Source: Patescibacteria group bacterium
GTDB taxonomy: Bacteria > Patescibacteriota > Patescibacteriia > 2-12-FULL-60-25
Direction: 5' to 3'
Length of the DNA: 64,000 nt
Assembly: GCA_028688515.1 (NCBI GenBank)
Contig: JAQTXZ010000001.1
Span: 682,001-746,000 of the forward strand
The notes under the pieces: generated by a model
Database searches by the model: none
What the model was told of the DNA's origin: nothing
What the model saw: only the letters and a program-made list of their open reading frames with translations
Program-made: the position numbers and the translations under genes
Shown: piece by piece, positions 1 through 64,000 of the stretch
Layout: each line of letters starts with the position of its first letter
How positions within the stretch are numbered: position 1 is the first letter of the stretch

Positions 1-216
1 CCAGAACGCCCGCTGACCGACGAAGAACATCGGATCTTGGATATGTGCCGCACATCAATTCACGTGGACGAGCTGACTCGCCTGCTCAATTCATCCCCCG
101 CTGTTATCGGTGCAACCTGCACCACGCTTGAGATGATGGACGCTTTGCAAGAACTCGAACCGCAAACTTATCAGCTCACCCCAAAGGGAAGACAAATGCT
201 TCTAAACAACAAGTGA
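1..216 (+). CDS. dprA: DprA C-terminal winged-helix domain (5'-truncated gene)
   Basis: Frame 1 is open from the window edge to TGA at 214-216 and gives 71 residues that match the C-terminal DprA winged-helix domain: PLTDEEHRILDMC, then the HVDELTRLLN helix pair, then a terminal YQLTPKG strand. DprA loads RecA on incoming single-stranded DNA during transformation. The Rossmann-like core is outside the window. The next gene is topA, a common dprA-topA arrangement. The domain is short, so the call rests on this pattern plus the neighbour. Confidence 0.75.
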   Translation, partial: PERPLTDEEHRILDMCRTSIHVDELTRLLNSSPAVIGATCTTLEMMDALQELEPQTYQLTPKGRQMLLNNK

Positions 217-415
217 AGTGTCCCGTCTGTCATTCCGAGCGTACTTTTTGTCATTTCGACCGAAGCGTTAAAGCGAAGTGGAGAAATCTCATCGCCTATA
301 AACATAGTTGCTTTGTTACACAGTAGATGAGATCTCTCGACTCGTCGGACTCGCTCGAGATGACAGAGTGAAAGCCGGTTACGGTCGGGATGACAAAAAA
401 CAGTCCGCATTTTTG
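217..415. repeat. Dispersed intergenic repeat, two-part
   Basis: This 200-bp stretch carries two modules seen again elsewhere. One is TTTCGACCGAAGCG followed by AAGCGAAGTGGAGAAAT (about 250-288). The other is CTCTCGACTCGTCGGACTCG followed by CTCGAGATGACA (about 333-365). The first recurs at 9683-9717 and, inverted, at about 42531-42562; the second recurs inverted at about 42449-42484. No supported gene lies here. Confidence 0.75.
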
Positions 416-422
416 ACTCTAT

Positions 423-450
423 TTGTTGATTCTGGTATCTTCGCTACAAT
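423..450 (+). promoter_or_regulatory. Probable topA promoter
   Basis: TTGTTG at 423-428, a 16-bp spacer, and TACAAT at 445-450, 15 bp before the topA ATG. A second reading, TTGATT (426-431) with TAATAT (450-455), puts the start site even nearer the ATG. No SD precedes the ATG, so the mRNA leader would be only a few bases. Confidence 0.5.
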
Positions 451-465
451 AATATATACCCGTCT

Positions 466-2694
466 ATGAAGTTAGTAATCGTCGAATCTCCGACAAAAGC
501 AAAAACAATCAGCAAATTTTTGGGCAAGGATTACAAGATCGTAGCCAGTGTCGGCCACATTCGCGATCTTCCAAAATCCAAACTCGGCGTTGATGTTGAG
601 AACAATTTTGAACCGATGTATGTGATACCGCCGGATCATAAATCAAAGGTTAAAGACATAAAAGACGCTGCTAAAAATGCCAACGAAATCTTATTCGCGA
701 CTGACGAAGACCGCGAAGGAGAGGCTATCAGCTGGCATTTGGCCGAGGTTTTGGAACAAGATCCGAATAAAGCCAAACGCATAACTTTTCATGAAATCAC
801 CAAAGAAGCGATTTTGCACGCCATCGAAAATCCGCGGCCTATCGACATGAAGTTGGTTGAAGCGCAGCAGGCTCGCCGCATTTTGGACCGCTTGGTGGGT
901 TACGAACTTTCGCCGTTTTTGTGGCGCCACGTAAAACGCGGTCTCTCCGCAGGACGCGTACAATCCGTCGCCATGCGCTTGATCGTTGAACGCGAAAAAA
1001 CGATTCTTGATTTTAAAGCCGAAGAATACTGGAGCGTAGAAGGCGTTTTTGAAAATCCAAAAAACCAAACTCTGGAAGCCAAACTGCACGCACTGGATGA
1101 AAAAACTCTGGATAAAATGGATATCAAAAACAAAAAAGCCGCGGATGAATTACTCGAGGAATGCAAAAAACAGAGCTGGTCAATTTCATCCATCGAACAA
1201 AAGCGCAAAGCTAAATCCCCTCCTCCTCCGTTTACAACTTCCACCTTGCAACAAGAGGCCAACAATCGCATGGGATTTTCATCCAAACAGGTGATGACCT
1301 TGGCGCAAAAACTCTACGAAGGTATAGAAATCGGCGCAGAAGGGCATATCGGCTTGATCACCTACATGCGTACCGACAGCGTAAATCTTTCGCAAAAATT
1401 TTTGGAAGAAGCTAAAAGTTTTCTCGGCAAAGAATACGGTAAAGAATACACTCTCGATACTGCGCGAACTTACAAGACAAAATCAAAAGGCGCACAAGAA
1501 GCTCACGAGGCTATCCGCCCGACTGATCCGACAAGAACGCCGGAAAGTTTGAAAGCATTTTTGGATCCGGGACTTTTAAAACTTTACACATTGGTTTGGC
1601 AGCGCGCAGTTGCTACGCAAATGCCGGACGCGACGCTGAATGCCACGCGTGTTGACATCGCCGGAGGCAAATTCATGTTCCGCGCAACCGGACAGCAGGT
1701 CGTCGAGCCGGGCTATCTTAAACTTTATCCTGATCAGGAAAATGATAAGTTGCTGCCGGAGCTCGCCAAAGGCGACAAATTAAAAGCACAAGACATAAAA
1801 GGCGTGCAGCATTTTACAGAGCCTCCGGCGCGTTACAGCGATGCGACGTTGGTCAAAGCCTTGGAAGAAGACGGGATCGGACGCCCTAGCACATATGCCT
1901 CGATCATCTCAACTGTTATTGATCGCGGATATGTTGAGCGCGACGAAAAGAAACGCCTCAAGCCGCTGCAGATCGCTTTTGACGTCAATGAAATATTAAA
2001 CAAACGCTTTCCAAATATTGTTGACTTGGAATTTACGGCCCGCATGGAAGCGTCGCTCGACCACGTGGCCGAAGGCGTAATCCAGTGGGAACCTTTACTG
2101 CAAGCTTTTTACGGACCGTTTCACAAACAACTGGAAGAACAAGAAAAGGACATGGAGAACGATGCGCAAAAAGAAGCGGAAGGACAAGTTTGTGATTTGT
2201 GCGGCAAGCCGATGATGGTTAAACGCGGACGTTTCGGCAAATTCTTAGCCTGTTCCGGTTATCCGGAATGTAAGAGCACTCGCCCGTTGCCGGGCGAAGC
2301 CGCTCCGCCAAAGCCGGAACCGACGGACGAAAAATGTCCAAAGTGCGGCGCGCCTATGGTAAAAAAGACCGGAAGGTTTGGTCCGTTTCTCGCCTGTTCC
2401 AACTACCCGACATGCAAGACAATCGTAAATATAGAAAAACCTGTTTTGGATACAGAGGGCAATCCGGTCAGCTGTCCGGAATGCAAAGAAGGACATCTAA
2501 CGGAACGCCGTTCCAAAAAAGGCAAAACGTTTTACTCCTGTTCGCGCTATCCTGATTGCAAACAAGCTTTTTGGGATCGCCCGACAGGCGAGCCTTGCCC
2601 CAAATGCAATTACCCGACGCTTTTGCAAAAAGGCAAAACACTGCATTGCCCGCAAGAAGATTGTAAATACAAAACGACGATCGAATTGGAATAA
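466..2694 (+). CDS. topA: DNA topoisomerase I (type IA)
   Basis: This 742-residue protein relaxes negative supercoils by passing a single strand through a transient nick. The N-terminal Toprim domain (VIVESPTKAKTI, then the acidic DEDREGE around residue 88) binds Mg2+. The active-site tyrosine lies in GLITYMRTDS near residue 300. The C-terminus has four cysteine modules of the topoisomerase zinc-ribbon type (CDLC, CPKC, CPEC and CPKC pairs each followed by a second Cys pair). Length and domain order are normal for bacterial TopA. It follows dprA, with its own likely promoter just upstream. Confidence 0.97.
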   Translation: MKLVIVESPTKAKTISKFLGKDYKIVASVGHIRDLPKSKLGVDVENNFEPMYVIPPDHKSKVKDIKDAAKNANEILFATDEDREGEAISWHLAEVLEQDPNKAKRITFHEITKEAILHAIENPRPIDMKLVEAQQARRILDRLVGYELSPFLWRHVKRGLSAGRVQSVAMRLIVEREKTILDFKAEEYWSVEGVFENPKNQTLEAKLHALDEKTLDKMDIKNKKAADELLEECKKQSWSISSIEQKRKAKSPPPPFTTSTLQQEANNRMGFSSKQVMTLAQKLYEGIEIGAEGHIGLITYMRTDSVNLSQKFLEEAKSFLGKEYGKEYTLDTARTYKTKSKGAQEAHEAIRPTDPTRTPESLKAFLDPGLLKLYTLVWQRAVATQMPDATLNATRVDIAGGKFMFRATGQQVVEPGYLKLYPDQENDKLLPELAKGDKLKAQDIKGVQHFTEPPARYSDATLVKALEEDGIGRPSTYASIISTVIDRGYVERDEKKRLKPLQIAFDVNEILNKRFPNIVDLEFTARMEASLDHVAEGVIQWEPLLQAFYGPFHKQLEEQEKDMENDAQKEAEGQVCDLCGKPMMVKRGRFGKFLACSGYPECKSTRPLPGEAAPPKPEPTDEKCPKCGAPMVKKTGRFGPFLACSNYPTCKTIVNIEKPVLDTEGNPVSCPECKEGHLTERRSKKGKTFYSCSRYPDCKQAFWDRPTGEPCPKCNYPTLLQKGKTLHCPQEDCKYKTTIELE

Positions 2695-2727
2695 AAAAAT
2701 TAATTTATTTTTACGTATATTTGTTTT

Positions 2728-2762
2728 TACGTAGAGACGCCCTCCGAGGGCGTCTCTACGTA
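2728..2762. terminator. Bidirectional terminator palindrome
   Basis: A perfect inverted repeat with 17-bp arms around a central C (core GAGACGCCCTC / GAGGGCGTCTC) is flanked by T-rich DNA to the left and TATTATTTTATTTTT to the right. It lies between topA and the convergent minus-strand gene ending at 2768, so it can stop transcription from both. Confidence 0.85.
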
Positions 2763-2767
2763 TTATT

Positions 2768-4726
2768 TTATTTTTCCTTTTTTGCGCCTTTCTTCTTCAG
2801 TGCATCTTGCGCTGTCTTATAAGGATCAAGCGCCTCAAACTTATTGAAAGTTTTTGTAAACACTCCTCCCGGGTCGCCGGTAAACTTCATCAAACCTTCG
2901 AGCAGCTTAAGCGGTCCGCGCCATCTGATCCAATAATAAGCTTTTGCAAAAAGTCCGGCTCCAACCAGCGCTCCGCCAGCAAGACCGACACCACCTATCG
3001 CACCGACTTTTTTAAGCGTGCTGTAATCGCGTTTTTTCTTGACCGCATCTTCTGCCGCTTCCTCAACATCTCCATTTGCAGTTTGTTGCGATTCCACTTT
3101 TTTCTCTACAGCCGGATTATCTCTAACATCCAAATTAATCAGACCCAAGATGCCTTGCTTGATCTCGCGTTCTTCTTGATACAAACGAACCAGCTCATCC
3201 TTGTTAGCGTCTTTGTCCTTTCTCAATATTCTTATTTCCTGATGTACAGCCAAAAGTCTATCCTGCAACTGTTCCGACAAATACATCGTGTCATCAAAAG
3301 TCCTGCTGCGATCCACAGATACGCCCAAGCCAACCTCGTTTGAAAGCGATAAATCGCTTGGCACATTAACTATTTGATTTTTCAATTCAAGCTCCTCGCG
3401 ATAAAGTTCTGCCAGCCTATCTTTATTAGCTTCTTTGTCGCCGCGCAGTTCTTTTATTTCTTGATGCACTTCTCTCAATCTGCCATGCAAAGATAAAAAT
3501 GTTGAAAGCTCATGGTCTCTCTCGCGCTCGACTTCTGTTGCGGCCTCAACTTCCGGTTCATCAATCATCGCAACTACAGTTTCATCCGGCGCAGTCTCAG
3601 TATGAGTTTCATCTTCCGCGACTTTTGGTTTATCGGCTGGCGGCTCGACTTCCGGCTCATCGACTTTTGTCAGTGGAATCTCTTTTGCCGGCTCCGCATG
3701 CGTTTCATCAATCAAACGCTTTCTCATTTCCTTAAGCTCCGTATATCTATCTCTGAATTTTTTGGACTTTTCCGGATCATCTTTATATTTTTGACGCTCG
3801 CTGCGAACTTCGATCAGTTCTTGATTAATGGCGGAAAGCTCGTCTCTTTGTTCCGGCGTGATCGTCCCATAATCCGGAGCTCCCATCATCCTTATGCTAT
3901 CGGTTTTTTCTGCCTCTGTTTCGAGCGGCACTTTGTCGTATGTTTTAACAATTGGCAAATCCGCAGCAGATACAGAAGCCGGACGTGCTCTGCGTTCTGA
4001 CGGAGATGCTCGCCAACCGCTTCCGGTTCTAACAACACCGGAGGGCAGCGACAAACCGCTTTCTGGTTCAGCACGCATCTTTTTTGGAACCAGCGCAACA
4101 GTCTCAGACGATCTTAATGACTCTAAAGGCACATAGCCCTTGTCATCGCTTTCAAAGATGTCTTCAATACTTTTTCCTTTTGATGGCATCCCCTCTTCTT
4201 TAGTTTTTTTCAAATTCCGAGTTTCTCTTTTAAAACGGTCTTGCTCATTGATGAGTCCCACCTTCAGTTGAGCAATTGATATCTTTAATTCTTCGATCGT
4301 CTGAGCGTTTTGTGAATTACCAATCGCTTCCATATCGCTCAACCTTTGAGTGAGTTTATTGTAACTCTCCTTCATGTGCTCCAAGACATCATCATCGCTT
4401 CTTGCACTCAAATCTTCAATTTTAATCTTAACACTTCCTGCGGCTTTTTGAAGAACCTCGACAGCCACGGCTTCGGACGCCTTAATCGCAGGTTCTGCTC
4501 TTGGTTCACCTTTCCCTAATTCACTAACCTCAGAGACCCTGGCCCGGCTTTCAGACTCAACTCCGGAGGCCTCTGCTTGGGCTTGTTCGACCGTTTCCGG
4601 ACCTTTTGGACCGCTTTCCGTTACCAGTCTTAAAGTAGACTTCTCTTTACGCTGAATGAATTGTTCGATATCCGCCTCACCTTTTTGCAGAGCGGATAAA
4701 CTTATTTTTTTTTGAGCTTGCGCCAT
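2768..4726 (-). CDS. Large coiled-coil protein with C-terminal glycine-zipper membrane segment
   Basis: A 652-residue protein I do not recognise. The N-terminal third is charged, low-complexity and coiled-coil prone. Three related helical repeats follow around residues 295-345, 415-455 and 485-525, each an HQEI/NQEL-type start, a KDxxANKD-like turn and an LYxEExEIK-type end. An acidic proline-rich stretch (EVEPPADKPKV) separates the first two. Near residue 585 a glycine-rich hydrophobic segment (VGAIGGVGLAGGALVG) is followed by YYWIRWRG, which looks like a membrane hairpin or zipper, with a basic tail. It may be a membrane-anchored structural protein. It converges on topA. Confidence 0.6.
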   Translation of the reverse strand: MAQAQKKISLSALQKGEADIEQFIQRKEKSTLRLVTESGPKGPETVEQAQAEASGVESESRARVSEVSELGKGEPRAEPAIKASEAVAVEVLQKAAGSVKIKIEDLSARSDDDVLEHMKESYNKLTQRLSDMEAIGNSQNAQTIEELKISIAQLKVGLINEQDRFKRETRNLKKTKEEGMPSKGKSIEDIFESDDKGYVPLESLRSSETVALVPKKMRAEPESGLSLPSGVVRTGSGWRASPSERRARPASVSAADLPIVKTYDKVPLETEAEKTDSIRMMGAPDYGTITPEQRDELSAINQELIEVRSERQKYKDDPEKSKKFRDRYTELKEMRKRLIDETHAEPAKEIPLTKVDEPEVEPPADKPKVAEDETHTETAPDETVVAMIDEPEVEAATEVERERDHELSTFLSLHGRLREVHQEIKELRGDKEANKDRLAELYREELELKNQIVNVPSDLSLSNEVGLGVSVDRSRTFDDTMYLSEQLQDRLLAVHQEIRILRKDKDANKDELVRLYQEEREIKQGILGLINLDVRDNPAVEKKVESQQTANGDVEEAAEDAVKKKRDYSTLKKVGAIGGVGLAGGALVGAGLFAKAYYWIRWRGPLKLLEGLMKFTGDPGGVFTKTFNKFEALDPYKTAQDALKKKGAKKEK

Positions 4727-4803
4727 ATTTTAAATGTCAATAATTGCTCACAGTATAGCACAAAAAACCACAACCATGGGCATGCGATGATCCTAGGTAC
4801 AAA

Positions 4804-4859
4804 GGTCCTAGGTCCTGGTTACTTTATTACTTATTAACCAGGACCAAGTACCTAGGACC
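4804..4859. repeat. Nested inverted repeats around CCTAGG
   Basis: GGTCCTAGG (4804-4812) is inverted at 4851-4859, and inside it GGTCCTGGTT (4811-4820) is inverted at 4836-4845. A third CCTAGGTAC lies just upstream. Together they could extrude a long stem in the gap before the GC-rich gene at 5090. Function unknown. Confidence 0.7.
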
Positions 4860-4878
4860 ATGTACCTCATGGCAAGTA

Positions 4879-4907
4879 TTGACAAATTCCCATTTTTATG
4901 CTACATT
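4879..4907 (+). promoter_or_regulatory. Strong promoter with long leader
   Basis: TTGACA at 4879-4884, a 17-bp spacer and TACATT at 4902-4907. The expected start near 4914 leaves a leader of about 175 nt before the ATG at 5090. The leader holds three tandem ACTAGTT copies (about 4978-4998), ACGCGT repeats, and a hairpin CCCGGT-agtca-ACCGGG at 5053-5069 just before the SD AGGAGG (5079-5084). Confidence 0.7.
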
Positions 4908-5089
4908 GACACATCCAAAACTTGTCGTGTGGGACCTTTCCCCCGACAGTTTGGACCTAAATTCCGACGTTTCGCGTGACTAGTTACTAGTTACTAGTTA
5001 CGCGTCACTAGTTACGCGTTACCCACCCAGCCCTTTCCATCAAAAGAAAAGTCCCGGTAGTCAACCGGGCATAGTTTTAGGAGGACACC

Positions 5090-5992
5090 ATGAACGCAAC
5101 GAATGACAACGGAAGCGTCAGCGACCCCAGCACCAACGACGAGGGCGTGGACAAGAAGGCGCATCAGAGAGCATTCCGCGTCGTTAACGCGGACCCCGCT
5201 GATCCCGCCGTCCTCAAGGGGACGGTGCCGTATCGTACTCAGCGCACGATCGAGATCTACTCCAACCCGCACACTGAGCGGGAAGAGCGGCAGATCTTGC
5301 TCGTGAAGAAGAGCCACGTGCTCTTATCGACGTGTGCAGAACTGTTCGTGGGAAAGCTGGGCGAGTTGGAGAAGGGCGAGATTCTCACGAACGGATTGCC
5401 GGATTACTATTCGCTGCACAACGGGTGTTATATTCACACCCCGCTCGTCGGGATCGTGATGCCCGATGGCAAGCCGGGCCTGACTCGCCTGACTCCGGAT
5501 GACGATGGTTACCTGTGCGGCAAGATGGAGGTAAACCTCCGGGTAGCCACCAAGTTGGTGCCCATGCTCCTCGCGGACTACCGGGAAAAAACCTTCTCAT
5601 CAACGAAAGAGGAACTCGAGAGGGCAGATCCCAATCTCCCCTACAAGCTCGAAAATCCGGACGCGCTGGATGACGAGGTCTTCATCGACCTGCCCGAGCG
5701 CGTACTGGAGTACCGAGTGAGCAGCCGTTTCCTCTCAGTCAACTTCTTCCCGCCTGATTCCGGCGTCAAGCACAACTTGCTCGAAATTGACATCGGCCAG
5801 TTCACGCCGATTCGTGCCGATAACCCACGGGACGAGAAATCCCGAGAGGAAGCGGCCAAGCAGAACAGTGAAGGTTGGGAGGAGTTTCTCAAGTCATTCA
5901 GCAAGCGCGGTTTCCGCGAGTTCATCGGCGGGATGTACTTCGATAAGAATGGCGCTTCGATCTTTCACAAGCCCAGCGGAGGCCGCCGATAG
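5090..5992 (+). CDS. Hypothetical GC-rich gene, 300 aa
   Basis: I do not recognise the product. It is soluble, acidic and without signal peptide. It has an N-terminal polar tail (SVSDPSTNDEGVDKKAHQRA), a central globular part including YYSLHNGCYIHTPL and an acidic C-terminal third. The start is fixed by a strong AGGAGG six bases before the ATG, unusual in this window. Codon use is visibly G/C-rich at third positions compared with neighbours, as in the genes at 38471 and 47879. A hairpin in the leader directly before the SD might tune translation. It sits alone between its own promoter and terminator. Confidence 0.75.
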   Translation: MNATNDNGSVSDPSTNDEGVDKKAHQRAFRVVNADPADPAVLKGTVPYRTQRTIEIYSNPHTEREERQILLVKKSHVLLSTCAELFVGKLGELEKGEILTNGLPDYYSLHNGCYIHTPLVGIVMPDGKPGLTRLTPDDDGYLCGKMEVNLRVATKLVPMLLADYREKTFSSTKEELERADPNLPYKLENPDALDDEVFIDLPERVLEYRVSSRFLSVNFFPPDSGVKHNLLEIDIGQFTPIRADNPRDEKSREEAAKQNSEGWEEFLKSFSKRGFREFIGGMYFDKNGASIFHKPSGGRR

Positions 5993-6024
5993 CAATCGGC
6001 GGCAACTGCGCGGACTCACTTCTC

Positions 6025-6090
6025 AACCCTCTTCCCACAACCGCGTCATCGTGATGCGGACTCCACGTGGGGGGAGGGTTTTGAGTTTGT
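6025..6090 (+). terminator. Intrinsic terminator after the 5090 gene
   Basis: AACCCTC...CCCAC (6025-6038) pairs with GTGGGGGGAGGGTT (6067-6080), with an inner CCGC/GCGG hairpin, followed by TTGAGTTTGT. Confidence 0.7.
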
Positions 6091-6108
6091 CTGTCGTTGC
6101 AGTATAAT
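6081..6108 (+). promoter_or_regulatory. Possible promoter for the 2H-DHH gene
   Basis: TTGAGT at 6081-6086, a 16-bp spacer and a perfect TATAAT at 6103-6108. The -35 overlaps the T-tract of the preceding terminator. Confidence 0.45.
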
Positions 6109-6119
6109 TAAGTGAATAA

Positions 6120-6177
6120 CCAATAACCAAGTACCAATAACCAAATAAGCTCCAATAACCAAGTACCAATAACCAAA
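6120..6177. repeat. Tandem 26-bp repeat, period 32
   Basis: Two identical 26-bp units (6120-6145 and 6152-6177), built from CCAATAACC, AAGTA and CCAATAACC, lie in the leader before the ATG at 6219. An inverted, partial copy (TTTGGTTGTTGGTTATT) follows at 6194-6210, so the leader can fold back on itself. Confidence 0.75.
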
Positions 6178-6218
6178 CGTTTGGAAATTGTTTTTTGGTT
6201 GTTGGTTATTACAGTTGT

Positions 6219-7964
6219 ATGCCTTTGAAGAATAACCTGAATGATTTTAACAACTGTTGGCTTGGATACGACCTGCCATATTCTTTGATTGAAGGTCAGC
6301 CAAGCGTGCAGGCTTTGCGCAAAGCCGGTATCGAAAAAAGAGTTAAGACTCCGGAGCACCATGTAACGGTCGCGTATTTTGCCGACATCAATCTTTACGA
6401 ATTATCGGAGGCTTTAAAGCAAACGGCCAGAAAATACGGCAAAAAAATTGAATACTCAAAATTCGATTTTGACGGATACGGAGTTATCGATCACGAAAAA
6501 GGACGCTATGTTTATTTTTCTCCTGATCCCGACAGTGCGGCCGAGGCTTTTTATTTAAAAGACTTTTTTGCCCGTTCCCCTCTTTATACAAAAGAAAAAA
6601 ATTGCGAAGACTTGCATGTAAGCATCGGCGGACCTGACCCATTCTCCAGTGAGAAACCCAGACAATGGCCGCTTAACAATCCATTTTCTTGCGAGGCGCG
6701 TCTTGTTTTTGTCGGCAACGACGGAAAGACATTTCATAAATACGTTTGGCGCGACGAAGATCAAGAGTTTGAAGAAATCCCCGCTGACCTGCCTTTTGTG
6801 GTCAAAGGCATTCAGTCGCCCTTATCAAGGGAGATGTCGAGTCCGACTCGACAGAGGGATCAACTCTCTAACAATCCAACTTCTCCCGCATCGTCTACAG
6901 GTTCGCGAGATGACAAAAAAAACGTGGGACGATTGGTACGTGGTACGACAAATGGATCGAAACCCGTTACTCCCATCTCCATCCACACCGTCGCCATGTT
7001 TCCAAAAATCCAAGCGGATACTGCTTCGGCTTATTACATTTTAAAAAATTTTGGTAAAAATTTTTTTCCCGGCGTAGCGCAAGCCAAAGTAGTTTTTTGG
7101 ACAGCGTTGCCGGAGGATAAAACGGCACAGCAATTGGAGTCCGAGGGTTTTTTGACGATTGATCTTGGCGGAATATTCGATCATCACATTTCCAATGTGG
7201 AATCCGGCAAACGCGAGGAGTGCGCAGCCAGCTTAATCGCACAGCACTTGGGAGTCGAAAATGATTTGACGTTGAAAAAACTTTTAACTTGGGCCAAACG
7301 AGATGATTTGCAAGGCAAAGGCACAATGAGCGCTGATCCGTTGGACCGTGCATTCGGCCTTTCCGGGATTATCATGAATGCCAATCGCGAGTACGCAAAC
7401 GATCCGCAAAAGTCTCTGGATTTGATAACGCATATCATAGACCTGCACGTTCATGAAGAAAGACGCCGACAGATTGAATTGCCGATGGAGTTTGAAAAAT
7501 TGGAACAAGAAGGCAAAGTGGAAGTCTTCTCTCTGCGCCAAGGAGGCGCCGAATTGGAAGCCATGTTTGTGGAAACCGACAACGTCGCCATGGCAGGTTT
7601 TTTACGCGCGGCTAAAAAAATCGATTTGATCATTCAAAGAAGAACCAGCGGACACACCAACATCGTAACGCAACAAGCTCGCAGCATAGATTTACGACCT
7701 CTTGCAGCGGTACTGCGCTTGTCAGAGGCTGAAAAGAAAAACATAGAGCTCGACGTTGATGAGGCAACTCTCATGTCTTCCGGCCGCATCAAAGACATCG
7801 ACGAATGGTATTACGACGATGCTGCAAACTCAATCCAAAACGGCGGAGTCAATCCCGAAGGCGTAAAACCGACCAAACTTTCGCGCGACGAAGTCGTCGC
7901 ATTGGTAAGAGATGCAATTCCGCTTGGCACAATAGGAACTCTAAAGAGACAGAAAAACTCATAA
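6219..7964 (+). CDS. 2H phosphoesterase fused to a DHH/MYG1-like phosphohydrolase
   Basis: 581 residues from the ATG at 6219; an upstream TTG at 6195 is less likely. The N-terminal half has the two HxT/S signatures of 2H (LigT-like) phosphoesterases: HHVTV near residue 48 and LHVSIGG near residue 133. The C-terminal half resembles MYG1/DHH-type hydrolases: an MFPKIQADTASAYY start, DLGGIFDHH around residue 320, and later acidic/His motifs (DLHVHEERR). A low-complexity linker (about 198-248) is largely a translated dispersed repeat (SPTRQRDQL, SRDDKK). Both domains act on phosphodiester substrates, so a role in RNA or nucleotide turnover is likely; the substrate is unknown. Confidence 0.65.
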   Translation: MPLKNNLNDFNNCWLGYDLPYSLIEGQPSVQALRKAGIEKRVKTPEHHVTVAYFADINLYELSEALKQTARKYGKKIEYSKFDFDGYGVIDHEKGRYVYFSPDPDSAAEAFYLKDFFARSPLYTKEKNCEDLHVSIGGPDPFSSEKPRQWPLNNPFSCEARLVFVGNDGKTFHKYVWRDEDQEFEEIPADLPFVVKGIQSPLSREMSSPTRQRDQLSNNPTSPASSTGSRDDKKNVGRLVRGTTNGSKPVTPISIHTVAMFPKIQADTASAYYILKNFGKNFFPGVAQAKVVFWTALPEDKTAQQLESEGFLTIDLGGIFDHHISNVESGKREECAASLIAQHLGVENDLTLKKLLTWAKRDDLQGKGTMSADPLDRAFGLSGIIMNANREYANDPQKSLDLITHIIDLHVHEERRRQIELPMEFEKLEQEGKVEVFSLRQGGAELEAMFVETDNVAMAGFLRAAKKIDLIIQRRTSGHTNIVTQQARSIDLRPLAAVLRLSEAEKKNIELDVDEATLMSSGRIKDIDEWYYDDAANSIQNGGVNPEGVKPTKLSRDEVVALVRDAIPLGTIGTLKRQKNS

Positions 7965-8080
7965 CTGTAGAGACACAAAATCTTGCGTCTAACTTAAAAC
8001 AAAAACACTCAATAACTACTCCCTAGGCAAAGGGAGGCAGGAGGGTTTTTTGTTAGACGCAAGATTTTGCGTCTCTACAG
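7965..8080. repeat. Long inverted repeat with embedded terminator-like hairpin
   Basis: CTGTAGAGAC...CGTCTAAC (7965-7993) is repeated inverted at 8052-8080, about 29 bp with one mismatch. The loop holds CTCCCTAGGCAAAGGGAGGC followed by GGAGGGTTTTTTG, a hairpin plus T-tract. The same hairpin cassette occurs at about 46200-46235. It starts directly after the upstream stop codon and probably terminates that gene. Confidence 0.75.
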
Positions 8081-8096
8081 CAAGGCGTCGCGGCTT

Positions 8097-8125
8097 TTGA
8101 CGTACGACTGCTTTTCGTTGATAAT
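8097..8125 (+). promoter_or_regulatory. Promoter of rsh, near-leaderless
   Basis: TTGACG (8097-8102), a 17-bp spacer, GATAAT (8120-8125), then exactly 10 bp to the ATG at 8136. The transcript should start within about four bases of the ATG, which favours this start over two upstream in-frame codons. Confidence 0.65.
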
Positions 8126-8135
8126 GTGGCTGTTT

Positions 8136-9668
8136 ATGGAAAAGGGGCTATTTACGTTAAATGACCTGATTGCACAGGTTAAGGCCATACGACCGGATGC
8201 CGATATAAAATTGATCGAGCGTGCTTTTGCATTGGCTGACGCGGCTCACAAAGGACAAAACCGCATGTCCGGCGAGCCATACATTCAGCATCCTTTAAAC
8301 ACCGCCATGATTTTGGTCGAAATGCACGCGCCTGACCCGGTTGTTGCGGCCGCGCTTTTGCACGACGTACCGGAAGACACAAACGTTACGCTCGAAGAAA
8401 TACGCGAAAAATTTGGCGACGATATCGCCGGCATGGTAAACGGCATCAGCAAAGTCGGTAAAATCAAATATCGCGGCGTAGAGAGGTACATCGAAAACCT
8501 GCGCAAAATGTTTGTCGCCATGGCAAACGATGTGCGCGTCATCATTATTAAATTTGCCGACCGGTTGCACAATCTTCAGACGTTAGATTCTATCCCGCAA
8601 AAAAAAGCTTACCGCATCGCACTTGAAAGTTTGGAAATCTATGCGCCAATCGCCGGACGTTTGGGTATCGGAGAGATAAAAGGGCGCTTGGAAGATGCGG
8701 CATTTAAATACGTGCTGCCAAAAGAATATGAGTTTACTTTGGATCTTGCCACCAAAGCAACACAAAACAAACAACCTGCCATTCAAAAGATAATCGATCA
8801 AACAAAAGACGAACTTGTAAAAAGCGGCATTCAATTCATCGACATCCACGGGCGCTACAAACACACATATTCTTTATACCGCAAACTTCTAAAATACGGA
8901 CGCGACGTTACAAAGATCTACGATTTTACGGCGATTCGCTGTATCTTGCCCACGACTGCGGATTGTTATGCGGCGCTCGGCATAATCCACAGCCGCTGGA
9001 CTCCGCTTAAAGGACGCATCAAGGATTACATTTCACAGCCAAAACCCAACGGTTATCAATCTTTGCATACGACTGTTTTTTACGATCGCGGTTCCATCGT
9101 GGAGTTTCAACTGCGCACGCCGGAGATGCATGAAGCCGCGGAATTCGGTATTGCGGCGCATTGGAACTACGACGAAATCAAAGGCAAAAAGTTTGCAGCC
9201 AACCAGTTTAAAAACATGCTTGATGCGGAAAAAGAAATTGAATGGATCAATCAGCTGGCGGTGATGCAGAACACGATTAAAGACAAAGAAGAATTTTTAA
9301 ATTCTTTGGAAGAATTAAAGCTGGATGTTTTTCGCGATAGAATTTTTGTCTACACTCCAAAAGGCGATGTCATCGATCTGCCGGAAGAATCAACGCCGAT
9401 TGATTTCGCTTATCACATTCACACGGATATCGGAAATACCACGTCAGCCGCTAAAGTCAACGGAGTTATTCATCCGTTAGATCAGCCGCTGCGCAGCGGA
9501 GATATCGTAGAAATCGTGACTAACAAAAGCCGCAAAGAACCAAATCCGGATTGGTTAAAGTTTGCAAAAACGCGCCACGCCAAAAGCAAAATCCGCCAAT
9601 ATGCCAGGGCCGGTTTAGCCAGCTGGATCAAAGGCGTTCTTCCTTCTGCGATTAAAAAGAAGAAGTAG
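8136..9668 (+). CDS. rsh: RelA/SpoT homologue (ppGpp synthetase/hydrolase), short form
   Basis: A 510-residue RSH enzyme for making and breaking the alarmone (p)ppGpp. The HD hydrolase domain shows HPLNTAMIL and the diagnostic LLHDVPEDT. The synthetase domain shows RYKHTYSLYRKL, KIYDFTAIRCI, the GRIKDYISQPKPNGYQSLHT substrate loop and EFQLRT..MHEAAEFGIAAHW. A TGS domain follows (DRIFVYTPKGDVIDL...GDIVEIVT). The protein ends soon after the TGS and a short helical stretch, so the usual ACT and zinc/conserved-cysteine domains are missing (long RSH proteins have about 700 residues or more). Both catalytic motif sets look intact. The start at 8136 is chosen from promoter position; the longer frame begins at 8067. 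Confidence 0.92.
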   Translation: MEKGLFTLNDLIAQVKAIRPDADIKLIERAFALADAAHKGQNRMSGEPYIQHPLNTAMILVEMHAPDPVVAAALLHDVPEDTNVTLEEIREKFGDDIAGMVNGISKVGKIKYRGVERYIENLRKMFVAMANDVRVIIIKFADRLHNLQTLDSIPQKKAYRIALESLEIYAPIAGRLGIGEIKGRLEDAAFKYVLPKEYEFTLDLATKATQNKQPAIQKIIDQTKDELVKSGIQFIDIHGRYKHTYSLYRKLLKYGRDVTKIYDFTAIRCILPTTADCYAALGIIHSRWTPLKGRIKDYISQPKPNGYQSLHTTVFYDRGSIVEFQLRTPEMHEAAEFGIAAHWNYDEIKGKKFAANQFKNMLDAEKEIEWINQLAVMQNTIKDKEEFLNSLEELKLDVFRDRIFVYTPKGDVIDLPEESTPIDFAYHIHTDIGNTTSAAKVNGVIHPLDQPLRSGDIVEIVTNKSRKEPNPDWLKFAKTRHAKSKIRQYARAGLASWIKGVLPSAIKKKK

Positions 9669-9678
9669 GGCTCCCTCT

Positions 9679-9815
9679 GTCATTTCGACCGAAGCGTAAA
9701 AGCGAAGTGGAGAAATCCCTTCAACTCACAAACTAATAATCTCATTTTTTAGCAGGTCAGTCGGACAGGAGATTGCCGCGCTCCGTCTAACTGCGTTCGC
9801 AATGACAAGACAGAG
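9679..9815. repeat. Dispersed repeat between convergent genes
   Basis: Another copy of the TTTCGACCGAAGCG / AAGCGAAGTGGAGAAAT module (9683-9717), then GGAGATTGCCGCG and a terminal CGCAATGACAAGACAG. It fills the gap between rsh and the convergent parB. Confidence 0.7.
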
Positions 9816-9817
9816 TT

Positions 9818-10798
9818 TTACAGTTCCACTTGTCCCGTAGCCGAGATGCGATTGACAATGCCGCCAAGGTCTTCGTCGTTTTCGAAAGCAATTTTTACTT
9901 CTCCCCTGCCGTTGGGCAATCTTTTGATGGAAGTACGCAAGCCAAAAAATCCGCGCAAACGCGATTCCATATCCAAAATATTCGGATCAACTATTTTTAT
10001 GCGCCTTCTATCTTGCGGAATATGCTCTTCGGTTTGACGGACGGTAAAGTTACCCTCGAGCATGTTGCGGAACAACATGAGGCGTTCATTTTGATCTGGA
10101 ATTGAAAGCAAAGTTCTGGCGTTGGAAGCGGAAATCTTTTCTTGCGCCAATGCGGATTGTATCTCGGGCTCCAATTGCAGCAAGCGCATTATATTACCGA
10201 CTTGCGGACGGCTTTTACCGACGCGCTCGCCAATTTCATCCTGCGTAAGATCAAACTCGTCGCGCAGTCTGGAATAAGCGCGGGCTTCTTCGATTGGATT
10301 TAAATCTTTGCGCTGCACGTTTTCGATGATCGCCAACTCCAGTTTTTGTTGATCGTTGACAGTCCTCACGATCGCGGGCACATCGGGCAGCTCTGCGAGC
10401 TTGGAGGCGCGCAAACGTCTTTCTCCCGCAATCAGTTCAAACCTCCCATCCGGCAAAGGAGAGACGACAAGCGGCTGCAATATTCCGTGCTCTTTAATCG
10501 AAGAAACCAAATCTTCCAGCGCGTCATGATCAAAATGCTCGCGCGGCTGTTGAGGATTGGGAACTATTTTTTCGACAGGTATTCGTCTTACAGACTCGAT
10601 TATGTCGGACGGCTGATGGATTTCGGGATTCGGGATTCGGGGTTCGGCTCCGCCCAGAGGCTCTGCCCGGAGGGGATTCGATTCGGAGTTCGAGATTTGA
10701 GATTCGGCGTTTTCCTCGCGTTCCTCATCCATCGTTTGTCTCGATGGAATCAACGCGCCCAAGCCTCTGCCCAAACCCGACGGTCTTTTTAACATCAT
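9818..10798 (-). CDS. parB: Chromosome-partitioning protein ParB
   Basis: A 326-residue ParB with the N-terminal LGRGLGALIP peptide, a ParB/Srx CTP-binding domain (VPNPQQPREHFDHDAL, ELIAGERRLRASKLA) and a central HTH (EIGERVGKSRPQVGNIMRLL). It binds parS and spreads as a CTP-dependent clamp, recruiting ParA for origin segregation. Residues about 30-58 (SQISNSESNPLRAEPLGGAE and onward) are read from an inserted repeat, seen at 10621-10700 as GGGATTCGGGATTCGG plus TCTGCCCGGAGG, between the N-terminal peptide and the core domain. parA lies 2 bp upstream in the same operon. Confidence 0.95.
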   Translation of the reverse strand: MMLKRPSGLGRGLGALIPSRQTMDEEREENAESQISNSESNPLRAEPLGGAEPRIPNPEIHQPSDIIESVRRIPVEKIVPNPQQPREHFDHDALEDLVSSIKEHGILQPLVVSPLPDGRFELIAGERRLRASKLAELPDVPAIVRTVNDQQKLELAIIENVQRKDLNPIEEARAYSRLRDEFDLTQDEIGERVGKSRPQVGNIMRLLQLEPEIQSALAQEKISASNARTLLSIPDQNERLMLFRNMLEGNFTVRQTEEHIPQDRRRIKIVDPNILDMESRLRGFFGLRTSIKRLPNGRGEVKIAFENDEDLGGIVNRISATGQVEL

Positions 10799-10800
10799 AA

Positions 10801-11577
10801 TTATGCTTTTACGATTGCTTCCGTTCCCAAAACTTCGCGTGCCAATCTCTCGTATGCCTTTGCACCCATATTATCCGGATCAAAAGCTGCAATGGAACGT
10901 CCGAACGAAGGTGCCTCGGCCAAACGCACGCTGCGCGGGATGACTGAACGAAAAATATTGTTTGGAAAATATTTATACAACTCTTGCAAAACGTCGTTGG
11001 AAAGTTTTGTACGCTTGTCGTACATGGTAAGCACCGCACCGAGAATTTGGATGTCCGGGCGCAGTCCCTGCTTGACCAGTTCCAAAGTTTGCAGCAGATC
11101 AGCCAAACCTTCCAAAGCAAAATATTCCGCTTGCACCGGAATCAGAATCTCGTCTGAGGCGACAATGCCGTTCAACGTGATGTATCCCAAAGTCGGCGGA
11201 CAATCAATCAAAATATAATCGTAATCGTTTCGCACCTCGCGCAATGCATCAAAAAGTTTATACTCTTTGCGATCCATATGCGGCAACTCGGCATTTAATC
11301 CGGCCAACGCGGAATTTGCAGGCGCGATGCGCAATGTTTCATGCATCGTCGGCTGAACGATTTCGCTCATCAACGCCTTACCCAAAATCGCTTCATAAAC
11401 ACTGCGCTCGATATTGCGCTGATCAATGCCAATACCTGAAGTTGCGTTTGTCTGCGGATCCAAATCAACAATCAAAACAAACTTTCCAAGATCGGCAAGA
11501 TAAGCACCGAGATTGACGGCCGTGGTGGTTTTACCAACTCCGCCTTTTTGATTTACAATACCGATTATGCGCGCCAT
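10801..11577 (-). CDS. parA: Chromosome-partitioning ATPase ParA
   Basis: 258 residues. It is a deviant-Walker ParA ATPase with IVNQKGGVGKTTTAVNLGAY at the N-terminus (signature lysine KGGVGKT), DLDPQTNATSG, and Walker B ILIDCPPTLG. With ParB it positions replicated origins on the nucleoid. The standard ATG at 11577 has no SD. A promoter places the transcript start a few bases before the codon. Confidence 0.96.
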   Translation of the reverse strand: MARIIGIVNQKGGVGKTTTAVNLGAYLADLGKFVLIVDLDPQTNATSGIGIDQRNIERSVYEAILGKALMSEIVQPTMHETLRIAPANSALAGLNAELPHMDRKEYKLFDALREVRNDYDYILIDCPPTLGYITLNGIVASDEILIPVQAEYFALEGLADLLQTLELVKQGLRPDIQILGAVLTMYDKRTKLSNDVLQELYKYFPNNIFRSVIPRSVRLAEAPSFGRSIAAFDPDNMGAKAYERLAREVLGTEAIVKA

Positions 11578-11587
11578 AAACGACTAC

Positions 11588-11616
11588 ATAATAAATGCTC
11601 AGACCACATTAGACAA
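11588..11616 (-). promoter_or_regulatory. parAB promoter, near-leaderless
   Basis: On the minus strand TTGTCT (11611-11616), a 17-bp spacer and TATTAT (11588-11593), then exactly 10 bp to the parA ATG. This is the same -10/N10/ATG layout as the rsh promoter. Confidence 0.6.
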
Positions 11617-11647
11617 GGGGATACAAAACTGCCGAATTTCCGCGTAC

Positions 11648-11677
11648 TTGACACAAAATATAAAAACATGGTATTTT
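11648..11677 (+). promoter_or_regulatory. Likely tRNA-fMet promoter
   Basis: TTGACA at 11648-11653, an 18-bp spacer and TATTTT at 11672-11677, about 50 bp before the tRNA. TACAAT at 11684-11689 is an alternative -10. Confidence 0.5.
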
Positions 11678-11726
11678 GCGCCTACAATTCGTAATTTGGC
11701 ATTCGTAATTCGTAATTAAATATCGT

Positions 11727-11802
11727 CGCGGGGTAGAGCAGTTGGCAGCTCGCCAGGCCCATAACCTGGAGGCCGTGGGTTCAAGTCCCACCCCCGCAAC
11801 CA
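11727..11802 (+). tRNA. Initiator tRNA-fMet (CAT), CCA encoded
   Basis: A 76-nt cloverleaf. Acceptor CGCGGGG pairs with CCCCGCA except for the C1:A72 mismatch that marks bacterial initiator tRNA. D arm GAGC/GCTC; anticodon stem CCAGG/CCTGG with loop CCCATAA (anticodon CAT at 11760-11762); T arm GTGGG-TTCAAGT-CCCAC; discriminator A and an encoded CCA. The anticodon stem has two, not three, G-C pairs next to the loop. Its 3' end is the integration site of the downstream element. Confidence 0.93.
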
Positions 11803-11805
11803 AAT
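11780..11805 (+). repeat. attL: 26-bp core within the tRNA-fMet 3' end
   Basis: It starts in the T loop (TTCAAGTCCC), runs through the acceptor strand and CCA, and includes AAT. It is identical to 35603-35628. The tRNA gene remains complete on this side. Confidence 0.9.
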
Positions 11806-11807
11806 AC

Positions 11808-11839
11808 AAAGTGCGCTAATAGAGAGCGCATTTTGTTTT
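11808..11839 (+). terminator. Element-borne terminator for tRNA-fMet
   Basis: AAAGTGCGCT pairs with AGCGCATTTT (stem 11808-11817 / 11825-11834, loop AATAGAG), followed by GTTTTTG. It lies immediately downstream of attL, inside the element, and so replaces the displaced native terminator at 35628. Confidence 0.75.
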
Positions 11840-11881
11840 TGCCCAATAAATACGGGGCTAATCTCACTTGACTCAAATGAA

Positions 11882-12988
11882 TTATATTTTGATACCCTCC
11901 AACAGTTGTTCGATGCTGGGAGCCTGCTGACGTAATTTCTCCATTTCTCTTTCTTCAACTCTGTCCAAAACATCAACAGCGGATTGAAGAGCGGAGGGAG
12001 CGAGGTGCGCGTAACACATAGTCGTTGTGACATTCGCGTGCCCCAACAAATTCTGAACTGCATTAAGCGGCACTCCTTCGCTGACCAAGGTTGAAGCAAA
12101 TGTGTGACGTAGAGTGTGCCACCCTATATATCGCATATCCGCTTTCTTACAAGCACGTCGCATCGCATTTTCGGCAATGTGATGAGAGAGTGCGGTTCCG
12201 TCTTCACGATGAAACACGAGCCCGTCCCTCTGCCTGCGTTCATAGATCATGCGCGCCAAATCGTTTGTCATTGGTATATAACGCGTCTTATTGCTTTTCG
12301 GCGTTCCTACGTGGCCGCGAACGATCGAGCGCCGTACGTTAATCATCTTCCGATCAAAATCCACATCCGACCAGTCGAGGCCAAATAGTTCGCCAAGACG
12401 CATGCCTGTCCGCAGAGCCATCAGCAACATTTCTTTCCACATAGGCTCATCGCAATTCTTAACCAACGCGATACTTTCAACGGGCGACAAAAAATCCAAA
12501 CGCTGCGATTCTGTCTTGAGCTTGCCGACCTTCGGCACCTTGTCCAATCTCCCCCACTCTTCAGCAACTCGAAGACATCGGAGAAGGATTGTTAAATGGT
12601 TGTTAACGCTTTTGCGCGATAGACCGGCATCAAGCTTAGAGATCTTATATTGCTCAATCATTCTCGAATCAATGGCCTTGATCTCTTTACCACCGAAAAA
12701 TGGCAGAAGATGCTTGCGCAAGATTGAGTTTTTTGTGCTTATTTCAGACGGCTTGTTCAACGCTCTGACAGAAGTTTCAAACCATTCATGAGCGAAATCC
12801 TTAAAGAGAACACACTGTTCGACCTTTGGTTTTGCGTTGATATCTTCTCCGTTTGCGAGTTTCCTGCGCAGGACTGACTCATAATCCTGCGCTGCCATCT
12901 TTGTGTTCATGGGGCTCCTTTTGCGGATGCGCTGACCTTGAAATTGGAAGTCAACCCAATAAGTCTTACGGTCCTTATAGTTTCCCAT
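11882..12988 (-). CDS. int: Tyrosine recombinase/integrase
   Basis: 368 residues from the ATG at 12986-12988; the frame is open to 13036, but MGNYKDRKTYWVDFQ is the natural integrase start. It has an N-terminal AP2-like arm-binding strand (YWVDFQFQGQRIRKRS), a SAM-like core-binding domain (VNNHLTILLRCLRVA), and a catalytic domain with ALRTGMRLGEL (Arg I), WHTLRHTFAS (His-x-x-Arg), LLGHANVTTT (His) and nucleophile Tyr in MCYAHL. It should act on the tRNA-fMet att sites, 80 bp away. It overlaps the excisionase-like gene by 14 bp, suggesting coupling. Confidence 0.93.
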   Translation of the reverse strand: MGNYKDRKTYWVDFQFQGQRIRKRSPMNTKMAAQDYESVLRRKLANGEDINAKPKVEQCVLFKDFAHEWFETSVRALNKPSEISTKNSILRKHLLPFFGGKEIKAIDSRMIEQYKISKLDAGLSRKSVNNHLTILLRCLRVAEEWGRLDKVPKVGKLKTESQRLDFLSPVESIALVKNCDEPMWKEMLLMALRTGMRLGELFGLDWSDVDFDRKMINVRRSIVRGHVGTPKSNKTRYIPMTNDLARMIYERRQRDGLVFHREDGTALSHHIAENAMRRACKKADMRYIGWHTLRHTFASTLVSEGVPLNAVQNLLGHANVTTTMCYAHLAPSALQSAVDVLDRVEEREMEKLRQQAPSIEQLLEGIKI

Positions 12989-13259
12989 AGTCTTGCGGGT
13001 TATTGCATTTAGATCGTTCAAAGTATTCCAATACATCCTGTTTTTTGAACAAAATTCGGTGGCACATCTTATATGCCGGCAACAGTTGCCTGGCCACGAG
13101 CCTATGGATCGTGATTGGCGCGAGTCTAAGTATTCCGGATACCTCTTTAAGGTTCAAGAGTTCTAAATTGGCGTCTAAAGCGACGCTGATGGTTGGTGAC
13201 ATATCTTTTTTAGGTTGTCGAGGTGCACCAGCCGATTGGGTTTGGGTATTTGTGAGCAT
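12975..13259 (-). CDS. xis: Excisionase-like helix-turn-helix protein
   Basis: 94 residues. A MerR/excisionase-type HTH spans about residues 33-85 (LLNLKEVSGILRLAPITIHRL, then KMCHRILFKKQDVLEYFER), as in recombination directionality factors. The N-terminal 30 residues are disordered; an internal Met (MSPTISVAL) is an alternative start. The 3' end overlaps int by 14 bp. A short leader ORF ends 5 bp upstream. Confidence 0.75.
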   Translation of the reverse strand: MLTNTQTQSAGAPRQPKKDMSPTISVALDANLELLNLKEVSGILRLAPITIHRLVARQLLPAYKMCHRILFKKQDVLEYFERSKCNNPQDYGKL

Positions 13260-13264
13260 AGCGG

Positions 13265-13330
13265 TTACGTGTAGATAAAGGAAGGAGGAACAAAAAAATA
13301 TTGAGATTCATTTGGAATTTGGTGATTCAT
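13265..13330 (-). CDS. Possible 21-residue leader ORF upstream of xis
   Basis: An ATG at 13328-13330 is preceded at ideal distance by AGGAGG (13339-13344), one of the strongest SD sites in the element. The reading MNHQIPNESQYFFVPPSFIY plus T ends with TAA 5 bp before the xis ATG, which itself has no SD. This looks like a translationally coupled leader peptide. No homologue is recognised. Confidence 0.4.
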   Translation of the reverse strand: MNHQIPNESQYFFVPPSFIYT

Positions 13331-13375
13331 ATAAAAGACCTCCTCGGATCAATCAACACGATACGAATTTGCGAA

Positions 13376-13397
13376 AAAAGTGCCACCTACGTGCACG
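13376..13397 (-). terminator. Weak terminator after the 13399 gene
   Basis: On the minus strand GTGC-acgtaggtg-GCAC is followed by TTTTTT. The stem is short (4 bp). Confidence 0.35.
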
Positions 13398-13398
13398 T

Positions 13399-13635
13399 TT
13401 AATCAGACTCGGCGTCTTTTGTGACATTCTCCACCTTCGTGGGATCGCTCTGTTCAAATCTTGAGCTGGCAGCCAATTTTTTTGAAGGTCCATTCTCTTT
13501 TGGTCTACGCCCCATCCTATAAGGCCACAACGCGCAATGTTCAGACGGGCAGAGCCGTACTTCCTTGCTCTGGCCACACATGCAGTCAAGGCAGTAAACG
13601 CGCATTGCCCTTAAAGGTCGATAGATTTTTGGCAT
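13399..13635 (-). CDS. Small zinc-binding protein of mobile elements
   Basis: 78 residues from MPKIYRPLRAM (ATG at 13633-13635); the frame extends to 13701 without a better start. The central YCLDCMCGQ, RLCPSEHCALWPYRMGRRP block has two Cys pairs typical of a small zinc-ribbon family seen in phage and integrative elements; its function is unknown. It overlaps the replication-initiator gene end by 25 bp, so the two are probably cotranscribed. Confidence 0.65.
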   Translation of the reverse strand: MPKIYRPLRAMRVYCLDCMCGQSKEVRLCPSEHCALWPYRMGRRPKENGPSKKLAASSRFEQSDPTKVENVTKDAESD

Positions 13636-14669
13636 ATTGTTTTTTTGCTTTTTTTGATTATTGGTTCGAATTTTTCTAATTGACTTTTGATAATCCCCCA
13701 CAAATCACCCCCCTGAGGCGGGCCTGCATTCTTAATCAAGCCGACGATCCGGCGATGCGTGTTAGGCGAGGTGGCTTGTTTATGGAGACTCAAAGCCTGG
13801 TCCATGCCGAAATCCCGAGCCAGTGCGAAAATTCCGTTGATCGTAAACGCATCGCGCCGTTTAATTCCTCCCTGTGCAACAAAAAGAGCTGGAACAGACG
13901 ATAGGCTTTTCATGCCGACAACCTCTAAAAGTTGGTCCGTTAAAATCGCTCTAGCCAAGTCCTGATTACAAACACTTTTCAAAGTTATGGGCTCGCTAAT
14001 TCCGTAATGTCTTAAAATCTCTTTGATTTTTACACCATTGAATCTTGCTTCCAGTCTGACCAATCCAGCGCAACTCCCATCCTTCATTACCCTCCCCAAC
14101 GAAATCATCGCCTCTGGATCATCTTGCGCACGAACCTCCTCGCTCTTGTCGTATAGCGTCAAAGTTGTTTTTTTCGTCTCCCAGATGAGTTGCGATCCAT
14201 TGCCTGCATACTTATAGTCTCTATTGTGACATCTTGTCTTAAATACAAAGACTTTAGCGTGGCTGAAAAATAAATCTGCGGTGACTGGCAACAAAAAATT
14301 CTTGCAAAAATCCAATCTGACTAAACGTGCGTTTGCAAGCTGATCCGATGACACGCATAAGCCAAAATTTGAGCTCAAAACGTCAATCAACTTATCACAT
14401 AAACGTGCAAAGTCAGTATCAACAAACTCATTTATGGAATCTCCATAGAGTAGCTTTGGCACAGAAAACTCAACCCGCAGCTCTATTTTTAGCTTCCTTG
14501 TCAATCGGACCGGATATCTTAAAAAGACAACGCGAGGCAGGTAAGAACCATCGCTTTGCCCTGTTGGCATTTTAAAACGATCGCAGCCGCATGTGGAATG
14601 TCTGGCATCGAGTATTGCATTTTTTGGTATTTCAAAACCATCCAATGCAAAGACAAGGGTATCGAGCAT
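13611..14669 (-). CDS. Phage-type (gpII/CRI-like) replication initiation protein
   Basis: 352 residues. The layout resembles rolling-circle initiators of filamentous phages and related plasmids (Phage_CRI/gpII group): an N-terminal half with ARLVRLDFCKNF, a YKYAGNGSQLIWETKKTTLT strand pair, the YDKSEE motif, VRLEARFNGVKIKEIL, and a helical C-terminal half. If correct it would nick a double-strand origin and let the element replicate as a circle after excision. The basic C-terminal tail is IKKSKKTICQKS. The family assignment is by pattern only, and I could not pin down the catalytic tyrosine. Confidence 0.55.
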   Translation of the reverse strand: MLDTLVFALDGFEIPKNAILDARHSTCGCDRFKMPTGQSDGSYLPRVVFLRYPVRLTRKLKIELRVEFSVPKLLYGDSINEFVDTDFARLCDKLIDVLSSNFGLCVSSDQLANARLVRLDFCKNFLLPVTADLFFSHAKVFVFKTRCHNRDYKYAGNGSQLIWETKKTTLTLYDKSEEVRAQDDPEAMISLGRVMKDGSCAGLVRLEARFNGVKIKEILRHYGISEPITLKSVCNQDLARAILTDQLLEVVGMKSLSSVPALFVAQGGIKRRDAFTINGIFALARDFGMDQALSLHKQATSPNTHRRIVGLIKNAGPPQGGDLWGIIKSQLEKFEPIIKKSKKTICQKSIDL

Positions 14670-14985
14670 AGTCGCTTTATTGTTACTACAAAAAAACCGA
14701 CCTCATCGGCGGATTTTTGCAACTCCTATAGCTAAGCAACTTGAGTCACACGTAAATACGTTAACTCAAGCGGCAAAATTTGCGTTCGGAATATGAAAAC
14801 CACAGAATGAGGAATAAAGAACGGATTTTCATATTCATATCTGACGCATCCATCTACGTTCCCAAGCGTCTTCACTTCCTCAGATTATCACTCTCCCACC
14901 ATCCCGTCAAGCTTTCGTTTTTTTACAAAAAAGCAAACAAGGTCAAGTCCGCTTCTTGTTTCTCCCGCTTTTTACCCCTCCACAT
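14670..14985. other. Non-coding gap with hairpins, candidate replication origin
   Basis: No supported gene. CTTGAGT (14740-14746) pairs with ACTCAAG (14764-14770), enclosing ACGT-AAAT-ACGT. A short CCGA/TCGG hairpin with an adjacent A-run (14690-14709) could be a weak minus-strand terminator. It lies directly upstream of the replication-initiator gene, where rolling-circle origins are often found. The rest is AT- and pyrimidine-rich. Confidence 0.4.
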
Positions 14986-15525
14986 TTACGCAATCATCTG
15001 GACATTGGAGTGGATGTCCACTATTTTTTGCATCAAGCCGGCAGCTCTACGCGTTAACTTGCCGCGGTAGAACAAACACCTGACGCGCCGCAGATCGCCA
15101 ATTAGTTTTGTTTGACGATTATAAGTGGCAAAAAGCATAGCATGCGATCTTGGCACATCTTGACTCGAATAGCGCAAACCCAAGCATTCCCTGCAATAAA
15201 ACAAACGTCTGAATTCGTACAGCTTTTTGCGCCTAGTCTTACACCTTGGACATTGCAGCCAAGGCCTGTCTCCAAAAGTCGATTTGGTAACGACAATCTG
15301 GATGTATGCGTTTATTGGGTATTTATAAGACGTCAGCTCAATCGACAGGTCATCTGATTTAATTTTGAATTCAATGCCCAAGTGCTTCAACTCATCTGAT
15401 TTAATAATCCCCTCTTTGTCAGTCTTTAAATTGCTCAATATTCCATGGCCAACATCAGAGACGTCCAAACAAGGTCTGTCATCTGTGTGTTTTTTGATTT
15501 TAACGCAATTCTTAATTTGTTCCAT
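14986..15525 (-). CDS. Zinc-ribbon protein of mobile elements
   Basis: 179 residues. A beta-rich N-terminal half contains IELTSYKYPINAYIQIVVT. A zinc-ribbon core follows: WLQCPRCKTRRKKLY, then FYCRECLGLRYSSQ. The basic tail (RQTKLIGDLRRVRCLFYRGK) would suit nucleic-acid binding. Proteins with this CPRC...CREC core occur in integrative elements; the role is unknown. It lies upstream of the replication initiator on the same strand, separated by a gap with possible terminator and origin. Confidence 0.6.
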   Translation of the reverse strand: MEQIKNCVKIKKHTDDRPCLDVSDVGHGILSNLKTDKEGIIKSDELKHLGIEFKIKSDDLSIELTSYKYPINAYIQIVVTKSTFGDRPWLQCPRCKTRRKKLYEFRRLFYCRECLGLRYSSQDVPRSHAMLFATYNRQTKLIGDLRRVRCLFYRGKLTRRAAGLMQKIVDIHSNVQMIA

Positions 15526-15789
15526 ACTCTGATTATACTCCTTCTCTCAACAATCCATAAAAAGAGCGTGCAACCTCGTACCCTACCCCCTATCGCTCAC
15601 GCCGGGAGTCTCAACCAAGCAACTCCCCCCCACCCCATCACTATGCCATGTCTGTTGCTTCTTATTTTTTTGTTTGTCTTGCCACTGCTGCATGTCGTGC
15701 ATGTCTTTCTTTTGGGTCATGGCGCTGCCCGTGTGATTGCTCTGCCTAGGAGAGTGATCCTGCTTTAATTCTTTTTGCGCTTTACGTTT
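15526..15789. other. Divergent intergenic region with strand-skewed composition
   Basis: The plus strand is unusually pyrimidine-rich (runs such as CTACCCCCTATC and CTCCCCCCCACCCC). It separates the minus-strand mobility genes from the plus-strand block. A 45-codon minus-strand ORF (15583-15719, rich in Gln, Lys and Trp) is possible, but has no recognised motif. Confidence 0.35.
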
Positions 15790-16110
15790 ATGTCTAACAC
15801 AACCACCGCCGTTGCTCTGGCCGATGTCCCGAACGGATATAGAGGCTCCGAGCGCACGGCTAAGATGGTCCGCGATCAAATCCGTGAACGCTTCGGGCTG
15901 TCAGTTGCCGACTTGTACGACCCGTCATCCAACGTCAGGACATTCCGCTCCTGGCTCAAGCTGGGATACGGGGTCAAGAAAGGCGAAAAAGCCCTTAAGT
16001 CAGTCACCGTAATCGAACGCAAGGATAAGGATGGCAATGTTTTAGCCACCTACCCCAAAATCGTTTATCTCTTTCATCAGAGCCAGGTTGAACCTCTCTC
16101 TAAGTCTTAA
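15790..16110 (+). CDS. ArdC-like single-strand DNA-binding/antirestriction N-domain protein
   Basis: 106 residues from MSNTTTAVALADVPN (ATG 15790); an ATG 15 bp upstream is possible. The block RTFRSWLKLGYGVKKGEKAL and the following beta strands resemble the start of ArdC-type domains (a Trp, then GxxVKKGEK). ArdC proteins protect entering single-stranded DNA in conjugative elements. The length covers only the small N-domain. It heads a plus-strand run of three short-spaced genes ended by the terminator at 17026. Confidence 0.5.
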   Translation: MSNTTTAVALADVPNGYRGSERTAKMVRDQIRERFGLSVADLYDPSSNVRTFRSWLKLGYGVKKGEKALKSVTVIERKDKDGNVLATYPKIVYLFHQSQVEPLSKS

Positions 16111-16119
16111 TTCAAAAGT

Positions 16120-16305
16120 ATGCAGAAAACCAAACTCAAGGTCAGGCTCCATCAGCCGGACTTTCTGGACTTTATGGAGTGGCGCAAGAAAAGCCTCCAA
16201 GACGTCTGCCATCACCGCTTCAGACGTTATCCGCTTATCGACAACGAGAACTTTAACCGCATCTACGACGTTTACGTTTGTTGCAAGTGTGGACTCGAAA
16301 GATAA
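16120..16305 (+). CDS. Small hypothetical protein, 61 aa
   Basis: Unrecognised. Basic, with aromatic and His residues (FLDFMEWRKKSLQDVCHHRF), ending in YVCCKCGLER, a CxxC-type end that could take part in metal binding. It begins 9 bp after the preceding stop, so it is probably in the same transcript. Confidence 0.5.
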   Translation: MQKTKLKVRLHQPDFLDFMEWRKKSLQDVCHHRFRRYPLIDNENFNRIYDVYVCCKCGLER

Positions 16306-16325
16306 ATCACTTATTCATCAATACT

Positions 16326-17015
16326 ATGCAAGCTGTTAAAACCGCGGCAATTCATCCTGCCGTACAAATCCATCAAACCAAACCGGAAGTCGCGCCGCCT
16401 TTGTCTCCCGTGGCTGACAACGATCAAATCATGCGCGTCTGGAACAACTTCAACGAACTAAAACTCCGGCTTCTGGATGATAACGACTTCGTGACGGTCG
16501 GAGGAGAAAAGCTGGCAAAAAAGTCCGCCTTTCGCAAATTGGCTTTGGCTTTTGGCATTTCAACCGAGATCGTCAAAGAGGAAAGAGTGACCATCAACGG
16601 CTTTGACGCCTTTCTGATTTCGATCAAGGCCATCGCGCCCTCGGGCAGGTTCATGGTCGCCTTGGGGTCGTGTTATGAAAAAGAAAGGAAGTTCAACAAG
16701 CCTTCCGACGTTCGCGCTATTGCAGAAACTCGCGCCACAAACAGGTCGATTGCTAATTTAATCGGTTGGTCGGCTCCATCGGCTGAAGAGATGATTATTG
16801 AAGACGATCCTGTGTCGAGTTCCTATCCCGACGCCGCCGCATCTCCTGCCGTTGACTTGATGACTGAAAGGCAAAAATCCCTGCTCGTACAGCTCATCAA
16901 TCAGCGCAACGAAGATCCTGACGAGAGGGAGAACGCGCTGGGCATGATAGAGGGCTTGTCCAAGGCTGATGCTTCGTCGCTCATTTCAGAGATGCTGCGC
17001 CAAAACGCAGCTTAA
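16326..17015 (+). CDS. Putative recombination/single-strand annealing-type DNA-binding protein
   Basis: 229 residues from MQAVKTAAIHPAV (ATG 16326; the frame extends upstream to 16278). The core has an archaeal/phage-like pattern: DNDFVTVGGEKLAKKSAFRK, FGISTEIVKEE, APSGRFMVALGSCYEKE, ETRATNRSIANLIGWSAPSAEE. The C-terminal helical tail (TERQKSLLVQLINQ...LSKADASSLISEMLR) resembles tails found on phage recombination mediators. I infer a DNA-pairing or annealing role, not demonstrated. It is followed by a strong terminator. Confidence 0.45.
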   Translation: MQAVKTAAIHPAVQIHQTKPEVAPPLSPVADNDQIMRVWNNFNELKLRLLDDNDFVTVGGEKLAKKSAFRKLALAFGISTEIVKEERVTINGFDAFLISIKAIAPSGRFMVALGSCYEKERKFNKPSDVRAIAETRATNRSIANLIGWSAPSAEEMIIEDDPVSSSYPDAAASPAVDLMTERQKSLLVQLINQRNEDPDERENALGMIEGLSKADASSLISEMLRQNAA

Positions 17016-17025
17016 GATACAATAA

Positions 17026-17068
17026 GGGGCAGTTTGCAATTAATACCGTTGCTAGCTGCCCCTTTTTT
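17026..17068 (+). terminator. Intrinsic terminator
   Basis: GGGGCAG (17026-17032) and CTGCCCC (17056-17062) followed by TTTTTT. It ends the ArdC-like cluster and separates it from the helicase. Confidence 0.85.
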
Positions 17069-17079
17069 ACCATCGCCTT

Positions 17080-18480
17080 ATGATTGTGATACCTATAGCC
17101 TTTTTAACCTTTATCGCGATTTATGCCCTAGCTAGCTCCACTAAAAATCGCAAAGAAGATGCAGCAGCGGCACCCCCTCCGTCCATCCGAGGTCTTGTTG
17201 AGCGCATTGCCGGCCATGAAGTGTGCAATGAGAAGATAAACGCCTTGTCTCTCAAATCTAAAAACACGCTTATTACATCCAGGGCAGGTGGAGGCAAAAC
17301 AATGATAATCGCGCTTAAGATGGCTTTGGAGGTTAATGCCGGGGTTGAATCTGACCGTCTCTTGGCGTTGTCCTTTAATAAGAATGCCGCTTCGGGTCTG
17401 GGTGAACGATTGAAAAAATACGGAGCAAAAAACGTTCCATCGGCCACTTTCCATTCTTTAGCCTATCAAATCGTACGGCCGAAACAGGGCAGCTTGGTAG
17501 AGGGTGTTGCACAGCGTGACATCTTGCGTGAATTATTAGGCAGTTCAATCAATGAAGACGGTTTGGACTCCATCTTGAGTTTTATATCCAGTGCAAAACA
17601 CAAAGGGCTTGATCCTGACACGCTGCTCAAACGGGCCAAGTCCATAGGCACAGGGGCGCAGATGGCGGTTAATGCGTATGCCGGATACATAGAACACCTA
17701 CGACTTCATGGCTTGATTGACTTCGACGATCTGATTGAATTGGCGACGCTCAAACTCAAGAACACGGATACATTGCCGACGATCAGGCTGAAAGACAAGA
17801 CGTGCAACCTAAACTCACTCAAATTAATCTGCATCGACGAGTTCCAAGACTTCTCCCGACCCTTCTACGAGCTCATCAAGGCACTTAAGGACAAAAACTC
17901 CTCCATGGGCCTGTATTGCGTTGGAGACGATTGGCAGGCGATCAACGGTTTCGCCGGTTCTGATTTGGCCTACTTCCACAACTTTGACGCTTACTTCGGC
18001 AATTCAGCCAAGGCCAACCTGCTCACTAATTTCAGGAGCGGCAAGGAGATTGTTGAATACGCGAATAGCCAGATGAAAGGTTTGGGCAGCGGCGGGATCG
18101 CTTCTCATGGAGGCGGAAAAGTGGAGCTGGCAAAAGTGGATGTAACCCAGGGGAATATTTATGTCCGTGATGGCATTAAGAGGGTCATCAACAGTCTTGG
18201 TGGTTCTCCTTTGGTTCTTTCTCGACGAAATGAGCTGTATGGCCAAGATCTGACAATGTGGCAGGAAGAAATGCCAAAAGCCAAGTTCCTCACCATCCAT
18301 AGAGCCAAAGGCATGGAATCGAACACGGTCATACTGGTGCGTGAGAACCGTATAAGCCAAGCCAACAGTCAGCTCGATGCTTTACTCAACATCAAGCCGG
18401 ATGATGTAGAGCAGGAGGAGCGTCGAATCGCCTACGTGGCATTTACCCGGGCAAGACACCGCCTCGTGATCATCAACTAA
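17080..18480 (+). CDS. UvrD/Rep-family SF1 helicase with N-terminal membrane segment
   Basis: 466 residues. The N-terminal MIVIPIAFLTFIAIYALASS is a clear transmembrane or uncleaved signal segment followed by KNRKE, which would place the catalytic domain in the cytoplasm at the membrane. All SF1A motifs are present: TSRAGGGKT (about 67-74), LICIDEFQDF (Walker B), VGDDWQAINGFAGSD, LTNFRSG, FLTIHRAKGME and AYVAFTRAR. It is much shorter than UvrD (about 700), lacking large accessory subdomains. A terminator ends just 12 bp before the ATG, so no upstream start is available and the hydrophobic N-terminus appears genuine. Confidence 0.85.
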   Translation: MIVIPIAFLTFIAIYALASSTKNRKEDAAAAPPPSIRGLVERIAGHEVCNEKINALSLKSKNTLITSRAGGGKTMIIALKMALEVNAGVESDRLLALSFNKNAASGLGERLKKYGAKNVPSATFHSLAYQIVRPKQGSLVEGVAQRDILRELLGSSINEDGLDSILSFISSAKHKGLDPDTLLKRAKSIGTGAQMAVNAYAGYIEHLRLHGLIDFDDLIELATLKLKNTDTLPTIRLKDKTCNLNSLKLICIDEFQDFSRPFYELIKALKDKNSSMGLYCVGDDWQAINGFAGSDLAYFHNFDAYFGNSAKANLLTNFRSGKEIVEYANSQMKGLGSGGIASHGGGKVELAKVDVTQGNIYVRDGIKRVINSLGGSPLVLSRRNELYGQDLTMWQEEMPKAKFLTIHRAKGMESNTVILVRENRISQANSQLDALLNIKPDDVEQEERRIAYVAFTRARHRLVIIN

Positions 18481-18481
18481 T

Positions 18482-18514
18482 ACCCTCGTCCATGTGGATT
18501 GAGGGTGTTTTTTT
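18482..18514 (+). terminator. Intrinsic terminator after helicase
   Basis: ACCCTC-N13-GAGGGT followed by GTTTTTTT. Confidence 0.8.
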
Positions 18515-18562
18515 GACCAAAAGGCATCAACCTTGGTAATTTGCTTCTATATTTTAAACCAT

Positions 18563-19165
18563 ATGACGCAAAAAAATATCATTGACCTTCAAACGGACGA
18601 ATACGAGGTGTCACAAAAAGACCATGATGCAATAAAAGAGCTGATAGAAGGCTCTGGTTATAAGCTTCGTGATATCAGGTGTGATACACATGCAATAGGC
18701 GGTCCAGTTTGGTTTCCCACTGGATTAATTCTATCGATGGGCAGTCATCTGTTTGACGCTGTTCTTGCGGTTATTTGCGCAAAAGGCCTAGACATGATAA
18801 TTGCTTCATACAAAAGAATAGCTAATAAATCCTCTTATTCTGGCGTAAATTTGGTCGCAGATATAAATAAAAATTTATCCGTATACTTCGATCTTGATAC
18901 TTATAATTACGAGACTGGCGAAATTATTACCAACCAGAAACTAATCGCACAGGCTATAAAAAAAATTAGTCCAACTTTCAATCAACTACTTCCCTTGCTC
19001 ACGAATGATTTGTTAGAGTTTTTGGGTAAGCCCATGCGGATAATCATGCGCTATGATTTTCAAATAAAAAAGTGGCTAATTTTTGATCATGACTCAAACG
19101 CCTCTATTTACTTTGCGGACACTGCCTTCGAACACAAGAAACCGCCCTCCTTTCCATTATTCTAA
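18563..19165 (+). CDS. Hypothetical protein, 200 aa
   Basis: Not recognised. Start taken at MTQKNIIDLQTD (ATG 18563). A mixed alpha/beta protein with one hydrophobic stretch (SHLFDAVLAVICAKGLDMII, about residues 54-73) that may be a membrane-associated helix, and a C-terminal half with IIMRYDFQIKKWLIFDHD. AT-rich codon use matches the surrounding cargo genes. It has its own terminator and stands alone. Confidence 0.6.
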   Translation: MTQKNIIDLQTDEYEVSQKDHDAIKELIEGSGYKLRDIRCDTHAIGGPVWFPTGLILSMGSHLFDAVLAVICAKGLDMIIASYKRIANKSSYSGVNLVADINKNLSVYFDLDTYNYETGEIITNQKLIAQAIKKISPTFNQLLPLLTNDLLEFLGKPMRIIMRYDFQIKKWLIFDHDSNASIYFADTAFEHKKPPSFPLF

Positions 19166-19220
19166 CTTAGCTATAGTCCATGGCGGCTTTAATAATGCTT
19201 GGCTGCGCATGATCAAATAC

Positions 19221-19244
19221 ACCCGGCCAACACTCGGGTTTTTT
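19221..19244 (+). terminator. Terminator overlapping the next promoter
   Basis: ACCCG-N9-CGGGT then TTTTT. Its T-run merges into the -35 box of the 19243 promoter, so the RNA downstream is an independent transcription unit. Confidence 0.7.
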
Positions 19245-19271
19245 GACGAGTTATAGCAGAAAAGCTATATT
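19243..19271 (+). promoter_or_regulatory. Near-consensus promoter with operator-like inverted repeat
   Basis: TTGACG (19243-19248), exactly 17 bp, TATATT (19266-19271). An inverted repeat TATAGC-N6-GCTATA (19252-19269) covers the spacer and most of the -10, a classic repressor position. A similar inverted repeat overlaps a TATAAT at 35520-35540. Confidence 0.8.
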
Positions 19272-19277
19272 ATTACG

Positions 19278-19417
19278 GTCTAGGTTCGAACAATAGTCCC
19301 GCAAGCTTTTTGCTTATCAGGGTTGTGGTGCACCGTAACGGGCACTCCTGATAAAACAAGCGGCACGACCCTCGGGTCTGTTGTTTGGGCCTAGACACCT
19401 CAGGGGTGTCCTTTTGT
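19278..19417 (+). ncRNA. Candidate structured RNA / attenuator (novel)
   Basis: Transcript start is expected at about 19278, where GTCTAGG (19278-19284) pairs perfectly with CCTAGAC (19390-19396) as a closing helix P1. Inside: AAGC-TTTTT-GCTT; TTATCAGG (19314-19321) with CCTGATAA (19347-19354), capped by GTGC-A-CCG-TAA-CGG-GCAC; AACAA (19355-19359) with TTGTT (19381-19385), capped by GACC-CTCG-GGTC. AGTCCCG could alternatively pair with CGGGCACT. A terminator GACACC-TCAGG-GGTGTC plus TTTTGTTT (19394-19417) shares three bases with the P1 3' strand. The next ATG is at 19428. No known RNA family was recognised. Confidence 0.65.
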
Positions 19418-19427
19418 TTATAAGCTT

Positions 19428-19769
19428 ATGGCGAACTCTGTACCACCTAAAATACTCACAGGAACAATCGGCGAGTTAATTGTGCAACTCCGTCTTCTTG
19501 AGTTTGGTGTACAAGCTTCGCCGCCATCAAAAGATACAGGGAATGATCTAATTGCTATTAAGGGTAGATGTATTAAGTTAATCCAAGTCAAAACCAACAC
19601 CAGCAGGAACAACAAAAAAAGGATTTACGACATTTTGGCGAGGGTAATTCTTAAATACAGCGAAGACGGCAGAATATCATTTGATGCAACACAAGTATTT
19701 TTTACCTTTTCGTCGGATATTATCGCAAAACCCCTTACAAATGAGTTAATTAATCAAATTTGGACATAA
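19428..19769 (+). CDS. PD-(D/E)XK nuclease-like protein
   Basis: 113 residues. The pattern GTIGELIVQLRLLEFG, then TGNDLIAI and KLIQVKT, fits the small PD-(D/E)XK fold (helix Glu, Asp on strand two, Q/E-x-K on strand three) shared by Holliday-junction resolvases and restriction-type nucleases. The remaining C-terminal part is short (RISFDATQVFFTF). It is the first ORF after the structured RNA and terminator, and its expression may be set by read-through. The protease follows 14 bp downstream, so the two likely form an operon. Confidence 0.6.
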   Translation: MANSVPPKILTGTIGELIVQLRLLEFGVQASPPSKDTGNDLIAIKGRCIKLIQVKTNTSRNNKKRIYDILARVILKYSEDGRISFDATQVFFTFSSDIIAKPLTNELINQIWT

Positions 19770-19783
19770 ATATTATAATATCT

Positions 19784-21946
19784 ATGCGTAAAATATCTTT
19801 CTTCATACCATTGCTCTTGGTTACATTATTCCCAATTAAACAGGCACTTGCCATTACTCAAAATCAAATTAATGCAGAGGTGCAAATTGTTTGCCCTGAT
19901 TCTTATGGGAACTGGTTTAGTGGATCGGGTACAATTATAGATCCAAAGGGCATAATATTGACCAATAAACACGTCGTCACAGATCAATTTGGCGGAGATA
20001 TAAAAATCTGCTTTGTGGGTTTTTTAAGTTCTATAACTCAAGAGCCTAATTTTGGAACAAAAGACAATCCTAACTTCGCAGAAGTAAAATACGTGACTGA
20101 ATCCAATGATATGGACGCGGCGATTCTTTATTTAAACAACTCAACGAATAAAATATATTCATATGTTGATATATGGGGATCGAATTCAAATACACTTGCA
20201 TTCGGCGACAAATTAGAGGCTATTGGTTTTCCGACTATTGGAGGATCGACAATCACATACACTTCAGGCGACTTCAGTGGATTTGGCAGTAAAAGCGCTG
20301 GTACGCAGAATTATATCAAGACAACCGCCATCCTTGAACATGGTAATTCGGGTGGTAGCGCCTATAATTCGAGCGGTCAATTCATTGGTATCCCCACTAT
20401 GGTTGTCACTGGATCATTAAATTCAATCAGTTATGTTCTTTCGGTAAACAGTATTAAAAATTGGCTATCAGGACTTCTGGGAAGCGCGTATAAACAAGAT
20501 ATCCTCCAAGGTAAACCGACTATAGCCACACAGCCAGGCAGCATCCAAAATGACGTAACTCCGCCAAATAACAAACAATTTGCATTAAATCTATATAACG
20601 TTGATGAAAATGGCAATGTAATTCACTCTGCAACAGTAGGCGAGAGTGTACCCGTTTCCATTTATGAATTTCCAAGGGTTAAAATTGGTTGGTACGCGGA
20701 CTGCAGCGACGCGTACTGCATTAAAGACAATGAATCCAGCATTAAGGGGTATTATTATTATTTTGGCGATAATATTTCTGCGGATCCGGTAAAACATGGA
20801 GAATATATATCATCAGAGGATCTTTTGAAAGGTAAAGACTCTGAGGTGATATTGCCAAATGTATTTACGGCACTAAAAAATCAAAGTAACTATTTTATTT
20901 TAAAAGCTAAGGATGCACATGATAACATTTCAGATAGTCTATTTACATTTGAGTATATTTACGAACTCAACAGATTTAAGGATATCGAAAATATAAGCGT
21001 CAAAGATTCAAGCAATAAACTTATCGGGAATATTGGATATCCTAAAGCGTCTGAGATTCCAATGTGTGACAAGATTGATTGTAAAGGCGGTGGTCATTAT
21101 GACTATATTATTAAAGAAATATACACCAATCAAGATACGTTGTATTTAGAACCAAACTTTGGATACGGTATTGATGGTATAGCTTACAATTTAAGCTATG
21201 GCGAGGATACGGTTTGGGTGGGTAGTGTCAGAAAGGGCATAATTACCCCTGATACGTATTTAAAAGTCGATAATATTAAAAATCACAAAGTTGTAAATGT
21301 TTGTATTAAACCTGGGAAGGGAAGCGTTAATGAATTTACAGGATACTGCACATTAAGAATTCACTACAGAAGTAATTTCAATGAAAAAATAAAAATTGTT
21401 AACAGACAGAACTACTATGAGATGGATCGAATAAAATATCCTGAAATTTATTCAAATTTTAATTTAGACTACGAAAAAAGTGGTATAAATGATTGGGGCG
21501 AACTTAAGTATTCCGCAAATGATAGTTCTTTAATCTCAAAGCTGCTCGGCTATATCCTCCTCCAAGTCGAATCCCATGGCGAGGCTTGGTACGTGAATCC
21601 TTTAACCAACAGCCGTTCATACATGAAGGATGGTGACGTCGCATATCAAATGATGCGCTCATTCGGCCAAGGCATTGCGGATTCGGATTTAAGCAAAATC
21701 TCATCGGCAAGCACAACTAATGAGATTAAAAGCGCACCCAGCATCTGCGCATCAAACTCACTCGCCAATAGGATGAAGGGTAAGATTCTCCTACAGGTTC
21801 AGCAACACGGCGAGGCTTGGTATGTCTATCCAAAGAACTGTCGGATGATCTACATGAAAGATGGAGCGGCTGCTTACGAAATCATGCGATATTTGGGCCA
21901 AGGCATAGCGAACGCCGATTTGGCAAAAATAACGGCGGACGAATAA
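19784..21946 (+). CDS. Secreted trypsin-like serine protease with paired C-terminal CPR surface domains
   Basis: 720 residues from MRKISFFIPLLLVTLF (ATG 19784), which gives a signal peptide cleaved near QALA. The protease domain has a complete triad: His63 in TNKHVV, Asp111 in DMDAAIL, Ser189 in HGNSGGSAY. The middle (about 230-570) is a large domain I do not recognise, with SDAYCIKDNESS and CDKIDCKGG cysteines. The C-terminus has two copies of a domain (ILLQV..HGEAWYV.P...R.YMKDG..AY.(I/M)MR..GQGI...DL.KI) nearly identical in DNA to the one at 36862-37268 outside the element. It probably processes or presents proteins on the cell surface. Confidence 0.85.
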   Translation: MRKISFFIPLLLVTLFPIKQALAITQNQINAEVQIVCPDSYGNWFSGSGTIIDPKGIILTNKHVVTDQFGGDIKICFVGFLSSITQEPNFGTKDNPNFAEVKYVTESNDMDAAILYLNNSTNKIYSYVDIWGSNSNTLAFGDKLEAIGFPTIGGSTITYTSGDFSGFGSKSAGTQNYIKTTAILEHGNSGGSAYNSSGQFIGIPTMVVTGSLNSISYVLSVNSIKNWLSGLLGSAYKQDILQGKPTIATQPGSIQNDVTPPNNKQFALNLYNVDENGNVIHSATVGESVPVSIYEFPRVKIGWYADCSDAYCIKDNESSIKGYYYYFGDNISADPVKHGEYISSEDLLKGKDSEVILPNVFTALKNQSNYFILKAKDAHDNISDSLFTFEYIYELNRFKDIENISVKDSSNKLIGNIGYPKASEIPMCDKIDCKGGGHYDYIIKEIYTNQDTLYLEPNFGYGIDGIAYNLSYGEDTVWVGSVRKGIITPDTYLKVDNIKNHKVVNVCIKPGKGSVNEFTGYCTLRIHYRSNFNEKIKIVNRQNYYEMDRIKYPEIYSNFNLDYEKSGINDWGELKYSANDSSLISKLLGYILLQVESHGEAWYVNPLTNSRSYMKDGDVAYQMMRSFGQGIADSDLSKISSASTTNEIKSAPSICASNSLANRMKGKILLQVQQHGEAWYVYPKNCRMIYMKDGAAAYEIMRYLGQGIANADLAKITADE

Positions 21947-21966
21947 CGCTCAAGTAACCCATTTCT

Positions 21967-22554
21967 ATGGTTATACTTGTATTGATTTTACCATTCGTTG
22001 TCATCGGTGTAGTTGCGATATTTTTTATTGCATTTTTAACCGATCGCCATCACTTCACGGAAAAATTTGACTATCAAATTACAAAACCAGTAATCTCGCC
22101 TGCGATTGAAAGCTGGGCGAAGCGAAAGGCAAACGAAAAAATGGAGCGGCGTGAAAAGAAAGAAAAACTTGAGTTACAAGCTAGATTAGAACGGGAAGAA
22201 CTGTTTAAGCAAAAAATACTCGCGCAGCAAAAGGTTGAAGACGAGCATATGAACTGTTATCGTCAATTGAGAAAAGAAATCGAAGCGACACCGCAATACA
22301 AACATTGGAGACAGGGTGTTTTAGATAAATACGGCAAGAAATGTATCCTGTGTGGGTCAGGAGAAAAGATCGAGGTAGACCATCGCTACCAATCATTTTA
22401 TGCGATTATTAAAAGATTTGGCATAACAAATATTGTAGAGGCCTATGAATGCGAAGCTCTGTGGGACATAAACAACGGGGCGCCTTTATGCAGATCTCAT
22501 CACGAACTAACAAAAAGTCATATCAATAACATAAAAAATGCTTACAAAACTTAA
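21967..22554 (+). CDS. Membrane-anchored HNH-type nuclease
   Basis: 195 residues. Residues 1-24 are a hydrophobic anchor (MVILVLILPFVVIGVVAIFF). A charged coiled coil (about 50-105, RREKKEKLELQARLEREELF) follows, then an HNH/zinc fold: C126-x2-C129, VDH at 137-139, N170, C175 and HH at 178-179. HNH nucleases cut DNA with a single metal ion. Tethering to the membrane is unusual and parallels the helicase at 17080. It begins 20 bp after the protease and is followed by two membrane-protein genes. Confidence 0.72.
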   Translation: MVILVLILPFVVIGVVAIFFIAFLTDRHHFTEKFDYQITKPVISPAIESWAKRKANEKMERREKKEKLELQARLEREELFKQKILAQQKVEDEHMNCYRQLRKEIEATPQYKHWRQGVLDKYGKKCILCGSGEKIEVDHRYQSFYAIIKRFGITNIVEAYECEALWDINNGAPLCRSHHELTKSHINNIKNAYKT

Positions 22555-22558
22555 AACT

Positions 22559-22975
22559 ATGCCCCTCAAAAACATCTTTCGACGCGAGAATTTAAGCTGG
22601 TACAACATTTTTACCTACGTCCTAGCTCCATTGTTGGCGCTCTTTATTCTTGTTTACGTCGTTTTGCTTCCGTATATAATTTGGGATGGCTTTGCTACAG
22701 ATGACATGTTCGCTATCCAGTTCCATGCTTCGTTTCTGCCGGTGTTCGCGGCACTTCTAGCGTGCTTGATTACAATGATCGTCGGGCTGGCTAAACACAG
22801 ACTTTACGGACTCTTATTTCTTTTCTTGCTGTCCGGCGTGTGGATCTACAAAACCACTATCGAAACTATCACATTAATCCTGTCCGCAGAGCCGGTAACA
22901 ACGAATGTCATTATTGTGGTTTTAGTGGTGGCTAATTTGTTGTATTTTTATGGGAATAAAAATGCGTATCTCTAA
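22559..22975 (+). CDS. Four-TM hypothetical membrane protein
   Basis: 138 residues from MPLKNIFRREN (ATG 22559); an ATG at 22538 overlapping the HNH gene is possible. About four hydrophobic helices (YVLAPLLALFILVYVVLLPY, FLPVFAALLACLITMIVGLA, LYGLLFLFLLSGVWIY, NVIIVVLVVANLLYFY). No family recognised. Probably cotranscribed with the HNH gene and the next one, which it overlaps. Confidence 0.6.
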   Translation: MPLKNIFRRENLSWYNIFTYVLAPLLALFILVYVVLLPYIIWDGFATDDMFAIQFHASFLPVFAALLACLITMIVGLAKHRLYGLLFLFLLSGVWIYKTTIETITLILSAEPVTTNVIIVVLVVANLLYFYGNKNAYL

Positions 22976-23297
22976 ACTAAATGGCAAAACTGCCAAACTG
23001 CGGATTTTAGACGTTATCGGCAAGATTTTGTTATGGAGCATGGCTTATTTAGCCCTGCCTTTTTTAGCTCTTTGTGGTCTGACTACAGCGTTAGATCCTG
23101 AATTAATGTGGTTTGGCCACCCTAATTATTCAAAAGTAGATGCACTGATAGTGACCAGCATGGGATTTATTTTCTTCGTGATTTGCACACTCGGCATTGC
23201 TAGCATATACACAAAAAAGGCATGGTGGTATTACTCGATTTTTATGTTGAGTACAGCAGTTTTATTACTATTACTTTCATATCACACAGTCTTTTAA
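22962..23297 (+). CDS. Three-TM hypothetical membrane protein
   Basis: 111 residues from MRISKLNGKTAK (ATG 22962; an ATG at 22950 is also possible). Three hydrophobic helices, a polar loop with DPELMWFGHPNYSKVDAL between the first two. It overlaps the end of the previous gene, implying translational coupling. Function unknown. Confidence 0.55.
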   Translation: MRISKLNGKTAKLRILDVIGKILLWSMAYLALPFLALCGLTTALDPELMWFGHPNYSKVDALIVTSMGFIFFVICTLGIASIYTKKAWWYYSIFMLSTAVLLLLLSYHTVF

Positions 23298-23305
23298 AGA
23301 GTTGG

Positions 23306-23430
23306 GTCCAAAATCAAAATATTGACAATTTTTGAGTTTTAGAGTAATAAAGCTTCCAACAAGAGCACCTAGTCTTCGGGGCTATTTTGGACAAAGGACA
23401 TCTTTTTGATGCCACCCGAAGCTTTTTAAT
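23306..23430 (+). ncRNA. Candidate structured leader/attenuator upstream of parB-like gene
   Basis: The 152-bp gap holds several competing helices: GTCCAAAAT (23306-23314) with ATTTTGGAC (23384-23392); AAGCTTC (23350-23356) with GAAGCTT (23418-23424); CTTCGGG (23374-23380) with CCCGAAG (23415-23421); a C(TTCG)G-capped hairpin at 23370-23384; GG-a-CATC-TTTTT-GATG-CC at 23396-23413. The GAAG strand is shared by two helices and runs into CTTTTT. TTGACA (23322-23327) is 17 bp from TAATAA (23345-23350). It could be the terminator of the membrane genes, an attenuator, or a small RNA. Confidence 0.5.
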
Positions 23431-23449
23431 CTTATTCATGCTCTAAAAT

Positions 23450-24313
23450 ATGGCTTATTTTAAAGATCTGCCACTGGATAATCTAGAATGCGACCCAAAT
23501 CAGCCCCGAAAGGATTTCGGCACAGATGGAGATACTTGCGCACTAATGCACGATATTAGGGAAGCTGGAATTGAAGTTCCGCTGGCCGTTATGGTTGTAG
23601 CCCCTGATAGATACGTGATCCTTGACGGGCATCGACGTTACAAATGTGCACAAAATCTCAAAATGGCAACAGTTCCATGTCGTGTTTATGAGAATCTTTG
23701 CCCTGCTGAAGTAGAACGTAAAAGATACAACATACAAAACAATCGTCGGCCGTGGAGACCCATGGAACGTTCCAACGCCATCGAACGCATAAAGCAAGCA
23801 GCTAACCTAAAATCAGATAAGCAGGTAGCTCAATTTTTAGGGCTATCCGTTTCCGTCGTTAATTGCTCACTCAGGATACGAAGAGAGAAAATGGAATATA
23901 TTGAGATGATGGAGCATTACGGCTTGGCCCAATCGTACCGCGATGAATTTTTAAAGTTGCGCCCAAAAATTCACAAAGTCAAACAATTCGAAGTGGATGA
24001 TATCATCCAAATTATTTTTAAAAAGATAGAGGATGGAAAAATAGGCAGCGCCAAGGAACTGCGCAAGGTGAAGCGTATATTTAACAGAGATTCCGTGAAT
24101 GAGAATGCGTTAAATTTATTTTTGTCCGACCCTGACATGACCACGACAACACTTGAATTAAATACCGCACAAAGCGGCTTCTCCGGATTGTTGGACCAAC
24201 TCATGAAAAGAATCGGCGAGGCACTGCAAATCGGCAAAGAGTTCACCCCACAGGAAAAACCAGCGATGATAAAACTGCGCGATATGTTAAATAGAGCGAT
24301 TGGACATGAATAA
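23450..24313 (+). CDS. ParB-like nuclease-domain protein partnered with serine recombinase
   Basis: 287 residues. The ParB/Srx fold is visible in LPLDNLECDPNQPRKDF and YVILDGHRRYKCAQNL. An HTH follows (DKQVAQFLGLSVSVVNCSLR), as in ParB and plasmid KorB/RepB types. The C-terminal half is helical and unassigned. It ends 6 bp before the recombinase ATG, so the two form a pair; there is no ParA beside it. It may mark or load the recombinase at specific DNA sites. Confidence 0.75.
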   Translation: MAYFKDLPLDNLECDPNQPRKDFGTDGDTCALMHDIREAGIEVPLAVMVVAPDRYVILDGHRRYKCAQNLKMATVPCRVYENLCPAEVERKRYNIQNNRRPWRPMERSNAIERIKQAANLKSDKQVAQFLGLSVSVVNCSLRIRREKMEYIEMMEHYGLAQSYRDEFLKLRPKIHKVKQFEVDDIIQIIFKKIEDGKIGSAKELRKVKRIFNRDSVNENALNLFLSDPDMTTTTLELNTAQSGFSGLLDQLMKRIGEALQIGKEFTPQEKPAMIKLRDMLNRAIGHE

Positions 24314-24319
24314 AATGCT

Positions 24320-25654
24320 ATGAACTTTCTATTGGGCAATGCAAGAAAGAAGAAGGCAATCGCTTATTACCGCCATTCCGCCGAGGATAAACAAGAAAAT
24401 TCAGTCCCGTTGCAACGCGAATTTGTACGTAATTTTTTGAACAAATACGAAATAGATTTGATTCACGAAGAGTCTGATGAGGGAGAGAGCGGTTTAACGG
24501 CCAATCGTCCAGGGTTTCAAAGACTTTTTCAAAATTGGATATTCAATCAAGACATTGCATTTGATTATGTTGTGTTTTATGACGTATCCAGACTTGGACG
24601 CTTTGAGGACGCCGACGAAGCAGGGCATTACGAATTTCAATGCAAACAAATGGGTAAAGATGTTATTTATGCACGTAGAGGCATCGTACCTGACGATCAA
24701 AAAGGCATATCACAGATACAAACTGTGTTTGAGCGCTGGATGTCTTTTCAGTACAGTAAAAAGCTGAGTGAAGATGTAATCAGAGGTTGCATGGAAATAT
24801 CTAGCCAAGGGTATTCAGTTGGAGGTTGCGCCCCATACGGCCTTGCAAGGCTCCTCTTAAGTGCCGGTGATCGTAAGCCAATCAGAGTTATGAACGAGGG
24901 AGAACACAAAAGCATTGCCAATGAACGAATAACATTTATCCCTAAAGGCGACCATACAACCGAAACAGTGAAGTCGATTTTTAATGCGTTCTTAAATCGA
25001 CATCAACATTTTACAGACATTGCTTCCGAACTCAATACACAGGAAATACCTTCACCAAATGGAGGCCTTTGGAATAATGGCAAGGTTTTACGTATCCTAA
25101 GCAATCCGGCTTACAAAGGGACGTTGGTTTATAATAAAACTTGGGGGAGATTAAAGCGCAAGAAGAGAGATAATCCAACCTCTGAATGGGTCGTTTGCCA
25201 TGGGGCATTTCAAGCTCTAATAGACCCAAATGACTTCGATTCGGTCCAAGACAAACTTTTCTGGCTGTTGCCATCCCACTATCTCAAGGGGCGGAATATC
25301 CTTACGCGAGTAAAGAAAAACATCCGACACGATGTTGTAACCATGTTGGCAAAAAATGGTATCGAGCTTGACATCAATTCATTGCCCATTGCCTATGCGA
25401 TTAAGTGTAAACTGCCAAATCAAATCAATCATTGGTGCTTCTTTATACCATCTCGTCTGGAAAATTATAAAAAGTTCCTTTGTGTTAGCGTGAACGCAGA
25501 ACAGGAGAATAACATGGATCGAGTTTTTCAAATTCCAACTAAAGCCTTTGACATCAATGGGCTGTGTTATTTTTCTGAGCAAGACAGTTGTTGCTCAGAA
25601 TGGATGCTCAAAGATGACCAGATTGAGCAGGCTATCGTAGCACTAAGCAGCTAA
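24320..25654 (+). CDS. Large serine recombinase
   Basis: 444 residues. The resolvase domain has AIAYYRHSAEDKQENSVPLQ with nucleophile Ser20 and Arg18, and YDVSRLGRFED for the second arginine set. A recombinase domain follows (GYSVGGCAPYGL, ITFIPKGDHTTETVKSIFNA, NNGKVLRILSNPAYKGTLVY). The zinc-finger and coiled-coil tail typical of phage integrases is replaced by a divergent C-terminus. It is the second site-specific recombinase in the element, so it may belong to a nested module or act in inversion or resolution. Confidence 0.85.
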   Translation: MNFLLGNARKKKAIAYYRHSAEDKQENSVPLQREFVRNFLNKYEIDLIHEESDEGESGLTANRPGFQRLFQNWIFNQDIAFDYVVFYDVSRLGRFEDADEAGHYEFQCKQMGKDVIYARRGIVPDDQKGISQIQTVFERWMSFQYSKKLSEDVIRGCMEISSQGYSVGGCAPYGLARLLLSAGDRKPIRVMNEGEHKSIANERITFIPKGDHTTETVKSIFNAFLNRHQHFTDIASELNTQEIPSPNGGLWNNGKVLRILSNPAYKGTLVYNKTWGRLKRKKRDNPTSEWVVCHGAFQALIDPNDFDSVQDKLFWLLPSHYLKGRNILTRVKKNIRHDVVTMLAKNGIELDINSLPIAYAIKCKLPNQINHWCFFIPSRLENYKKFLCVSVNAEQENNMDRVFQIPTKAFDINGLCYFSEQDSCCSEWMLKDDQIEQAIVALSS

Positions 25655-25876
25655 ACTTTGGTCATGGCTGTTATTAAACGACCTCGAGCACGTTTCACAT
25701 CTCAGATCGCGTCCAAGACTGGCAAGATAATCAGGATCTATGCAATCCCCTTTTTCGTCTACATCGAAACCTTCAACAGATTTTACAGTGAGCATAAAAC
25801 CGCAATAATCGCATTTTAAGATTACGATGTTGGCGCGATTAAGCGGAGTAATAGATTTTGGGTCAATTTTTATCAT
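25643..25876 (-). CDS. Small zinc-ribbon-like protein
   Basis: 77 residues. ILKCDYCGFML and LRCETCSRSF form two CxxC knuckles 38 residues apart, like a small zinc ribbon. It converges on the serine recombinase and overlaps its end by 12 bp. No family recognised. Confidence 0.45.
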   Translation of the reverse strand: MIKIDPKSITPLNRANIVILKCDYCGFMLTVKSVEGFDVDEKGDCIDPDYLASLGRDLRCETCSRSFNNSHDQSLAA

Positions 25877-26004
25877 ATAGAATTTAATTCAATACTGGTA
25901 CGAGTTATTCAAAAAAATCGCCAATGGTCAAGAGCCTTATAACTTAAAATAGTATCCGATCGAAAAATAACCACTCTCTCGTTGAGTATTTGGTTTAGTA
26001 GGGG

Positions 26005-26592
26005 CTATCCTACTCCAGCATATTCTTCGAGCTTAAGTCTTATTTGATCTGTAGTATTTTTCAGAAGCGGATCATTGGCTGGAGGATGAATTATGTTTCC
26101 TGATTCTAAAATCAAAAAATCTATTACATCAATAACGGGCTTACAATCCGCAATGTAATTTGAGCTCATGGCAAATACCATGGGTCGAAAGTGCATCACG
26201 ATATTACGTAACTCAGAATTTAAAAATTTCATAGCCTCATCGTGTTTATTACTTCCTATAAAATACTTACTGTGTACGTAAATGCCCATTTTTTCGGGAT
26301 CTTTGATCCGTGTGTAGGCTGTCAAAAAATTGATAAGATGATTTTTTGGATCGCAATTATCTATCAGCTTCATACCGCCAAAATCGCGCAATACAGCGCC
26401 TTTCTCAACCCAGATGCTCTCGACCGGCAAAGCAGCCAACATTAGGCAATGCAATGCATGATGAATAGCCACGATGAACCACTTAAATGCCAAGAGGTCG
26501 TCCTCCGCTTCTGTTAAAAAACCATCCGCTCTTTTCAACGAATCAACGGCAGTTTTTTCTAATGTAAGAGTCATCATCTTGTGTAACTCCAT
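26005..26592 (-). CDS. HEPN-domain protein B (candidate RNase)
   Basis: 195 residues, all-helical. ELRNIVMHFRPM gives RNIVMH at 129-134, the Rx4-6H HEPN catalytic motif with the preferred Asn after Arg. Upstream AFKWFIVAIHHALHCLMLAA resembles the first long HEPN helix. HEPN proteins are often RNases that act in abortive infection or as toxins. It is the last gene of the defence operon, 1 bp after HEPN protein A. Confidence 0.65.
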   Translation of the reverse strand: MELHKMMTLTLEKTAVDSLKRADGFLTEAEDDLLAFKWFIVAIHHALHCLMLAALPVESIWVEKGAVLRDFGGMKLIDNCDPKNHLINFLTAYTRIKDPEKMGIYVHSKYFIGSNKHDEAMKFLNSELRNIVMHFRPMVFAMSSNYIADCKPVIDVIDFLILESGNIIHPPANDPLLKNTTDQIRLKLEEYAGVG

Positions 26593-26593
26593 A

Positions 26594-27478
26594 TTATTTA
26601 TTCCTCAAGCTTCGACATTCAGTCAAATCAGAATAGTTATCTTTTGCGAATTGTGCAAATCGTAACAGTAATGCAAGTGAGGTGTATGCCTCATTATCCT
26701 TGATCAAGGTCGGGCGTCCATGAGCCGTTTCGTCTCGCCAATATTTTAACAATCCAAGATTGACTATAAAGTCAGTTTTAAATGAGTCTTTAAGCACCGA
26801 TGAAATAAATTCCTCCATCCTCTTTCTCCCATTGCCTGCCCTGTAAACTTTTAATATCTTATCTTCATCTCCATCTTTTTTAATCGCTAAGTGCAGTAGT
26901 ATTGATTCCGCAGCAGCACCACACATTACGCAACAAGACAAATAAGCGTGTGCCCCATAGCACCGAATCGCCTCGTTGGATCGACTTTTAAATCCATCGC
27001 CAAAAAGATTGCAGAAAGGGCTTATCATCTCTGAAAATCTCCCGGGTTCCGTTGGCACATACAGTGTTCCGTCCGCTTCTTCCAGCCATTTCTTACCAAA
27101 AGGCGTCAACGAATATCCGTTCCCCGCCCCTCCGTCTTCAGTTGATTGTGCATCATAATATCTTACCCCAGGCCTCAGAATGCCCAATCTGCATAGATCC
27201 CAAGCGGCTGCGTAAAAAACTTCTGATATATATGGAATATTGGCAATGTAATGTTCAGGCGTGCTCCAACCATCCGGTTTTGGTATTACACTCATATTGG
27301 TTATCAACCACCGATCCATAGCCCTTGTAACATACAAATCATAACCATAATTCTTGATCATCATCGCTTCATTTTTTAACGCCTCAATCAAAAACTTGAC
27401 CACATCTTCATCTTTCAAGATAAGCTCAATTTTATTCTTCGCATCGGTTTCGATTGGCATAATCAAATTTAAAATCAA
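26594..27478 (-). CDS. HEPN-domain protein A with winged-helix-like N-domain
   Basis: 294 residues (MPIETDAKN, 18 bp in, is an alternative start). Residues about 80-135 look like a winged helix (AAAWDLCRLGILRPG, GYSLTPFGKKWLEEA). The C-terminal half is helical, with a Cys-rich helix (SCCVMCGAAAESILLHLAI) and the HEPN motif RDETAH at 248-253 in YWRDETAHGRP. It lies between Mod and the second HEPN gene with gaps of 12 bp and 1 bp. Its motif differs from that of its neighbour, so the two are not a simple duplication. A sensor plus RNase role is inferred. Confidence 0.62.
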   Translation of the reverse strand: MILNLIMPIETDAKNKIELILKDEDVVKFLIEALKNEAMMIKNYGYDLYVTRAMDRWLITNMSVIPKPDGWSTPEHYIANIPYISEVFYAAAWDLCRLGILRPGVRYYDAQSTEDGGAGNGYSLTPFGKKWLEEADGTLYVPTEPGRFSEMISPFCNLFGDGFKSRSNEAIRCYGAHAYLSCCVMCGAAAESILLHLAIKKDGDEDKILKVYRAGNGRKRMEEFISSVLKDSFKTDFIVNLGLLKYWRDETAHGRPTLIKDNEAYTSLALLLRFAQFAKDNYSDLTECRSLRNK

Positions 27479-27490
27479 AAATCATTTAAA

Positions 27491-29425
27491 CTACGCCACC
27501 CACAGATTTTCGCCGAACATCCTTTTTAGATTCCACTTGCGCGTAGAATCGACAGATCGCTCGAGACAGATAAAGCGCCGTTCTTTGAATGCATCGAGAG
27601 CATTAATTGTTTCTTCTTCGATGGTTGCATCCAGACAAACCAGGGCTGTTTTTTCACCATCAGAAACATCAAGCACTTTGTTCTTCTTAAAGTCTTTTAT
27701 CGGCTCGGCTTTAAAATTCAGGTCAAACCCATCCTTCAAGGCGATCTCGACCAGTAATTCATCCGGCTTATAGTCAAAAAAATGTGCCTGCTTAGAATTT
27801 TCCAAGTATATTTCCCAAGCCTTAACCTTTTGTTCCTCCGTCATGTCCGGATCAACCTCGAATAGGTTTTGAGGGAATAAAGACTTCGTAAGTCGCAACG
27901 CCTTGAATCCAACATCCACTTCCGGCTTTTCTAATTTAATCTTCACACCGGCACGCTTAACGCGCTCGATGGTGATTTGAGAAATGGTTTTGTAGCCGGC
28001 TTTGAATGCCTCGCTTTTTTCGTCCGTCGCTTCAGGGAGCTGAACGAGAATAAATGCCCTATTGCCACCAATTTCTTTGTTTAATTCCATTACAGCATGG
28101 CCAGTCGAGCCTGACCCAGCGAAAAAATCCAATACTAAAGAATCTTCCGGAATCCTTGATATTTCCATTAAATATTTTATCAACGCAAATGGTTTTGGAT
28201 AATCAAAAGGAATCTCTAAGTCGTTAAGTTCGTGTGAACCTATTTGATTAATATAATCTTCTACCAAACTATTTGGCTTCGCTGAAGCATCATTGATGAC
28301 ATCGTTAAGATAAGTCTTTGTAAAAACATTCCATCCAGCAGGTTGACCCTGTTCGTCTATTAAATTTGAAGATCTAACTTTTTTTATCACTATCCTATCT
28401 CTCTCTGCGTCAAATTTATTCCTCGTCCACCTCCAAATACCATCTCCAAGAATCGGTCTTTCTGGTGGGAAAGTGCTACCCGGTGGTATCACCTTTGTCC
28501 CATCTGGACAATCGATAAAAAAACGTTGTTCTGGGTTTCGATTTTCAATTGTCGACATGTATAAACGCACTAACTGATATTTTTCACCTTTTCTTGGTCC
28601 ATCCGTTTCTATTTGATCGTATGCTTCATAATTCACTCCGCCAAAAAATGGCGCTGCCTCGGCCCTGAATTTTGTATACGTCAAAATATAGTCAAAATTC
28701 GGTGCCCAAAAATCTCCTTTATTGTTACTTTTTTTGGCAACCCTGGCGGCACAGCCAACAAAATTCTCCTCCCCAAAAATTTCATCCATCAACTTCCGCA
28801 AATTGTGAACTTCATTATCATCAATGCTTACAAAAATTACCCCATCGTCGCGCAATAAATTTCGTGCCAAGAGTAATCTACTCTGCATCATGGACAGCCA
28901 ATTAGAGTGATAGCGGCCGCTCGATTCTGTATTCGTGTCCATGCGGACACCATCATGATAGACGCCATTCTTTTCCCAGTATGCCTGTTTTGATTCGGAA
29001 TAGTCATCAGGATACACAAAATCATGGCCGGTGTTATACGGAGGGTCAATGTAGATCATCTTTACTTTTTTGAAATACGAAGCTTGAAGTAGTTTCAGAA
29101 CTTCTAAATTCTCTCCTTCAATGATAAGGTTCTGCGTCGTATCAAAATCTACGCTCCGCTCCTTGTCCGGTACGAGCCTCGCCTTGCTAGGCGTGAAGGC
29201 AAACCGCTTAGAAGCGGTTTTACCTGCCCATGGGAAAGAGTAGCGTTCCGCTTCAGGCTTAGAGTAGTCGTCGACGAGCGATTGAAGTTCTTTCACGTTT
29301 AACGCGTTGTCTTCGCCGAAAAGCGCAGGGTAAATCTCCCGGATTTTCTCCAGAATATCTTTCCGCGTATCCGGGCTAGTGGCGGGGATTTTGTTGAGGT
29401 TCGTGTCTTCGTTTTGCTTAGACAT
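27491..29425 (-). CDS. mod: Type III restriction-modification methyltransferase (Mod)
   Basis: 644 residues. N6-adenine methyltransferase of the beta type: catalytic IDPPYNTG at about 126-133 comes before the SAM-binding DFFAGSGSTGHAVMELN at about 440. ENLEVLKLLQASYFKKVKMI precedes motif IV as in Mod proteins. The central target-recognition region is variable (AGWNVFTKTYLNDVINDASA). A C-terminal region similar to known Mod ends is present. It methylates one strand of an asymmetric site and specifies DNA recognition for Res. Confidence 0.93.
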   Translation of the reverse strand: MSKQNEDTNLNKIPATSPDTRKDILEKIREIYPALFGEDNALNVKELQSLVDDYSKPEAERYSFPWAGKTASKRFAFTPSKARLVPDKERSVDFDTTQNLIIEGENLEVLKLLQASYFKKVKMIYIDPPYNTGHDFVYPDDYSESKQAYWEKNGVYHDGVRMDTNTESSGRYHSNWLSMMQSRLLLARNLLRDDGVIFVSIDDNEVHNLRKLMDEIFGEENFVGCAARVAKKSNNKGDFWAPNFDYILTYTKFRAEAAPFFGGVNYEAYDQIETDGPRKGEKYQLVRLYMSTIENRNPEQRFFIDCPDGTKVIPPGSTFPPERPILGDGIWRWTRNKFDAERDRIVIKKVRSSNLIDEQGQPAGWNVFTKTYLNDVINDASAKPNSLVEDYINQIGSHELNDLEIPFDYPKPFALIKYLMEISRIPEDSLVLDFFAGSGSTGHAVMELNKEIGGNRAFILVQLPEATDEKSEAFKAGYKTISQITIERVKRAGVKIKLEKPEVDVGFKALRLTKSLFPQNLFEVDPDMTEEQKVKAWEIYLENSKQAHFFDYKPDELLVEIALKDGFDLNFKAEPIKDFKKNKVLDVSDGEKTALVCLDATIEEETINALDAFKERRFICLERSVDSTRKWNLKRMFGENLWVA

Positions 29426-29439
29426 AGGTAGGGTTGGGA

Positions 29440-29709
29440 TTATTTTTTGATTCTTCCTAAGATCAATTCAATATAACCTCCGTATTCACCGGTATGAAGA
29501 ATGGTGTAATGGCCGGAATTGAGTTTTTGCTTCAGCTCTTCATTGTTGTTGATTTTGTCTATCTGAGTATTACGAAAAAATAAAACTCGTTCGATATCAT
29601 AGACGTTTCTCTGTTTCCACCATCCCCACATGGCAATAGCCGATGAAGCGACCAATGCGATGATCGATACGACTAACGCCACCGAGGCCAATATATCCGA
29701 AGTATTCAT
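29440..29709 (-). CDS. One-TM small protein inside the type III R-M operon
   Basis: 89 residues. A single transmembrane helix (SVALVVSIIALVASSAIAMW, about 9-28), then a cytoplasmic tail (NVYDIERVLFFRNTQIDKIN) with a compact beta-like end (HYTILHTGEYGGYIELILG). It lies between res and mod, 8 and 14 bp from them. This gene is not part of standard type III systems. It might be a membrane effector or regulator. Confidence 0.55.
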   Translation of the reverse strand: MNTSDILASVALVVSIIALVASSAIAMWGWWKQRNVYDIERVLFFRNTQIDKINNNEELKQKLNSGHYTILHTGEYGGYIELILGRIKK

Positions 29710-29717
29710 AGGAGTGA

Positions 29718-32393
29718 TCAGAAAATTCGGGTGCTAGTAGCCTCGTTAGCTTTTTCCTTGAATGTTTCGAACGTATCAACCGGTGCAAGATATTCCTTCA
29801 AACCGACAGCTTCAAAATGTTTAATGGCACAATCAATCTTCATGCGCTCGTCAGGTGTCAAATCTTCCTTGCGTTTGGTGCCTTTGGTTTCAACCACGAA
29901 ATGATAGGTCATTTCCGTTCCATCTCCATCAAGCATCTTTTTTTCTACCACAATCGCCCAGTCCGGGTGATGCTCGCCAATAGGAGTTGTGATGGAATAC
30001 CACTTGGGAAGTTTAAAGAAGAGACGAATGCGATGATCGTGATCCAATTCCGTACCAAAGCGACGCTCCACATCGCTATCTATCTTTTCAGCATCGTAAA
30101 GGCCATGGCCGGGAGTCGCCACGACATCACCCAACGTCTCGTCCAGCTCTTGAAAGAGTTTGGGTGCATACGATTCACCGGTTTGCTCATAGCGCACGAC
30201 GGTAACGAGTTCGCGGTCAATGACGCGCTTGATACGTTCGACTGCCTCGGTCATAAAAGCAATTGGATTTTTTGTGACGCGTTGTGGTTCTCCGGCTTTA
30301 AGTAGAATTTGCCGGATTGTATCAATCGCCAGTCCCGTTTGGTCGGAAATTTCGTTTACAGGATCCAATGAAGCTTTAACACCACGTGCGGCACGCGGGT
30401 CGGCTGCACCAACATACTCATTCCAAAGTTGCGGTGCATCTTCACGTCCAAGTGTGGTAATGCGGTTTAATTCGACATTGATTGACGGTTCAGGAACACG
30501 AATCTCACGGACAGCTTCGGTGCAGCGATCGATGATGCTTGGTTCATGAAACGACACAGACCACTGAGTTTTTAGCGCGATACGTTTCCACAACTCTGAA
30601 AAGTCATTACTCTCAAAACGTAATTTATTTAATTTTAACTTAGTTGGCTTTCTTCGAGCGTCACGTGGTTTGGGCGTTGGCGCATCCGAACCAAATTCTT
30701 CCGCAAGCTCATATTGATATGCTTCGGCAAAGGCTTGATAACTCTGATTTGCGATGACAGTAAGTAGATTGATCTCTTTACCCTCCTTAACATCCACCGC
30801 GTCGCGTACACGTTCACCAACTTGGTTCACACAAATACGAAGCCCGCGACCGATTTCTTGACGTTTGCGGTTCGTACTCTCGGTCTCGTTTAACGTACAG
30901 ATATTAAATACATTCGGATTATCCCAGCCAACACCAAGGGCGGAATGGGAAAAAATAAACTCAAGCGGCTCGTCTTGTGAAAGCAAACGTTCTTTGTCTT
31001 TCAGAATAAGCTGATATGCCTCACTATTCTTGCTCATGGATGCTTCGCTATCCGTCCATTCGCCATTTCCTGTTTTGGCAAAATAACCGCTGTGAATTAC
31101 ATCGAGGTTCGTCGGTTCTAATCCATATTGTTTTTTGTATGCCTCACGATATTGTTCATGGAATAACCGACGAATTTTACCATCTGTATTCATGTAATTA
31201 GCGACTCGGTCAATGAAGAAAAGTGACAAAACCTTAACCCCCTGTGAGCTTCGGCTGTCCTTTTTTTCGAAATGTTTTTGAATAGTCCACCGTATTTGTT
31301 CACGGAAAATCTCCTCAGAATCACGCCCCGTCTGTTCGCCCATCACAAGAACTGTACCATTTGTAAACTGGAGTTTTGTCTGGCCATCGTTCATGTCGCG
31401 CCATATACGCTCTATGACGAGACCTCGATAAGCCGGATTACCCGTTTTCTGCTCAAGATTATCGTCTTTTTTGCCAGTGATCGTTTTCGTCTTGAAACCA
31501 TTCTCTTTAAGGCGAACGTTGGCGGTCAGTTTGGCTTGTGGTGGCTTGGTGCCTGCGAAGATGGCATTCTTGAACGCCAAAGACTCCACAGTACCTTCCG
31601 TTTGGACTGAAAACACCTCAATTTTTTTCACGAGACTCTGGTTGTATGCATCAAACGGCGTGAGACGATATACGACGTTCTTTGGTTTTTCATGCGTAGC
31701 TGAATAGCGAAGTTTGAAGAGCGGATTAAGTGAGGAGAGCGCTTTTTCAGACTTAGCTGTACCCATGCCAACCTGTGGCTCGTCCATCACGATTATTGGA
31801 AAGGTCTGTTTTATCAAATCGATCAAGCGAACACCATAAGTTCCATCGCGCTCCTGCGAGATTATACGATCTTCGGCATTGAACGACTGGATGTTCATCA
31901 CCATGATCTGGAGCGTATTGGCTTCACAAAACGATTTTACTTGCGCCAACTTTTTGCTGTCATAAGCAAAGAATTCAAATGGGGTGGAATACAGTTCCTT
32001 AAAATGAGTACGGGTAATTTCGAGTGTTTTGAGCACACCTTCACGCACTGGGATGCTCGGAACCACGATAATGAACTTCGAAAGACCATAAGCTCGATAC
32101 AAGTCGAAGATTGTGCGGAGGTAAACATAGGTTTTTCCCGTACCAGTTTCCATCTCAATGGAGAAGTCCAACTCTTGGGTCTTATGCGCATCCTTATCGG
32201 CGATGCGACGTTCACATAGGATCGTGTCCCGATTCTGAAAAATACGCTCCGGTGTAAGTTTGAGGATGTTGGCATGAACTTCGGCCAAGATAGTGTCTCG
32301 TGACTTAACCCGTGGCGCGCCTTCAAACAATCGGGTCACCGAATCTATGGCGTCTAACTGATATTGCAAATTTGGCTCAAAATGAAACTTCAT
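29718..32393 (-). CDS. res: Type III restriction enzyme (Res)
   Basis: 891 residues. SF2 helicase plus nuclease: Walker A EMETGTGKT at about 80-88, Walker B IVMDEPQVG at about 202-209, FSHSALGVGWDNPNVF, and RQEIGRGLRI for motif VI. The C-terminal PD-(D/E)XK nuclease is visible as HPDWAIVV...HFVVETKGT. It cuts DNA after translocation or diffusion from two head-to-head sites bound with Mod. Length and motif order are typical. Confidence 0.92.
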   Translation of the reverse strand: MKFHFEPNLQYQLDAIDSVTRLFEGAPRVKSRDTILAEVHANILKLTPERIFQNRDTILCERRIADKDAHKTQELDFSIEMETGTGKTYVYLRTIFDLYRAYGLSKFIIVVPSIPVREGVLKTLEITRTHFKELYSTPFEFFAYDSKKLAQVKSFCEANTLQIMVMNIQSFNAEDRIISQERDGTYGVRLIDLIKQTFPIIVMDEPQVGMGTAKSEKALSSLNPLFKLRYSATHEKPKNVVYRLTPFDAYNQSLVKKIEVFSVQTEGTVESLAFKNAIFAGTKPPQAKLTANVRLKENGFKTKTITGKKDDNLEQKTGNPAYRGLVIERIWRDMNDGQTKLQFTNGTVLVMGEQTGRDSEEIFREQIRWTIQKHFEKKDSRSSQGVKVLSLFFIDRVANYMNTDGKIRRLFHEQYREAYKKQYGLEPTNLDVIHSGYFAKTGNGEWTDSEASMSKNSEAYQLILKDKERLLSQDEPLEFIFSHSALGVGWDNPNVFNICTLNETESTNRKRQEIGRGLRICVNQVGERVRDAVDVKEGKEINLLTVIANQSYQAFAEAYQYELAEEFGSDAPTPKPRDARRKPTKLKLNKLRFESNDFSELWKRIALKTQWSVSFHEPSIIDRCTEAVREIRVPEPSINVELNRITTLGREDAPQLWNEYVGAADPRAARGVKASLDPVNEISDQTGLAIDTIRQILLKAGEPQRVTKNPIAFMTEAVERIKRVIDRELVTVVRYEQTGESYAPKLFQELDETLGDVVATPGHGLYDAEKIDSDVERRFGTELDHDHRIRLFFKLPKWYSITTPIGEHHPDWAIVVEKKMLDGDGTEMTYHFVVETKGTKRKEDLTPDERMKIDCAIKHFEAVGLKEYLAPVDTFETFKEKANEATSTRIF

Positions 32394-32459
32394 ATATCAA
32401 CTTGTCTTATGCGCATCCATATATTTATCAAACTCCAGCTTAGCAATAGTCTGGTTGGG

Positions 32460-33401
32460 TCATGCCTCGTCCTTATAGGCGCGCAAAAGTGGTCTGAACA
32501 CTTTGTTAAATGCTATCGTACGTTCCAATAACCAAGCGAAATACTCTTCATAGCCGCCCTGGCTGTCTATGTCAAAATCATTAAAATATTGCGCCACGTA
32601 AGCCGCTTTGCCGGAGGTGTCGTAGTATTCGAGCTTGCCAAGTTCTTTTTCAATTTTTTCCCTATCATCACAGAGTTGCTTGTACAGGTTTTTATTGTGA
32701 GGGACGTAGAGCTGAATCCCCAACATGTGCTTACGAGTATCCATCCATAAAGATATGTGCGCATCGGAGCTCCCAACCGCCACATTCGACCAGTGCTGCG
32801 GTAATCCGTTTTGTAGCCTTACCTCCTTAGTGTGAGCTTGAGAGTATTCATTCAAACTCTGCCAAAAAACCAACTTCTTTTGCTTTCCTTCACTAAGATC
32901 TTCTTGGTTAGATTGTCGTTTTAACGTTTTTGCCCAACCGTTTGGACGACAAAGCACATCAAATTTAGGCGCCGGAGTTGAATCGCCGATGCGCCAAAGT
33001 TCCAGTTTAATGCCAAAAAAATTTAAATCTTCGGTTGTATGTTCATTCAACCAATCTATCGCCTTCCTGTGCTCCTCACGCATCTCACGAAATATCCAAA
33101 TAACATAACTCGCTTCATGCCCGGAGGCGTAGGTGATTAGTTTGCCGAGGTGATCGTGGTTGGTCATCTCGAGCTGATTTTCAATTATTACCTTAGTGCT
33201 AGTACCAGCTTCCTCGGCTAGTATGTCGACGCTGAAATCTCCGACATTCGCTTCTGTTTTTATAAGCGTCAAATCAAGACCCAACTCCTCACCCAAGGCA
33301 TCTAAATGCGTTTCTTCGGCCAACCAACGCGTAAACTCCGGCTCTTTAGCCCAAACTCCACGCAAATCCACCTCATTAATGGTCCCAAGATTCATATTCA
33401 T
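32460..33401 (-). CDS. DUF4268 / PD-(D/E)XK nuclease-like protein heading the R-M operon
   Basis: 313 residues. The N-domain has NVGDFSVDILAEE...KVIIENQLEMTNHDHLGKL, the Asp...Glu-Asn-Gln pattern of DUF4268-type PD-(D/E)XK proteins, followed by SYVIWIFREMREEHRKAIDWL. The C-domain is all-alpha with conserved Trp residues. Such proteins recur in defence islands, but the exact role is unproven. It is the first gene of the six-gene operon; the next gene starts 66 bp later. Start at 33401, or Met 6 bp further in (33395). Confidence 0.7.
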   Translation of the reverse strand: MNMNLGTINEVDLRGVWAKEPEFTRWLAEETHLDALGEELGLDLTLIKTEANVGDFSVDILAEEAGTSTKVIIENQLEMTNHDHLGKLITYASGHEASYVIWIFREMREEHRKAIDWLNEHTTEDLNFFGIKLELWRIGDSTPAPKFDVLCRPNGWAKTLKRQSNQEDLSEGKQKKLVFWQSLNEYSQAHTKEVRLQNGLPQHWSNVAVGSSDAHISLWMDTRKHMLGIQLYVPHNKNLYKQLCDDREKIEKELGKLEYYDTSGKAAYVAQYFNDFDIDSQGGYEEYFAWLLERTIAFNKVFRPLLRAYKDEA

Positions 33402-33411
33402 AATTGACGAT

Positions 33412-33440
33412 AGTTTACTTCGTCATACCGAAATAATCAA
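33412..33440 (-). promoter_or_regulatory. Defence-operon promoter, near-leaderless
   Basis: On the minus strand TTGATT (33435-33440), a 17-bp spacer and TAAACT (33412-33417), ending 10 bp before the ATG at 33401. Confidence 0.55.
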
Positions 33441-33497
33441 TCAAATACTTTTAATGCATCACCTTGCCTCTAATTAGCACATATGCCAATATTTTCA

Positions 33498-33637
33498 TGC
33501 CATTTCGATGGCACTACAAAGCTGGCGAGCAGGTGCGGTCGTGGGCTTGTGTCGTTTGTTTAGCTAGGTTGGTTCAGATCCCTCCCGAGGGCATTCATGT
33601 GCCTTTGGTGGGGGTCATCTTGAACCTCCAGCTAATT
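33498..33637 (+). ncRNA. Candidate structured leader upstream of YjzC-like gene
   Basis: A UUCG-capped hairpin TGCCAT-TTCG-ATGGCA (33498-33513) is followed by a long imperfect helix: TTAGCT (33560-33565) with AGCTAA (33630-33635), GGTTCA (33571-33576) with TGAACC (33621-33626), GATCCC (33577-33582) with GGGGTC (33611-33616), and inner hairpins CCCTCCCGAGGG and GGCA/TGCC. CCAGCT (33628-33633) could instead pair with AGCTGG (33520-33525), giving an alternative fold. The small ORF starts 18 bp later. Confidence 0.45.
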
Positions 33638-33654
33638 CTTAACGCCACAAAACT

Positions 33655-33828
33655 ATGGCCAACAAGGTCACAGCGCACACAGGCGAAAAAGCTCCGGTTT
33701 CGGGGCAATATCGTCCGGCGGGCAGTAAGCATGAGATCACCCTCTCAAAGGGCGATCGCGTACCGCCTAACCGCCAAGGCGTGCAACAGCGTTTTACGCT
33801 GGTCGATAAGACCAAGCATAAACGCTAA
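33655..33828 (+). CDS. YjzC-like small protein, 57 aa
   Basis: A 57-residue basic ORF from ATG 33655. The reading begins MANKVTAHTGEKAPVSGQYR and continues with PAGSKHEITLSKGDRVPP, which resembles the YjzC family of small beta proteins (GxKAPxSGxY, then TLxKGDxxPP). Function of that family is unknown to me. It lies between the defence operon promoter and the kinase gene, on the kinase strand, 42 bp before it. Codons are GC-richer than in the kinase. Confidence 0.7.
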   Translation: MANKVTAHTGEKAPVSGQYRPAGSKHEITLSKGDRVPPNRQGVQQRFTLVDKTKHKR

Positions 33829-33870
33829 CGCGGACTGAATCCTAATCGCCGGCTTTAGACAAAACAATCT

Positions 33871-35316
33871 ATGATAAATGAAAATGTAATAGACAAAAAA
33901 GGAATTGGATACGTTATCCAAGAGGAAATCGGACGTGGTGGTTTTGGTACCGTGTACCTAGCCAAGACCAAAGAAGGTTTGCCTTATGCTATAAAATTCA
34001 TGGGGCCGATAGACAATAAAGCTGCATTATTATCTTTCGAGCGTGAAGTTGCCTTGGCGACCGCAATTCAACATCAAAATATATTGGGCTTCGTGGGACA
34101 AGGAGAACATATCTATAGAGGAGCAGCTTATTTTTTTACCGTTACAGAATATTGTCCCGATGGCAATTATAGAGGCACCTTAAATACAGGCGGGGCTCCT
34201 CTTGATTCAATGATTAACGATTTTCAGCAGATTTTGTTAGGGCTCGATGCCCTACATCAAAAGCTCGTGCATCGCGATATTAAACCCGAGAACATACTTA
34301 AAGTAAAAGGCGATTTAAAAATTGGGGATTTGGGATTGTCAAAATCAATTGATGAGGCAACACAGACCATGACTTTTAAGGGGAGTGGTACGCCTTTATA
34401 TATGGCACCAGAAGTTTGGGAAAGAGGAAAGATTACACCCGCGACCGATTTATATGCTTGTGGAGTTATGCTTTTTGAAGCTTGTACTGGAAAGGCGCCA
34501 TTCGCATCAGATGACAGTTCAGAACTTCGTAGGTTGCATTTATATCAGTCCGCTCCACGGGCAAAAAATATAAATCCAAACGTACCTGACCATATTGATG
34601 GTTTAATCCGTAGACTTTTAGAAAAAGATCAAACAAAACGTTACCAAAGTGCAAAAGATGTGATAGCCGTTCTAACGGCTGGACAAGCCACTTCTCCTAA
34701 TAACTTGTTTTCTGGACTCAAAAATCGCATACGCCAGAGTTATGATGAGCAAGAGAGTAAACGACTTGAATTTGAGAAAACAGCAAACGATGCTCAAGAG
34801 GCGCAAGAAAGAATCCGTTATATGGAGAAGCAATTGCTTTCGCAATTCGATGATGTCGTGCAGGAAATAAATGAAGGTATTCAGGAGACGAAAATTCATC
34901 GCTCCGACGATGGAAATAGTGCACGCTATTCGTTAGGTCGACGCGCACTTTGTATAGATTTTTTTCGCCCTGGTGAAATCTATAATAACAAGACCTTGCC
35001 ATCAGTTCTCAAGGAACGCGGCGTGACGCAAGGAGGGGTCATTTTAATCCAAGATGACGGGCAGAATCGACAGGGTTGGAACGTAGTGTTGACACGTTCT
35101 GAAGAATGCCAATACGGTACGTGGCTTTTGATCGAAAGTGATATTTCACCATTAACCGGTAAGGCTTTAAGTTACCCGCCAGCGGCAACTGATTCTAAAC
35201 TTCTTTCAGAAAATCTTGCGTATCATTGGATGAAAACTATGCATACATGGCTGTTGAAGGACAAACCGCTGGAACAAGCAGACATAGTACGTATCCTAAG
35301 TGCGCTTATTCCGTAG
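33871..35316 (+). CDS. Hanks-type Ser/Thr protein kinase, soluble
   Basis: 481 residues. Glycine loop GRGGFGTVY (21-29), Lys42 in YAIKF, Glu59 in the C helix, catalytic HRDIKPEN (134-141), DLG (153-155, in place of DFG), GTPLYMAPE (173-181). A coiled coil follows (about 290-330) and then a globular domain that I do not recognise (GVTQGGVILIQDDGQNRQGW, CQYGTWLLIESDISPLTG). No transmembrane helix or PASTA repeats. It is next to the type III R-M/HEPN operon and may be a defence kinase, similar in idea to Stk2 systems; that is inference. Its 3' end is duplicated just downstream. Confidence 0.88.
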   Translation: MINENVIDKKGIGYVIQEEIGRGGFGTVYLAKTKEGLPYAIKFMGPIDNKAALLSFEREVALATAIQHQNILGFVGQGEHIYRGAAYFFTVTEYCPDGNYRGTLNTGGAPLDSMINDFQQILLGLDALHQKLVHRDIKPENILKVKGDLKIGDLGLSKSIDEATQTMTFKGSGTPLYMAPEVWERGKITPATDLYACGVMLFEACTGKAPFASDDSSELRRLHLYQSAPRAKNINPNVPDHIDGLIRRLLEKDQTKRYQSAKDVIAVLTAGQATSPNNLFSGLKNRIRQSYDEQESKRLEFEKTANDAQEAQERIRYMEKQLLSQFDDVVQEINEGIQETKIHRSDDGNSARYSLGRRALCIDFFRPGEIYNNKTLPSVLKERGVTQGGVILIQDDGQNRQGWNVVLTRSEECQYGTWLLIESDISPLTGKALSYPPAATDSKLLSENLAYHWMKTMHTWLLKDKPLEQADIVRILSALIP

Positions 35317-35445
35317 TGTATTTATACACATTATTATCGAAATTCTACCCCCCCCCCAATGGAACAAGCAGACATAGTACGTATCCTAAGTGCGCTTATT
35401 CCGTAGTGTATTTATACACATTATTATCGAAATTCTACCCCCCAA
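35270..35445 (+). repeat. Tandem duplication of the kinase 3' end
   Basis: A unit starting TGGAACAAGCAGACATAGTA is present twice (35270-35359 and 35360-35445). It covers the last kinase codons, the stop and 40 bp beyond. The copies differ in a C-tract: ten C at 35348-35357, six at 35438-35443. Replication slippage is the likely cause. Confidence 0.9.
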
Positions 35446-35493
35446 TCGGCTGGTGACTCTGCTGACAAATGGAAAGTAATTTATGAGTATTGC

Positions 35494-35540
35494 GGACTAC
35501 TTTGGGCAGTCCGAGATGTTATAGCAATTTCTGCTATAAT
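35494..35540 (+). promoter_or_regulatory. Inverted-repeat operator-like site with TATAAT near attR
   Basis: GGACT/AGTCC hairpin (35494-35512), then TATAGC-N7-GCTATA (35520-35538) overlapping TATAAT (35535-35540). It resembles the promoter element at 19252-19271. The -35 region is poor, so an activator or a non-promoter role is possible. Confidence 0.4.
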
Positions 35541-35602
35541 TAGCTTAAATTCATAACTTTTTTACTGTGTTAAGAGCCGTGTTTGATTGCCCCGATTCTT
35601 GT

Positions 35603-35628
35603 TTCAAGTCCCACCCCCGCAACCAAAT
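35603..35628 (+). repeat. attR: 26-bp copy of tRNA-fMet 3' end
   Basis: Identical to 11780-11805: T loop, acceptor strand, CCA and AAT. No tRNA 5' half lies upstream, so this is an attachment site and not a gene. Confidence 0.9.
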
Positions 35629-35660
35629 TAAAAATCGCCTAAGTCAATGGCGATTTTTAA
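35628..35660 (+). terminator. Probable native tRNA-fMet terminator, displaced
   Basis: TTAAAAATCGCC pairs with GGCGATTTTTAA (12-bp arms), starting at the last base of attR. Before integration it would have followed the tRNA directly. Confidence 0.75.
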
Positions 35661-35804
35661 TTTGTTGGTGGGATTAAAAAATACAAGCCTTCCATTTTGA
35701 CCAAATCCAATAATAAAGTTATATTCTTACTTAGTTTGTCATCATTAGTCAAAACTTGGCAACAATACGAATTTATCTCTTTTTTTACTTTTTTTATTCA
35801 TTCT

Positions 35805-37268
35805 ATGAAAAAAATTTCATTACTACTTGCCCTTGTCCTGGTTTTGGCAACTCCTAAAATTACCGAGGCAAGACAGGGTTGCTGCTCGTATCATGGAGGT
35901 GTTTGCGGTTGTGGATGCTGCGATGGAACGTCTTTATCATCAACATGCGCGCCATACTATCCGCAATGTCCATCTAGCTATACAAATTCATACACATACA
36001 ACCCTTCATATACATATACGCCGACGCCGACAACCCCATCATGTCCCCTTTTTTCTTATTACGATTCCATCAGTAAAGAGTGTAAATGTTTTTCTGGCTA
36101 TATCGCTTCAATAGATTTCTTGGGTAACTCAGAATGCAAAGATGGCGACTCAATTTGCCACGAACAAATTGGCGTCATGTCTAGGTATAACAGTATCACT
36201 GGCAAATGCGAATGTTCTTATGGTTATACAATCCATAAAAACAAATGCACTTCAGAAGATGATAAATGCACAGACTTATATGGGTGGAATGCAAACTATA
36301 ATAGTATACATGATCAATGCGAATGCAATTCCGGGTACACCTTTGATGGAGCGAGGTGTACCTACGATACAAGCAAAAATACTTTTTATGCACCAAGTTA
36401 TAATTCAGCTCCATCAACCATAACGTGCCCCACCAACGCAACTGTAAGTTTAGATGGTAAGTGCTACTGCGATGATGGCTACGTAGTAAGCACCGATAAA
36501 AGCGCTTGTGTAGAAATCACGTGCCAAACAAATGCAGTCCTATTTGGGAACAGTTGCGTCTGTCAGGATGGTTACATTATGTCAAACAACCAATGCATTA
36601 CATATACAAATGACTGTATTAATTCGTTTGGTTTAAATGTTTATGGAACCAATGGAAACAACAACAATAGTAGCTGCTACTGTAACACTGGGTACCAATG
36701 GGATGATACAAAAACATCATGTATCTTAATACCAACAAATCAACAAACAGAAACGGCTGACAGCGAACAAGCTGCGTACATCACGGGAAATGAGGCTGCA
36801 ACGTCGCAGTTTGCATCGGGTTTATATGACCCACTCAAAAATGACTTGGCATTAACAAGAAAACTAGCAGGCTCAATTCTGCTACAAGTCCAATCCCATG
36901 GCGAGGCTTGGTACGTGAATCCTTTGACCAACAACCGTTCATACATGAAGGATGGTGACGTCGCATATCAGATAATGCGCTCGTTCGGCCAAGGCATTAC
37001 GGACGTCGATTTGAGCAAGATCTCTTCAGCGAATACAACGGATGAGATCAAAACAGCCTCAAACGTTTGCAGCTCAAACTCGCTCGCCAACAGAATGAAA
37101 GGCAAAATCCTATTACAAGTTCAACAGCACGGCGAGGCCTATTACGTTTATCCAAAAAATTGTCGAATGATCTACATGAAGGATGGAGCGACTGCGTATG
37201 GGATTATGCGTTTTTTGGGACAGGGCATCGCTGATGCGGATTTGGCAAAAATACCAGCGAACGAATAA
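35805..37268 (+). CDS. Secreted cysteine-rich (EGF-like) protein with paired CPR surface domains
   Basis: 487 residues from MKKISLLLALVLVLATPKIT (ATG 35805), a signal peptide. The mature N-terminus has a CCSYHGGVCGCGCCDGT motif, a Tyr/Thr/Pro-rich stretch, then about seven short Cys modules of EGF or follistatin type (CKCFSGY, CECSYGY, CECNSGY, CYCDDGY, CVCQDGY, CYCNTGY). The C-terminal pair of HGEAWYV/YMKDG domains is almost identical to that of the protease at 19784. It lies just outside attR. A surface adhesion or host-contact role is plausible. Confidence 0.8.
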   Translation: MKKISLLLALVLVLATPKITEARQGCCSYHGGVCGCGCCDGTSLSSTCAPYYPQCPSSYTNSYTYNPSYTYTPTPTTPSCPLFSYYDSISKECKCFSGYIASIDFLGNSECKDGDSICHEQIGVMSRYNSITGKCECSYGYTIHKNKCTSEDDKCTDLYGWNANYNSIHDQCECNSGYTFDGARCTYDTSKNTFYAPSYNSAPSTITCPTNATVSLDGKCYCDDGYVVSTDKSACVEITCQTNAVLFGNSCVCQDGYIMSNNQCITYTNDCINSFGLNVYGTNGNNNNSSCYCNTGYQWDDTKTSCILIPTNQQTETADSEQAAYITGNEAATSQFASGLYDPLKNDLALTRKLAGSILLQVQSHGEAWYVNPLTNNRSYMKDGDVAYQIMRSFGQGITDVDLSKISSANTTDEIKTASNVCSSNSLANRMKGKILLQVQQHGEAYYVYPKNCRMIYMKDGATAYGIMRFLGQGIADADLAKIPANE

Positions 37269-37282
37269 CAATCAAAAAGAAA

Positions 37283-37432
37283 ATGGCAAGAACATGCTCT
37301 GTGGTTCCATTGAAAATGCGGTGCAACGAACATCGAGAAGCTTACAAGGACCCATCCTTATGGGGTGTAGGCGACGGAGCACTATCACCGGTGCTTAAAA
37401 ACCATTTTCTGAATCAGAGAATGGAAGTTTAA
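37283..37432 (+). CDS. Possible small ORF, 49 aa
   Basis: ATG 37283 to TAA 37432, starting MARTCSVVPLKMRCNEHREA. It overlaps the end of the convergent gene at 37395 by 38 bp and has no SD or recognised motif. It may be a chance ORF. Confidence 0.25.
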   Translation: MARTCSVVPLKMRCNEHREAYKDPSLWGVGDGALSPVLKNHFLNQRMEV

Positions 37433-38318
37433 TTTGAACGGCTGCGCTTCGATGTTTCAAAATTTTTATTATTGAATGATCTGCTTTAATCTGACCGTTT
37501 GCCAGGGATTGTTTAGTTTTCAATTGCACAGTTAAAAGATCATCTTTCGCAAACGCTATCTCATTTTTTTGAACTTTTTCAATAAATTCATAATCAAGAA
37601 TATCAGCAAAGAATGAAGCTGTGCCATCGGAAAATTTCCATTTGCCTCCTTCTTGAAATGTCGGACTAATGATTTGGAGGCTTTTTTCAGAAATAGTTTC
37701 TCCCATTAGTTCTTCATCGATTATAGGTGCTTTAAAATAAGGCACTTCTTCTTTAGTGATCACTTGATGAGATCCGTCGTCAACAAAACTCATCTTATCC
37801 ACACCTGCCCTCTCCAATGGCTTCACGAAAGCTTCCACACTCTTCCTGATGTTCAAGATGCCAAAAAGCTTTATTTCTTTCATCGTAGCAATCCTAATCT
37901 CGCCGTCTTCCACTTCAATCTCAGCTTCCCCTGTATCAAGTTTTGTAATATTTTTTATCGGACGATTCTTCAACCATTTTATTAAACCTATGAGACCGCC
38001 GCCAGTCGTGCCAACAATTCCTAGAATTTGCATTAAGTTGTAGCCGTTCACAATCGCCGTCGTCGTACTACCAGAAAATAGATTTATAGCATGAGACTGG
38101 AGAGTTTGTGCAACGGAGAGACCTACCACTATCGATCCAGCTTCTACAGCTTTCATGTTTACAGCAATTTTTACATTTTCACCATTCAATATTCTATTAG
38201 CTTCTTCAAAAAGCTCACCAATAGCGAGGAGCGCTGGCGCTAATTCTTTGACATCCATCTCATGAGTAACTAAAGCCGAACCATCATAAGAAATACGGAA
38301 GGCATTTGTTTCAGGCAT
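37395..38318 (-). CDS. Hypothetical protein with central membrane-like segments, 307 aa
   Basis: Not recognised by name. The N-terminal domain (RISYDGSALVTHEMDVKELAP onward, LLAIGELFEEANRIL) is conserved-looking. The middle has two hydrophobic stretches (AGSIVVGLSVAQTL, LMQILGIVGTTGGGLIGLIKW) that could form a membrane hairpin. The C-terminal half is soluble beta-rich (KWKFSDGTASFFADILDYEF). AT-rich. It stands alone between the secreted protein and the GC-rich gene. Confidence 0.6.
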   Translation of the reverse strand: MPETNAFRISYDGSALVTHEMDVKELAPALLAIGELFEEANRILNGENVKIAVNMKAVEAGSIVVGLSVAQTLQSHAINLFSGSTTTAIVNGYNLMQILGIVGTTGGGLIGLIKWLKNRPIKNITKLDTGEAEIEVEDGEIRIATMKEIKLFGILNIRKSVEAFVKPLERAGVDKMSFVDDGSHQVITKEEVPYFKAPIIDEELMGETISEKSLQIISPTFQEGGKWKFSDGTASFFADILDYEFIEKVQKNEIAFAKDDLLTVQLKTKQSLANGQIKADHSIIKILKHRSAAVQIKLPFSDSENGF

Positions 38319-38470
38319 AAAAGTTCGATGTTGAAATTATAGCAGATGGGCACACTGAAACAAAACTACTACAAGTATGGTTTTTTTGCTTATTCTAGGC
38401 CGAGTTTAAAAACATTAAACAACCTCCTGAATTTTTTCCGCAAAAAAAATAAGCGGCGAAACTGATTGCT

Positions 38471-38926
38471 TCAACCGCCATCAGAGACGCGGTGAGCACT
38501 GAGACGCTCGTCGCGAGAGATCGGGATATCACACAAAACAATACTTCTCTTCTCCACCCTCAGTACGAGCTTGATCGACACGGTGCCAAGGGGGATCGCC
38601 ATGTCGCGACGTTGATGACATTGCAGATCCATCGAGGTGACGTCGTTCTTTAGCCACCTTGAGAACATGACCGCCGGTCCGATAAACTGACCCGCCCTGT
38701 CCATGCAGAGGACGTAGGTCTCAACCAGATACTCCATGACATTCTCCGGAATGATTCGATCGCATTCGATCTTCAACCCTCCGGTGGCAGTCACCGAGGC
38801 CATCAGCGATCCTCGCCGCTCGAGCCACTCGCGAACGAACAGCGAAGGCTCGTGCTGGCGCATAAGCGGGCTCTTGTGTGCAGACATCCACTGAAACGCA
38901 TGCGGGTAGTACACCACATTATACAT
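38471..38926 (-). CDS. Hypothetical GC-rich gene, 151 aa
   Basis: 151 residues, unrecognised. A strong SD (GGGAGG) lies 10 bp upstream of the ATG at 38926. Codon use is distinctly GC-rich, as at 5090 and 47879. The product is alpha/beta with conserved-looking ECDRIIPENVMEYLVETYV and LVLRVEKRSIVLCDIPI; no membrane segment. Neighbouring genes share neither strand logic nor composition. Confidence 0.6.
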   Translation of the reverse strand: MYNVVYYPHAFQWMSAHKSPLMRQHEPSLFVREWLERRGSLMASVTATGGLKIECDRIIPENVMEYLVETYVLCMDRAGQFIGPAVMFSRWLKNDVTSMDLQCHQRRDMAIPLGTVSIKLVLRVEKRSIVLCDIPISRDERLSAHRVSDGG

Positions 38927-39073
38927 TCAGACCAACCTCCCTTATCTCTCGGGAGAGACAAGACTGGGGTAAAATGACCGAACTTGCAATCTAATTCGTA
39001 TCAGATAATTCCTTTTTTGTCAAGCCTTGACCATGGGAAGATAATAGCTAAAGTTAGCCACAATTCTCCCCTT

Positions 39074-39102
39074 GCATTGAACACAAAATCGGGTTATCAT
39101 AC
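39074..39102 (+). promoter_or_regulatory. Possible promoter of the second tRNA
   Basis: TTGCAT, 17 bp, TATCAT, about 30 bp before the tRNA. Confidence 0.4.
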
Positions 39103-39131
39103 TGCTCACATAGTATTGTTAATTGTTTTCC

Positions 39132-39208
39132 GGCGGGGTAGCTCAGTTGGTTAGAGCGTGGGACTCATAAGCCCGAGGTCGAGGGTTCAAATCCCTCCCC
39201 CGTCACCA
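39132..39208 (+). tRNA. tRNA with CAT anticodon (elongator Met, or Ile2)
   Basis: 77 nt. Acceptor GGCGGGG/CCCCGTC with one G-T pair; D arm GCTC/GAGC; anticodon loop CTCATAA with CAT; T arm GAGGG-TTCAAAT-CCCTC; A73 and encoded CCA. The anticodon stem TGGGA/GCCCG has an A-G mismatch next to the loop. Position 1-72 is paired, so it is not the initiator. Met versus lysidine-Ile cannot be decided from this alone; elongator Met is favoured by the overall similarity. Confidence 0.88.
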
Positions 39209-39306
39209 TTCGACTCACTTCGTTCGCTCATGAGTTTAACGAAGTGGAGCGGATGTTCTCAGCAAAGTCATGGCAAAAAATACTTGGCTGCGGACATTCG
39301 CTATTT

Positions 39307-39576
39307 ATGCCTAATTGGTTTGTCTACATTGTTCGTTGTTCAGACGATTCATTGTATGCGGGCATATCGACAGACGTGACAGCCAGAGTTTTAACGCACA
39401 ACTCCGGACGCGGTGCAAAATACACTCGTGCAAGACGGCCTGTTAATTTGGTTTGGAAGAAGCGCGCCAAAAATGAATCTGCTGCAAGAAAAATGGAAAT
39501 GGCAATCAAAAAATTGCCGCGCATAAAAAAACTGGATTTGATAAATCCAGCAAAACCAAAAAACAAAATCTTTTAA
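39307..39576 (+). CDS. GIY-YIG nuclease-domain protein (YhbQ-like)
   Basis: 89 residues from MPNWFVYIVRCSDDSLYAGI (ATG 39307). The GIY-YIG core appears as VYIVRC...LYAGIS and TARVLTHNSGRGAKYTRARRP, with Arg and the late Glu (KNESAARKMEMAIKKL). Small proteins of this type are common in bacteria and may act in DNA repair; precise role unclear. It lies 100 bp after the tRNA, and its end overlaps the convergent glycosyltransferase by 4 bp. Confidence 0.85.
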   Translation: MPNWFVYIVRCSDDSLYAGISTDVTARVLTHNSGRGAKYTRARRPVNLVWKKRAKNESAARKMEMAIKKLPRIKKLDLINPAKPKNKIF

Positions 39577-40784
39577 ATTTTCTTTAAACTTTCCAAAATT
39601 ACTTGCGCAGTTTTCTCCCAAGAAAATTTCTCGTCCCAACTTTCATTTGGCATTTGGCATTTGGCATTCGTCATTTGAGCCAGCGCCTTAGTCCATCCCC
39701 CTTCATCCGTAGGATCAATCAGCAACCCCGCGTCACCGACCACTTCCGGCAAAGCGCCGCGATCAGATGCGATTACGCGCGTGCCGGCCTGCATAGCCTC
39801 GAGCACTACAAGTCCGAATCCCTCATCCAAAGATGGGATAGCTACTGCATCGGCGGCAAGCAAGAGCTGACGTTTATCTTCATCATTAAAATCTTTGATT
39901 CGATAAAATCTTGAAGCTTCGTCAGATTTCAAATTCCTAATCTCTCGATTCACGTCTTCAAACTTCCATCCGTCACGCCCTGCGATGGCTAGGCAGACTC
40001 CCCTCTCCTGCCCGGAGGGCTCTGCCCGGAGGGGGTTGAGGGCTGCTTTCCATGCCCTGATCAACATCGCCAAATTCTTCCGCGGCTCAACTGTCCCAAG
40101 CGCCAATATAAACGGACTTTTGATCCCCCACTTTTTTTGACAATATTCCTTGCTGGAATTTTGATTGGAATTCTTAATTCTTAATTCATAATTCTTAATT
40201 AAGCGCAGCGTCTCGTCTCCTCCTTCGTAAGTGACAACAACTCTACTCTCCGGAATATTTGCAATTCTGACGATAGCGCGTTTTGTGTATTCAGAAATAG
40301 CAAAAACCACCGGCGCTCGTTTTATGCCTCGCAAGAAAAAACGCGTTGTGATTTGACGTTTGAGCCAACTCTGCGGAAACCATTCGGGATGGTCAAAAAT
40401 CGTCAAATCGTGAACCCAGGGAACCGCAGTGACTCCAAGCCCGGGGCTGATTGCACCGGAAGGAACAAACAAGATATCACACGGATTTTGCTTTAAAGCG
40501 CGGCGCAGAGACTTGCTCGAGTTATCTGAAAGCTCTACTACTTTTTTCTTGTCATCCTTCTGCCTGAGGCGGAGGGATTCATTAGAATCAATTTCATTAT
40601 ATTGGATTCCCGCCTTCGCGAGAATGACAGAGAGAGTAAAAACAGCGCCTCGAGGCACAAACGCCTTCCATTCAACTGATTCATCTTGCATCAACTGCAA
40701 ACATAAAGCCCGCGCTGCATGCGCAACACCAGAACCATCCGACCCATCGTTCGGCAAACACCGAAGATCTAAGCCAATCAACAT
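39573..40784 (-). CDS. GT4-family glycosyltransferase with in-frame repeat insertions
   Basis: 403 residues. GT-B fold glycosyltransferase: FILALGTVEPRKNLAMLIRAW, ADAVAIPSLDEGFGLVVLEAMQAGTRVIASDRGALPEV (E-x7-E motif) and GDAGLLIDP. It probably transfers a sugar from a nucleotide-sugar onto an envelope polymer or lipid. Three repeat-derived stretches interrupt it: the VILAKAGIQY...SLRLRQKDDKK segment (40549-40634), an AATTCTTAATTC tract (about 40165-40202, reading LRIKNSNQNSS), and a CCGGAGGG-type hairpin (about 40000-40040, NPLRAEPSGQERG). The catalytic core appears intact. Confidence 0.87.
   Translation of the reverse strand: MLIGLDLRCLPNDGSDGSGVAHAARALCLQLMQDESVEWKAFVPRGAVFTLSVILAKAGIQYNEIDSNESLRLRQKDDKKKVVELSDNSSKSLRRALKQNPCDILFVPSGAISPGLGVTAVPWVHDLTIFDHPEWFPQSWLKRQITTRFFLRGIKRAPVVFAISEYTKRAIVRIANIPESRVVVTYEGGDETLRLIKNYELRIKNSNQNSSKEYCQKKWGIKSPFILALGTVEPRKNLAMLIRAWKAALNPLRAEPSGQERGVCLAIAGRDGWKFEDVNREIRNLKSDEASRFYRIKDFNDEDKRQLLLAADAVAIPSLDEGFGLVVLEAMQAGTRVIASDRGALPEVVGDAGLLIDPTDEGGWTKALAQMTNAKCQMPNESWDEKFSWEKTAQVILESLKKI
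40549..40634. repeat. MITE-like inverted repeat inside the glycosyltransferase gene
   Basis: Ends TGTCATCC (left) and GAATGACA (right), and inner inverted pairs GGATTC...GAATC. It matches the repeats at 43382-43487 and 46534-46680 in layout. The insert is in frame. Confidence 0.7.
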
Positions 40785-40796
40785 AGCATTAGTCTG

Positions 40797-40862
40797 TAAA
40801 GTCCTTAAAGTCTTTTATATGGAAGTAATTTTTTTCAGAATCTATGGTCTTTAAGGACTTTA
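40797..40862. repeat. Inverted repeat TAAAGTCCTTAAAG
   Basis: TAAAGTCCTTAAAG (40797-40810) and CTTTAAGGACTTTA (40849-40862). Members also at about 46108-46130 and 55905-55976. Likely an intergenic terminator or REP element. Confidence 0.7.
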
Positions 40863-40868
40863 TGGATT

Positions 40869-41837
40869 CTAAGGACTCTCTTGCGTCGGCCAGTCAAAAG
40901 AATCGAATGCCCAGCCGGTTAATTTTTTAATGTCGCTGTAACGCGAAAAATGGTTATCGCTTCCAAGCAACACCGCAACGACTTCGTGACCTTCCGTATT
41001 GCGGGTAACTTGCGCCATGCAATAACCGGCCTCTGGCAGCGAGCCTGTTTTTGCACCGATGATTTTATATGGATTTTTGTTCAAAAATGAGCTGATCAAC
41101 AAATTCGTCGTATCGACTTTATAATCTTTACCAGCTTGGGTCGTAATATCGGCTTGCGGCTGATTCAAAACCTCGCGGACTTCCGGCACGCGCAAAGCAA
41201 TCGTGATAAGCGCAGCAATATCCGCAGCTGATCCTTTATTGCCCGAACGCAAGCCTGTCGGTTCCAAAAATCTTAAAGAATCAAGATGCGAATCGCGTGC
41301 TTTTTGATTCATGTTAGCGACAAATTCATCCATCATTATTCCGCTTGTTCTTGCCAACGCTTTGGCGGCTTCGTTGACAGAGCCGACCAGCATTGCCTTA
41401 AAAACATCTTTGCGCGGCAGAGTGTCGCCAATATTAAATTCGGAACCGCCCTCTCTGTCAAAATCCTCCGGCAAAAAAGTAAGATCGCCGTCCAACTTTT
41501 TTTCCGTGTCCATCAGCACCAGCGACGTCATTAACTTGGTCAGACTCGCTATGGAACGCACATCGTGCGGGTTCTTGGCATACAAAACTCCGCCGCTTGC
41601 AACATCTGCCACAAAAACGCTTTTAGCGGTCGTAGCGATTCCAGCGCTGTTCGCATTTTTCTTTTTTGGCGTCGGCAAAATATCCGGCTTACGCACTTCC
41701 ACAAGCCGCGACCGGTCAACCGCGACGGTTGTCTGCACCGGCAAAGGTTGACCGTACATCCTGGAAAGATCCAACTTGGGAGACGGTGACGGCGCAAAGG
41801 ACATGACGGCCATAAGGCCCAACAAATTTTGAAGCAT
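40869..41837 (-). CDS. dacA: D-alanyl-D-alanine carboxypeptidase (PBP5/6-like, S11)
   Basis: 322 residues. A signal/anchor-like N-terminus (MLQNLLGLMAVMSFAPSP). S11 motifs: SIASLTKLMTS (SxxK), SVNEAAKAL (SxN), and GAKTGSLPEAGYC (KTG). It trims peptidoglycan stem peptides outside the membrane. The PBP5 C-terminal beta domain and amphipathic anchor are absent. It starts 1 bp after the scpB stop codon, suggesting cotranscription with scpB. Confidence 0.9.
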   Translation of the reverse strand: MLQNLLGLMAVMSFAPSPSPKLDLSRMYGQPLPVQTTVAVDRSRLVEVRKPDILPTPKKKNANSAGIATTAKSVFVADVASGGVLYAKNPHDVRSIASLTKLMTSLVLMDTEKKLDGDLTFLPEDFDREGGSEFNIGDTLPRKDVFKAMLVGSVNEAAKALARTSGIMMDEFVANMNQKARDSHLDSLRFLEPTGLRSGNKGSAADIAALITIALRVPEVREVLNQPQADITTQAGKDYKVDTTNLLISSFLNKNPYKIIGAKTGSLPEAGYCMAQVTRNTEGHEVVAVLLGSDNHFSRYSDIKKLTGWAFDSFDWPTQESP

Positions 41838-41838
41838 A

Positions 41839-42420
41839 CTAGACGTTTAATTTTTCTTTCGGTTCTTTATCTTCTTCTATTTTGGGATTTAATCTGTCCA
41901 ACATGTCAGAGATCGCTGCGTTGCCCCGCAAAGTTTCGTAGTCCGGCAAATCTTTTACAGACGATAGACCAAGATGTTTCATAAAATCAAAAGTCACCGC
42001 GTAAGTCGGCTGGCCCAAACGCTCATCCTCTTTTTGCTCAACAAGACCCCTGATCATTAAGTTGCGCAGAATCAAGGCCGACTGGATACCACGCACCTGC
42101 TCCAACTCCGGTCTAGTCATCGGGCCGCGATAAGCGAGAATTGTAAGCGCCTCGAGCGATGCGCGTGTCAGTTCGCCCTGTTCCTCGTCTTTGACGACTT
42201 TTTTGACGTGTTCCGCAGCTTCGGGCTTAGTAACCAGTTCAAAATCTTTGCCATATTCTTGCAGCATCAACCCGCCAGACTCCTGCAAGCGTGATTTTAG
42301 AGTCTCAAGCGCCGCCTCGACGTCGTCCGCTTTGGACTCTGTAATCTCAGTCAGTTTGCGCACCGAAAGCGGCCGCGCCGCAGCAAACAAGATTGATTCG
42401 ATGATTTGGTCTAAGGTCAT
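41839..42420 (-). CDS. scpB: Segregation and condensation protein B
   Basis: 193 residues. Two winged-helix domains: LDQIIESILFAAARPLSVRKL at the start and TRASLEALTILAYRGPMTRPEL followed by RGIQSALILRNLMIRGLVE. It joins ScpA and SMC in the condensin complex. The order scpA-scpB is normal, but a dispersed repeat separates them. Confidence 0.93.
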   Translation of the reverse strand: MTLDQIIESILFAAARPLSVRKLTEITESKADDVEAALETLKSRLQESGGLMLQEYGKDFELVTKPEAAEHVKKVVKDEEQGELTRASLEALTILAYRGPMTRPELEQVRGIQSALILRNLMIRGLVEQKEDERLGQPTYAVTFDFMKHLGLSSVKDLPDYETLRGNAAISDMLDRLNPKIEEDKEPKEKLNV

Positions 42421-42431
42421 ATGCTTTTATG

Positions 42432-42565
42432 CTGTCATTCCCCTCTTTGTCATCTCGAGCGAGTCCGACGAGTCGAGAGATCTCAGTGCAGAATAACTTT
42501 GTAATTGTGTTTTGAGCAATGGGATTTCTCCATTTCGCTTTAACGCTTCGGTCGAAATGACATGG
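42432..42565. repeat. Dispersed repeat between scpA and scpB
   Basis: Inverted copy of the 217-415 repeat: TCGAGCGAGTCCGACGAGTC and GAGATCTCAGTG, then ATTTCTCCATTTCGCTTTAA and CGGTCGAAATGACA. Confidence 0.75.
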
Positions 42566-42574
42566 GGAGGATGG

Positions 42575-43348
42575 TTAACTAAATGATTCCGCCAACGGAT
42601 CGCGTTCGGGAGCATCCGGATGCAGGCTGATGCCGATGTCGTTGAATAAATCTTTTTGATCGACGACCACAAACCTTTGTTTAATCAATTCCAACAAAGC
42701 GAGAAACGACACAATCGCCTCTTCCTTGTGTTCCGCATTTTTTAGGAACGCCCTAAATGTCATGGATGCATGATCTTTGATTTTGGAAAATAAATCGCGA
42801 ATGCGTTCGTGCAAAGACATGGCGCGTCTGACCGAAGCTTTTGGCAGACGGATTATCGGTTCGAGTCGCGCAATCACGCGCTTCATAACATCCAGCATCG
42901 CAGCAGCGTCGACATTTGTAGGAGGTACGAACTTTACTTCGCGATGACGGACCGGCGCTTGACCGCGGGCAAAAGAGCTTTTGCCGGACTGCCAAATGAC
43001 ATCAATCTGACGCGCAGCCTCCACAAACATCTGGTACTGTCGCAATTGCGCCTCCAAATCCGGCCCCTCTTCCATCTCTTGATCTCTAAAATCAGGCAGC
43101 AATAATTGAGATTTTATGTAAACCAACCGAGATGCAATTACCAAAAAATCCGCCAGCTCCTCGGGTGGAACAGTCTGCGACTGCATATACTGCACAAATT
43201 GATCGGCGACGGTTGCCAGCGAAATCTTGGTTATCTCCAGCTCATTTCTCTCAACCAACTGTAAAAGCAGGTCCAATGGACCTTCAAAATGTTCAACTTG
43301 CACCGTGTACCCCACACCGAATATGCTATCAAAAACGCATAAACTTGT
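42575..43348 (-). CDS. scpA: Segregation and condensation protein A
   Basis: 257 residues from MTSLCVFDSIFGVGYTVQVE (ATG 43348). The kleisin signature is clear: VEHFEGPLDLLLQLVERNEL, LADFLVIASRLVYIKSQLLL. The C-terminal winged helix (EEAIVSFLALLELIKQRFVVV) binds SMC heads. The open frame extends upstream to 43411 only through repeat DNA (DPRIREDDK), so the shorter start is preferred. Confidence 0.92.
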   Translation of the reverse strand, partial: TSLCVFDSIFGVGYTVQVEHFEGPLDLLLQLVERNELEITKISLATVADQFVQYMQSQTVPPEELADFLVIASRLVYIKSQLLLPDFRDQEMEEGPDLEAQLRQYQMFVEAARQIDVIWQSGKSSFARGQAPVRHREVKFVPPTNVDAAAMLDVMKRVIARLEPIIRLPKASVRRAMSLHERIRDLFSKIKDHASMTFRAFLKNAEHKEEAIVSFLALLELIKQRFVVVDQKDLFNDIGISLHPDAPERDPLAESFS

Positions 43349-43381
43349 CATCCTTGCGTCACGACGCGGCAATCTCCCCCT

Positions 43382-43487
43382 TTTGTCATCCTCGCGTATG
43401 CGGGGATCCAATAGATTGAAATGAAACAGATTAATTCTATTGGATCCCTCCGCCTCAGGCGGAAGGATGACAAGTGGAGCGAACGGA
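43382..43487. repeat. MITE-like inverted repeat
   Basis: TTTGTCATCC...GGGGATCCAATAGA then TTGAAAT, and inverted TCTATTGGATCCC...GGATGACAA. Same family as 40549 and 46534. Confidence 0.75.
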
Positions 43488-43517
43488 CTCTACTCCGACC
43501 TACCTCGCAATGACAAT

Positions 43518-44615
43518 CTATAAATTATCAACACCCACTGCCTCTTTGATGTTTTTGAACCCATCTTCCCGCAAACGTGAAGCAAGTTCGCGCAGCAGTT
43601 GCGACGGCCAAAGCGGACCATTGTAGATCAAGGAAGTGACAAGTTGGACAGCGGACGCACCCAAGCGAATTTTTCGATACGCATCCTCTACAGAGTCGAT
43701 GCCGCCAAGACCGATGAATTGATAACGGCTGTGTCCGTTGCGATACATGAATGCCAAAACCTCATCAGAAAGCTTGCGCAGATGCGGACCCGAAACGCCG
43801 CCTGATGTTGCTTGGCTTAAATATTTTGACTTTAAATTTGTTCTGTCATGCGTCAGATTCGAAGTGATAAAACCTTTGGCCCAGGCATATCGATCAGTAT
43901 CATGCATGATTTCCAGATAACGATCTTGGGAAAGGTCAGGCGAAAGTTTGAAAAAAACAGGTTTGGTCGGATGCTTAGCGTCCAACATGGACAATAACTC
44001 GCGGTACATGACGGGATCTTTGCAGTACTGTTCTCCATCACCTGTGTTCGGACACGAAACGTTAACTGTGACATAAGATGCAAACTGTTCAAGTTTTTGA
44101 TAAGCGGACAAAAGGTCGTCCAAGCCTGTTTGACCAGAGAGATTTGGCAAGTTGGACTTTGCTACGGAAATTCCAACAGGAATCGGCCACGGACTATTGC
44201 GCTTATAATTCGCGAACCGTTCTTTTACCGCATCAGCTCCGGTTGAAAGAAGGCCATAGTTGACGGCCAACGCGCGATCTTCTGGAAGGCGCCACAAACG
44301 TGGCTTTTTGTTGCCTGGACTAGCTTGTCCTGTGATTGTACCGACCTCTGCAAAACCAAAACCAATCGCATCAAGCGTGTGGATTATTCGTCCTTCCTTA
44401 TCAAATCCGGCGCCGACTCCGAGTGGATTATTGAGCTTTATTCCCGCGATTTCCGTGTGCAAAATTTCGTCATCGACTGGTCCGCAAGACATCCGGACAA
44501 TGGAACGCGTAAATCCAAAACGACCCAAGCCCTCGCCCACTTTGTTAAAAAAGTGATGCATCACTTCCGGATCAAATTTGAAAAAAACGGGTTTTAATAT
44601 TTTGTCGTAAATCAT
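43518..44615 (-). CDS. pyrD: Dihydroorotate dehydrogenase (quinone, class 2)
   Basis: 365 residues from MIYDKILKPVFFKFDPEVMH (ATG 44615). It oxidises dihydroorotate to orotate in pyrimidine synthesis with FMN. Visible are the class 2 N-terminal helical extension, NNPLGVGAGFDKEGRIIHTL, VNYGLLSTGADAV, VTVNVSCPNTGDGEQY, and GVSGPHLRKLSDEVL with GLGGIDSVEDAY. The frame upstream to 44795 is a shadow within aspS. An isolated pyrD is usual for a genome that salvages pyrimidines. Confidence 0.93.
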   Translation of the reverse strand: MIYDKILKPVFFKFDPEVMHHFFNKVGEGLGRFGFTRSIVRMSCGPVDDEILHTEIAGIKLNNPLGVGAGFDKEGRIIHTLDAIGFGFAEVGTITGQASPGNKKPRLWRLPEDRALAVNYGLLSTGADAVKERFANYKRNSPWPIPVGISVAKSNLPNLSGQTGLDDLLSAYQKLEQFASYVTVNVSCPNTGDGEQYCKDPVMYRELLSMLDAKHPTKPVFFKLSPDLSQDRYLEIMHDTDRYAWAKGFITSNLTHDRTNLKSKYLSQATSGGVSGPHLRKLSDEVLAFMYRNGHSRYQFIGLGGIDSVEDAYRKIRLGASAVQLVTSLIYNGPLWPSQLLRELASRLREDGFKNIKEAVGVDNL

Positions 44616-44691
44616 ACTTCTGCGGGTTCCCTTTCCCTCTTCGAAAGACGCATGAGGACGCTTCAGGACGTTCCAGGACGCGTTGAGGAGA

Positions 44692-46083
44692 CTATTTCGT
44701 AATCTTAATATGCGCTTCTGCAACTTGTTCGGGCGGTAATTCCGATGGAGCTCCCATAAGCGGATCTCGCGCATCGCCGGTTTTGGGAAAAGCAATGACT
44801 TCTCTGATGTTCGGTTCGTTGCACAAAATCATGGCCAAGCGGTCGATACCCGGCGCAGCACCTCCGTGCGGTGGAGCACCAAATTGAAAGGCCTCAATCA
44901 TGTGTCCGAATTTTTGCTGCACTTGCTCTTCCGACATGCCGAGAATGTCGAAAATCTTTTTTTGCATTTCTGGTTTGTGGATGCGGATTGAGCCGGATGA
45001 AAGTTCGTATCCGTTCAAGACGAGATCGTAACTCCAAGCGCGGACTTTTAACGGTTCACTGTCGAGCAGCGGTTCATCCTCAGGATTAATCATGCAAAAC
45101 GGATGATGCGCTGTGGTCAGATGTCCGTCGCCGCCGACTTCGAACATCGGAAAATCGACCACCCAGCAAAAAGCCAGCTCATTCGGATCATTTTTATCCT
45201 CTCGCATGTCCGGTTTGTCGGTACCGTATTTCGCGATCGACTCTTGATACGAAACGCGAGGAAATTTTTTGAAAGTCAATTTCTTTTCCGGTGCAACTTC
45301 TTTTAGCATGGCAATCATCATCTCTTCGACAAGTGCGAGCACGTCGTCTTGATCGACAAATGACATCTCGATATCAAGTTGCGTAAATTCCATCTGGCGA
45401 TCGCCGCGCGCATCTTCGTCGCGATAGCAGCGTGCAACTTGAAAATATTTTTCAACTCCGGCGACCATCAATAATTGCTTGAATTGTTGCGGTGATTGCG
45501 GAAGTACGTAAAACTTGCCTGGATGGATGCGCGAAGGCACAAGATATTCACGCGAACCTTCGGGCGTGCCTTTAACCATGGTCGGAGTTTCCACTTCCAA
45601 GAAATCTTTGGCAATCAAAAAATTGCGCAATGATCGCACCATCTTGGCGCGCAATTGCAAATTCTTGTGCATGCGCTCCGTCCGCAAATCCAGATAGCGG
45701 TATTTGAGGCGCAATTCTTCGTTAACCACAGAAGTGTCTTTATCGACTTCGAACGGCGGAGTTTTGGCGTGATTGTGGACTTCGATATCTTTTGCCAACA
45801 ACTCAACGGTACCGGTCGGCATGTCGGCATTAACCTGCTTTGGACCTCTGGCTTGAACCAAACCCGTAACAGTCAAGCAATCCTCTGGACGAAGGTTGTC
45901 CAACTCCTCCTTGGCGCGCTCCGTAAGCTCCGATGGGACGAGGACGACCTGAATGATGCCCGAGCGGTCGCGCATGTCCAAAAAGGCGATTTTTCCCATG
46001 TTTCTGCGGGTATTCACCCAACCGCTTATGCTGATTGTTTGGCCAACCATGTTGACCGTTTCCAAGTTCATGATTCGTGACAT
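44692..46083 (-). CDS. aspS: Aspartyl-tRNA synthetase, lacking GAD insertion
   Basis: 463 residues from MSRIMNLETVNMVGQTISIS (ATG 46083). N-terminal OB-fold (ISGWVNTRRNMGKIAFLDMR), bacterial motif 1/2 context (ETPTMVKGTPEGSREYLVPS, QSPQQFKQLLMVAG, FQVARCYRDEDARGDRQMEF) and motif 3 (GAPPHGGAAPGIDRLAMILC). Bacterial AspRS normally has about 590 residues with a GAD domain before the VVDFP stretch. Here KPDMREDKNDPNELAFCWVV joins directly, so GAD is missing. The asnS gene is nearby. Confidence 0.95.
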   Translation of the reverse strand: MSRIMNLETVNMVGQTISISGWVNTRRNMGKIAFLDMRDRSGIIQVVLVPSELTERAKEELDNLRPEDCLTVTGLVQARGPKQVNADMPTGTVELLAKDIEVHNHAKTPPFEVDKDTSVVNEELRLKYRYLDLRTERMHKNLQLRAKMVRSLRNFLIAKDFLEVETPTMVKGTPEGSREYLVPSRIHPGKFYVLPQSPQQFKQLLMVAGVEKYFQVARCYRDEDARGDRQMEFTQLDIEMSFVDQDDVLALVEEMMIAMLKEVAPEKKLTFKKFPRVSYQESIAKYGTDKPDMREDKNDPNELAFCWVVDFPMFEVGGDGHLTTAHHPFCMINPEDEPLLDSEPLKVRAWSYDLVLNGYELSSGSIRIHKPEMQKKIFDILGMSEEQVQQKFGHMIEAFQFGAPPHGGAAPGIDRLAMILCNEPNIREVIAFPKTGDARDPLMGAPSELPPEQVAEAHIKITK

Positions 46084-46105
46084 ATATGGCCAACAGATTA
46101 ACAAA

Positions 46106-46235
46106 TAAAGTCCTTAAAGTCTATAAAGTGTCAAAAATCCTCAGTCTCGCGGACTCGACAGTTCCTTTATCAAGGAGCAGTTACCAAGCAACTGCGTAAC
46201 AACTCCCTAGGTAAAGGGAGGCGGGAGGGTTTTAT
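46106..46235. repeat. Compound repeat upstream of aspS
   Basis: AAAGTCCTTAAAGTC, then GCGGACTCGACAG, then the CTCCCTAGGTAAAGGGAGGC plus GGAGGGTTTT hairpin, which matches the cassette at 8026-8048. Confidence 0.7.
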
Positions 46236-46241
46236 ACTTTT

Positions 46242-46526
46242 CTACAGAGGACTGACACTACCGGGTTCTCTTTCAGATATCTTGCTGCAAATGCCAAGAT
46301 CGTCATTTCCCGTAACAACGCAGTTCAAACCCGGCTTGCACGGCAGACGCAAGTCGCCCCCGCATTGCGCGCCCAACTCCCCCAATCCGGCTTGCGGGTC
46401 GTAAGTCTGCAAGTTCACGTTCGACTTTTGTCGCCAATCAAAGGTATAAGACAACACAGCCATGGCCGCGACGACAGCAAGCGTCATTAAAATCCAAAAT
46501 GTTTTGTGAGATTTATTTTGAGACAT
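46242..46526 (-). CDS. Small membrane-anchored cysteine-containing protein
   Basis: 94 residues. N-terminal anchor (TFWILMTLAVVAAMAVLSYT), then an extracytoplasmic part with four cysteines (LGAQCGGDLRLPCKPGLNCVV...GICSK), reminiscent of a dickkopf/EGF-like knot. Function unknown. It is next to repeat elements. Confidence 0.6.
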   Translation of the reverse strand: MSQNKSHKTFWILMTLAVVAAMAVLSYTFDWRQKSNVNLQTYDPQAGLGELGAQCGGDLRLPCKPGLNCVVTGNDDLGICSKISEREPGSVSPL

Positions 46527-46533
46527 ATCAATC

Positions 46534-46680
46534 TTCTATATTCTGTCATCCTCGGGCTGAGTCATACGACGTAAAGTCGCGTGGCGACCACGTCGCTTTA
46601 CGCGAAGACCCGGGGATCCAGTAAGATAATTGAAATAAATTAATTTATATTGGATCCCCGCTTTCGCGAGGATGACAAAC
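46534..46680. repeat. MITE-like inverted repeat
   Basis: CTGTCATCCTCGG...CCGGGGATCCAGTAAGA and TTATATTGGATCCCCGC...GAGGATGACA, with an inner GTAAAGTCGCGTGG / CCACGTCGCTTTAC hairpin. Confidence 0.75.
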
Positions 46681-46683
46681 TGG

Positions 46684-47715
46684 CTAATAAGACGCATTGG
46701 ATAAATAAAAGATCGATCCGACGGGAATGATATCAAGAGGTTCTGACGCTCCATCATCCTTAATCAGCATCAACTTTCCTTCGCGAACGATCAGCGTTCC
46801 CTGCCTCGCAATGCGCATCACCAATCTGCCTTGACCCAAATCATGCGCACTGCCGCTTGAAACGGATTTTAACGAACCCTCTTCGAGTGAATAGGACAGG
46901 CCGTCATCTGCGACAGCAAAATTTTGGATGACTTTAAGCGGCTCTTCTACAATCTCTTCCGGCTTTCCGGACAATGACACGCGCCAAATGGATGACGGGG
47001 CCATTTGCGGAGACTCAATGCCAGGGCCAAGAGTTGCACGGGCATAATAGATATAGCCTGCGGCGGCTTTAATCAGCCAAGCGTCATCGGGCAAAAAAGC
47101 AATCGGAGTCAGAGTTCCGTTGACGTCGAACGAAAAAATATCGCGCGTGGTGGTCGCGACTCCCACGACGGCCATCGTGTCTTTATCGATCCAACCCAGC
47201 AACTGCGCATTGGAAACATTTCTGCCGTTTTTTTGTCTCAAAACAAGCAACTGACTTTCATTGCCTTGCGTCAATTCGATCGATCCGGCTCCGTCGCCGC
47301 GCGCATCAGTCATACGAGCATCGTGGCGTCCGTCGGGAGCGCGAAAAACAGTCGGCGGAGTTTTTATAAAACCCGCATCCAGCCAAACCGTCTGACCGGT
47401 TTGCACTTCCGCCCCGACGACCTGCGACAAAGGTTGTCCAAGGCGCGAAACGTCGTCCGGCCATCTGATATCGCGAGTGCTCGAGCCGTTCAAACTCAAA
47501 AGACGCGTACCGCTTGCATCAAGCATCATCAACGCCGGCCCAAAACTTTGTAATTCCTGTCGTCTGTCGTCTGTCGTCTCTTGTCTGCTGTCTGCGGTCT
47601 TATTATATTTTTCCGCCACGACAGATATCATCGCAATGCCCACCACGACAAAAATGACGACAACCAGTCCGGAATAACGTCTCCAAGCGTTGTACTTACT
47701 GGATTTTTTAGACAT
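46684..47715 (-). CDS. Membrane-anchored beta-propeller-like protein
   Basis: 343 residues. An N-terminal transmembrane anchor (SGLVVVIFVVVGIAMISVVA) and an extracytoplasmic domain with repeating beta-strand patterns (LLGWIDKDTMAVVGVATTTR, IFSFDVNGTLTPIAFLPDDA, IWRVSLSGKPEEIVE) suggesting a propeller. The stalk after the anchor (TADSRQETTDDRRQE) is encoded by a simple GTCTGTCGTCT repeat. No family assigned. Confidence 0.6.
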   Translation of the reverse strand: MSKKSSKYNAWRRYSGLVVVIFVVVGIAMISVVAEKYNKTADSRQETTDDRRQELQSFGPALMMLDASGTRLLSLNGSSTRDIRWPDDVSRLGQPLSQVVGAEVQTGQTVWLDAGFIKTPPTVFRAPDGRHDARMTDARGDGAGSIELTQGNESQLLVLRQKNGRNVSNAQLLGWIDKDTMAVVGVATTTRDIFSFDVNGTLTPIAFLPDDAWLIKAAAGYIYYARATLGPGIESPQMAPSSIWRVSLSGKPEEIVEEPLKVIQNFAVADDGLSYSLEEGSLKSVSSGSAHDLGQGRLVMRIARQGTLIVREGKLMLIKDDGASEPLDIIPVGSIFYLSNASY

Positions 47716-47749
47716 AACAGCATTATAACAAACCGCATGGAAAACGTCG

Positions 47750-47824
47750 CGTCGGGGTATCGGTATTCGGGGTTCGGTGCTCGAATTTGATTAGCGCATC
47801 CCGAATTCCGAAACCCGAATACCG
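47750..47824. repeat. Inverted repeat of TCGGTATTCGGG type
   Basis: GTATCGGTATTCGGGGTTCGG (left half from about 47757) is inverted as CCGAAACCCGAATACCGATG on the right. A related GGGATTCGGGATTCGGGG lies inside parB. Confidence 0.7.
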
Positions 47825-47839
47825 ATGTTGTTGTGTTTT

Positions 47840-47873
47840 AAAAAAAGACCGCCTATGCGAGTGCATAAGCGGC
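47840..47873 (-). terminator. Terminator of the 47879 gene
   Basis: Minus strand: CCGCttatgc...gcataGGCGG-type stem followed by TCTTTTTTT, six bases beyond the stop codon. Confidence 0.75.
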
Positions 47874-47878
47874 TAGGG

Positions 47879-48910
47879 CTACGACGACCTCAAGCTGGGA
47901 GGACGAAAATGGTAGATCGGAGGCTTCTTGGCGCGGGCGTGATGCGCTGCCGTAGTGCCGTTCGGCCGCCTGGTCGTTCTGATGTCCAAAACACTGGCAG
48001 GAGATCTCGCGTCGTCCTCATCCTGCAGAATGACAAGAAAAGCATCGCAATTGCCGCTGGCGATAGTTTGCCAGTGTTGCTTGACGGTAATCGTGCCGTC
48101 CTCATGCTTCTCGCCGACCTTGATTCCGGCACGCGCGCCCTCGAGAATGTGGTTAGCCACGTCCTGAAAAGTCGCCTTGGCCGCAGCATCCAATCTGCTA
48201 CGCAACAGTGCAGGCTGCATAAAGCGCCCGCGCCGCAAACGCTCCACTTCGCGCTGCAAGGCCAGGTAAACGTATTCGACAACCTGGCTGCCGTCGTCGT
48301 ACCGCAGGTAGATCGCGCAGTACTTGGGGAACAGATCTTCAAACTCCATTCCCTCAAAGTTCGGCAACGCCTTGCAGTGCTCAACCGCCAGCCAACGCAA
48401 CACTTTTTCGGTCGGCGCCTGAAACGGCTCCAGACGAACAAGCTGAACCAGCAGTTGGGCGGCCATGCTCTCCAACATACGGTGTATGCGCACGCGCTTC
48501 ATGAATGGCCCGTCCAGCATCGTCTTTACATGCGCCTTCAGTCCTTCAGCGATCGCGTCGCGCACATTCGGCAGACGCGCCGCATCCGCAAGCTCCACAG
48601 CCTGCTGGGATGGTGTTCGCTGATTTTTGCCACGCTCCTGCGGTTGAGCATCACCGGCGAGCCAGTCATCAACCACTTTGTCAGCAATTGACCAAAGTAC
48701 CTCATTGTTAGGAGGACAGAACTTCATGTCCCTCTTGGCAATTTGAGGAGGCTTTGATTTCTTGAGTTTCTTTTTGGCCAGAGACGTCTGTTCATCAGCC
48801 GGTACGACCTTGGGCACGACTCCGTTATCGGATCTCTCCAATCTGCTGTTGTAGCTCGAGGTCAGTCCTACGCGCGTTGAACTAGTAAACCTTGGTTGCG
48901 CCATCCGCAC
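47879..48910 (-). CDS. Hypothetical GC-rich gene, 343 aa
   Basis: 343 residues, not recognised. N-terminal disordered region (RFTSSTRVGLTSSYNSRLER), then a soluble mixed domain including EVLWSIADKVVDDWLAGDAQ, a helical middle (ALPNFEGMEFEDLFPKYCAI) and a basic C-terminus. GC-rich codons as at 5090 and 38471. The opposite strand also has a long ORF (47825-48691), but this strand has the terminator placed directly after the stop and a GGAG-like site before the ATG. Confidence 0.55.
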   Translation of the reverse strand: MRMAQPRFTSSTRVGLTSSYNSRLERSDNGVVPKVVPADEQTSLAKKKLKKSKPPQIAKRDMKFCPPNNEVLWSIADKVVDDWLAGDAQPQERGKNQRTPSQQAVELADAARLPNVRDAIAEGLKAHVKTMLDGPFMKRVRIHRMLESMAAQLLVQLVRLEPFQAPTEKVLRWLAVEHCKALPNFEGMEFEDLFPKYCAIYLRYDDGSQVVEYVYLALQREVERLRRGRFMQPALLRSRLDAAAKATFQDVANHILEGARAGIKVGEKHEDGTITVKQHWQTIASGNCDAFLVILQDEDDARSPASVLDIRTTRRPNGTTAAHHARAKKPPIYHFRPPSLRSS

Positions 48911-49184
48911 TCCATTCCCCCGCCCCGGTTAGAGGTTGATAAGAAACGTCATAAGTAAAAAGAACCGCCTGTATTTCACCAGACGGTTGCTTGCGAGTCA
49001 AAAGTTGCGCGTCAAGCGGCTTTGCTGACCGTCCTCTGCTTTCCTGTCACTTTTTTCATATCTATAAACCCCTCGGCGCACACAGTTGAAGGCAAATCTG
49101 CGAGCTCGGGAATTACAATCCTGTCATCGATATCAGTTAAAGCTGCCAATGCATTTAAAAATCTCACTGAATTGTAAATTATCC
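48911..49184. other. Gap with minus-strand terminator after asnS
   Basis: AACCGCCTG (48963-48971) with CAGACGGTT (48980-48988, one mismatch) followed on the minus strand by TTCTTTTTAC terminates asnS transcription. A minus-strand frame (stop at 49012, possible GTG at 49167, 51 residues) is open between, with no SD or recognised domain; I do not call it. Confidence 0.5.
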
Positions 49185-50477
49185 CTACGGTTCCAACCTG
49201 TTCATCAATCTCGGGAACGGAATTGTTTCGCGTACGTGATGCAAACCACAGATCCAAGCGACGAGACGCTCGAGGCCGTAACCGAAACCGGAGTGCGGCA
49301 CGGAGCCATATTTGCGCAAGTCGAGATACCATTGAAAATCTTTTTCGGGCAAGTTGTGTTCGCGAACTCTTGCGATAAGCGCATCGTAATCATCCTCGCG
49401 TTGGCTGCCGCCGATAACTTCGCCATAACCTTCTGGTGCCAATAAATCCGCGTTCAAGACTCTGGTTGGGTCAGACGGATCGCGTTTCATGTAAAATGCT
49501 TTTACTGCCGTAGGATATTTTTCGATGAAGATCGGTTTGTCGTACATCTGCGTAAGCGTCGTCTCATCATCCGCTCCAAGATCGTCCATATCGCCGATGT
49601 CGCTCCCCTTTTCGCGCAAGATTCTTATCGCCTCCGCGTGAGTCAAACGATAAAAAGGAGCGACGACTTTTTTAAGCGGTTCGACGTCGCGTTCGAGTAA
49701 TTTGAGTTCTGCCGAGCAAGTTTCGAGCACGCGTTTGACGATAAACGAGACGAGCTGTTCTTGAATTTGCAGGTTACCCTCGTGTTCGACGAATGCCATT
49801 TCCGCGTCCATCATCCAAAATTCCGTGAGATGACGGCGGGTTTTTGACTTTTCCGCGCGAAACACGGGACCGAAATCAAAACAACGACCGACGGATGCAA
49901 TGGCGGCTTCGATATACAATTGTCCGGACTGCGAAAGATAAGCTTTACGTTCTTCAAAATAATCAATCTCAAAAAGTTCCGTCGTTCCCTCGCAGGCGTT
50001 TGGCGTTAAAATCGGCGAATCGATTTTTATAAAGTCGTTGTCGCGAAACCAATCGTAAGTTGCGTAGATAATTGCGTTGCGTACGCGCTGAATCGCCCAT
50101 TGACTCGGAGCGCGCAACCACAGGTGACGGTTGTCGAGCAAAAAATCCGGCCCGTGTTCTTTTTTGCCAATGGGATATTCCTCAGCTTTTTGAATTATTT
50201 CCAAAGACGTGACTTGAAGTTCGTAGACGTCGTCGTGCTTGGGATGTTTGGTGACCATGCCCGTGACGCTCACAGACGATTCGAGCGTGACATCAAGCGC
50301 GCGATTCCAAGCTATTTCATCGACTTGATTTTGGACAATAACCGCCTGTACAAAACCCGATCCGTCGCGAATCTGGAGAAAGGCTATCTTGCCGGAAGAG
50401 CGGACGTTATAAGCCCAACCTTTGATAGTTGCGGATTGACCGACGAGCGAAGGGAATTGCGAGATGAGTTGGTGCAT
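49185..50477 (-). CDS. asnS: Asparaginyl-tRNA synthetase
   Basis: 430 residues. Class IIb: OB-fold start (IKGWAYNVRSSGKIAFLQIR), motif 1 region FIKIDSPILTPNACEGTTEL, motif 2 FGPVFRAEKSKTRRHLTEFW, motif 3 GFGYGLERLVAWICGL. It charges tRNA-Asn directly, so the transamidation route is not required for Asn. Length and motifs are normal. Confidence 0.95.
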   Translation of the reverse strand: MHQLISQFPSLVGQSATIKGWAYNVRSSGKIAFLQIRDGSGFVQAVIVQNQVDEIAWNRALDVTLESSVSVTGMVTKHPKHDDVYELQVTSLEIIQKAEEYPIGKKEHGPDFLLDNRHLWLRAPSQWAIQRVRNAIIYATYDWFRDNDFIKIDSPILTPNACEGTTELFEIDYFEERKAYLSQSGQLYIEAAIASVGRCFDFGPVFRAEKSKTRRHLTEFWMMDAEMAFVEHEGNLQIQEQLVSFIVKRVLETCSAELKLLERDVEPLKKVVAPFYRLTHAEAIRILREKGSDIGDMDDLGADDETTLTQMYDKPIFIEKYPTAVKAFYMKRDPSDPTRVLNADLLAPEGYGEVIGGSQREDDYDALIARVREHNLPEKDFQWYLDLRKYGSVPHSGFGYGLERLVAWICGLHHVRETIPFPRLMNRLEP

Positions 50478-50511
50478 ACGAGGTCTATTTTTGCTTAAAA
50501 AACGATTCCCG

Positions 50512-51303
50512 TCAAACCGCCAACATCCTCTCTATCGTCTCCAAACCGTGCGGCTCTCGATCAAGCGGCGCATGTTGCCAAACTTCTTTGATAATGCGCA
50601 TGGAATTTTGCGCAACATCGACGTTCAAGCCGACGCGGAGGACGTCCGAGAGCGGCGAACTGCGCATAAATCTCAACAATGCCAACGAGTGAGCTTTGGC
50701 CGAAATCGCGTGCTCATGCCAGCTCGAAATACAGTCAGCGCAAACAAGACCGTTGGAAGTCGGCACATACCAGGCGTCCGTCGGACCCGGGGGTTTGTGG
50801 CAAGAGAGACAAGCACGAAGAGACGGGCCGTAGCCCAAGGTGTCCATGAGCTTAAGACTCGCAGCTGCAAAAAGCAGCTGTGCCCGAACGGCCGAAAGCT
50901 CTTGCGGCAAACCGGACAGACTGTCGAGCAGTTCTATCCAAAGATTAAAAAGCCGTTCGTCCGCCACGCCTGGTCTTATGAGTTTTAGACACAAATCCGC
51001 AAATGCCCCACAAACAACAAACGCTCCAAGCGACGTCGTACGCGGTACGTGGGACGTTGTACGCGGTACGTGGGACGCCACCGCAAGATGATCGAGATTG
51101 CGTCCTTTTGCAATCATGACGTCGGCGACGGAAAGAGGCTCCAGACGTCCGGCTTGTTTAGATTTGACGTTGACGCATCCGCGCGCCACAGCCAAAAGCA
51201 ACCCGTGTTTGCGGCCATACATCACGTACTGGCGATCAAGCTCACGGTAGGGAGATTTTTTTAATACGATGACTTCGTCTCTTAAGTACACATTGTGTAA
51301 CAA
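50512..51303 (-). CDS. recO: DNA repair protein RecO with in-frame repeat
   Basis: 263 residues. OB-fold N-domain (DEVIVLKKSPYRELDRQYVM, KQAGRLEPLS) and helical C-domain with a zinc site (RACLSCHKPPGP...GLVCADC). RecO loads RecA on SSB-coated single strands with RecR. The stretch ASHVPRTTSHVPRTTS (51034-51075) is a tandem repeat CACGTACCGCGTACAACGTCC-type insertion in a loop, absent from normal RecO. Confidence 0.88.
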   Translation of the reverse strand: MLHNVYLRDEVIVLKKSPYRELDRQYVMYGRKHGLLLAVARGCVNVKSKQAGRLEPLSVADVMIAKGRNLDHLAVASHVPRTTSHVPRTTSLGAFVVCGAFADLCLKLIRPGVADERLFNLWIELLDSLSGLPQELSAVRAQLLFAAASLKLMDTLGYGPSLRACLSCHKPPGPTDAWYVPTSNGLVCADCISSWHEHAISAKAHSLALLRFMRSSPLSDVLRVGLNVDVAQNSMRIIKEVWQHAPLDREPHGLETIERMLAV

Positions 51304-51351
51304 CTTACAACTGACAACTTACAAGAGCGATTAAGCAACTCTTGTTAGTTG

Positions 51352-51759
51352 TCAGTTGTTAGTCGTAAGTTTGTCCAAATGGCTCTGCAGCATTATCGAC
51401 GCAGCCACATCATCATCTTGCGCCTTAGAACCGGTTTGATGCAAATAATACTGTGCCTGCACGCTGGTCATCATCTCATCGGCTTCGTCGACCGGAATAT
51501 TTTCTTTACGCAAGTCATCCGCAAAACGTCTTATTGACCTGATCTGCTCGTTCTCTCCCGATGTGTCGCGCAGCATTTTTGGAATGCCAAGCACAACTCT
51601 TTCGACGCCTTCGCGTTCGCAGATAAACTTAATCTGTTTGATGACTTCGCCGTGGCCGTTATTCTCAATAATCGTCCACGGACTCGCAATGCGCGTTTCC
51701 GTGTCGCCCATGGCCACGCCGATTTTTTTTGACCCGTAGTCAATGCCGAGGAGACGCAT
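51352..51759 (-). CDS. ruvX: RuvX/YqgF-family putative pre-16S rRNA nuclease
   Basis: 135 residues from MRLLGIDYGSKKIGVAMGDT (ATG 51759). RNase H-like fold: LLGIDYGSKKIG, VVLGIPKMLRD, VDEADEMMTS and the C-terminal QDDDVAASIMLQ with the conserved acidic pair. In E. coli YqgF matures the 16S rRNA 5' end. Confidence 0.92.
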   Translation of the reverse strand: MRLLGIDYGSKKIGVAMGDTETRIASPWTIIENNGHGEVIKQIKFICEREGVERVVLGIPKMLRDTSGENEQIRSIRRFADDLRKENIPVDEADEMMTSVQAQYYLHQTGSKAQDDDVAASIMLQSHLDKLTTNN

Positions 51760-51799
51760 AAACTGAATTAACAATTAACAATTTAAAATTAACAATTAC

Positions 51800-52319
51800 C
51801 TACCCTATTCTGAATCCGATTTGAGAATTTGGTTTCTCATCTTCATCCAGCATTTTGCGCAGGGCATCGAAAACGATGCTGAATTGTTCGTCGTAACGTT
51901 TTTTCCATCGCCTCGAGTTTCATCCTCAATTCTTCGTGCGAGGCAATCATCTCACGCAACTTGGTGAAAGTCCTCATGATCTGGATATTGATCATAATAG
52001 CACGTTCGCTATGAAGGACACTGGAAAGCATGGCTACGCCTTGTTCGGTAAAGGCCATGGGGAGATATTTTATATGCTCACCTCTCTTTAAGGTGCCAAA
52101 TTGGTACCTTAAACGATTAAACTCATCTTTTGACAAAATAAACATAAAATCATCCGGGAATCTATGTAAATTTCGCTTAACAGAGCGTTTTAAATGCTTA
52201 ACTTCAACTTCATACAGTATTGCAAGATCAAAATCGAGCAACACTTTTTTGCCTCTAATTAGATATATACGGCCTTCGATGCGCTCTACAGGTATTAAAG
52301 ATTGGCTTATTTCTGACAT
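51800..52319 (-). pseudogene. ORF6N-domain protein, frameshifted at an A-run
   Basis: Start at [20 protein letters not shown] (ATG 52319). The ORF6N DNA-binding domain is intact: [49 protein letters not shown], then a coiled coil ([19 protein letters not shown]). The literal frame continues 51843 with an unrelated tail. If one A is removed from the six-A run (T6 at 51899-51904) the frame reads [20 protein letters not shown] then KPNSQIGFRIG and stops at 51800, the usual family ending. It could be a real frameshift, a sequencing error, or slippage. Confidence 0.75.
52091..52109. promoter_or_regulatory. Palindrome inside the ORF6N gene
   Basis: AGGTGCCAAATTGGTACCT, one base different from the palindrome upstream of the gene at 52336-52354. 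Confidence 0.5.
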
Positions 52320-52335
52320 AATCTCGATTATCTTG

Positions 52336-52383
52336 AGGTGCCAAATTGGCACCTTAGATTCAAGGTCACAAACTGTGTGACCT
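52336..52383. promoter_or_regulatory. Two operator-like palindromes upstream of the ORF6N gene
   Basis: AGGTGCCAAATTGGCACCT (52336-52354) is a perfect palindrome around its central A. AGGTCACA-aactg-TGTGACCT (52363-52383) follows. They lie just upstream of the ATG at 52319. Autoregulation by the ORF6N protein is possible. Confidence 0.5.
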
Positions 52384-52406
52384 CAAGTTTTTTACTGTAT
52401 ACAATC

Positions 52407-53429
52407 TCATAAACTCAAACACCTAACGACAACATCCTTTAAATACTGATTCTTAAAATCCGTCTTTTCTCCGATCGTGGCCTTGCCGTCGGATACGAAC
52501 CTGATAGACAACGGTTTTTTGTACTTGTTGGATAAACCTTGCACCGTCTTTAAAATATTTATAGCTTTGACAGGACTTTCGTCGATGCCAATTGGATAAG
52601 TATCAATGCCCAAACCAGAGTGAAGAGATAAAAATAAATTTCTCTCCACTGAAAAATTCCCCTGCTCATATTCATTTGCCAGCTCAAAATCCTCAAGGCA
52701 CGGCAACATTAACCCGCATAATCCGATAGGTTTTGGATTCTTTTCTTTTATGAATTTTGTGATCCTAAGATAACTATCTGTCAATATTGATTCGTTGAAT
52801 GACATGCCTAACCTTTGCACAAAATTGATCAAGCTGCTTTCTACTTCAAACAAAGGCGCGACAGAAGAATCAATGCCCAAAAAATCCTTTTCATCCTTCA
52901 CAAGGGAAGTGATTTCTTTCCAAACTTCTGACATTCTCGCGAACCACTCGTCCAACGAGACGCAGTCTGCGGACAAATCCGTCGGCTGAAGACCAATGGA
53001 AAAACCATCTTGATTGTAATTGGCAGATGGGAAATACGGACTCGACGGAGCATTATTGAAAACGTATGCAAAATTAAAAGTTTGCTCGGGTTTGTTACGA
53101 ATAATATTGAATAACAAATCGACGTATTTTTCATCTATCGTCATGTCCGTCAAATCCAAATTAAATGACAAATTTGAAATTTCAAAAAAATCTTCCAACT
53201 GTTCCGATGATTCTTGATAAGACGTCGAACCGGCGCTTAATAACATCTCTTTGTCTGAAATTTTTTCCTCAATGTCTTTAAACTTAAACCCATTGACGCA
53301 AATTCTGAGAGTTTGAACTTCAAAGCCCTTTTCTATGAACAAAAATTTTATTCTTTCCAGTTCCTCCACTAACTTGCCGTCAGGATTTTTAGTGAAGTAA
53401 CAAATTGATCGAATTATTTTATTGCTCAT
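52407..53429 (-). CDS. DUF711/UPF0210-like protein
   Basis: 340 residues from MSNKIIRSICYFTKNPDGKL (ATG 53429). The pattern DFLGIDSSVAPLFEVESSLI...GMSFNESILTDSYLRIT and GLCGLMLPCLED...GLGIDTYPIG resembles the DUF711 family, whose members form an alpha/beta barrel of unknown activity. The match is partial, so it is held at moderate confidence. Gene stands before map on the same strand. Confidence 0.55.
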   Translation of the reverse strand: MSNKIIRSICYFTKNPDGKLVEELERIKFLFIEKGFEVQTLRICVNGFKFKDIEEKISDKEMLLSAGSTSYQESSEQLEDFFEISNLSFNLDLTDMTIDEKYVDLLFNIIRNKPEQTFNFAYVFNNAPSSPYFPSANYNQDGFSIGLQPTDLSADCVSLDEWFARMSEVWKEITSLVKDEKDFLGIDSSVAPLFEVESSLINFVQRLGMSFNESILTDSYLRITKFIKEKNPKPIGLCGLMLPCLEDFELANEYEQGNFSVERNLFLSLHSGLGIDTYPIGIDESPVKAINILKTVQGLSNKYKKPLSIRFVSDGKATIGEKTDFKNQYLKDVVVRCLSL

Positions 53430-53469
53430 AGACAAGCGTGTTATAGGTTTAAGGGATTTCTCCACTCCG

Positions 53470-54306
53470 CTACGCTCCGGTCGAAATGACAGAAATGTCC
53501 GGCCAGGGCGTTATCATCTCAAACCCGTTCTTGGTGACCGCAATGGTGACTTCCCAATGCGCGGCGAGAGAGCCGTCGGCGGTGACGAATGTCCAGCCAT
53601 CGTCTTTTTGTTTTACTCGCCAAGATCCCAAAGCAATCATCGGTTCGATTGCAATACACATACCGGCCTTGAGTTTAACGGGGCGTGCGCGGCGTTCGTG
53701 ATAATTTGGAATCTGCGGATCTTCGTGCACGGCATGGCCGACACCGTGGCCGCAAAGATCCTTTATTATGCCGTACTTCATCGGCTTTAAATATTCTTCG
53801 ATTGTTTTTCCGATTTCATGCACCCAAACTCCGTCTTTAACGACGGATAAACCGCGTTTAAGCGACTCGCGCGTTGCTTCGGACAGTTTGCGAGCTTCGG
53901 ATGAAACATTGCCAACGCAAACCGTAGCAGCCATATCAGTCGCAAGACCATCGGCGCCCCCCGTGGGATCCGAGGGATCCTTTACGGGGAACCACATACC
54001 GATGTCGAGTCCAACCAGATCGCCGTCTTTAATTATGCGGTTTGGAGTTGCAAGACCGTGCACGACTTCATCATTGATGGAAATGCAAACGGTTGACGGA
54101 TACTGCGGATCTTCGGGAGAGATTTGATAATGCAAAAAAGACGGTTTTCCGCCCGCGGACTCTATCCCCTCTTTTGCAATGCGATCCAACTCCTCAGTAC
54201 TTGCTCCGGCTACGCAAGCCTTGGCAACGCGCGACAAAACCTCGGAAAGAATTTTTCCGCCGCGTTTCATCTTCTCGATTTCTTCGGATGTTTTTATGGT
54301 GATCAT
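53470..54306 (-). CDS. map: Methionine aminopeptidase type I
   Basis: 278 residues from MITIKTSEEIEKMKRGGKIL (ATG 54306). Removes the N-terminal Met. Metal ligands: GLDIGMWFP (Asp), ATDMAATVCVG (Asp), CGHGVGHAVHEDPQI (His), CIAIEPMI (Glu) and HWEVTIAVT (Glu). Compared with E. coli Map it has a small insert (PVKDPSDPTGGADG) after the first ligand. The last residues (ISVISTGA) are read from the dispersed TCGAAATGACAG repeat. It lies downstream of adk, as in many secY-adk-map operons. Confidence 0.95.
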   Translation of the reverse strand: MITIKTSEEIEKMKRGGKILSEVLSRVAKACVAGASTEELDRIAKEGIESAGGKPSFLHYQISPEDPQYPSTVCISINDEVVHGLATPNRIIKDGDLVGLDIGMWFPVKDPSDPTGGADGLATDMAATVCVGNVSSEARKLSEATRESLKRGLSVVKDGVWVHEIGKTIEEYLKPMKYGIIKDLCGHGVGHAVHEDPQIPNYHERRARPVKLKAGMCIAIEPMIALGSWRVKQKDDGWTFVTADGSLAAHWEVTIAVTKNGFEMITPWPDISVISTGA

Positions 54307-54352
54307 ACTGATGGTACCGGGTACGAGGTACATCGTCCTGGTTTTATGTTGG

Positions 54353-55012
54353 CTATGTTACAAAGCCAAGTTTAGAGATCTTGTTCATTATGTCTTCAAA
54401 AACATATTGAATCGGCTGTTCCCCGTTTATAACAAGCAAAACTCCCTTTTGGCGATAAAAACCTGCAAGCGGCGCAGTCATGTAATGATAAGCTTTTAGG
54501 CGCTGTTTGATAACATCTTCCTTATCGTCTTCGCGGCGCATTAACTTTTCACCGCAAAGCGAACAAATGCCTTTTTTAACCGGCGGCGCCTCCGTTTCGT
54601 GGTAAACGCTTTTGCATTTGACGCATTGCAGGCGCCCGCTTAGACGCTTCACTACTTCCGTATCACTGATTTTTATTTGTATAACGAGATTAATGGCCAA
54701 AAGACGGTCCAAAGAAGTTGCCTGTTCAACATTGCGCGGGTATCCATCCAAAATAAAACCTCGCGACAAATCGTGCCGTTTGAGCTGGCGCGTCATCAAA
54801 GCGTTAACCAACTCGTCCGGGACCAAAAGACCCTGATTGACATACTGCGTGACCAACTGCCCTAACGTTGATTTTTCTGCCATTTCGGCCCTAAAAAGGT
54901 CTCCTGCGCCGATTATAGGTATGTTTAACCTCTCAGCCATCAATACGCCCTGCGTGCCCTTACCGCTGCCCTGAGGGCCAAAAACAACCCCTTTTAGATG
55001 CTTACTTCTCAT
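54353..55012 (-). CDS. adk: Adenylate kinase with zinc-type LID
   Basis: 219 residues from MRSKHLKGVVFGPQGSGKGT (ATG 55012). P-loop GPQGSGKGTQG, AMP-binding region (GDLFRAEMAEKSTLG), DGYPRNVEQA, and a LID with four cysteines (CVKCKSVYH...GICSLCGEKLMRREDD), a zinc-stabilised LID. The ATG overlaps the end of the next upstream gene by 4 bp. The longer frame to 55153 is not needed. Confidence 0.94.
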   Translation of the reverse strand: MRSKHLKGVVFGPQGSGKGTQGVLMAERLNIPIIGAGDLFRAEMAEKSTLGQLVTQYVNQGLLVPDELVNALMTRQLKRHDLSRGFILDGYPRNVEQATSLDRLLAINLVIQIKISDTEVVKRLSGRLQCVKCKSVYHETEAPPVKKGICSLCGEKLMRREDDKEDVIKQRLKAYHYMTAPLAGFYRQKGVLLVINGEQPIQYVFEDIMNKISKLGFVT

Positions 55013-55881
55013 AAATTGACTAGACCTGTTAAGGCATAAAATGCTACCGCAATTGCCAGAAAAAACCAACTCCGCAAATGCAATTTTGAATCCTGCCCCC
55101 AAACCGCACCGCTTAGAGTAATCATCGCGAACATGGCAACAAAAATCGGCCAACCGTAATGCAGCACCCGCAGGCTAATGGCAGGCAAAAGGATCAACGG
55201 CAATAAACCTACGATCATGCCCTCTCCGGCTTTCCAAACTTCATCAATGCTTTTAAACCATCCGCTCATTGATGCGGGCAACAGAATGCCCGGCGGCAAC
55301 CCGACTTTATAAGCCTCGGAAATCAAAGTGGCCATCTGAATTTGATTTTGACGCAAATATTCATAAATGACTACTCCGATCGAGCCTATAAGCAAAACGC
55401 TGAACGGAAATCTGATTGCTATAAAAAGACCCATTCCGATCGTACCAATTAAAAAAGAAAAATCATGCAGCAAAACCCTCGGCGACAAGTAAGGCAAGAG
55501 CGTTGCTAAACCCGCTACGATTACAGCTGACCAAACCGGTAAAACGGAGAGACAGAGCATCCAAATGCCACAAAAAACAAAACCGATAAGCAGAGCTTCC
55601 CACCAAATATAAGAAATATTTTTCTTTAGCATGCCCAAAGTCATCAAAGCGATTGCCAGCATGCCCATACCTGCAACCAACCAGTAAACAGCCGACGATA
55701 CGACAAACCCATTGCTCGATAAGAGATGATAGACCAATGCAACAATCAGCCACTGCACTGCCAGATAAATCAAATACGACCATTTCCACAACGGTTTGGC
55801 GCCTGACGTTGCGCTTCGTACTTTGTTCGCATTATTCGATGTTTGTCCTATTTCGTTCACAACTGCCACATCATACCTCAA
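55009..55881 (-). CDS. Presenilin/SPP-like multi-TM protein, catalytic motifs degenerate
   Basis: 290 residues, about nine hydrophobic segments. The stretch GVVIYEYLRQNQIQMATLIS, then YKVGLPPGILLP, and VWKAGEGMIVGLLPLILLPA aligns by eye with archaeal presenilin-like aspartyl proteases, where the motifs are YD and GxGD. Here they read YE (173-174) and GEGM (219-222), so both catalytic aspartates are lost. It may be a binding or scaffold relative, or another membrane family. It lies between secY and adk and overlaps adk by 4 bp, so it is part of the operon. Confidence 0.45.
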   Translation of the reverse strand: MRYDVAVVNEIGQTSNNANKVRSATSGAKPLWKWSYLIYLAVQWLIVALVYHLLSSNGFVVSSAVYWLVAGMGMLAIALMTLGMLKKNISYIWWEALLIGFVFCGIWMLCLSVLPVWSAVIVAGLATLLPYLSPRVLLHDFSFLIGTIGMGLFIAIRFPFSVLLIGSIGVVIYEYLRQNQIQMATLISEAYKVGLPPGILLPASMSGWFKSIDEVWKAGEGMIVGLLPLILLPAISLRVLHYGWPIFVAMFAMITLSGAVWGQDSKLHLRSWFFLAIAVAFYALTGLVNL

Positions 55882-55904
55882 ACACGCGTCAAGAGTCTAT
55901 AAAG

Positions 55905-56052
55905 TCTGTAAACTCAAAAGTCCTTAAAGTCTTTTATAATGTCAGATCTCCCTGACTTTATGGACTTTAAGGACTTTACCCTCCTACGCCAAAGGCTACG
56001 GAGGGCCCACCATAGCCCATATTTAATGCGACGGTGGGTAGACTTTATGGAC
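55905..56052. repeat. Repeat block between secY and the presenilin-like gene
   Basis: AGTCCTTAAAGTCTTTTATA and, inverted, GACTTTAAGGACTTTA form a stem at 55919-55976, and ACCCTCCTACGCCAAAGGCT with GGAGGGCCCACC follows. It separates secY from the downstream genes. Confidence 0.65.
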
Positions 56053-56058
56053 TCTTTT

Positions 56059-57336
56059 TTAGTAATCGTCGTACTGTCTCATCGTAACCTGCGCCTCGAC
56101 TTGCTTGACTGATTCGATAACGACCGAGACAACAATCAAGAGCGAAGTGCCGCCGATAGCCAGTAATTGAGATCCGCCGGCTCCTCTGGCCAATTGAGGC
56201 AAAACTGCTATCGCTCCCAAAAAAGTTGCACCGAACAAATTAAGGCGATTTATAACTAAGCCAAGATACTCACTGGTCGGCTTACCCGGGCGAATACCAG
56301 GGATAAATCCTCCTTGCTTTTGCAAATTTTCAGCTATCTTATCCGGATGAAAAATAACCGCAGTGTAAAAGTATGTGAATGCAAAAACCAGTAAGAAATA
56401 CAGCAGCCCGTAAACCCAGGCGATTTGCATTGTTGCCAAAATCCACTGCGCCGCCATCTGCATCCATTCCGTACGCGCCTGCACAAAAAACTGCGCCAAA
56501 AGCGATGGAATAAGCAGCATCGAAATTGCAAAGATGATTGGGATTACGCCGGCCATTATAAGCTTGAGCGGTAAGTGCGTGGCGACTCCGCCGGAAAGAG
56601 TACCTTGGCCGCGTACCTGGCGTGCATATTGAACCGGAATGTTGCGCTCGGCCTCATTTACAAAAACAACAGCTACGATTGTGAATATCGCTATGGCGAG
56701 ATAGATCACTACGTACAGCCACTGAGATTGATCGTAAGTAGCCAAAAATCGCGATGCCGATTGCGGCAGGCTGGCCAAAATACCAGCGAAGATTAACAGC
56801 GAAATACCGTTGCCAACTTTTTTCTCAGAGATCAGTTCTCCCAGCCACATTAAAAACATTGTACCGGCAGTCACCGTACAAACCAATGCAACGATGTGGA
56901 ATATATCCGTCTGAGTCAAAATCTGCATTTGCGATTGACGCAACATGGAGATCAATGCCAAGGCCTGCAAAATAGAAAGAGGCACAGTCAAGATACGCGT
57001 CCACTGGTTGATGCGCTGCTGACCGGATTCTCCCTCTTTTTGAATTTCTTCAAGCTTCGGAACGATCATCGTCAGAAGCTGAAAGATAATACTCGCTGTA
57101 ATGTATGGCGCGACACCGAGTGCTATAACCGAAAAGTTACTGATTGTGCCTCCGGAAAACAAACTCAACATGCCCAAGACCTGATTAGCCTCAAAAAACC
57201 GTCTCAAGGCCACCAAATCGATTCCCGGCAAAGGGATGTGAGCCGCCACTCTAAAAATGATCATCACAGCCAGTACAAACAACAAACCATTGCGTACGTC
57301 TTTGACCTTCCAAGAGTTTAATATTTTATCCCACAT
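56059..57336 (-). CDS. secY: Preprotein translocase subunit SecY
   Basis: 425 residues with ten transmembrane helices. Forms the protein-conducting channel with SecE and SecG. Recognisable are RVAAHIPLPGID, LSLFSGGTISNFSVIALGVA, PYITASIIFQLLTMIVPKLE, the SEKKVGNGISLLIFAG loop, and FIPGIRPGKPTSEYLGLVIN. Length is typical. Position after rplO is the standard spc operon order. Confidence 0.97.
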   Translation of the reverse strand: MWDKILNSWKVKDVRNGLLFVLAVMIIFRVAAHIPLPGIDLVALRRFFEANQVLGMLSLFSGGTISNFSVIALGVAPYITASIIFQLLTMIVPKLEEIQKEGESGQQRINQWTRILTVPLSILQALALISMLRQSQMQILTQTDIFHIVALVCTVTAGTMFLMWLGELISEKKVGNGISLLIFAGILASLPQSASRFLATYDQSQWLYVVIYLAIAIFTIVAVVFVNEAERNIPVQYARQVRGQGTLSGGVATHLPLKLIMAGVIPIIFAISMLLIPSLLAQFFVQARTEWMQMAAQWILATMQIAWVYGLLYFLLVFAFTYFYTAVIFHPDKIAENLQKQGGFIPGIRPGKPTSEYLGLVINRLNLFGATFLGAIAVLPQLARGAGGSQLLAIGGTSLLIVVSVVIESVKQVEAQVTMRQYDDY

Positions 57337-57436
57337 ATTTGCTCAATAAGTTAACACAATTGCACACAACATGTAACACATAGCACATAACATCCATCCG
57401 TTCCATGTTCCATGCCCTATGTTATGTGTTATATGT

Positions 57437-57877
57437 TTACGAGACTTTGCCGCCAGCTTTCTCTACGGCTTCAGAAACTGACTTTGTGGCCGCAACCCCT
57501 TGCAATATATATGCGACTTTAATCTCTCCTTTGCCGATTATTTTCGCACTCAATGCCCTCTTGCCGACCAACTCAGCCTTTTTCAAAGCAGCAAGAGTTA
57601 TCGTGGCAGGTTGTGCGAACGCTTTGGTGAGTTTTTCGAGCGTCACTGTCTCGGCTTTCACGTAAAGCGATTTGAAGCCGCAATTTTTTGGAAAACTCAA
57701 TAACATGGCTCTGATGCCTTTAAGCTTGAGCTTGTTACGGCCTCCGGATCTGGCACGCTGGCCTTTTGTGCCCTTGCCGGCAGTAGTACCATGACCGGAA
57801 GCGTTGCCTCGACCGATTCTCAATTTGCGGGTCGTGGATCCTTTTGCCGGTTTAATATTATGCATCTGAATAGTCAT
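57437..57877 (-). CDS. rplO: 50S ribosomal protein L15
   Basis: 146 residues. IKPAKGSTTRKLRIGRGNAS and GKGTKGQRARSGG are the L15 N-terminal signature; the C-domain ends GVAATKSVSEAVEKAGG. It follows rpsE directly; the rpmD (L30) gene that normally lies between is absent. A 100-bp AT-rich gap with an inverted AACACATAGCACATAAC repeat separates it from secY. Confidence 0.95.
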   Translation of the reverse strand: MTIQMHNIKPAKGSTTRKLRIGRGNASGHGTTAGKGTKGQRARSGGRNKLKLKGIRAMLLSFPKNCGFKSLYVKAETVTLEKLTKAFAQPATITLAALKKAELVGKRALSAKIIGKGEIKVAYILQGVAATKSVSEAVEKAGGKVS

Positions 57878-57889
57878 ACACTTTTTACG

Positions 57890-58660
57890 TTAAACGGCGG
57901 TCGGTTTATTTGCTTCCGCGGCAGCCGCTGCCCGCTCGGCATCAGACAGTATCTTTACCGGAGCCTTTAATGCTTTGAGCGCGGAAAAAATAGCTTTTAC
58001 ATTGTTCACTTTATTATTCGAACCCAAAATCTTGGCAGACACATTGGGAACGCCTGCAAGTTCCAAAACCGAACGGACAGGTCCGCCAGCTTTTACTCCA
58101 GTGCCTTTTGGAGCCGGCTTGAGCAATACCTTTGCTGCAGCAAATTTTGCATTGACTGCATGCGGGATCGTCTCATTTACAAGCGGAACTGTGATGAGAG
58201 ATTTACGAGCTTTAGTCGTCGCTTTGGCCGTTGCAGCTGCAACATCAGCACCCTTTGCCAAACCATATCCGACGCGGCCCTTGTGATTGCCAATCACAGA
58301 GAGCACACGAAAGCGCATGCGTTTACCTCCTTTGGTAACACGGGTAACGCGAGCAACTTCGATATTCTTTTCTTCATAATCCGATTCCATCGGAACATCG
58401 GAACCGGGGCGTCTGCCTCCGCGCCCACCGCCTCCGCGCCCACCGCGAGCAGGAGGACGTCCGCCTCTAACAAAACGTTTATTGGACGCTTCCTTTTGCG
58501 GCGCTTCATTCACCGGTGCGGATGTTACAGCCGGAGAAGCTTCGGCTTCGACGGCGGCTTTTTCGCCTTCGACAGCCGCAGGCGTATTTTCGGCGACAAC
58601 ATTATCGCTTACAACCTGTTCAACTTTCTCATCTACGTTGTTTTGAATCTCTTCAGTCAT
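57890..58660 (-). CDS. rpsE: 30S ribosomal protein S5 with long RGG-rich N-extension
   Basis: 256 residues, about 90 more than typical. The conserved core begins near 98 (NIEVARVTRVTKGGKRMRFR) and includes VGYGLAKGADVAAATAKA and GTGVKAGGPVRSVLELAG. The N-terminal extension is acidic (residues 1-60), then RFVRGGRPPARGGRGGGGRG, an RGG-box-like RNA-binding stretch. The C-terminal tail is Ala-rich. The extension may add RNA contacts on the small subunit. Confidence 0.95.
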   Translation of the reverse strand: MTEEIQNNVDEKVEQVVSDNVVAENTPAAVEGEKAAVEAEASPAVTSAPVNEAPQKEASNKRFVRGGRPPARGGRGGGGRGGRRPGSDVPMESDYEEKNIEVARVTRVTKGGKRMRFRVLSVIGNHKGRVGYGLAKGADVAAATAKATTKARKSLITVPLVNETIPHAVNAKFAAAKVLLKPAPKGTGVKAGGPVRSVLELAGVPNVSAKILGSNNKVNNVKAIFSALKALKAPVKILSDAERAAAAAEANKPTAV

Positions 58661-58672
58661 ATTTCATGTTTA

Positions 58673-59029
58673 CTAAAATTCCAAACCGCCTTGTCTGGCG
58701 CCATCTGCCACAGCCTTAACGCGTCCATGGTATTGTCTGTCGCGTCGATCAAAAACAACGCATTTAACGCTTTTAGCAGCTGCTTTTTCGGCAATAGTTT
58801 TACCTACAGCTTCGGCGACCTCCAACGGCTTTTTGCCCGTAAGCTTAAGCTCCGTGTCCGAAACGGCCACCAATGTTTTACCGGCAACATCATCAATCAC
58901 TTGCGCATAAAGATGATGCAGGGTGCGCTTAACTGTTAATCTCGGGCGCTCTGCAGTGCCTTTGATTTTGGCGCGAACGCGGCGTATGCGGCGTGTCTTT
59001 TGCGCTTGTTTTGCTTTGGCTTGATTCAT
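58673..59029 (-). CDS. rplR: 50S ribosomal protein L18
   Basis: 118 residues. RIRRVRAKIKGTAERPRLTV, HLYAQVIDDVAGKTLVAVSD and the C-terminal VVFDRRDRQYHGRVKAVADG-type end identify L18, which binds 5S rRNA with L5. Confidence 0.95.
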   Translation of the reverse strand: MNQAKAKQAQKTRRIRRVRAKIKGTAERPRLTVKRTLHHLYAQVIDDVAGKTLVAVSDTELKLTGKKPLEVAEAVGKTIAEKAAAKSVKCVVFDRRDRQYHGRVKAVADGARQGGLEF

Positions 59030-59037
59030 AAAACTTT

Positions 59038-59586
59038 TTAGCTCTTAGTGGCGGCCTTGCCGGCTTTGCGGCGAATAACTTCGGTCGTATATTTAATACC
59101 TTTACCTTTGTATGGTTCCGGCGGCTTAATACGGCGGATGCGGGCTGCAAATTCGCCGACTTGCTGCTTGTCTATCCCAGATACGGTAAGTATTTGCTTT
59201 TCAACCGTAGCTTGAATACCTTCCGGCAAATCAACTCTTACCGAGTGAGAAAAACCCACTTCCATCTTCAGCGTCTTACCTTCCAATGCGATGCGAAAAC
59301 CTACGCCGACAAATTCCAAAGATTTTTCAAAAGGTTTTTGTACACCGGCAACCGAATTCGCAACGAGCTGGCGAATCAAACCCCACAAGGCGCGCTGTTT
59401 GATATCTTCTTCGTCCTCAACTTTCACATTTGCCGATTTTTTATCATCTGCAAGTACAACCGAAATATGTGCGGGCAAGGGTATCTTGAGCACGCCTTTC
59501 GGGCCTTTTACCGTGACCTCTCCGTCTTGGATGTTCATCTCCACTCCGGAAGGTATGTCCATTATTTTTTTACCTATACGCGACAT
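59038..59586 (-). CDS. rplF: 50S ribosomal protein L6
   Basis: 182 residues. SRIGKKIMDIPSGVEMNIQD, VKGPKGVLKIPLP, FEKSLEFVGVGFRIALEGK and the C-terminal RRIKPPEPYKGKGIKY motif are those of L6, near the factor-binding site. Confidence 0.96.
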   Translation of the reverse strand: MSRIGKKIMDIPSGVEMNIQDGEVTVKGPKGVLKIPLPAHISVVLADDKKSANVKVEDEEDIKQRALWGLIRQLVANSVAGVQKPFEKSLEFVGVGFRIALEGKTLKMEVGFSHSVRVDLPEGIQATVEKQILTVSGIDKQQVGEFAARIRRIKPPEPYKGKGIKYTTEVIRRKAGKAATKS

Positions 59587-59631
59587 ATTTTTGATTAGCT
59601 TAACTTGCTTTATGATCAGTTTGCGAGACTA

Positions 59632-60024
59632 TTAATAAACTTCACAAATAACTTCGCCGCCAAGATGTCTCTTGCGAGCCTGCTTATTTGTCATCAAACC
59701 GGTCGAAGTTGAGATTACGGCAATACCCATATCGCTCAAAACTCGAGGCATCGTATCGTATTGACGATAGACTCTGCGTCCCGGAGTAGAGATGCGCTTT
59801 ATGCTTCTTATTGCCGGCTGCTTGCCGTTATACTTAAGACGTACGGAAAGAGTCGCCTTAACTCCCTCTTGTTTAACTTGCGCGTCAGATAGATAGCCCT
59901 CTTCCTGCAAAATTTTAGCCAAAGAGAACTTAATCTTTGAAGACGGCAAATCAACGGACTCGTGTCCGGCGGCTTGTGCATTTCTGATACGCGTCAGAAA
60001 ATCGCTAAGTGGATCTGTAATCAT
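59632..60024 (-). CDS. rpsH: 30S ribosomal protein S8
   Basis: 130 residues. DPLSDFLTRIRNAQAAGHES, SSKIKFSLAKILQEEGYLSD, RISTPGRRVYRQYDTMPRVL, and the C-terminal GGEVICEVY. S8 binds the central domain of 16S rRNA and often represses this operon in bacteria. Confidence 0.96.
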   Translation of the reverse strand: MITDPLSDFLTRIRNAQAAGHESVDLPSSKIKFSLAKILQEEGYLSDAQVKQEGVKATLSVRLKYNGKQPAIRSIKRISTPGRRVYRQYDTMPRVLSDMGIAVISTSTGLMTNKQARKRHLGGEVICEVY

Positions 60025-60032
60025 AACTTTTT

Positions 60033-60218
60033 TTACCAGCTGGATTTTTTAATACCTGGCATTTCTCCCCTGTTGGCCAACTCCCTAAAGCAGATGCGGC
60101 AAAGGGCAAAATCCCTTAAATATCCGTGCCTTCTGCCGCACCGCCAACAACGATTAACGTGCCGCGTGCTGAACTTTGGTGTACGCCTTGATTTGGCGAT
60201 TTGGTTCTCTGTTGCCAT
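60033..60218 (-). CDS. rpsN: 30S ribosomal protein S14, zinc-binding type
   Basis: 61 residues. [40 protein letters not shown]: four cysteines in CxxC...CxxC mark the short zinc-binding S14 type. The zinc-free long form is not seen here. Confidence 0.95.
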
Positions 60219-60221
60219 AAA

Positions 60222-60764
60222 TTATTTTTGAGATTGAAACGGGAAGCCCATTTCTTTAAACAGGGCCAGACCGCGTTCGCGCGTGCCGGCGTTCGTGGTG
60301 ACCACAATTTGCAAGCCGTGCACTCTTTCCACTTCATCCGGTTTAATTTCCGGGAAAGGCAAGTACTCTCTAAATCCAACCGTTAAGTTGCCTGTTGTAT
60401 CGATGCACTTGGATGAAATTCCGCGAAAGTCCGTGATGCGAGGGAAGGCAAAGGTTAACAAGCGGGTCAAGAACGACCACATCCGCTCTCCGCGCAGCGT
60501 CACCTTTTTGCCAACCACCATGCCTTCTCTAACTTTAAATCCGGAAACTGATTTTTTTGCCAATGTATCTACCGGCTTCTGTCCGGTTATGCGGCGCAAC
60601 GTCTGTTCGACAGTCTCGATAAACTTTGCATCTTTCTGGGTAGCCTGAATACCGACAGCTAAAGTTACCTGTTTGATGGAAGGTATAGCCATGATGTTTT
60701 TTTCACCCAAGGCCTTCATCAGGTTGGGTACAATCTCTTTGGAGTAGCGTTCTTTAAGGGTCAT
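60222..60764 (-). CDS. rplE: 50S ribosomal protein L5
   Basis: 180 residues. YSKEIVPNLMKALGEKNIMA, TGQKPVDTLAKKSVSGFKVR, GERMWSFLTRLLTFAFPRIT, and DEVERVHGLQIVVTTNAGTR identify L5, a 5S rRNA binder in the central protuberance. It is 3 bp from rpsN. Confidence 0.96.
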   Translation of the reverse strand: MTLKERYSKEIVPNLMKALGEKNIMAIPSIKQVTLAVGIQATQKDAKFIETVEQTLRRITGQKPVDTLAKKSVSGFKVREGMVVGKKVTLRGERMWSFLTRLLTFAFPRITDFRGISSKCIDTTGNLTVGFREYLPFPEIKPDEVERVHGLQIVVTTNAGTRERGLALFKEMGFPFQSQK

Positions 60765-60774
60765 ATTTCAATCT

Positions 60775-61044
60775 TTATTCTTTCGGACGATCATCATGTC
60801 TGATCTTATTACCGGCGGCATCCATCAACATTATATTGGAGACGTTAATCGGCATGGCAAATTCAACCGTCTGGCCTTTTTCACCGGTAGAACGGGCGCG
60901 CAAATGCTTTTTGCACATATTAATGCCCTCCACGACAACTCGGTTGAGCTTTGGAAAAGACTGCAAAACTTTACCGGTCTTGCCTTTATCTTTGCCTGCT
61001 ATGACGGCGACCGTATCGCCTTTTCTGATTAGTAATTTTGCCAT
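60775..61044 (-). CDS. rplX: 50S ribosomal protein L24
   Basis: 89 residues. KLLIRKGDTVAVIAGKDKGK is the KOW motif; NRVVVEGINMCKKHL and MPINVSNIMLMD follow. L24 is an early assembly protein. The C-terminus is shorter than in E. coli. Confidence 0.95.
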   Translation of the reverse strand: MAKLLIRKGDTVAVIAGKDKGKTGKVLQSFPKLNRVVVEGINMCKKHLRARSTGEKGQTVEFAMPINVSNIMLMDAAGNKIRHDDRPKE

Positions 61045-61051
61045 ACATTTT

Positions 61052-61423
61052 TTACAATACTTCAGGAGCGAGTGAAACTATCTTCATATAACCGCGTCCG
61101 CGCAATTCGCGGGCAACCGGGCCAAAGATACGAGTGCCTTTTGGCTCATGATTTTTTTGGTCGATGATTACCGCCGCATTGTCATCAAAACGAACGTACG
61201 TTCCATCCGGACGTCTGGTTTCTTTGTGAGTACGCACTATAACCGCATGCACAACGTCGGACTTTTTGACGGTACCATGCGGAATAGCCTCCTTCACAAC
61301 ACAGGTGACCATATCGCCAAGGCCGGCAGTGCGCTTTTGATAGCCGCCGTGCAAACGAATACACTGGAGCTTTTTGGCCCCGGAGTTGTCTGCTACGACG
61401 AGCATTGTTCGATGTTGTACCAT
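61052..61423 (-). CDS. rplN: 50S ribosomal protein L14
   Basis: 123 residues. [60 protein letters not shown], and [20 protein letters not shown] match L14 over full length. Confidence 0.97.
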
Positions 61424-61429
61424 ATTTGT

Positions 61430-61708
61430 TTATGCGGCGTTGGTTACAGTTCTCAAATAACGCCAGCGTTTATCGGTGGACATAGGACGCGTTTCTTCGA
61501 TCTCAATGATCGCGCCGACTTTGGCCTGGCTCTCCGGATCATGAACTTTATACTTCTTGGAGACAGCGTAGGTCTTGCCATATTTCGGGTGCTGCACCAT
61601 GCGCTCAATACGTACGACCACGGTTTTAATCATGTTCGCCGAAACGACAGTCCCGATCAGACGGCGCCTTGTCTTGGCCTCTTTTGCTTTTGGCGTTACG
61701 TTAGTCAT
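61430..61708 (-). CDS. rpsQ: 30S ribosomal protein S17
   Basis: 92 residues. RRLIGTVVSANMIKTVVVRI, HPKYGKTYAVSKKYKVHDPE, and VGAIIEIEETRPMSTDKRWR are the S17 OB-fold signature. N-terminal KAKEAKTR is a short basic extension. Confidence 0.95.
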   Translation of the reverse strand: MTNVTPKAKEAKTRRRLIGTVVSANMIKTVVVRIERMVQHPKYGKTYAVSKKYKVHDPESQAKVGAIIEIEETRPMSTDKRWRYLRTVTNAA

Positions 61709-61710
61709 AT

Positions 61711-61899
61711 TTATTGTTTGGTGGATGAAAGCTCAGTCTCGATGCGTGCCAAATCTTTTTTCGCCTGTCTCAAAGCGCGAACCTTGGAATTTTGCCGCGT
61801 GGTTATTTTGAATCTCAGATCTCTAACCATACCGCGCAATTCTGCGGCTTTGGCGTTCAGCTCTACTTTTGTCGATTGTTTTAATTCCTTGGCTTTCAT
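61711..61899 (-). CDS. rpmC: 50S ribosomal protein L29
   Basis: 62 residues in a two-helix coiled coil: MKAKELKQSTKVELNAKAAE, LRGMVRDLRFKITTRQ, KVRALRQAKKDLARIETELS. The order rplP-rpmC-rpsQ is standard. Confidence 0.9.
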   Translation of the reverse strand: MKAKELKQSTKVELNAKAAELRGMVRDLRFKITTRQNSKVRALRQAKKDLARIETELSSTKQ

Positions 61900-61903
61900 A
61901 ATC

Positions 61904-62314
61904 TTAGCGTGTTAAATACAGTGTTCTGCAGGGCAGTTTAAAAGCCGCCAACTCCAGAGCTTCCTTGGCTTGAATCTCCGGTATGCCGTCCATTTCAAAA
62001 ATTATAGTACCCGGTCTTACCGGCGCCACATAATGATCCACCGCTCCTTTGCCTCCGCCCATGCGCTTTTCGTTACCGCCCTTGGTAATCGGCTTATCAG
62101 GAAAAACCCGGATCCAAATTTTTCCACCTCTGCGCGTGTAGCGCGTCAAAACGCGACGGCATGCCTCAATCTGCCTCGAAGTCAACCAGGCCGGAGTTGT
62201 GGCCTTGAGACCAAAACTGCCAAAAGCAAGAAAAACCTTGTCCGTTGCAATACGAACATTGCGCCCACGGCCTTTTTGCCACTTTCTATGTTTTACTTTT
62301 TTCGGTATAAGCAT
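61904..62314 (-). CDS. rplP: 50S ribosomal protein L16
   Basis: 136 residues. KHRKWQKGRGRNVRIATDKV at the start, LTSRQIEACRRVLTRYTRRG, WIRVFPDKPITKGGNEKRMG, and YVAPVRPGTIIFEMDGIPE are full-length L16 features, near the peptidyl-transferase and tRNA elbow site. Confidence 0.96.
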   Translation of the reverse strand: MLIPKKVKHRKWQKGRGRNVRIATDKVFLAFGSFGLKATTPAWLTSRQIEACRRVLTRYTRRGGKIWIRVFPDKPITKGGNEKRMGGGKGAVDHYVAPVRPGTIIFEMDGIPEIQAKEALELAAFKLPCRTLYLTR

Positions 62315-62328
62315 ATGCGTTTTTCAAC

Positions 62329-63072
62329 TTAGGCGCGGCTGCGCATTGGCGGCCTTTCGCGACGAGGACGAGCGCCATCTGTACCGCCAGGCGTACGTGG
62401 CGTAGATGGCTGATATTGTTGCAAACGATCTTTTGCAAACACGTCTCCTCTATAAATCCAGACCTTTACACCGATTGATCCCATCATCGTATGGGCAAAA
62501 TCACCGGCATAATCCACATCGGCGCGCAAGTTGGCCAAAGGAATCTTTCCCCAAGCCAACCGCTCGCGACGAGCGATCTCGGCTCCGTTCAAACGTCCGG
62601 AAACAGCGACCTTAACTCCCAATGCTCCGGCCTTCTTTACTCGTTCGATGGTTTGCTTCAAAACTCTGCGAAAAGGCATGCGGCGCTCCAAATCAGAAAT
62701 GATCTGTTGCACCACTAAAGTCGCTTCGAGCCCCGCTTTGGAAACCTCGGAAACATTTAATTGAAATTGAATTTTCTTGCCTCTGTAAAATTCATGCATG
62801 AACTTCTTCTTGAGATCTTCTATACCGGTGCCCGAATGACCGATGACCATACCCGGTTTAGCAGTGGTGATAGTGATATTCAGATTACCCCTTGAACGAT
62901 CAATGAGAATCGCATTTACTGCGGCATCTTTAAGTTCCTTTTTGAAAAAGTTCCTGATGTTATGATCTTGTTCGATTTGATCGCGGTAAATTTTACGGCG
63001 CGCAAACCAACGTGATGGCCAAGTTGTGGTCATCCCCAATCGAAAAGCTTTTGGATTTACTTTGTGTCCCAT
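62329..63072 (-). CDS. rpsC: 30S ribosomal protein S3
   Basis: 247 residues. GHKVNPKAFRLGMTTTWPSR, KH domain (ITTAKPGMVIGHSGTGIEDL), the S3 C-domain (LGVKVAVSGRLNGAEIARRE, LRADVDYAGDFAHTMMGSIG, VKVWIYRGDVF). The tail ends GGTDGARPRRERPPMRSRA, basic. S3 lines the mRNA entry tunnel with helicase activity. Confidence 0.96.
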   Translation of the reverse strand: MGHKVNPKAFRLGMTTTWPSRWFARRKIYRDQIEQDHNIRNFFKKELKDAAVNAILIDRSRGNLNITITTAKPGMVIGHSGTGIEDLKKKFMHEFYRGKKIQFQLNVSEVSKAGLEATLVVQQIISDLERRMPFRRVLKQTIERVKKAGALGVKVAVSGRLNGAEIARRERLAWGKIPLANLRADVDYAGDFAHTMMGSIGVKVWIYRGDVFAKDRLQQYQPSTPRTPGGTDGARPRRERPPMRSRA

Positions 63073-63077
63073 AGTAT

Positions 63078-63545
63078 TTATTCGTTGGTTTCTTTCTCGG
63101 ATTTAGCATCTTCCGCAACCTCAGCCTTAACTCGCTCCCGCTTAACCTCCACAGCTGCCGACTTAGACTTTTTGATGCGGGGTTTGTAGGTCTTCTTTTC
63201 TTTTACGGGCATCGCCTCATCCGAAAGCATAAGCGTAATGTGGGAAGTACGTTTGCGAATAGGGGCTGCGGCTCCATGCGCACGAGGGCGCGAGCGCTTG
63301 ATGGTCATCCCTCCATCTACCGAAATGTGCTTTATCCAGAGCGTGTCTTTTGACAACTTAAAATTATGTTCGGCGTTGGCCAAAGCGGATTGCAAAAGTT
63401 TAAGCACGGGCCTTGCGGCTGCTTTATTCAAGAAAAGCAACTGGCGTTCGGCCACAAGAGCCGAACTTTTTCTGACCAGCCCTGCCACCAGGCGAACCTT
63501 TCGAGGCGCCATGCGCAAATTTTTGAGTTTAGCTACTACTTCCAT
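63078..63545 (-). CDS. rplV: 50S ribosomal protein L22 with charged C-extension
   Basis: 155 residues. AKLKNLRMAPRKVRLVAGLV, KLLQSALANAEHNF, and MTIKRSRPRAHGAAAPIRKR with HITLMLSD are L22. After about residue 115 an extra lysine/glutamate-rich tail of about 40 residues (KTYKPRIKKSKSAAVEVKRE onward) extends past the usual end. Confidence 0.95.
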   Translation of the reverse strand: MEVVAKLKNLRMAPRKVRLVAGLVRKSSALVAERQLLFLNKAAARPVLKLLQSALANAEHNFKLSKDTLWIKHISVDGGMTIKRSRPRAHGAAAPIRKRTSHITLMLSDEAMPVKEKKTYKPRIKKSKSAAVEVKRERVKAEVAEDAKSEKETNE

Positions 63546-63550
63546 ATATT

Positions 63551-63865
63551 TTATTTCTTAGCCGGAGCGGGGGCCGGTGCCACTACTTTTGTTTCCTGAG
63601 TCTTCTGCATCTTGCCTCCATGACGCACAAACTTGCGCGTAGGGGAAAACTCGCCAAGCTTATGGCCAACCATATTCTCTTGCACTAAAACCGGAGTATG
63701 TTGCCTGCCATTATGTACGCCAAACGTAACGCCGACCATCTCTGGCGTGATCGTTGAAGCGCGCGACCAAGTTTTGATCACGGTTTTTTCGCCCGGTTTT
63801 ATCTTAGCGACTTTGGCCAACAGTTTTGGCTCTGTAAAAGGCCCTTTTTTAAGACTTCTGGACAT
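63551..63865 (-). CDS. rpsS: 30S ribosomal protein S19
   Basis: 104 residues. [60 protein letters not shown] and [13 protein letters not shown] are S19. A short Ala/Pro-rich tail ([11 protein letters not shown]) is added. It begins 4 bp after rplB ends. Confidence 0.96.
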
Positions 63866-63869
63866 ATAA

Positions 63870-64000
63870 TTATAATTTCTTGCCCTTGCGGCGTTGGATG
63901 ATCAATTTATCCGAAGCGAGATTCTTACGTCGTGTTTTAACACCCATGGCATGCTTGCCCCATTTTGTTTTGGCATACTTCATACCAATAGGGTGTTTTC
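63870..64000 (-). CDS. rplB: 50S ribosomal protein L2, C-terminal end (truncated by window)
   Basis: The last 43 codons are visible on the minus strand: [40 protein letters not shown], then KL and TAA at 63870-63872. This is the L2 tail (PIG...KTxWGKxAxGxKTRRK). The rest, including the conserved histidine region, is outside the window. Confidence 0.93.

Follow-up and report, generated by a model that had tools for sequence, protein, structure and literature searches.

A large leader RNA family conserved across Patescibacteria and probably acting by transcription attenuation

The 64,000-nucleotide stretch of Patescibacteria DNA analysed here (the window) carries one copy of a large, undescribed RNA family of known kind, which is conserved across Patescibacteria genomes and mobile elements. 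As judged from comparison of its homologues, the RNA is probably a cis-acting, riboswitch-like transcription-attenuation leader of a new family that drives Patescibacteria accessory genes, often on prophages or integrative elements. Its conserved pairings are those of a two-state transcription attenuator, in which an intrinsic terminator and an alternative long-range pairing (2:4) are predicted to be mutually exclusive; each of the two is conserved and shows compensatory changes.

Few bacteria are as poorly understood as Patescibacteria, and inducible tools are lacking for them (PMC11665869). The leader RNA is common, multicopy in some genomes and found with many kinds of cargo, and it can be tested with purified RNA polymerase. 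It provides a marker of the accessory and defence genes of Patescibacteria and, for these organisms, a candidate for a native expression switch. A literature search of incomplete coverage found no comparable native RNA switch described in Patescibacteria and no description of this RNA family.

Table 1. Positions of the leader RNA, its parts, the genes behind it and the surrounding element in the window.
Feature	Position	Strand	Remarks
Integrative element in tRNA-Met (~24 kb), holds the RNA	11780-35628		26-bp exact direct repeat
Sigma-70-type promoter	19243-19271	+	-35 TTGACG 19243-19248, 17 nt, -10 TATATT 19266-19271
Whole leader RNA including terminator	19278-19419	+	fold z -6.1; covariance-model family
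P1 5' strand	19278-19296	+	pairs with 19378-19396
P2 hairpin AAGC/GCUU	19303-19315	+	4/4 pairs covary
S1, UUAUCAGGG 19314-19322 / UCCUGAUAA 19346-19354	19314-19354	+	overlaps P2 and S2
S2 hairpin	19319-19372	+	19319-19327/19364-19372 and 19329-19331/19360-19362; loop bears strand 2; pairs covary
Strand 2, conserved core GGGCACUCCUGA	19340-19351	+	core GGCA nearly invariant
P1 3' strand	19378-19396	+	final 3 nt GAC common to terminator
Intrinsic terminator GACACC-UCAGG-GGUGUC and U-tract	19394-19419	+	conserved, varying in step among copies examined
Strand 4 UCAGGGGUGUCC, terminator loop and 3' arm	19400-19411	+	complementary to strand 2, 12 bp
First downstream gene, 113 aa	19428-19769	+	PDDEXK-type nuclease by eye; no Pfam match
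Second downstream gene, secreted trypsin-like protease	19784-21946	+	PF13365, E 1.8e-15

Distribution of the RNA family

The search started with BLAST of 38 related genomes with the window RNA, which yielded a single true homologue (G015, JAGOQX010000005.1), whose closing helix P1 already carried compensatory changes. A covariance model made from the window sequence alone brought in five further copies from 286 genomes of the class, and models were then rebuilt from 7 and 37 copies. The rebuilt models matched 16 of 381 genomes in a class sample, 24/380 and 29/362 in phylum samples and 76 of the 151 genomes of one Patescibacteria family with small genomes, counts in which a few of the weakest matches will be chance. 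Up to ten copies occur in one genome, and two viral contigs in IMG/VR carry true members of the family; exact core patterns of the RNA recovered no viral contigs, and distant BLAST against phages and plasmids returned no relatives. About 95 copies were examined in detail. Because homologues from other genera keep the promoter spacing, the fold and the terminator with compensatory changes, the leader RNA is not a chance structure. The earlier note had recognised no known family here and Rfam 15 bears this out, since positions 19278-19417 have no match at the gathering score and none even at E<=10; over the whole window, two tRNAs were matched and nothing else.

Some candidates were set aside. 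BLAST also gave weak matches in other genomes to the 5' strand of P1; they were rejected, two of them (L003, L004) as looking like tRNA T-arms and the remaining ones as short chance matches; window positions 19279-19303 resemble a tRNA T-arm plus acceptor (CTAGGTTCGAACAATAGTCCCGCA), which gives spurious matches elsewhere. Two covariance-model matches (L016, L052) were judged to be chance, as were the IMG/VR pattern matches L142-L146, which the covariance model does not find, and antisense model matches are explained by the palindromic P1. At two loci, copies lie close together in the same orientation (L127, 3001-3129 and 3480-3585; G730 C28, 256-374 and 443-572) and are possibly duplicated leaders.

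Promoter, fold and alternative pairings

A promoter with 17-bp spacing (TTGACG/TATATT), which the earlier note had positioned so that transcription would start at a P1 strand, is present and its spacing is kept in homologues. In the window, 6 nt separate TATATT from G19278, the predicted transcription start and first base of P1. In 81/95 copies a -10 box matches in five or more of its six bases, and the best -10 box ends 6-7 nt before RNA nucleotide 1 in 86/95; control positions upstream seldom reach such scores. The predicted promoter is part of the leader RNA unit.

The 140-nt stretch is predicted to fold at -63.9 kcal/mol (z = -6.1), and none of 200 shuffles was equally stable. P1 had been described as GTCTAGG/CCTAGAC closing a multibranch fold. 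This core is present (GUCUAGG 19278-19284 with CCUAGAC 19390-19396), but the helix is longer than claimed, with 19 bp (19278-19296/19378-19396) plus 4 bp, and it covaries; compensatory changes, which the earlier note had proposed to look for, affect both sides of all 20 modelled pairs (92.7% of cells paired). The inner helices are likewise all present, but one of them, TTATCAGG/CCTGATAA, while real, rivals the inner hairpin of the predicted fold. MAFFT alignments put the variable 5' arm wrongly, so pairing was tested via anchors. Cognate duplexes were more stable than non-cognate ones for P1 (-27.4 vs -9.8) and for S2 (-15.5 vs -10.7 kcal/mol), with 0/20000 permutations in each case, although here and below such counts take no account of kinship among copies and should not be read as exact probabilities. 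For P1, P2 and S2 together, 407 double-change cells were counted against 118 in shuffles, with a covariation score of 0.600 (0.161 shuffled; 0.045-0.118 with partners slid). Of the 45 pairs in the 37-copy alignment, 40 show changes on both sides; this alignment was fitted to P1, P2 and S2 and so leans towards those helices, but for P1 the alignment-free duplex-energy test agrees.

The intrinsic terminator GACACC/GGTGTC (arms 19394-19399/19405-19410) follows P1 directly and has GAC in common with it, just as first described, and this overlap is conserved. The accompanying suggestion that P1 weakens the terminator through GAC fits the conserved overlap, but is incomplete as an expression platform (3 bp against a P1 of ~20 bp). 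The most conserved loop strand is strand 2 (GGGCA plus about 7 nt), whose unpaired flanks are A-rich (UAA 19336-19338 and UAAAACAA 19352-19359; A frequency 79-91% at positions -5 to -3). In nearly all copies it is complementary over 10-13 bp to strand 4. In a first set of copies, the cognate 2:4 duplex reached -20.6 kcal/mol against -12.0 for non-cognate strands (0/20000 permutations), and in 20 non-redundant copies -21.3 against -12.0; a second set, read after the idea had formed, gave -19.5 against -11.0 (0/20000 permutations), a result lowered by misplaced anchors in L090, L094, L107, L120 and L127. Because strand 4 must pair with the terminator 5' arm too, the cleanest test of 2:4 is its outer pair, which lies outside the terminator stem and joins the base before GGCA to the base after the terminator's GUC. 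This pair is complementary in 92/92 cases (G-C 62, C-G 29, U-A 1), and only 10/93 show pairing with the obvious alternative partner, the base 5' of the terminator stem. In the A8 alignment the 2:4 columns appear 72.8% paired but are partly misaligned, and the anchor-based count is preferred.

Strand 2 has a second partner in S1, which is the TTATCAGG/CCTGATAA helix of the earlier note and is less universal than 2:4. The compensatory changes anticipated there were found: S1 covaries, with duplex energies of -10.3 (cognate) vs -5.4 in the first set (0/20000 permutations) and, more weakly, -7.2 vs -5.05 in the second, where it beats the non-cognate median in about two thirds of copies and is weak or missing in roughly one third. 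S1 appears in the predicted nascent fold of 36/40 copies. Nested folding of the full-length RNA, a method blind to the pseudoknot, places S1 in the minimum-energy structure of 30/40. For truncated transcripts of the window copy, S1 is predicted until the P1 3' strand emerges, and P1/P2/S2 from then on.

Downstream genes and the integrative element

Consistent with a conserved structured RNA in a 5' leader, 87 of 95 copies have a same-strand ORF within 150 nt of the RNA end (median gap 36 nt) and only 5 an opposite-strand ORF, with the proviso that ORFs came from a simple script and a few are very short, which will have made some assignments wrong. A Shine-Dalgarno sequence is clear between the terminator and the start codon in most copies of one family. 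The first gene of the window begins about 10 nt past the U-tract; because a second promoter does not fit in this space, its expression from the leader side needs read-through. Over 388 positions the window protease shares 47% identity with a protease directly behind the RNA in L022. The proposal of an attenuator controlling the nuclease-like gene and the protease is thus supported by the 87/95 copies and the gap of about 10 nt, though the platform proposed for it was incomplete.

Pfam searches of 70 downstream proteins returned methyltransferases, Tsp45I, EcoRI-methylase, GmrSD, HSDR_N and trypsin, and also DUF4352/DUF5067, DUF4190 and a pilin motif; restriction-modification enzymes and proteases are among the cargo, as are small membrane proteins. 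Counting ORFs from 100 aa upwards, a hydrophobic segment is present in 47/66 downstream ORFs vs 75/288 other ORFs of the same loci. No pathway that would point to a ligand emerges from so diverse a cargo. Within the short flanks, a serine recombinase relative was found in 25/95 copies and a terminase relative in 3; at L141, which has a terminase and HsdR, GmrSD lies directly behind the RNA.

The element that holds the window copy is bounded by two 26-bp copies of the tRNA-Met 3' end (11780-11805 and 35603-35628), which are its probable att sites. A tyrosine integrase gene (11882-13036) lies beside the first repeat, and ParB is also encoded. The element further carries genes for a G2P-type replication protein (13611-14669; PF05144), of a family known from filamentous phages, and a serine recombinase (24320-25654), type III restriction genes (27491-32393) and, near its edge, a protein kinase domain gene (33871-35316).

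Proposed switch, alternatives and known systems

The comparative data support a transcript that starts at the first P1 base and contains P1, P2, S2 and the terminator, followed by the cargo gene, and in which strand 2 can pair with strand 1 (forming S1) or with strand 4. In the mechanism we propose, S1 would form first on the nascent RNA and hide strand 2. Were S2 and P1 to displace S1 in time, strand 2 would capture strand 4 as it emerges while P1 held the GAC of the terminator, so that no terminator would form and the cargo gene would be read; were S1 to persist, or strand 4 to pair first with GACACC, transcription would stop. The read-through state would thus combine S2, the 2:4 pseudoknot and full P1, and the stop state would be S1 or the simple terminator hairpin. 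A ligand, a protein or polymerase speed may tip the balance, and the sensor is most likely to be found in the conserved A-rich bases on either side of strand 2. We infer this polarity from copies seemingly without S1 and from the guanidine-IV precedent: such copies keep both 2:4 and the terminator, which makes 2:4 the favoured competitor of termination. The 2:4 helix lies directly against the U-tract, however, and could bring about termination by itself, and its formation with P1 closed would require S2 to fold back along P1. More tentatively, the family may be an orphan riboswitch class distributed over Patescibacteria and the phages or integrative elements of these bacteria. It would then respond to a small molecule or a stress signal and govern a plug-in regulon made up of restriction enzymes, proteases and small envelope proteins.

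The contact of 2:4 with the U-tract means that the polarity could be the reverse: the 2:4 helix, with 12 bp set against the U-tract, would then terminate efficiently, and S1 would be an antiterminator that hides strand 2 while P1 hides GAC. Such a switch would profit from the greater stability of 2:4 (mean -20 vs -9 kcal/mol for the simple hairpin) and from its end closer to the U-tract, from which the simple hairpin is separated by 1-3 nt; we nevertheless find it unlikely, as the simple hairpin is also conserved and would terminate in either state, and as some copies seem to have no S1 and hence no antiterminator. An attenuator acting in cis is also preferred to a trans-acting small RNA that stands alone, arises by termination and has an incidental gene beside it, because a same-strand gene adjoins the RNA and its expression needs read-through. 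The own promoter, fixed start, strong terminator and stable fold would suit a small RNA, which the earlier note had offered as its second option, yet the 87 copies directly before a same-strand gene leave scant room for another promoter, and a constitutive small RNA has no need of conserved alternative pairings; we consider it very improbable, and the leader most likely acts in cis.

The put RNAs of phage HK022 are cis-acting, lie at the phage transcript start and affect termination, and they act on polymerase. A processive antitermination element, put-like or protein-dependent, by which RNA polymerase is modified, would share with the leader its place at the transcript start, the terminator immediately downstream and, in several copies, a phage-type context. 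We hold it to be improbable, because the systematic complementarity of this family with its own terminator, by which it differs from the put RNAs, points to direct competition. Least credible, to a degree that we hardly entertain it, is a folded-DNA recombination site of the attC type that exchanges cargo genes: the long imperfect palindrome and varied cargo would agree with it and some P1 arms fit RYYYAAC/GTTRRRY by eye, but the fit is confined to part of the copies, the flanks examined in the ~95 copies showed no cassette arrays, and the promoter, the terminator and the 2:4 covariation would be left unexplained.

No Rfam T-box match to 19278-19417 was found at E<=10. LOOT RNA (RF03000), whose alignment has many cross-covariations (PMC7657543), occurs in several of the same Patescibacteria genomes (over the cut-off in 7 of 14 searched), but the leader differs from it in consensus structure and sequence. 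It was rejected as a relative, since the window copy has no RF03000 match, G000 has none, and the match in L055 (2743-2860, about 1.1 kb behind a leader copy) is a separate locus. The ZTP (pfl) riboswitch remodels a transient early hairpin and uses a long-range pseudoknot and strand exchange with the terminator (PMC10907184), steps that resemble those proposed here, whereas the fold and the genes differ and the leader has no Rfam match. Comparable in mechanism, by analogy, is the guanidine-IV riboswitch (mepA motif), also a transcription-attenuating leader, whose pseudoknot with the terminal loop of an intrinsic terminator appears to destabilise that terminator (PMC10907184); Rfam gave no guanidine-IV match at E<=10, a result that counts only as far as that model is in the library searched. 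Unlike guanidine-IV, the leader described here has a long P1 closing a multibranch fold, its predicted pseudoknot also takes the whole 3' arm of the terminator, and its cargo is diverse.

Follow-up and report, generated by a model that had tools for sequence, protein, structure and literature searches.

A paired tail domain of secreted proteins in Patescibacteria and its two copies at one tRNA-Met hotspot

In the 64,000-nucleotide stretch of Patescibacteria DNA analyzed here (the window), two genes with unrelated N-terminal parts end in the same paired tail, i.e., two domains of ~57 residues each. Both genes lie in one tRNA-Met hotspot, and part of the first tail domain is far more alike between the two copies than the rest. 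The overall explanation that we favor, and hold to be probable rather than firm, is that one Patescibacteria class has the tail as a mobile paired module on its secreted proteins. The two domains would fold as one unit, and the module most likely tethers exported parts that are otherwise unrelated (protease, nuclease, CAP, Cys-rich) to the cell envelope. Evolution would have joined and re-joined this module to many partners. One version of it would have come onto two genes of the same hotspot, one of them cargo of the present 23.9-kb element and the other accessory DNA beside that element. The copying of the tail would be old, with ~114 bp of the first domain later overwritten between the copies by gene conversion. 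The data show the common tail, its sister relation, tail exchange among partners, the patch and the hotspot; envelope binding and the sequence and direction of events are inferred.

Two tail-bearing genes in one tRNA-Met hotspot

The first gene (19784-21946, + strand) encodes a secreted trypsin-like protease with a signal peptide, a Trypsin_2 domain (PF13365, 1.8e-15), a variable middle and the paired tail (21530-21943, + strand); its start codon was picked by the signal-peptide-like N-terminus. The second gene (35805-37268, + strand) encodes a Cys-rich secreted protein with a sub-threshold EGF-like region and the paired tail at 36852-37265 (+ strand). Both tails rest on the alignment and on the pairing of the domains, and the protease copy also on an AF2 model of the pair. 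They align without a gap over 437 nt (21517-21953 with 36839-37275), a repeat that is real and far beyond chance, and they form the longest direct repeat between 10 and 40 kb of the window (300 nt at 79%). The 5′ ends of the two genes show no in-register alignment; shared 5′ ends were rejected, as the best local alignment is out of register and its score was equalled in 8 of 300 shuffles. The 1.29-Mb genome (four contigs) holds only two clear tail copies, along with a remote, partial third match on another contig (profile E 5.7e-5; domain E 0.0068). A preliminary description of this DNA was thus right in having both genes end in the tail at about these positions (the 20-mer it quoted occurs in both), in calling their N-terminal parts unrelated, and in treating the pair as special in the genome rather than as one of many equal copies.

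The protease gene lies in an element of 23,863 bp between att repeats, from 11780 to 35642, in tRNA-Met(CAT) (11727-11802, + strand), the integration target. The left and right att repeats (11780-11819 and 35603-35642, both + strand) are alike over 40 nt at 85% and share an exact core of 26 nt (11780-11805 and 35603-35628), of which none is expected by chance. The element encodes a tyrosine integrase (11882-13036, - strand; PF00589 1.3e-33; phrog_1 3.4e-69) and an HTH (excisionase-like) gene. The interval parA - tRNA-Met - tRNA-Met - glycosyltransferase - dac is short in five congeners (G006, G004, G001, G005 and G003), where it contains neither the element nor the Cys-rich gene. The flanking att repeats, the integrase and these intervals free of the element together point to an integrative element in tRNA-Met. 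It is similar to tRNA-targeted integrative elements with tyrosine integrases in its tRNA-Met att repeat, integrase and HTH gene, and differs from the usual ones in having a tail-bearing secreted protein as cargo. The same holds for a related element in congener G002 (L156:6049-15498, 9.4 kb): it occupies the same tRNA-Met, its integrase is 65.5% alike, its att repeats lie 9,423 bp apart, and it carries a different tail-bearing secreted protein.

Several further features were seen in this region. An element gene at 13611-14669 matches the filamentous-phage replication family Phage_CRI (1.1e-6), and a perfect 84-nt tandem direct repeat (35270-35443) crosses the end of a kinase gene just inside attR. 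In congener G005, the same tRNA-Met interval contains a relative of the window protease that lacks a tail (L159:2698-3678). The gene beside the Cys-rich gene (37395-38318) matches phrog_3243, a phage family of unknown function (1.7e-68).

As none of the five congeners has the Cys-rich gene in its parA-tRNA-dac interval, this gene is itself accessory DNA in the tRNA-Met hotspot, perhaps left by an earlier insertion. No second, older att core was found at 36-39 kb at up to 2 mismatches. The opposition of an element gene to a host gene drawn in the preliminary description is therefore weakened. The start of the Cys-rich gene had also been placed 230 bp outside the att core; the core itself is confirmed, and the likely ATG at 35805 lies 163 bp past the 40-nt repeat, which ends at 35642. 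The tail of the Cys-rich protein is about 1.2 kb outside the repeat.

It is conceivable, and in our view deserves some credence although we doubt it, that the two tails came in one after the other, on different elements of related donors, and that their likeness reflects a shared donor pool and not exchange within this genome. That the Cys-rich gene is accessory too, and that it adjoins a phage-type gene, would fit such a history, as would the congener in which this tRNA is occupied by a related element with another tail protein as cargo. Even so, the near-identical patch in the first domain (108/114 nt) would require that the copies later met each other or one and the same third copy, and outside tails come no closer than 0.72.

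The tail family and its possible function

In sequence terms, the tail is a family for which we found no name, occurring mainly in one Patescibacteria class and joined to varied secreted proteins. It is present in 39 of 57 relatives, in 24 of the 41 genomes of the family, and in 23 of 379 genomes of the phylum (17/33 in the window's own class, 6/346 in other classes). Named tail-bearing relatives include Uhrbacteria, Falkowbacteria, Buchananbacteria, Komeilibacteria and Kerfeldbacteria. Two domains were found in 109 of 113 distinct tail proteins and a single one in four; two of the four, L095 and L099, run into a contig end, and L093 is genuinely single, with a chromosomal tail domain at the C-terminus. 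Three viral (IMG/VR) contigs, L134, L135 and L136, encode one tail domain each after a signal peptide, and in L136 this single domain precedes a trypsin-like protease domain.

Pfam and NCBIfam scans covered 101 of the 113 proteins; set aside were six proteins of at least 1000 aa (one of them single-domain), three other single-domain proteins, two of L031 and the cut copy L001. The tail match in L031 sits in its own open frame. Partners in the scanned proteins include TSP3_bac (16), SH3_3 (14), Trypsin_2 (8, the window's own included), SNase (8), CAP (7), Peptidase_C39_2 (4) and Peptidase_S11 (3). In the window proteins the tail is covered by no Pfam or NCBIfam model, nor is it by any of the first 25 families listed in the scans of the wider family. 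The open-licence literature, which cannot show that the tail is unpublished, gave no description of it among the papers listed and no match to the string GEAWYVNP.

The position of the tail in its proteins bears on what it might do. One alternative to a binding module is a signal for sorting or export of the type IX secretion kind. About half of the tails do end their protein (55/113 lie within 40 residues of the C-terminus), but the other half are far from it; they mostly follow the signal-peptide Met by 23-35 residues and have other domains behind them; we consider a sorting signal unlikely. A T9SS-type C-terminal sorting domain, which would always be C-terminal, was rejected on the same count, as 58/113 tails are at least 80 residues from the C-terminus. 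By a crude hydrophobicity rule, a signal-like N-terminus is found in 56 of 57 proteins whose tail is not C-terminal, in 28 of 44 whose tail is, and in 77 of 354 other open reading frames.

Structural models of the tail were built with AF2. The model of the pair has a mean pLDDT of 94.2 and that of one domain alone 84.6, from different alignments of chosen rows (46 and 70). For the pair model, Foldseek against the PDB returned no significant match (best E 0.17); the best E of the tail model in a viral fold library was 0.69. A PDB sequence search with the tail gave no match, and one with the tail profile gave two chance-like matches (E 0.17 and 1.4). With VIA, the eight best matches of the pair model all fall to EccB1/EccB5 repeats and the endolysin LysIME-EF1, at Z 5.6-4.5 with the next at 2.2; these values are below the 7-8 that the tool states as typical of the best match for models without a clear match. 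The alignments mostly span residue ~3-8 to 138, so that they may use parts of both domains, and the single-domain model did not repeat the EccB1/endolysin match, giving unrelated ones up to Z 3.0. The EccB1 repeats have about 55 residues and consist of a 4-stranded sheet and two helices; their description likens them weakly to the phage cell-wall-binding protein PlyCB and suggests that they may bind peptidoglycan (PMC4769845).

The paired tail thus resembles the EccB1 repeats (ESX-1/ESX-5 type VII secretion) and LysIME-EF1 in the VIA comparison (Z 4.5-5.6), and is unlike both in that no sequence match was found in the PDB and the fold match is absent with a single domain. It also differs from EccB1 in being a promiscuous module, whereas EccB1 is part of a secretion core. 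This weak fold match suggests binding to the cell envelope as a lead, not a result, and the lead is made likelier by the secretion of the tail proteins and by the kinds of partners they contain. Modular cell-wall anchors such as the SLH, LysM and WxL domains are short repeated modules on varied secreted proteins. The tail is like them in this respect, and unlike them in having no Pfam or NCBIfam model and a narrow taxonomic range.

Little is known about the means by which Patescibacteria, commonly regarded as living in attachment to other cells, retain and alter their surface proteins. With the tail as a marker, likely surface proteins can be picked out by sequence alone. We regard as tentative the further idea that it is an undescribed, class-enriched, two-domain surface-display module, which integrative elements and phages pass from one secreted protein to another. 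If that were true, elements in one tRNA hotspot would supply new surface enzymes and would recombine their own tails with those of their predecessors.

History of the two tails

In a tree of tails from 107 of the 113 proteins, the two window tails are sisters (support 100/99), and this relation is kept when the patch is removed (99/96, 16 rows). Next to the pair stands an SH3-type protein of congener G006; over the stretch that they share, the open reading frames of G006 and of Parcubacteria group bacterium ADurb.Bin192 are identical. The nearest relative of the protease domain, L049, is alike at 138/219 positions in that domain (63%) and at 64/129 in the tail (50%), and its tail is placed in another clade than the window tails. 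Related proteases in other genomes of the family have third-clade tails (L106, L109 and L021) or none (L105, L108 and L118); in L021, protease, Cys-rich part and tail are found within one protein. Tailed and tailless proteases are interspersed in a 23-row tree, with five label changes, at least two of which are forced by starred branches. Because the histories of N-terminal domain and tail conflict, the exchange of tails between partners is real, and the tail swapping proposed in the preliminary description is supported.

The window pair is unusual. Among the 16 multi-tail genomes of the tree set, this is the only one whose tails are mutually closest (2/2); in one other, one of two tails is closest to its companion, at a rounded identity (0.66) that is equal inside and outside the genome. 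The element and its neighbor would be one route by which likely surface proteins gain new tails. A general link between tails and this integrase was rejected, as no integrase-like open reading frame lies near the tails of 133 loci (flanks of about 1.5-4 kb); mobility is therefore not put forward as a rule, since no integrase of the element's family accompanies the tails in these other loci. Tails from contigs titled Tepidanaerobacteraceae and Planctomycetota (L051 and L059) group among Patescibacteria tails, and these contigs may be mis-binned.

Over the whole tail, 335/426 nt are identical (78.6%), less than the protein identity of 82.4% (codon by codon, 142 codons); third codon positions are 57% alike and four-fold sites 28/49. 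The perfect runs are of 36 bp (from 21613), 34 bp (from 21570) and then 15, and the two longest are both in the first domain. The tails had been described as nearly identical over long stretches, which applies to these two runs and not to the tail as a whole; likewise, the nucleotide alignment bears out an ungapped repeat and not near-identity. A scan for excess synonymous identity selects 21563-21676 (+ strand; 36885-36998, + strand, in the Cys-rich copy), with 29/32 codons alike inside and 35/78 outside, a result reached by 0 of 1000 shuffles. Outside a narrower patch, the synonymous match is 44/87. DNA identity is 108/114 in the patch, 25/45 before it (21518-21562) and 202/267 after it (21677-21943). 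Outside the patch, synonymous codons match about as often as in comparisons with another species of the genus (30/74 and 32/69), and synonymous sites there are too near saturation to date the copying.

Since synonymous identity is high in the patch and low outside it, the simplest reading is a short, later gene conversion over an older copy, in either direction. Gene conversion as proposed in the preliminary description is thus supported for about 114 bp only. Recent transfer of the whole tail between the element and a host gene, which that description also proposed, would account for the sister tails and for the exact runs of 34 and 36 bp, but we rejected it as highly improbable: DNA identity is lower than protein identity, the very outcome named beforehand as speaking against it, and synonymous codons outside the patch are only about as alike as against another species of the genus. 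Similarly improbable is that codon constraint or chance produced the patch with no conversion, for although its limits were chosen post hoc and a plainer longest-run shuffle on the tail pair gives only p = 0.045, the scan statistic allows for that choice, and the patch codons vary freely against four outgroup tails, whose synonymous identity in the patch core (codons 20-47) is not raised (5-9 of 15-17 codons).

As direct repeats, the two tails lie 15,322 bp from each other. Deletion of most of the element by recombination between them, with a longest perfect run of 36 bp, is geometrically possible. A crossover in the tails would remove about 14.0 of the 23.9 kb (about 59%) of the element, attR included, and its product would be the protease gene joined to the tail of the Cys-rich gene.
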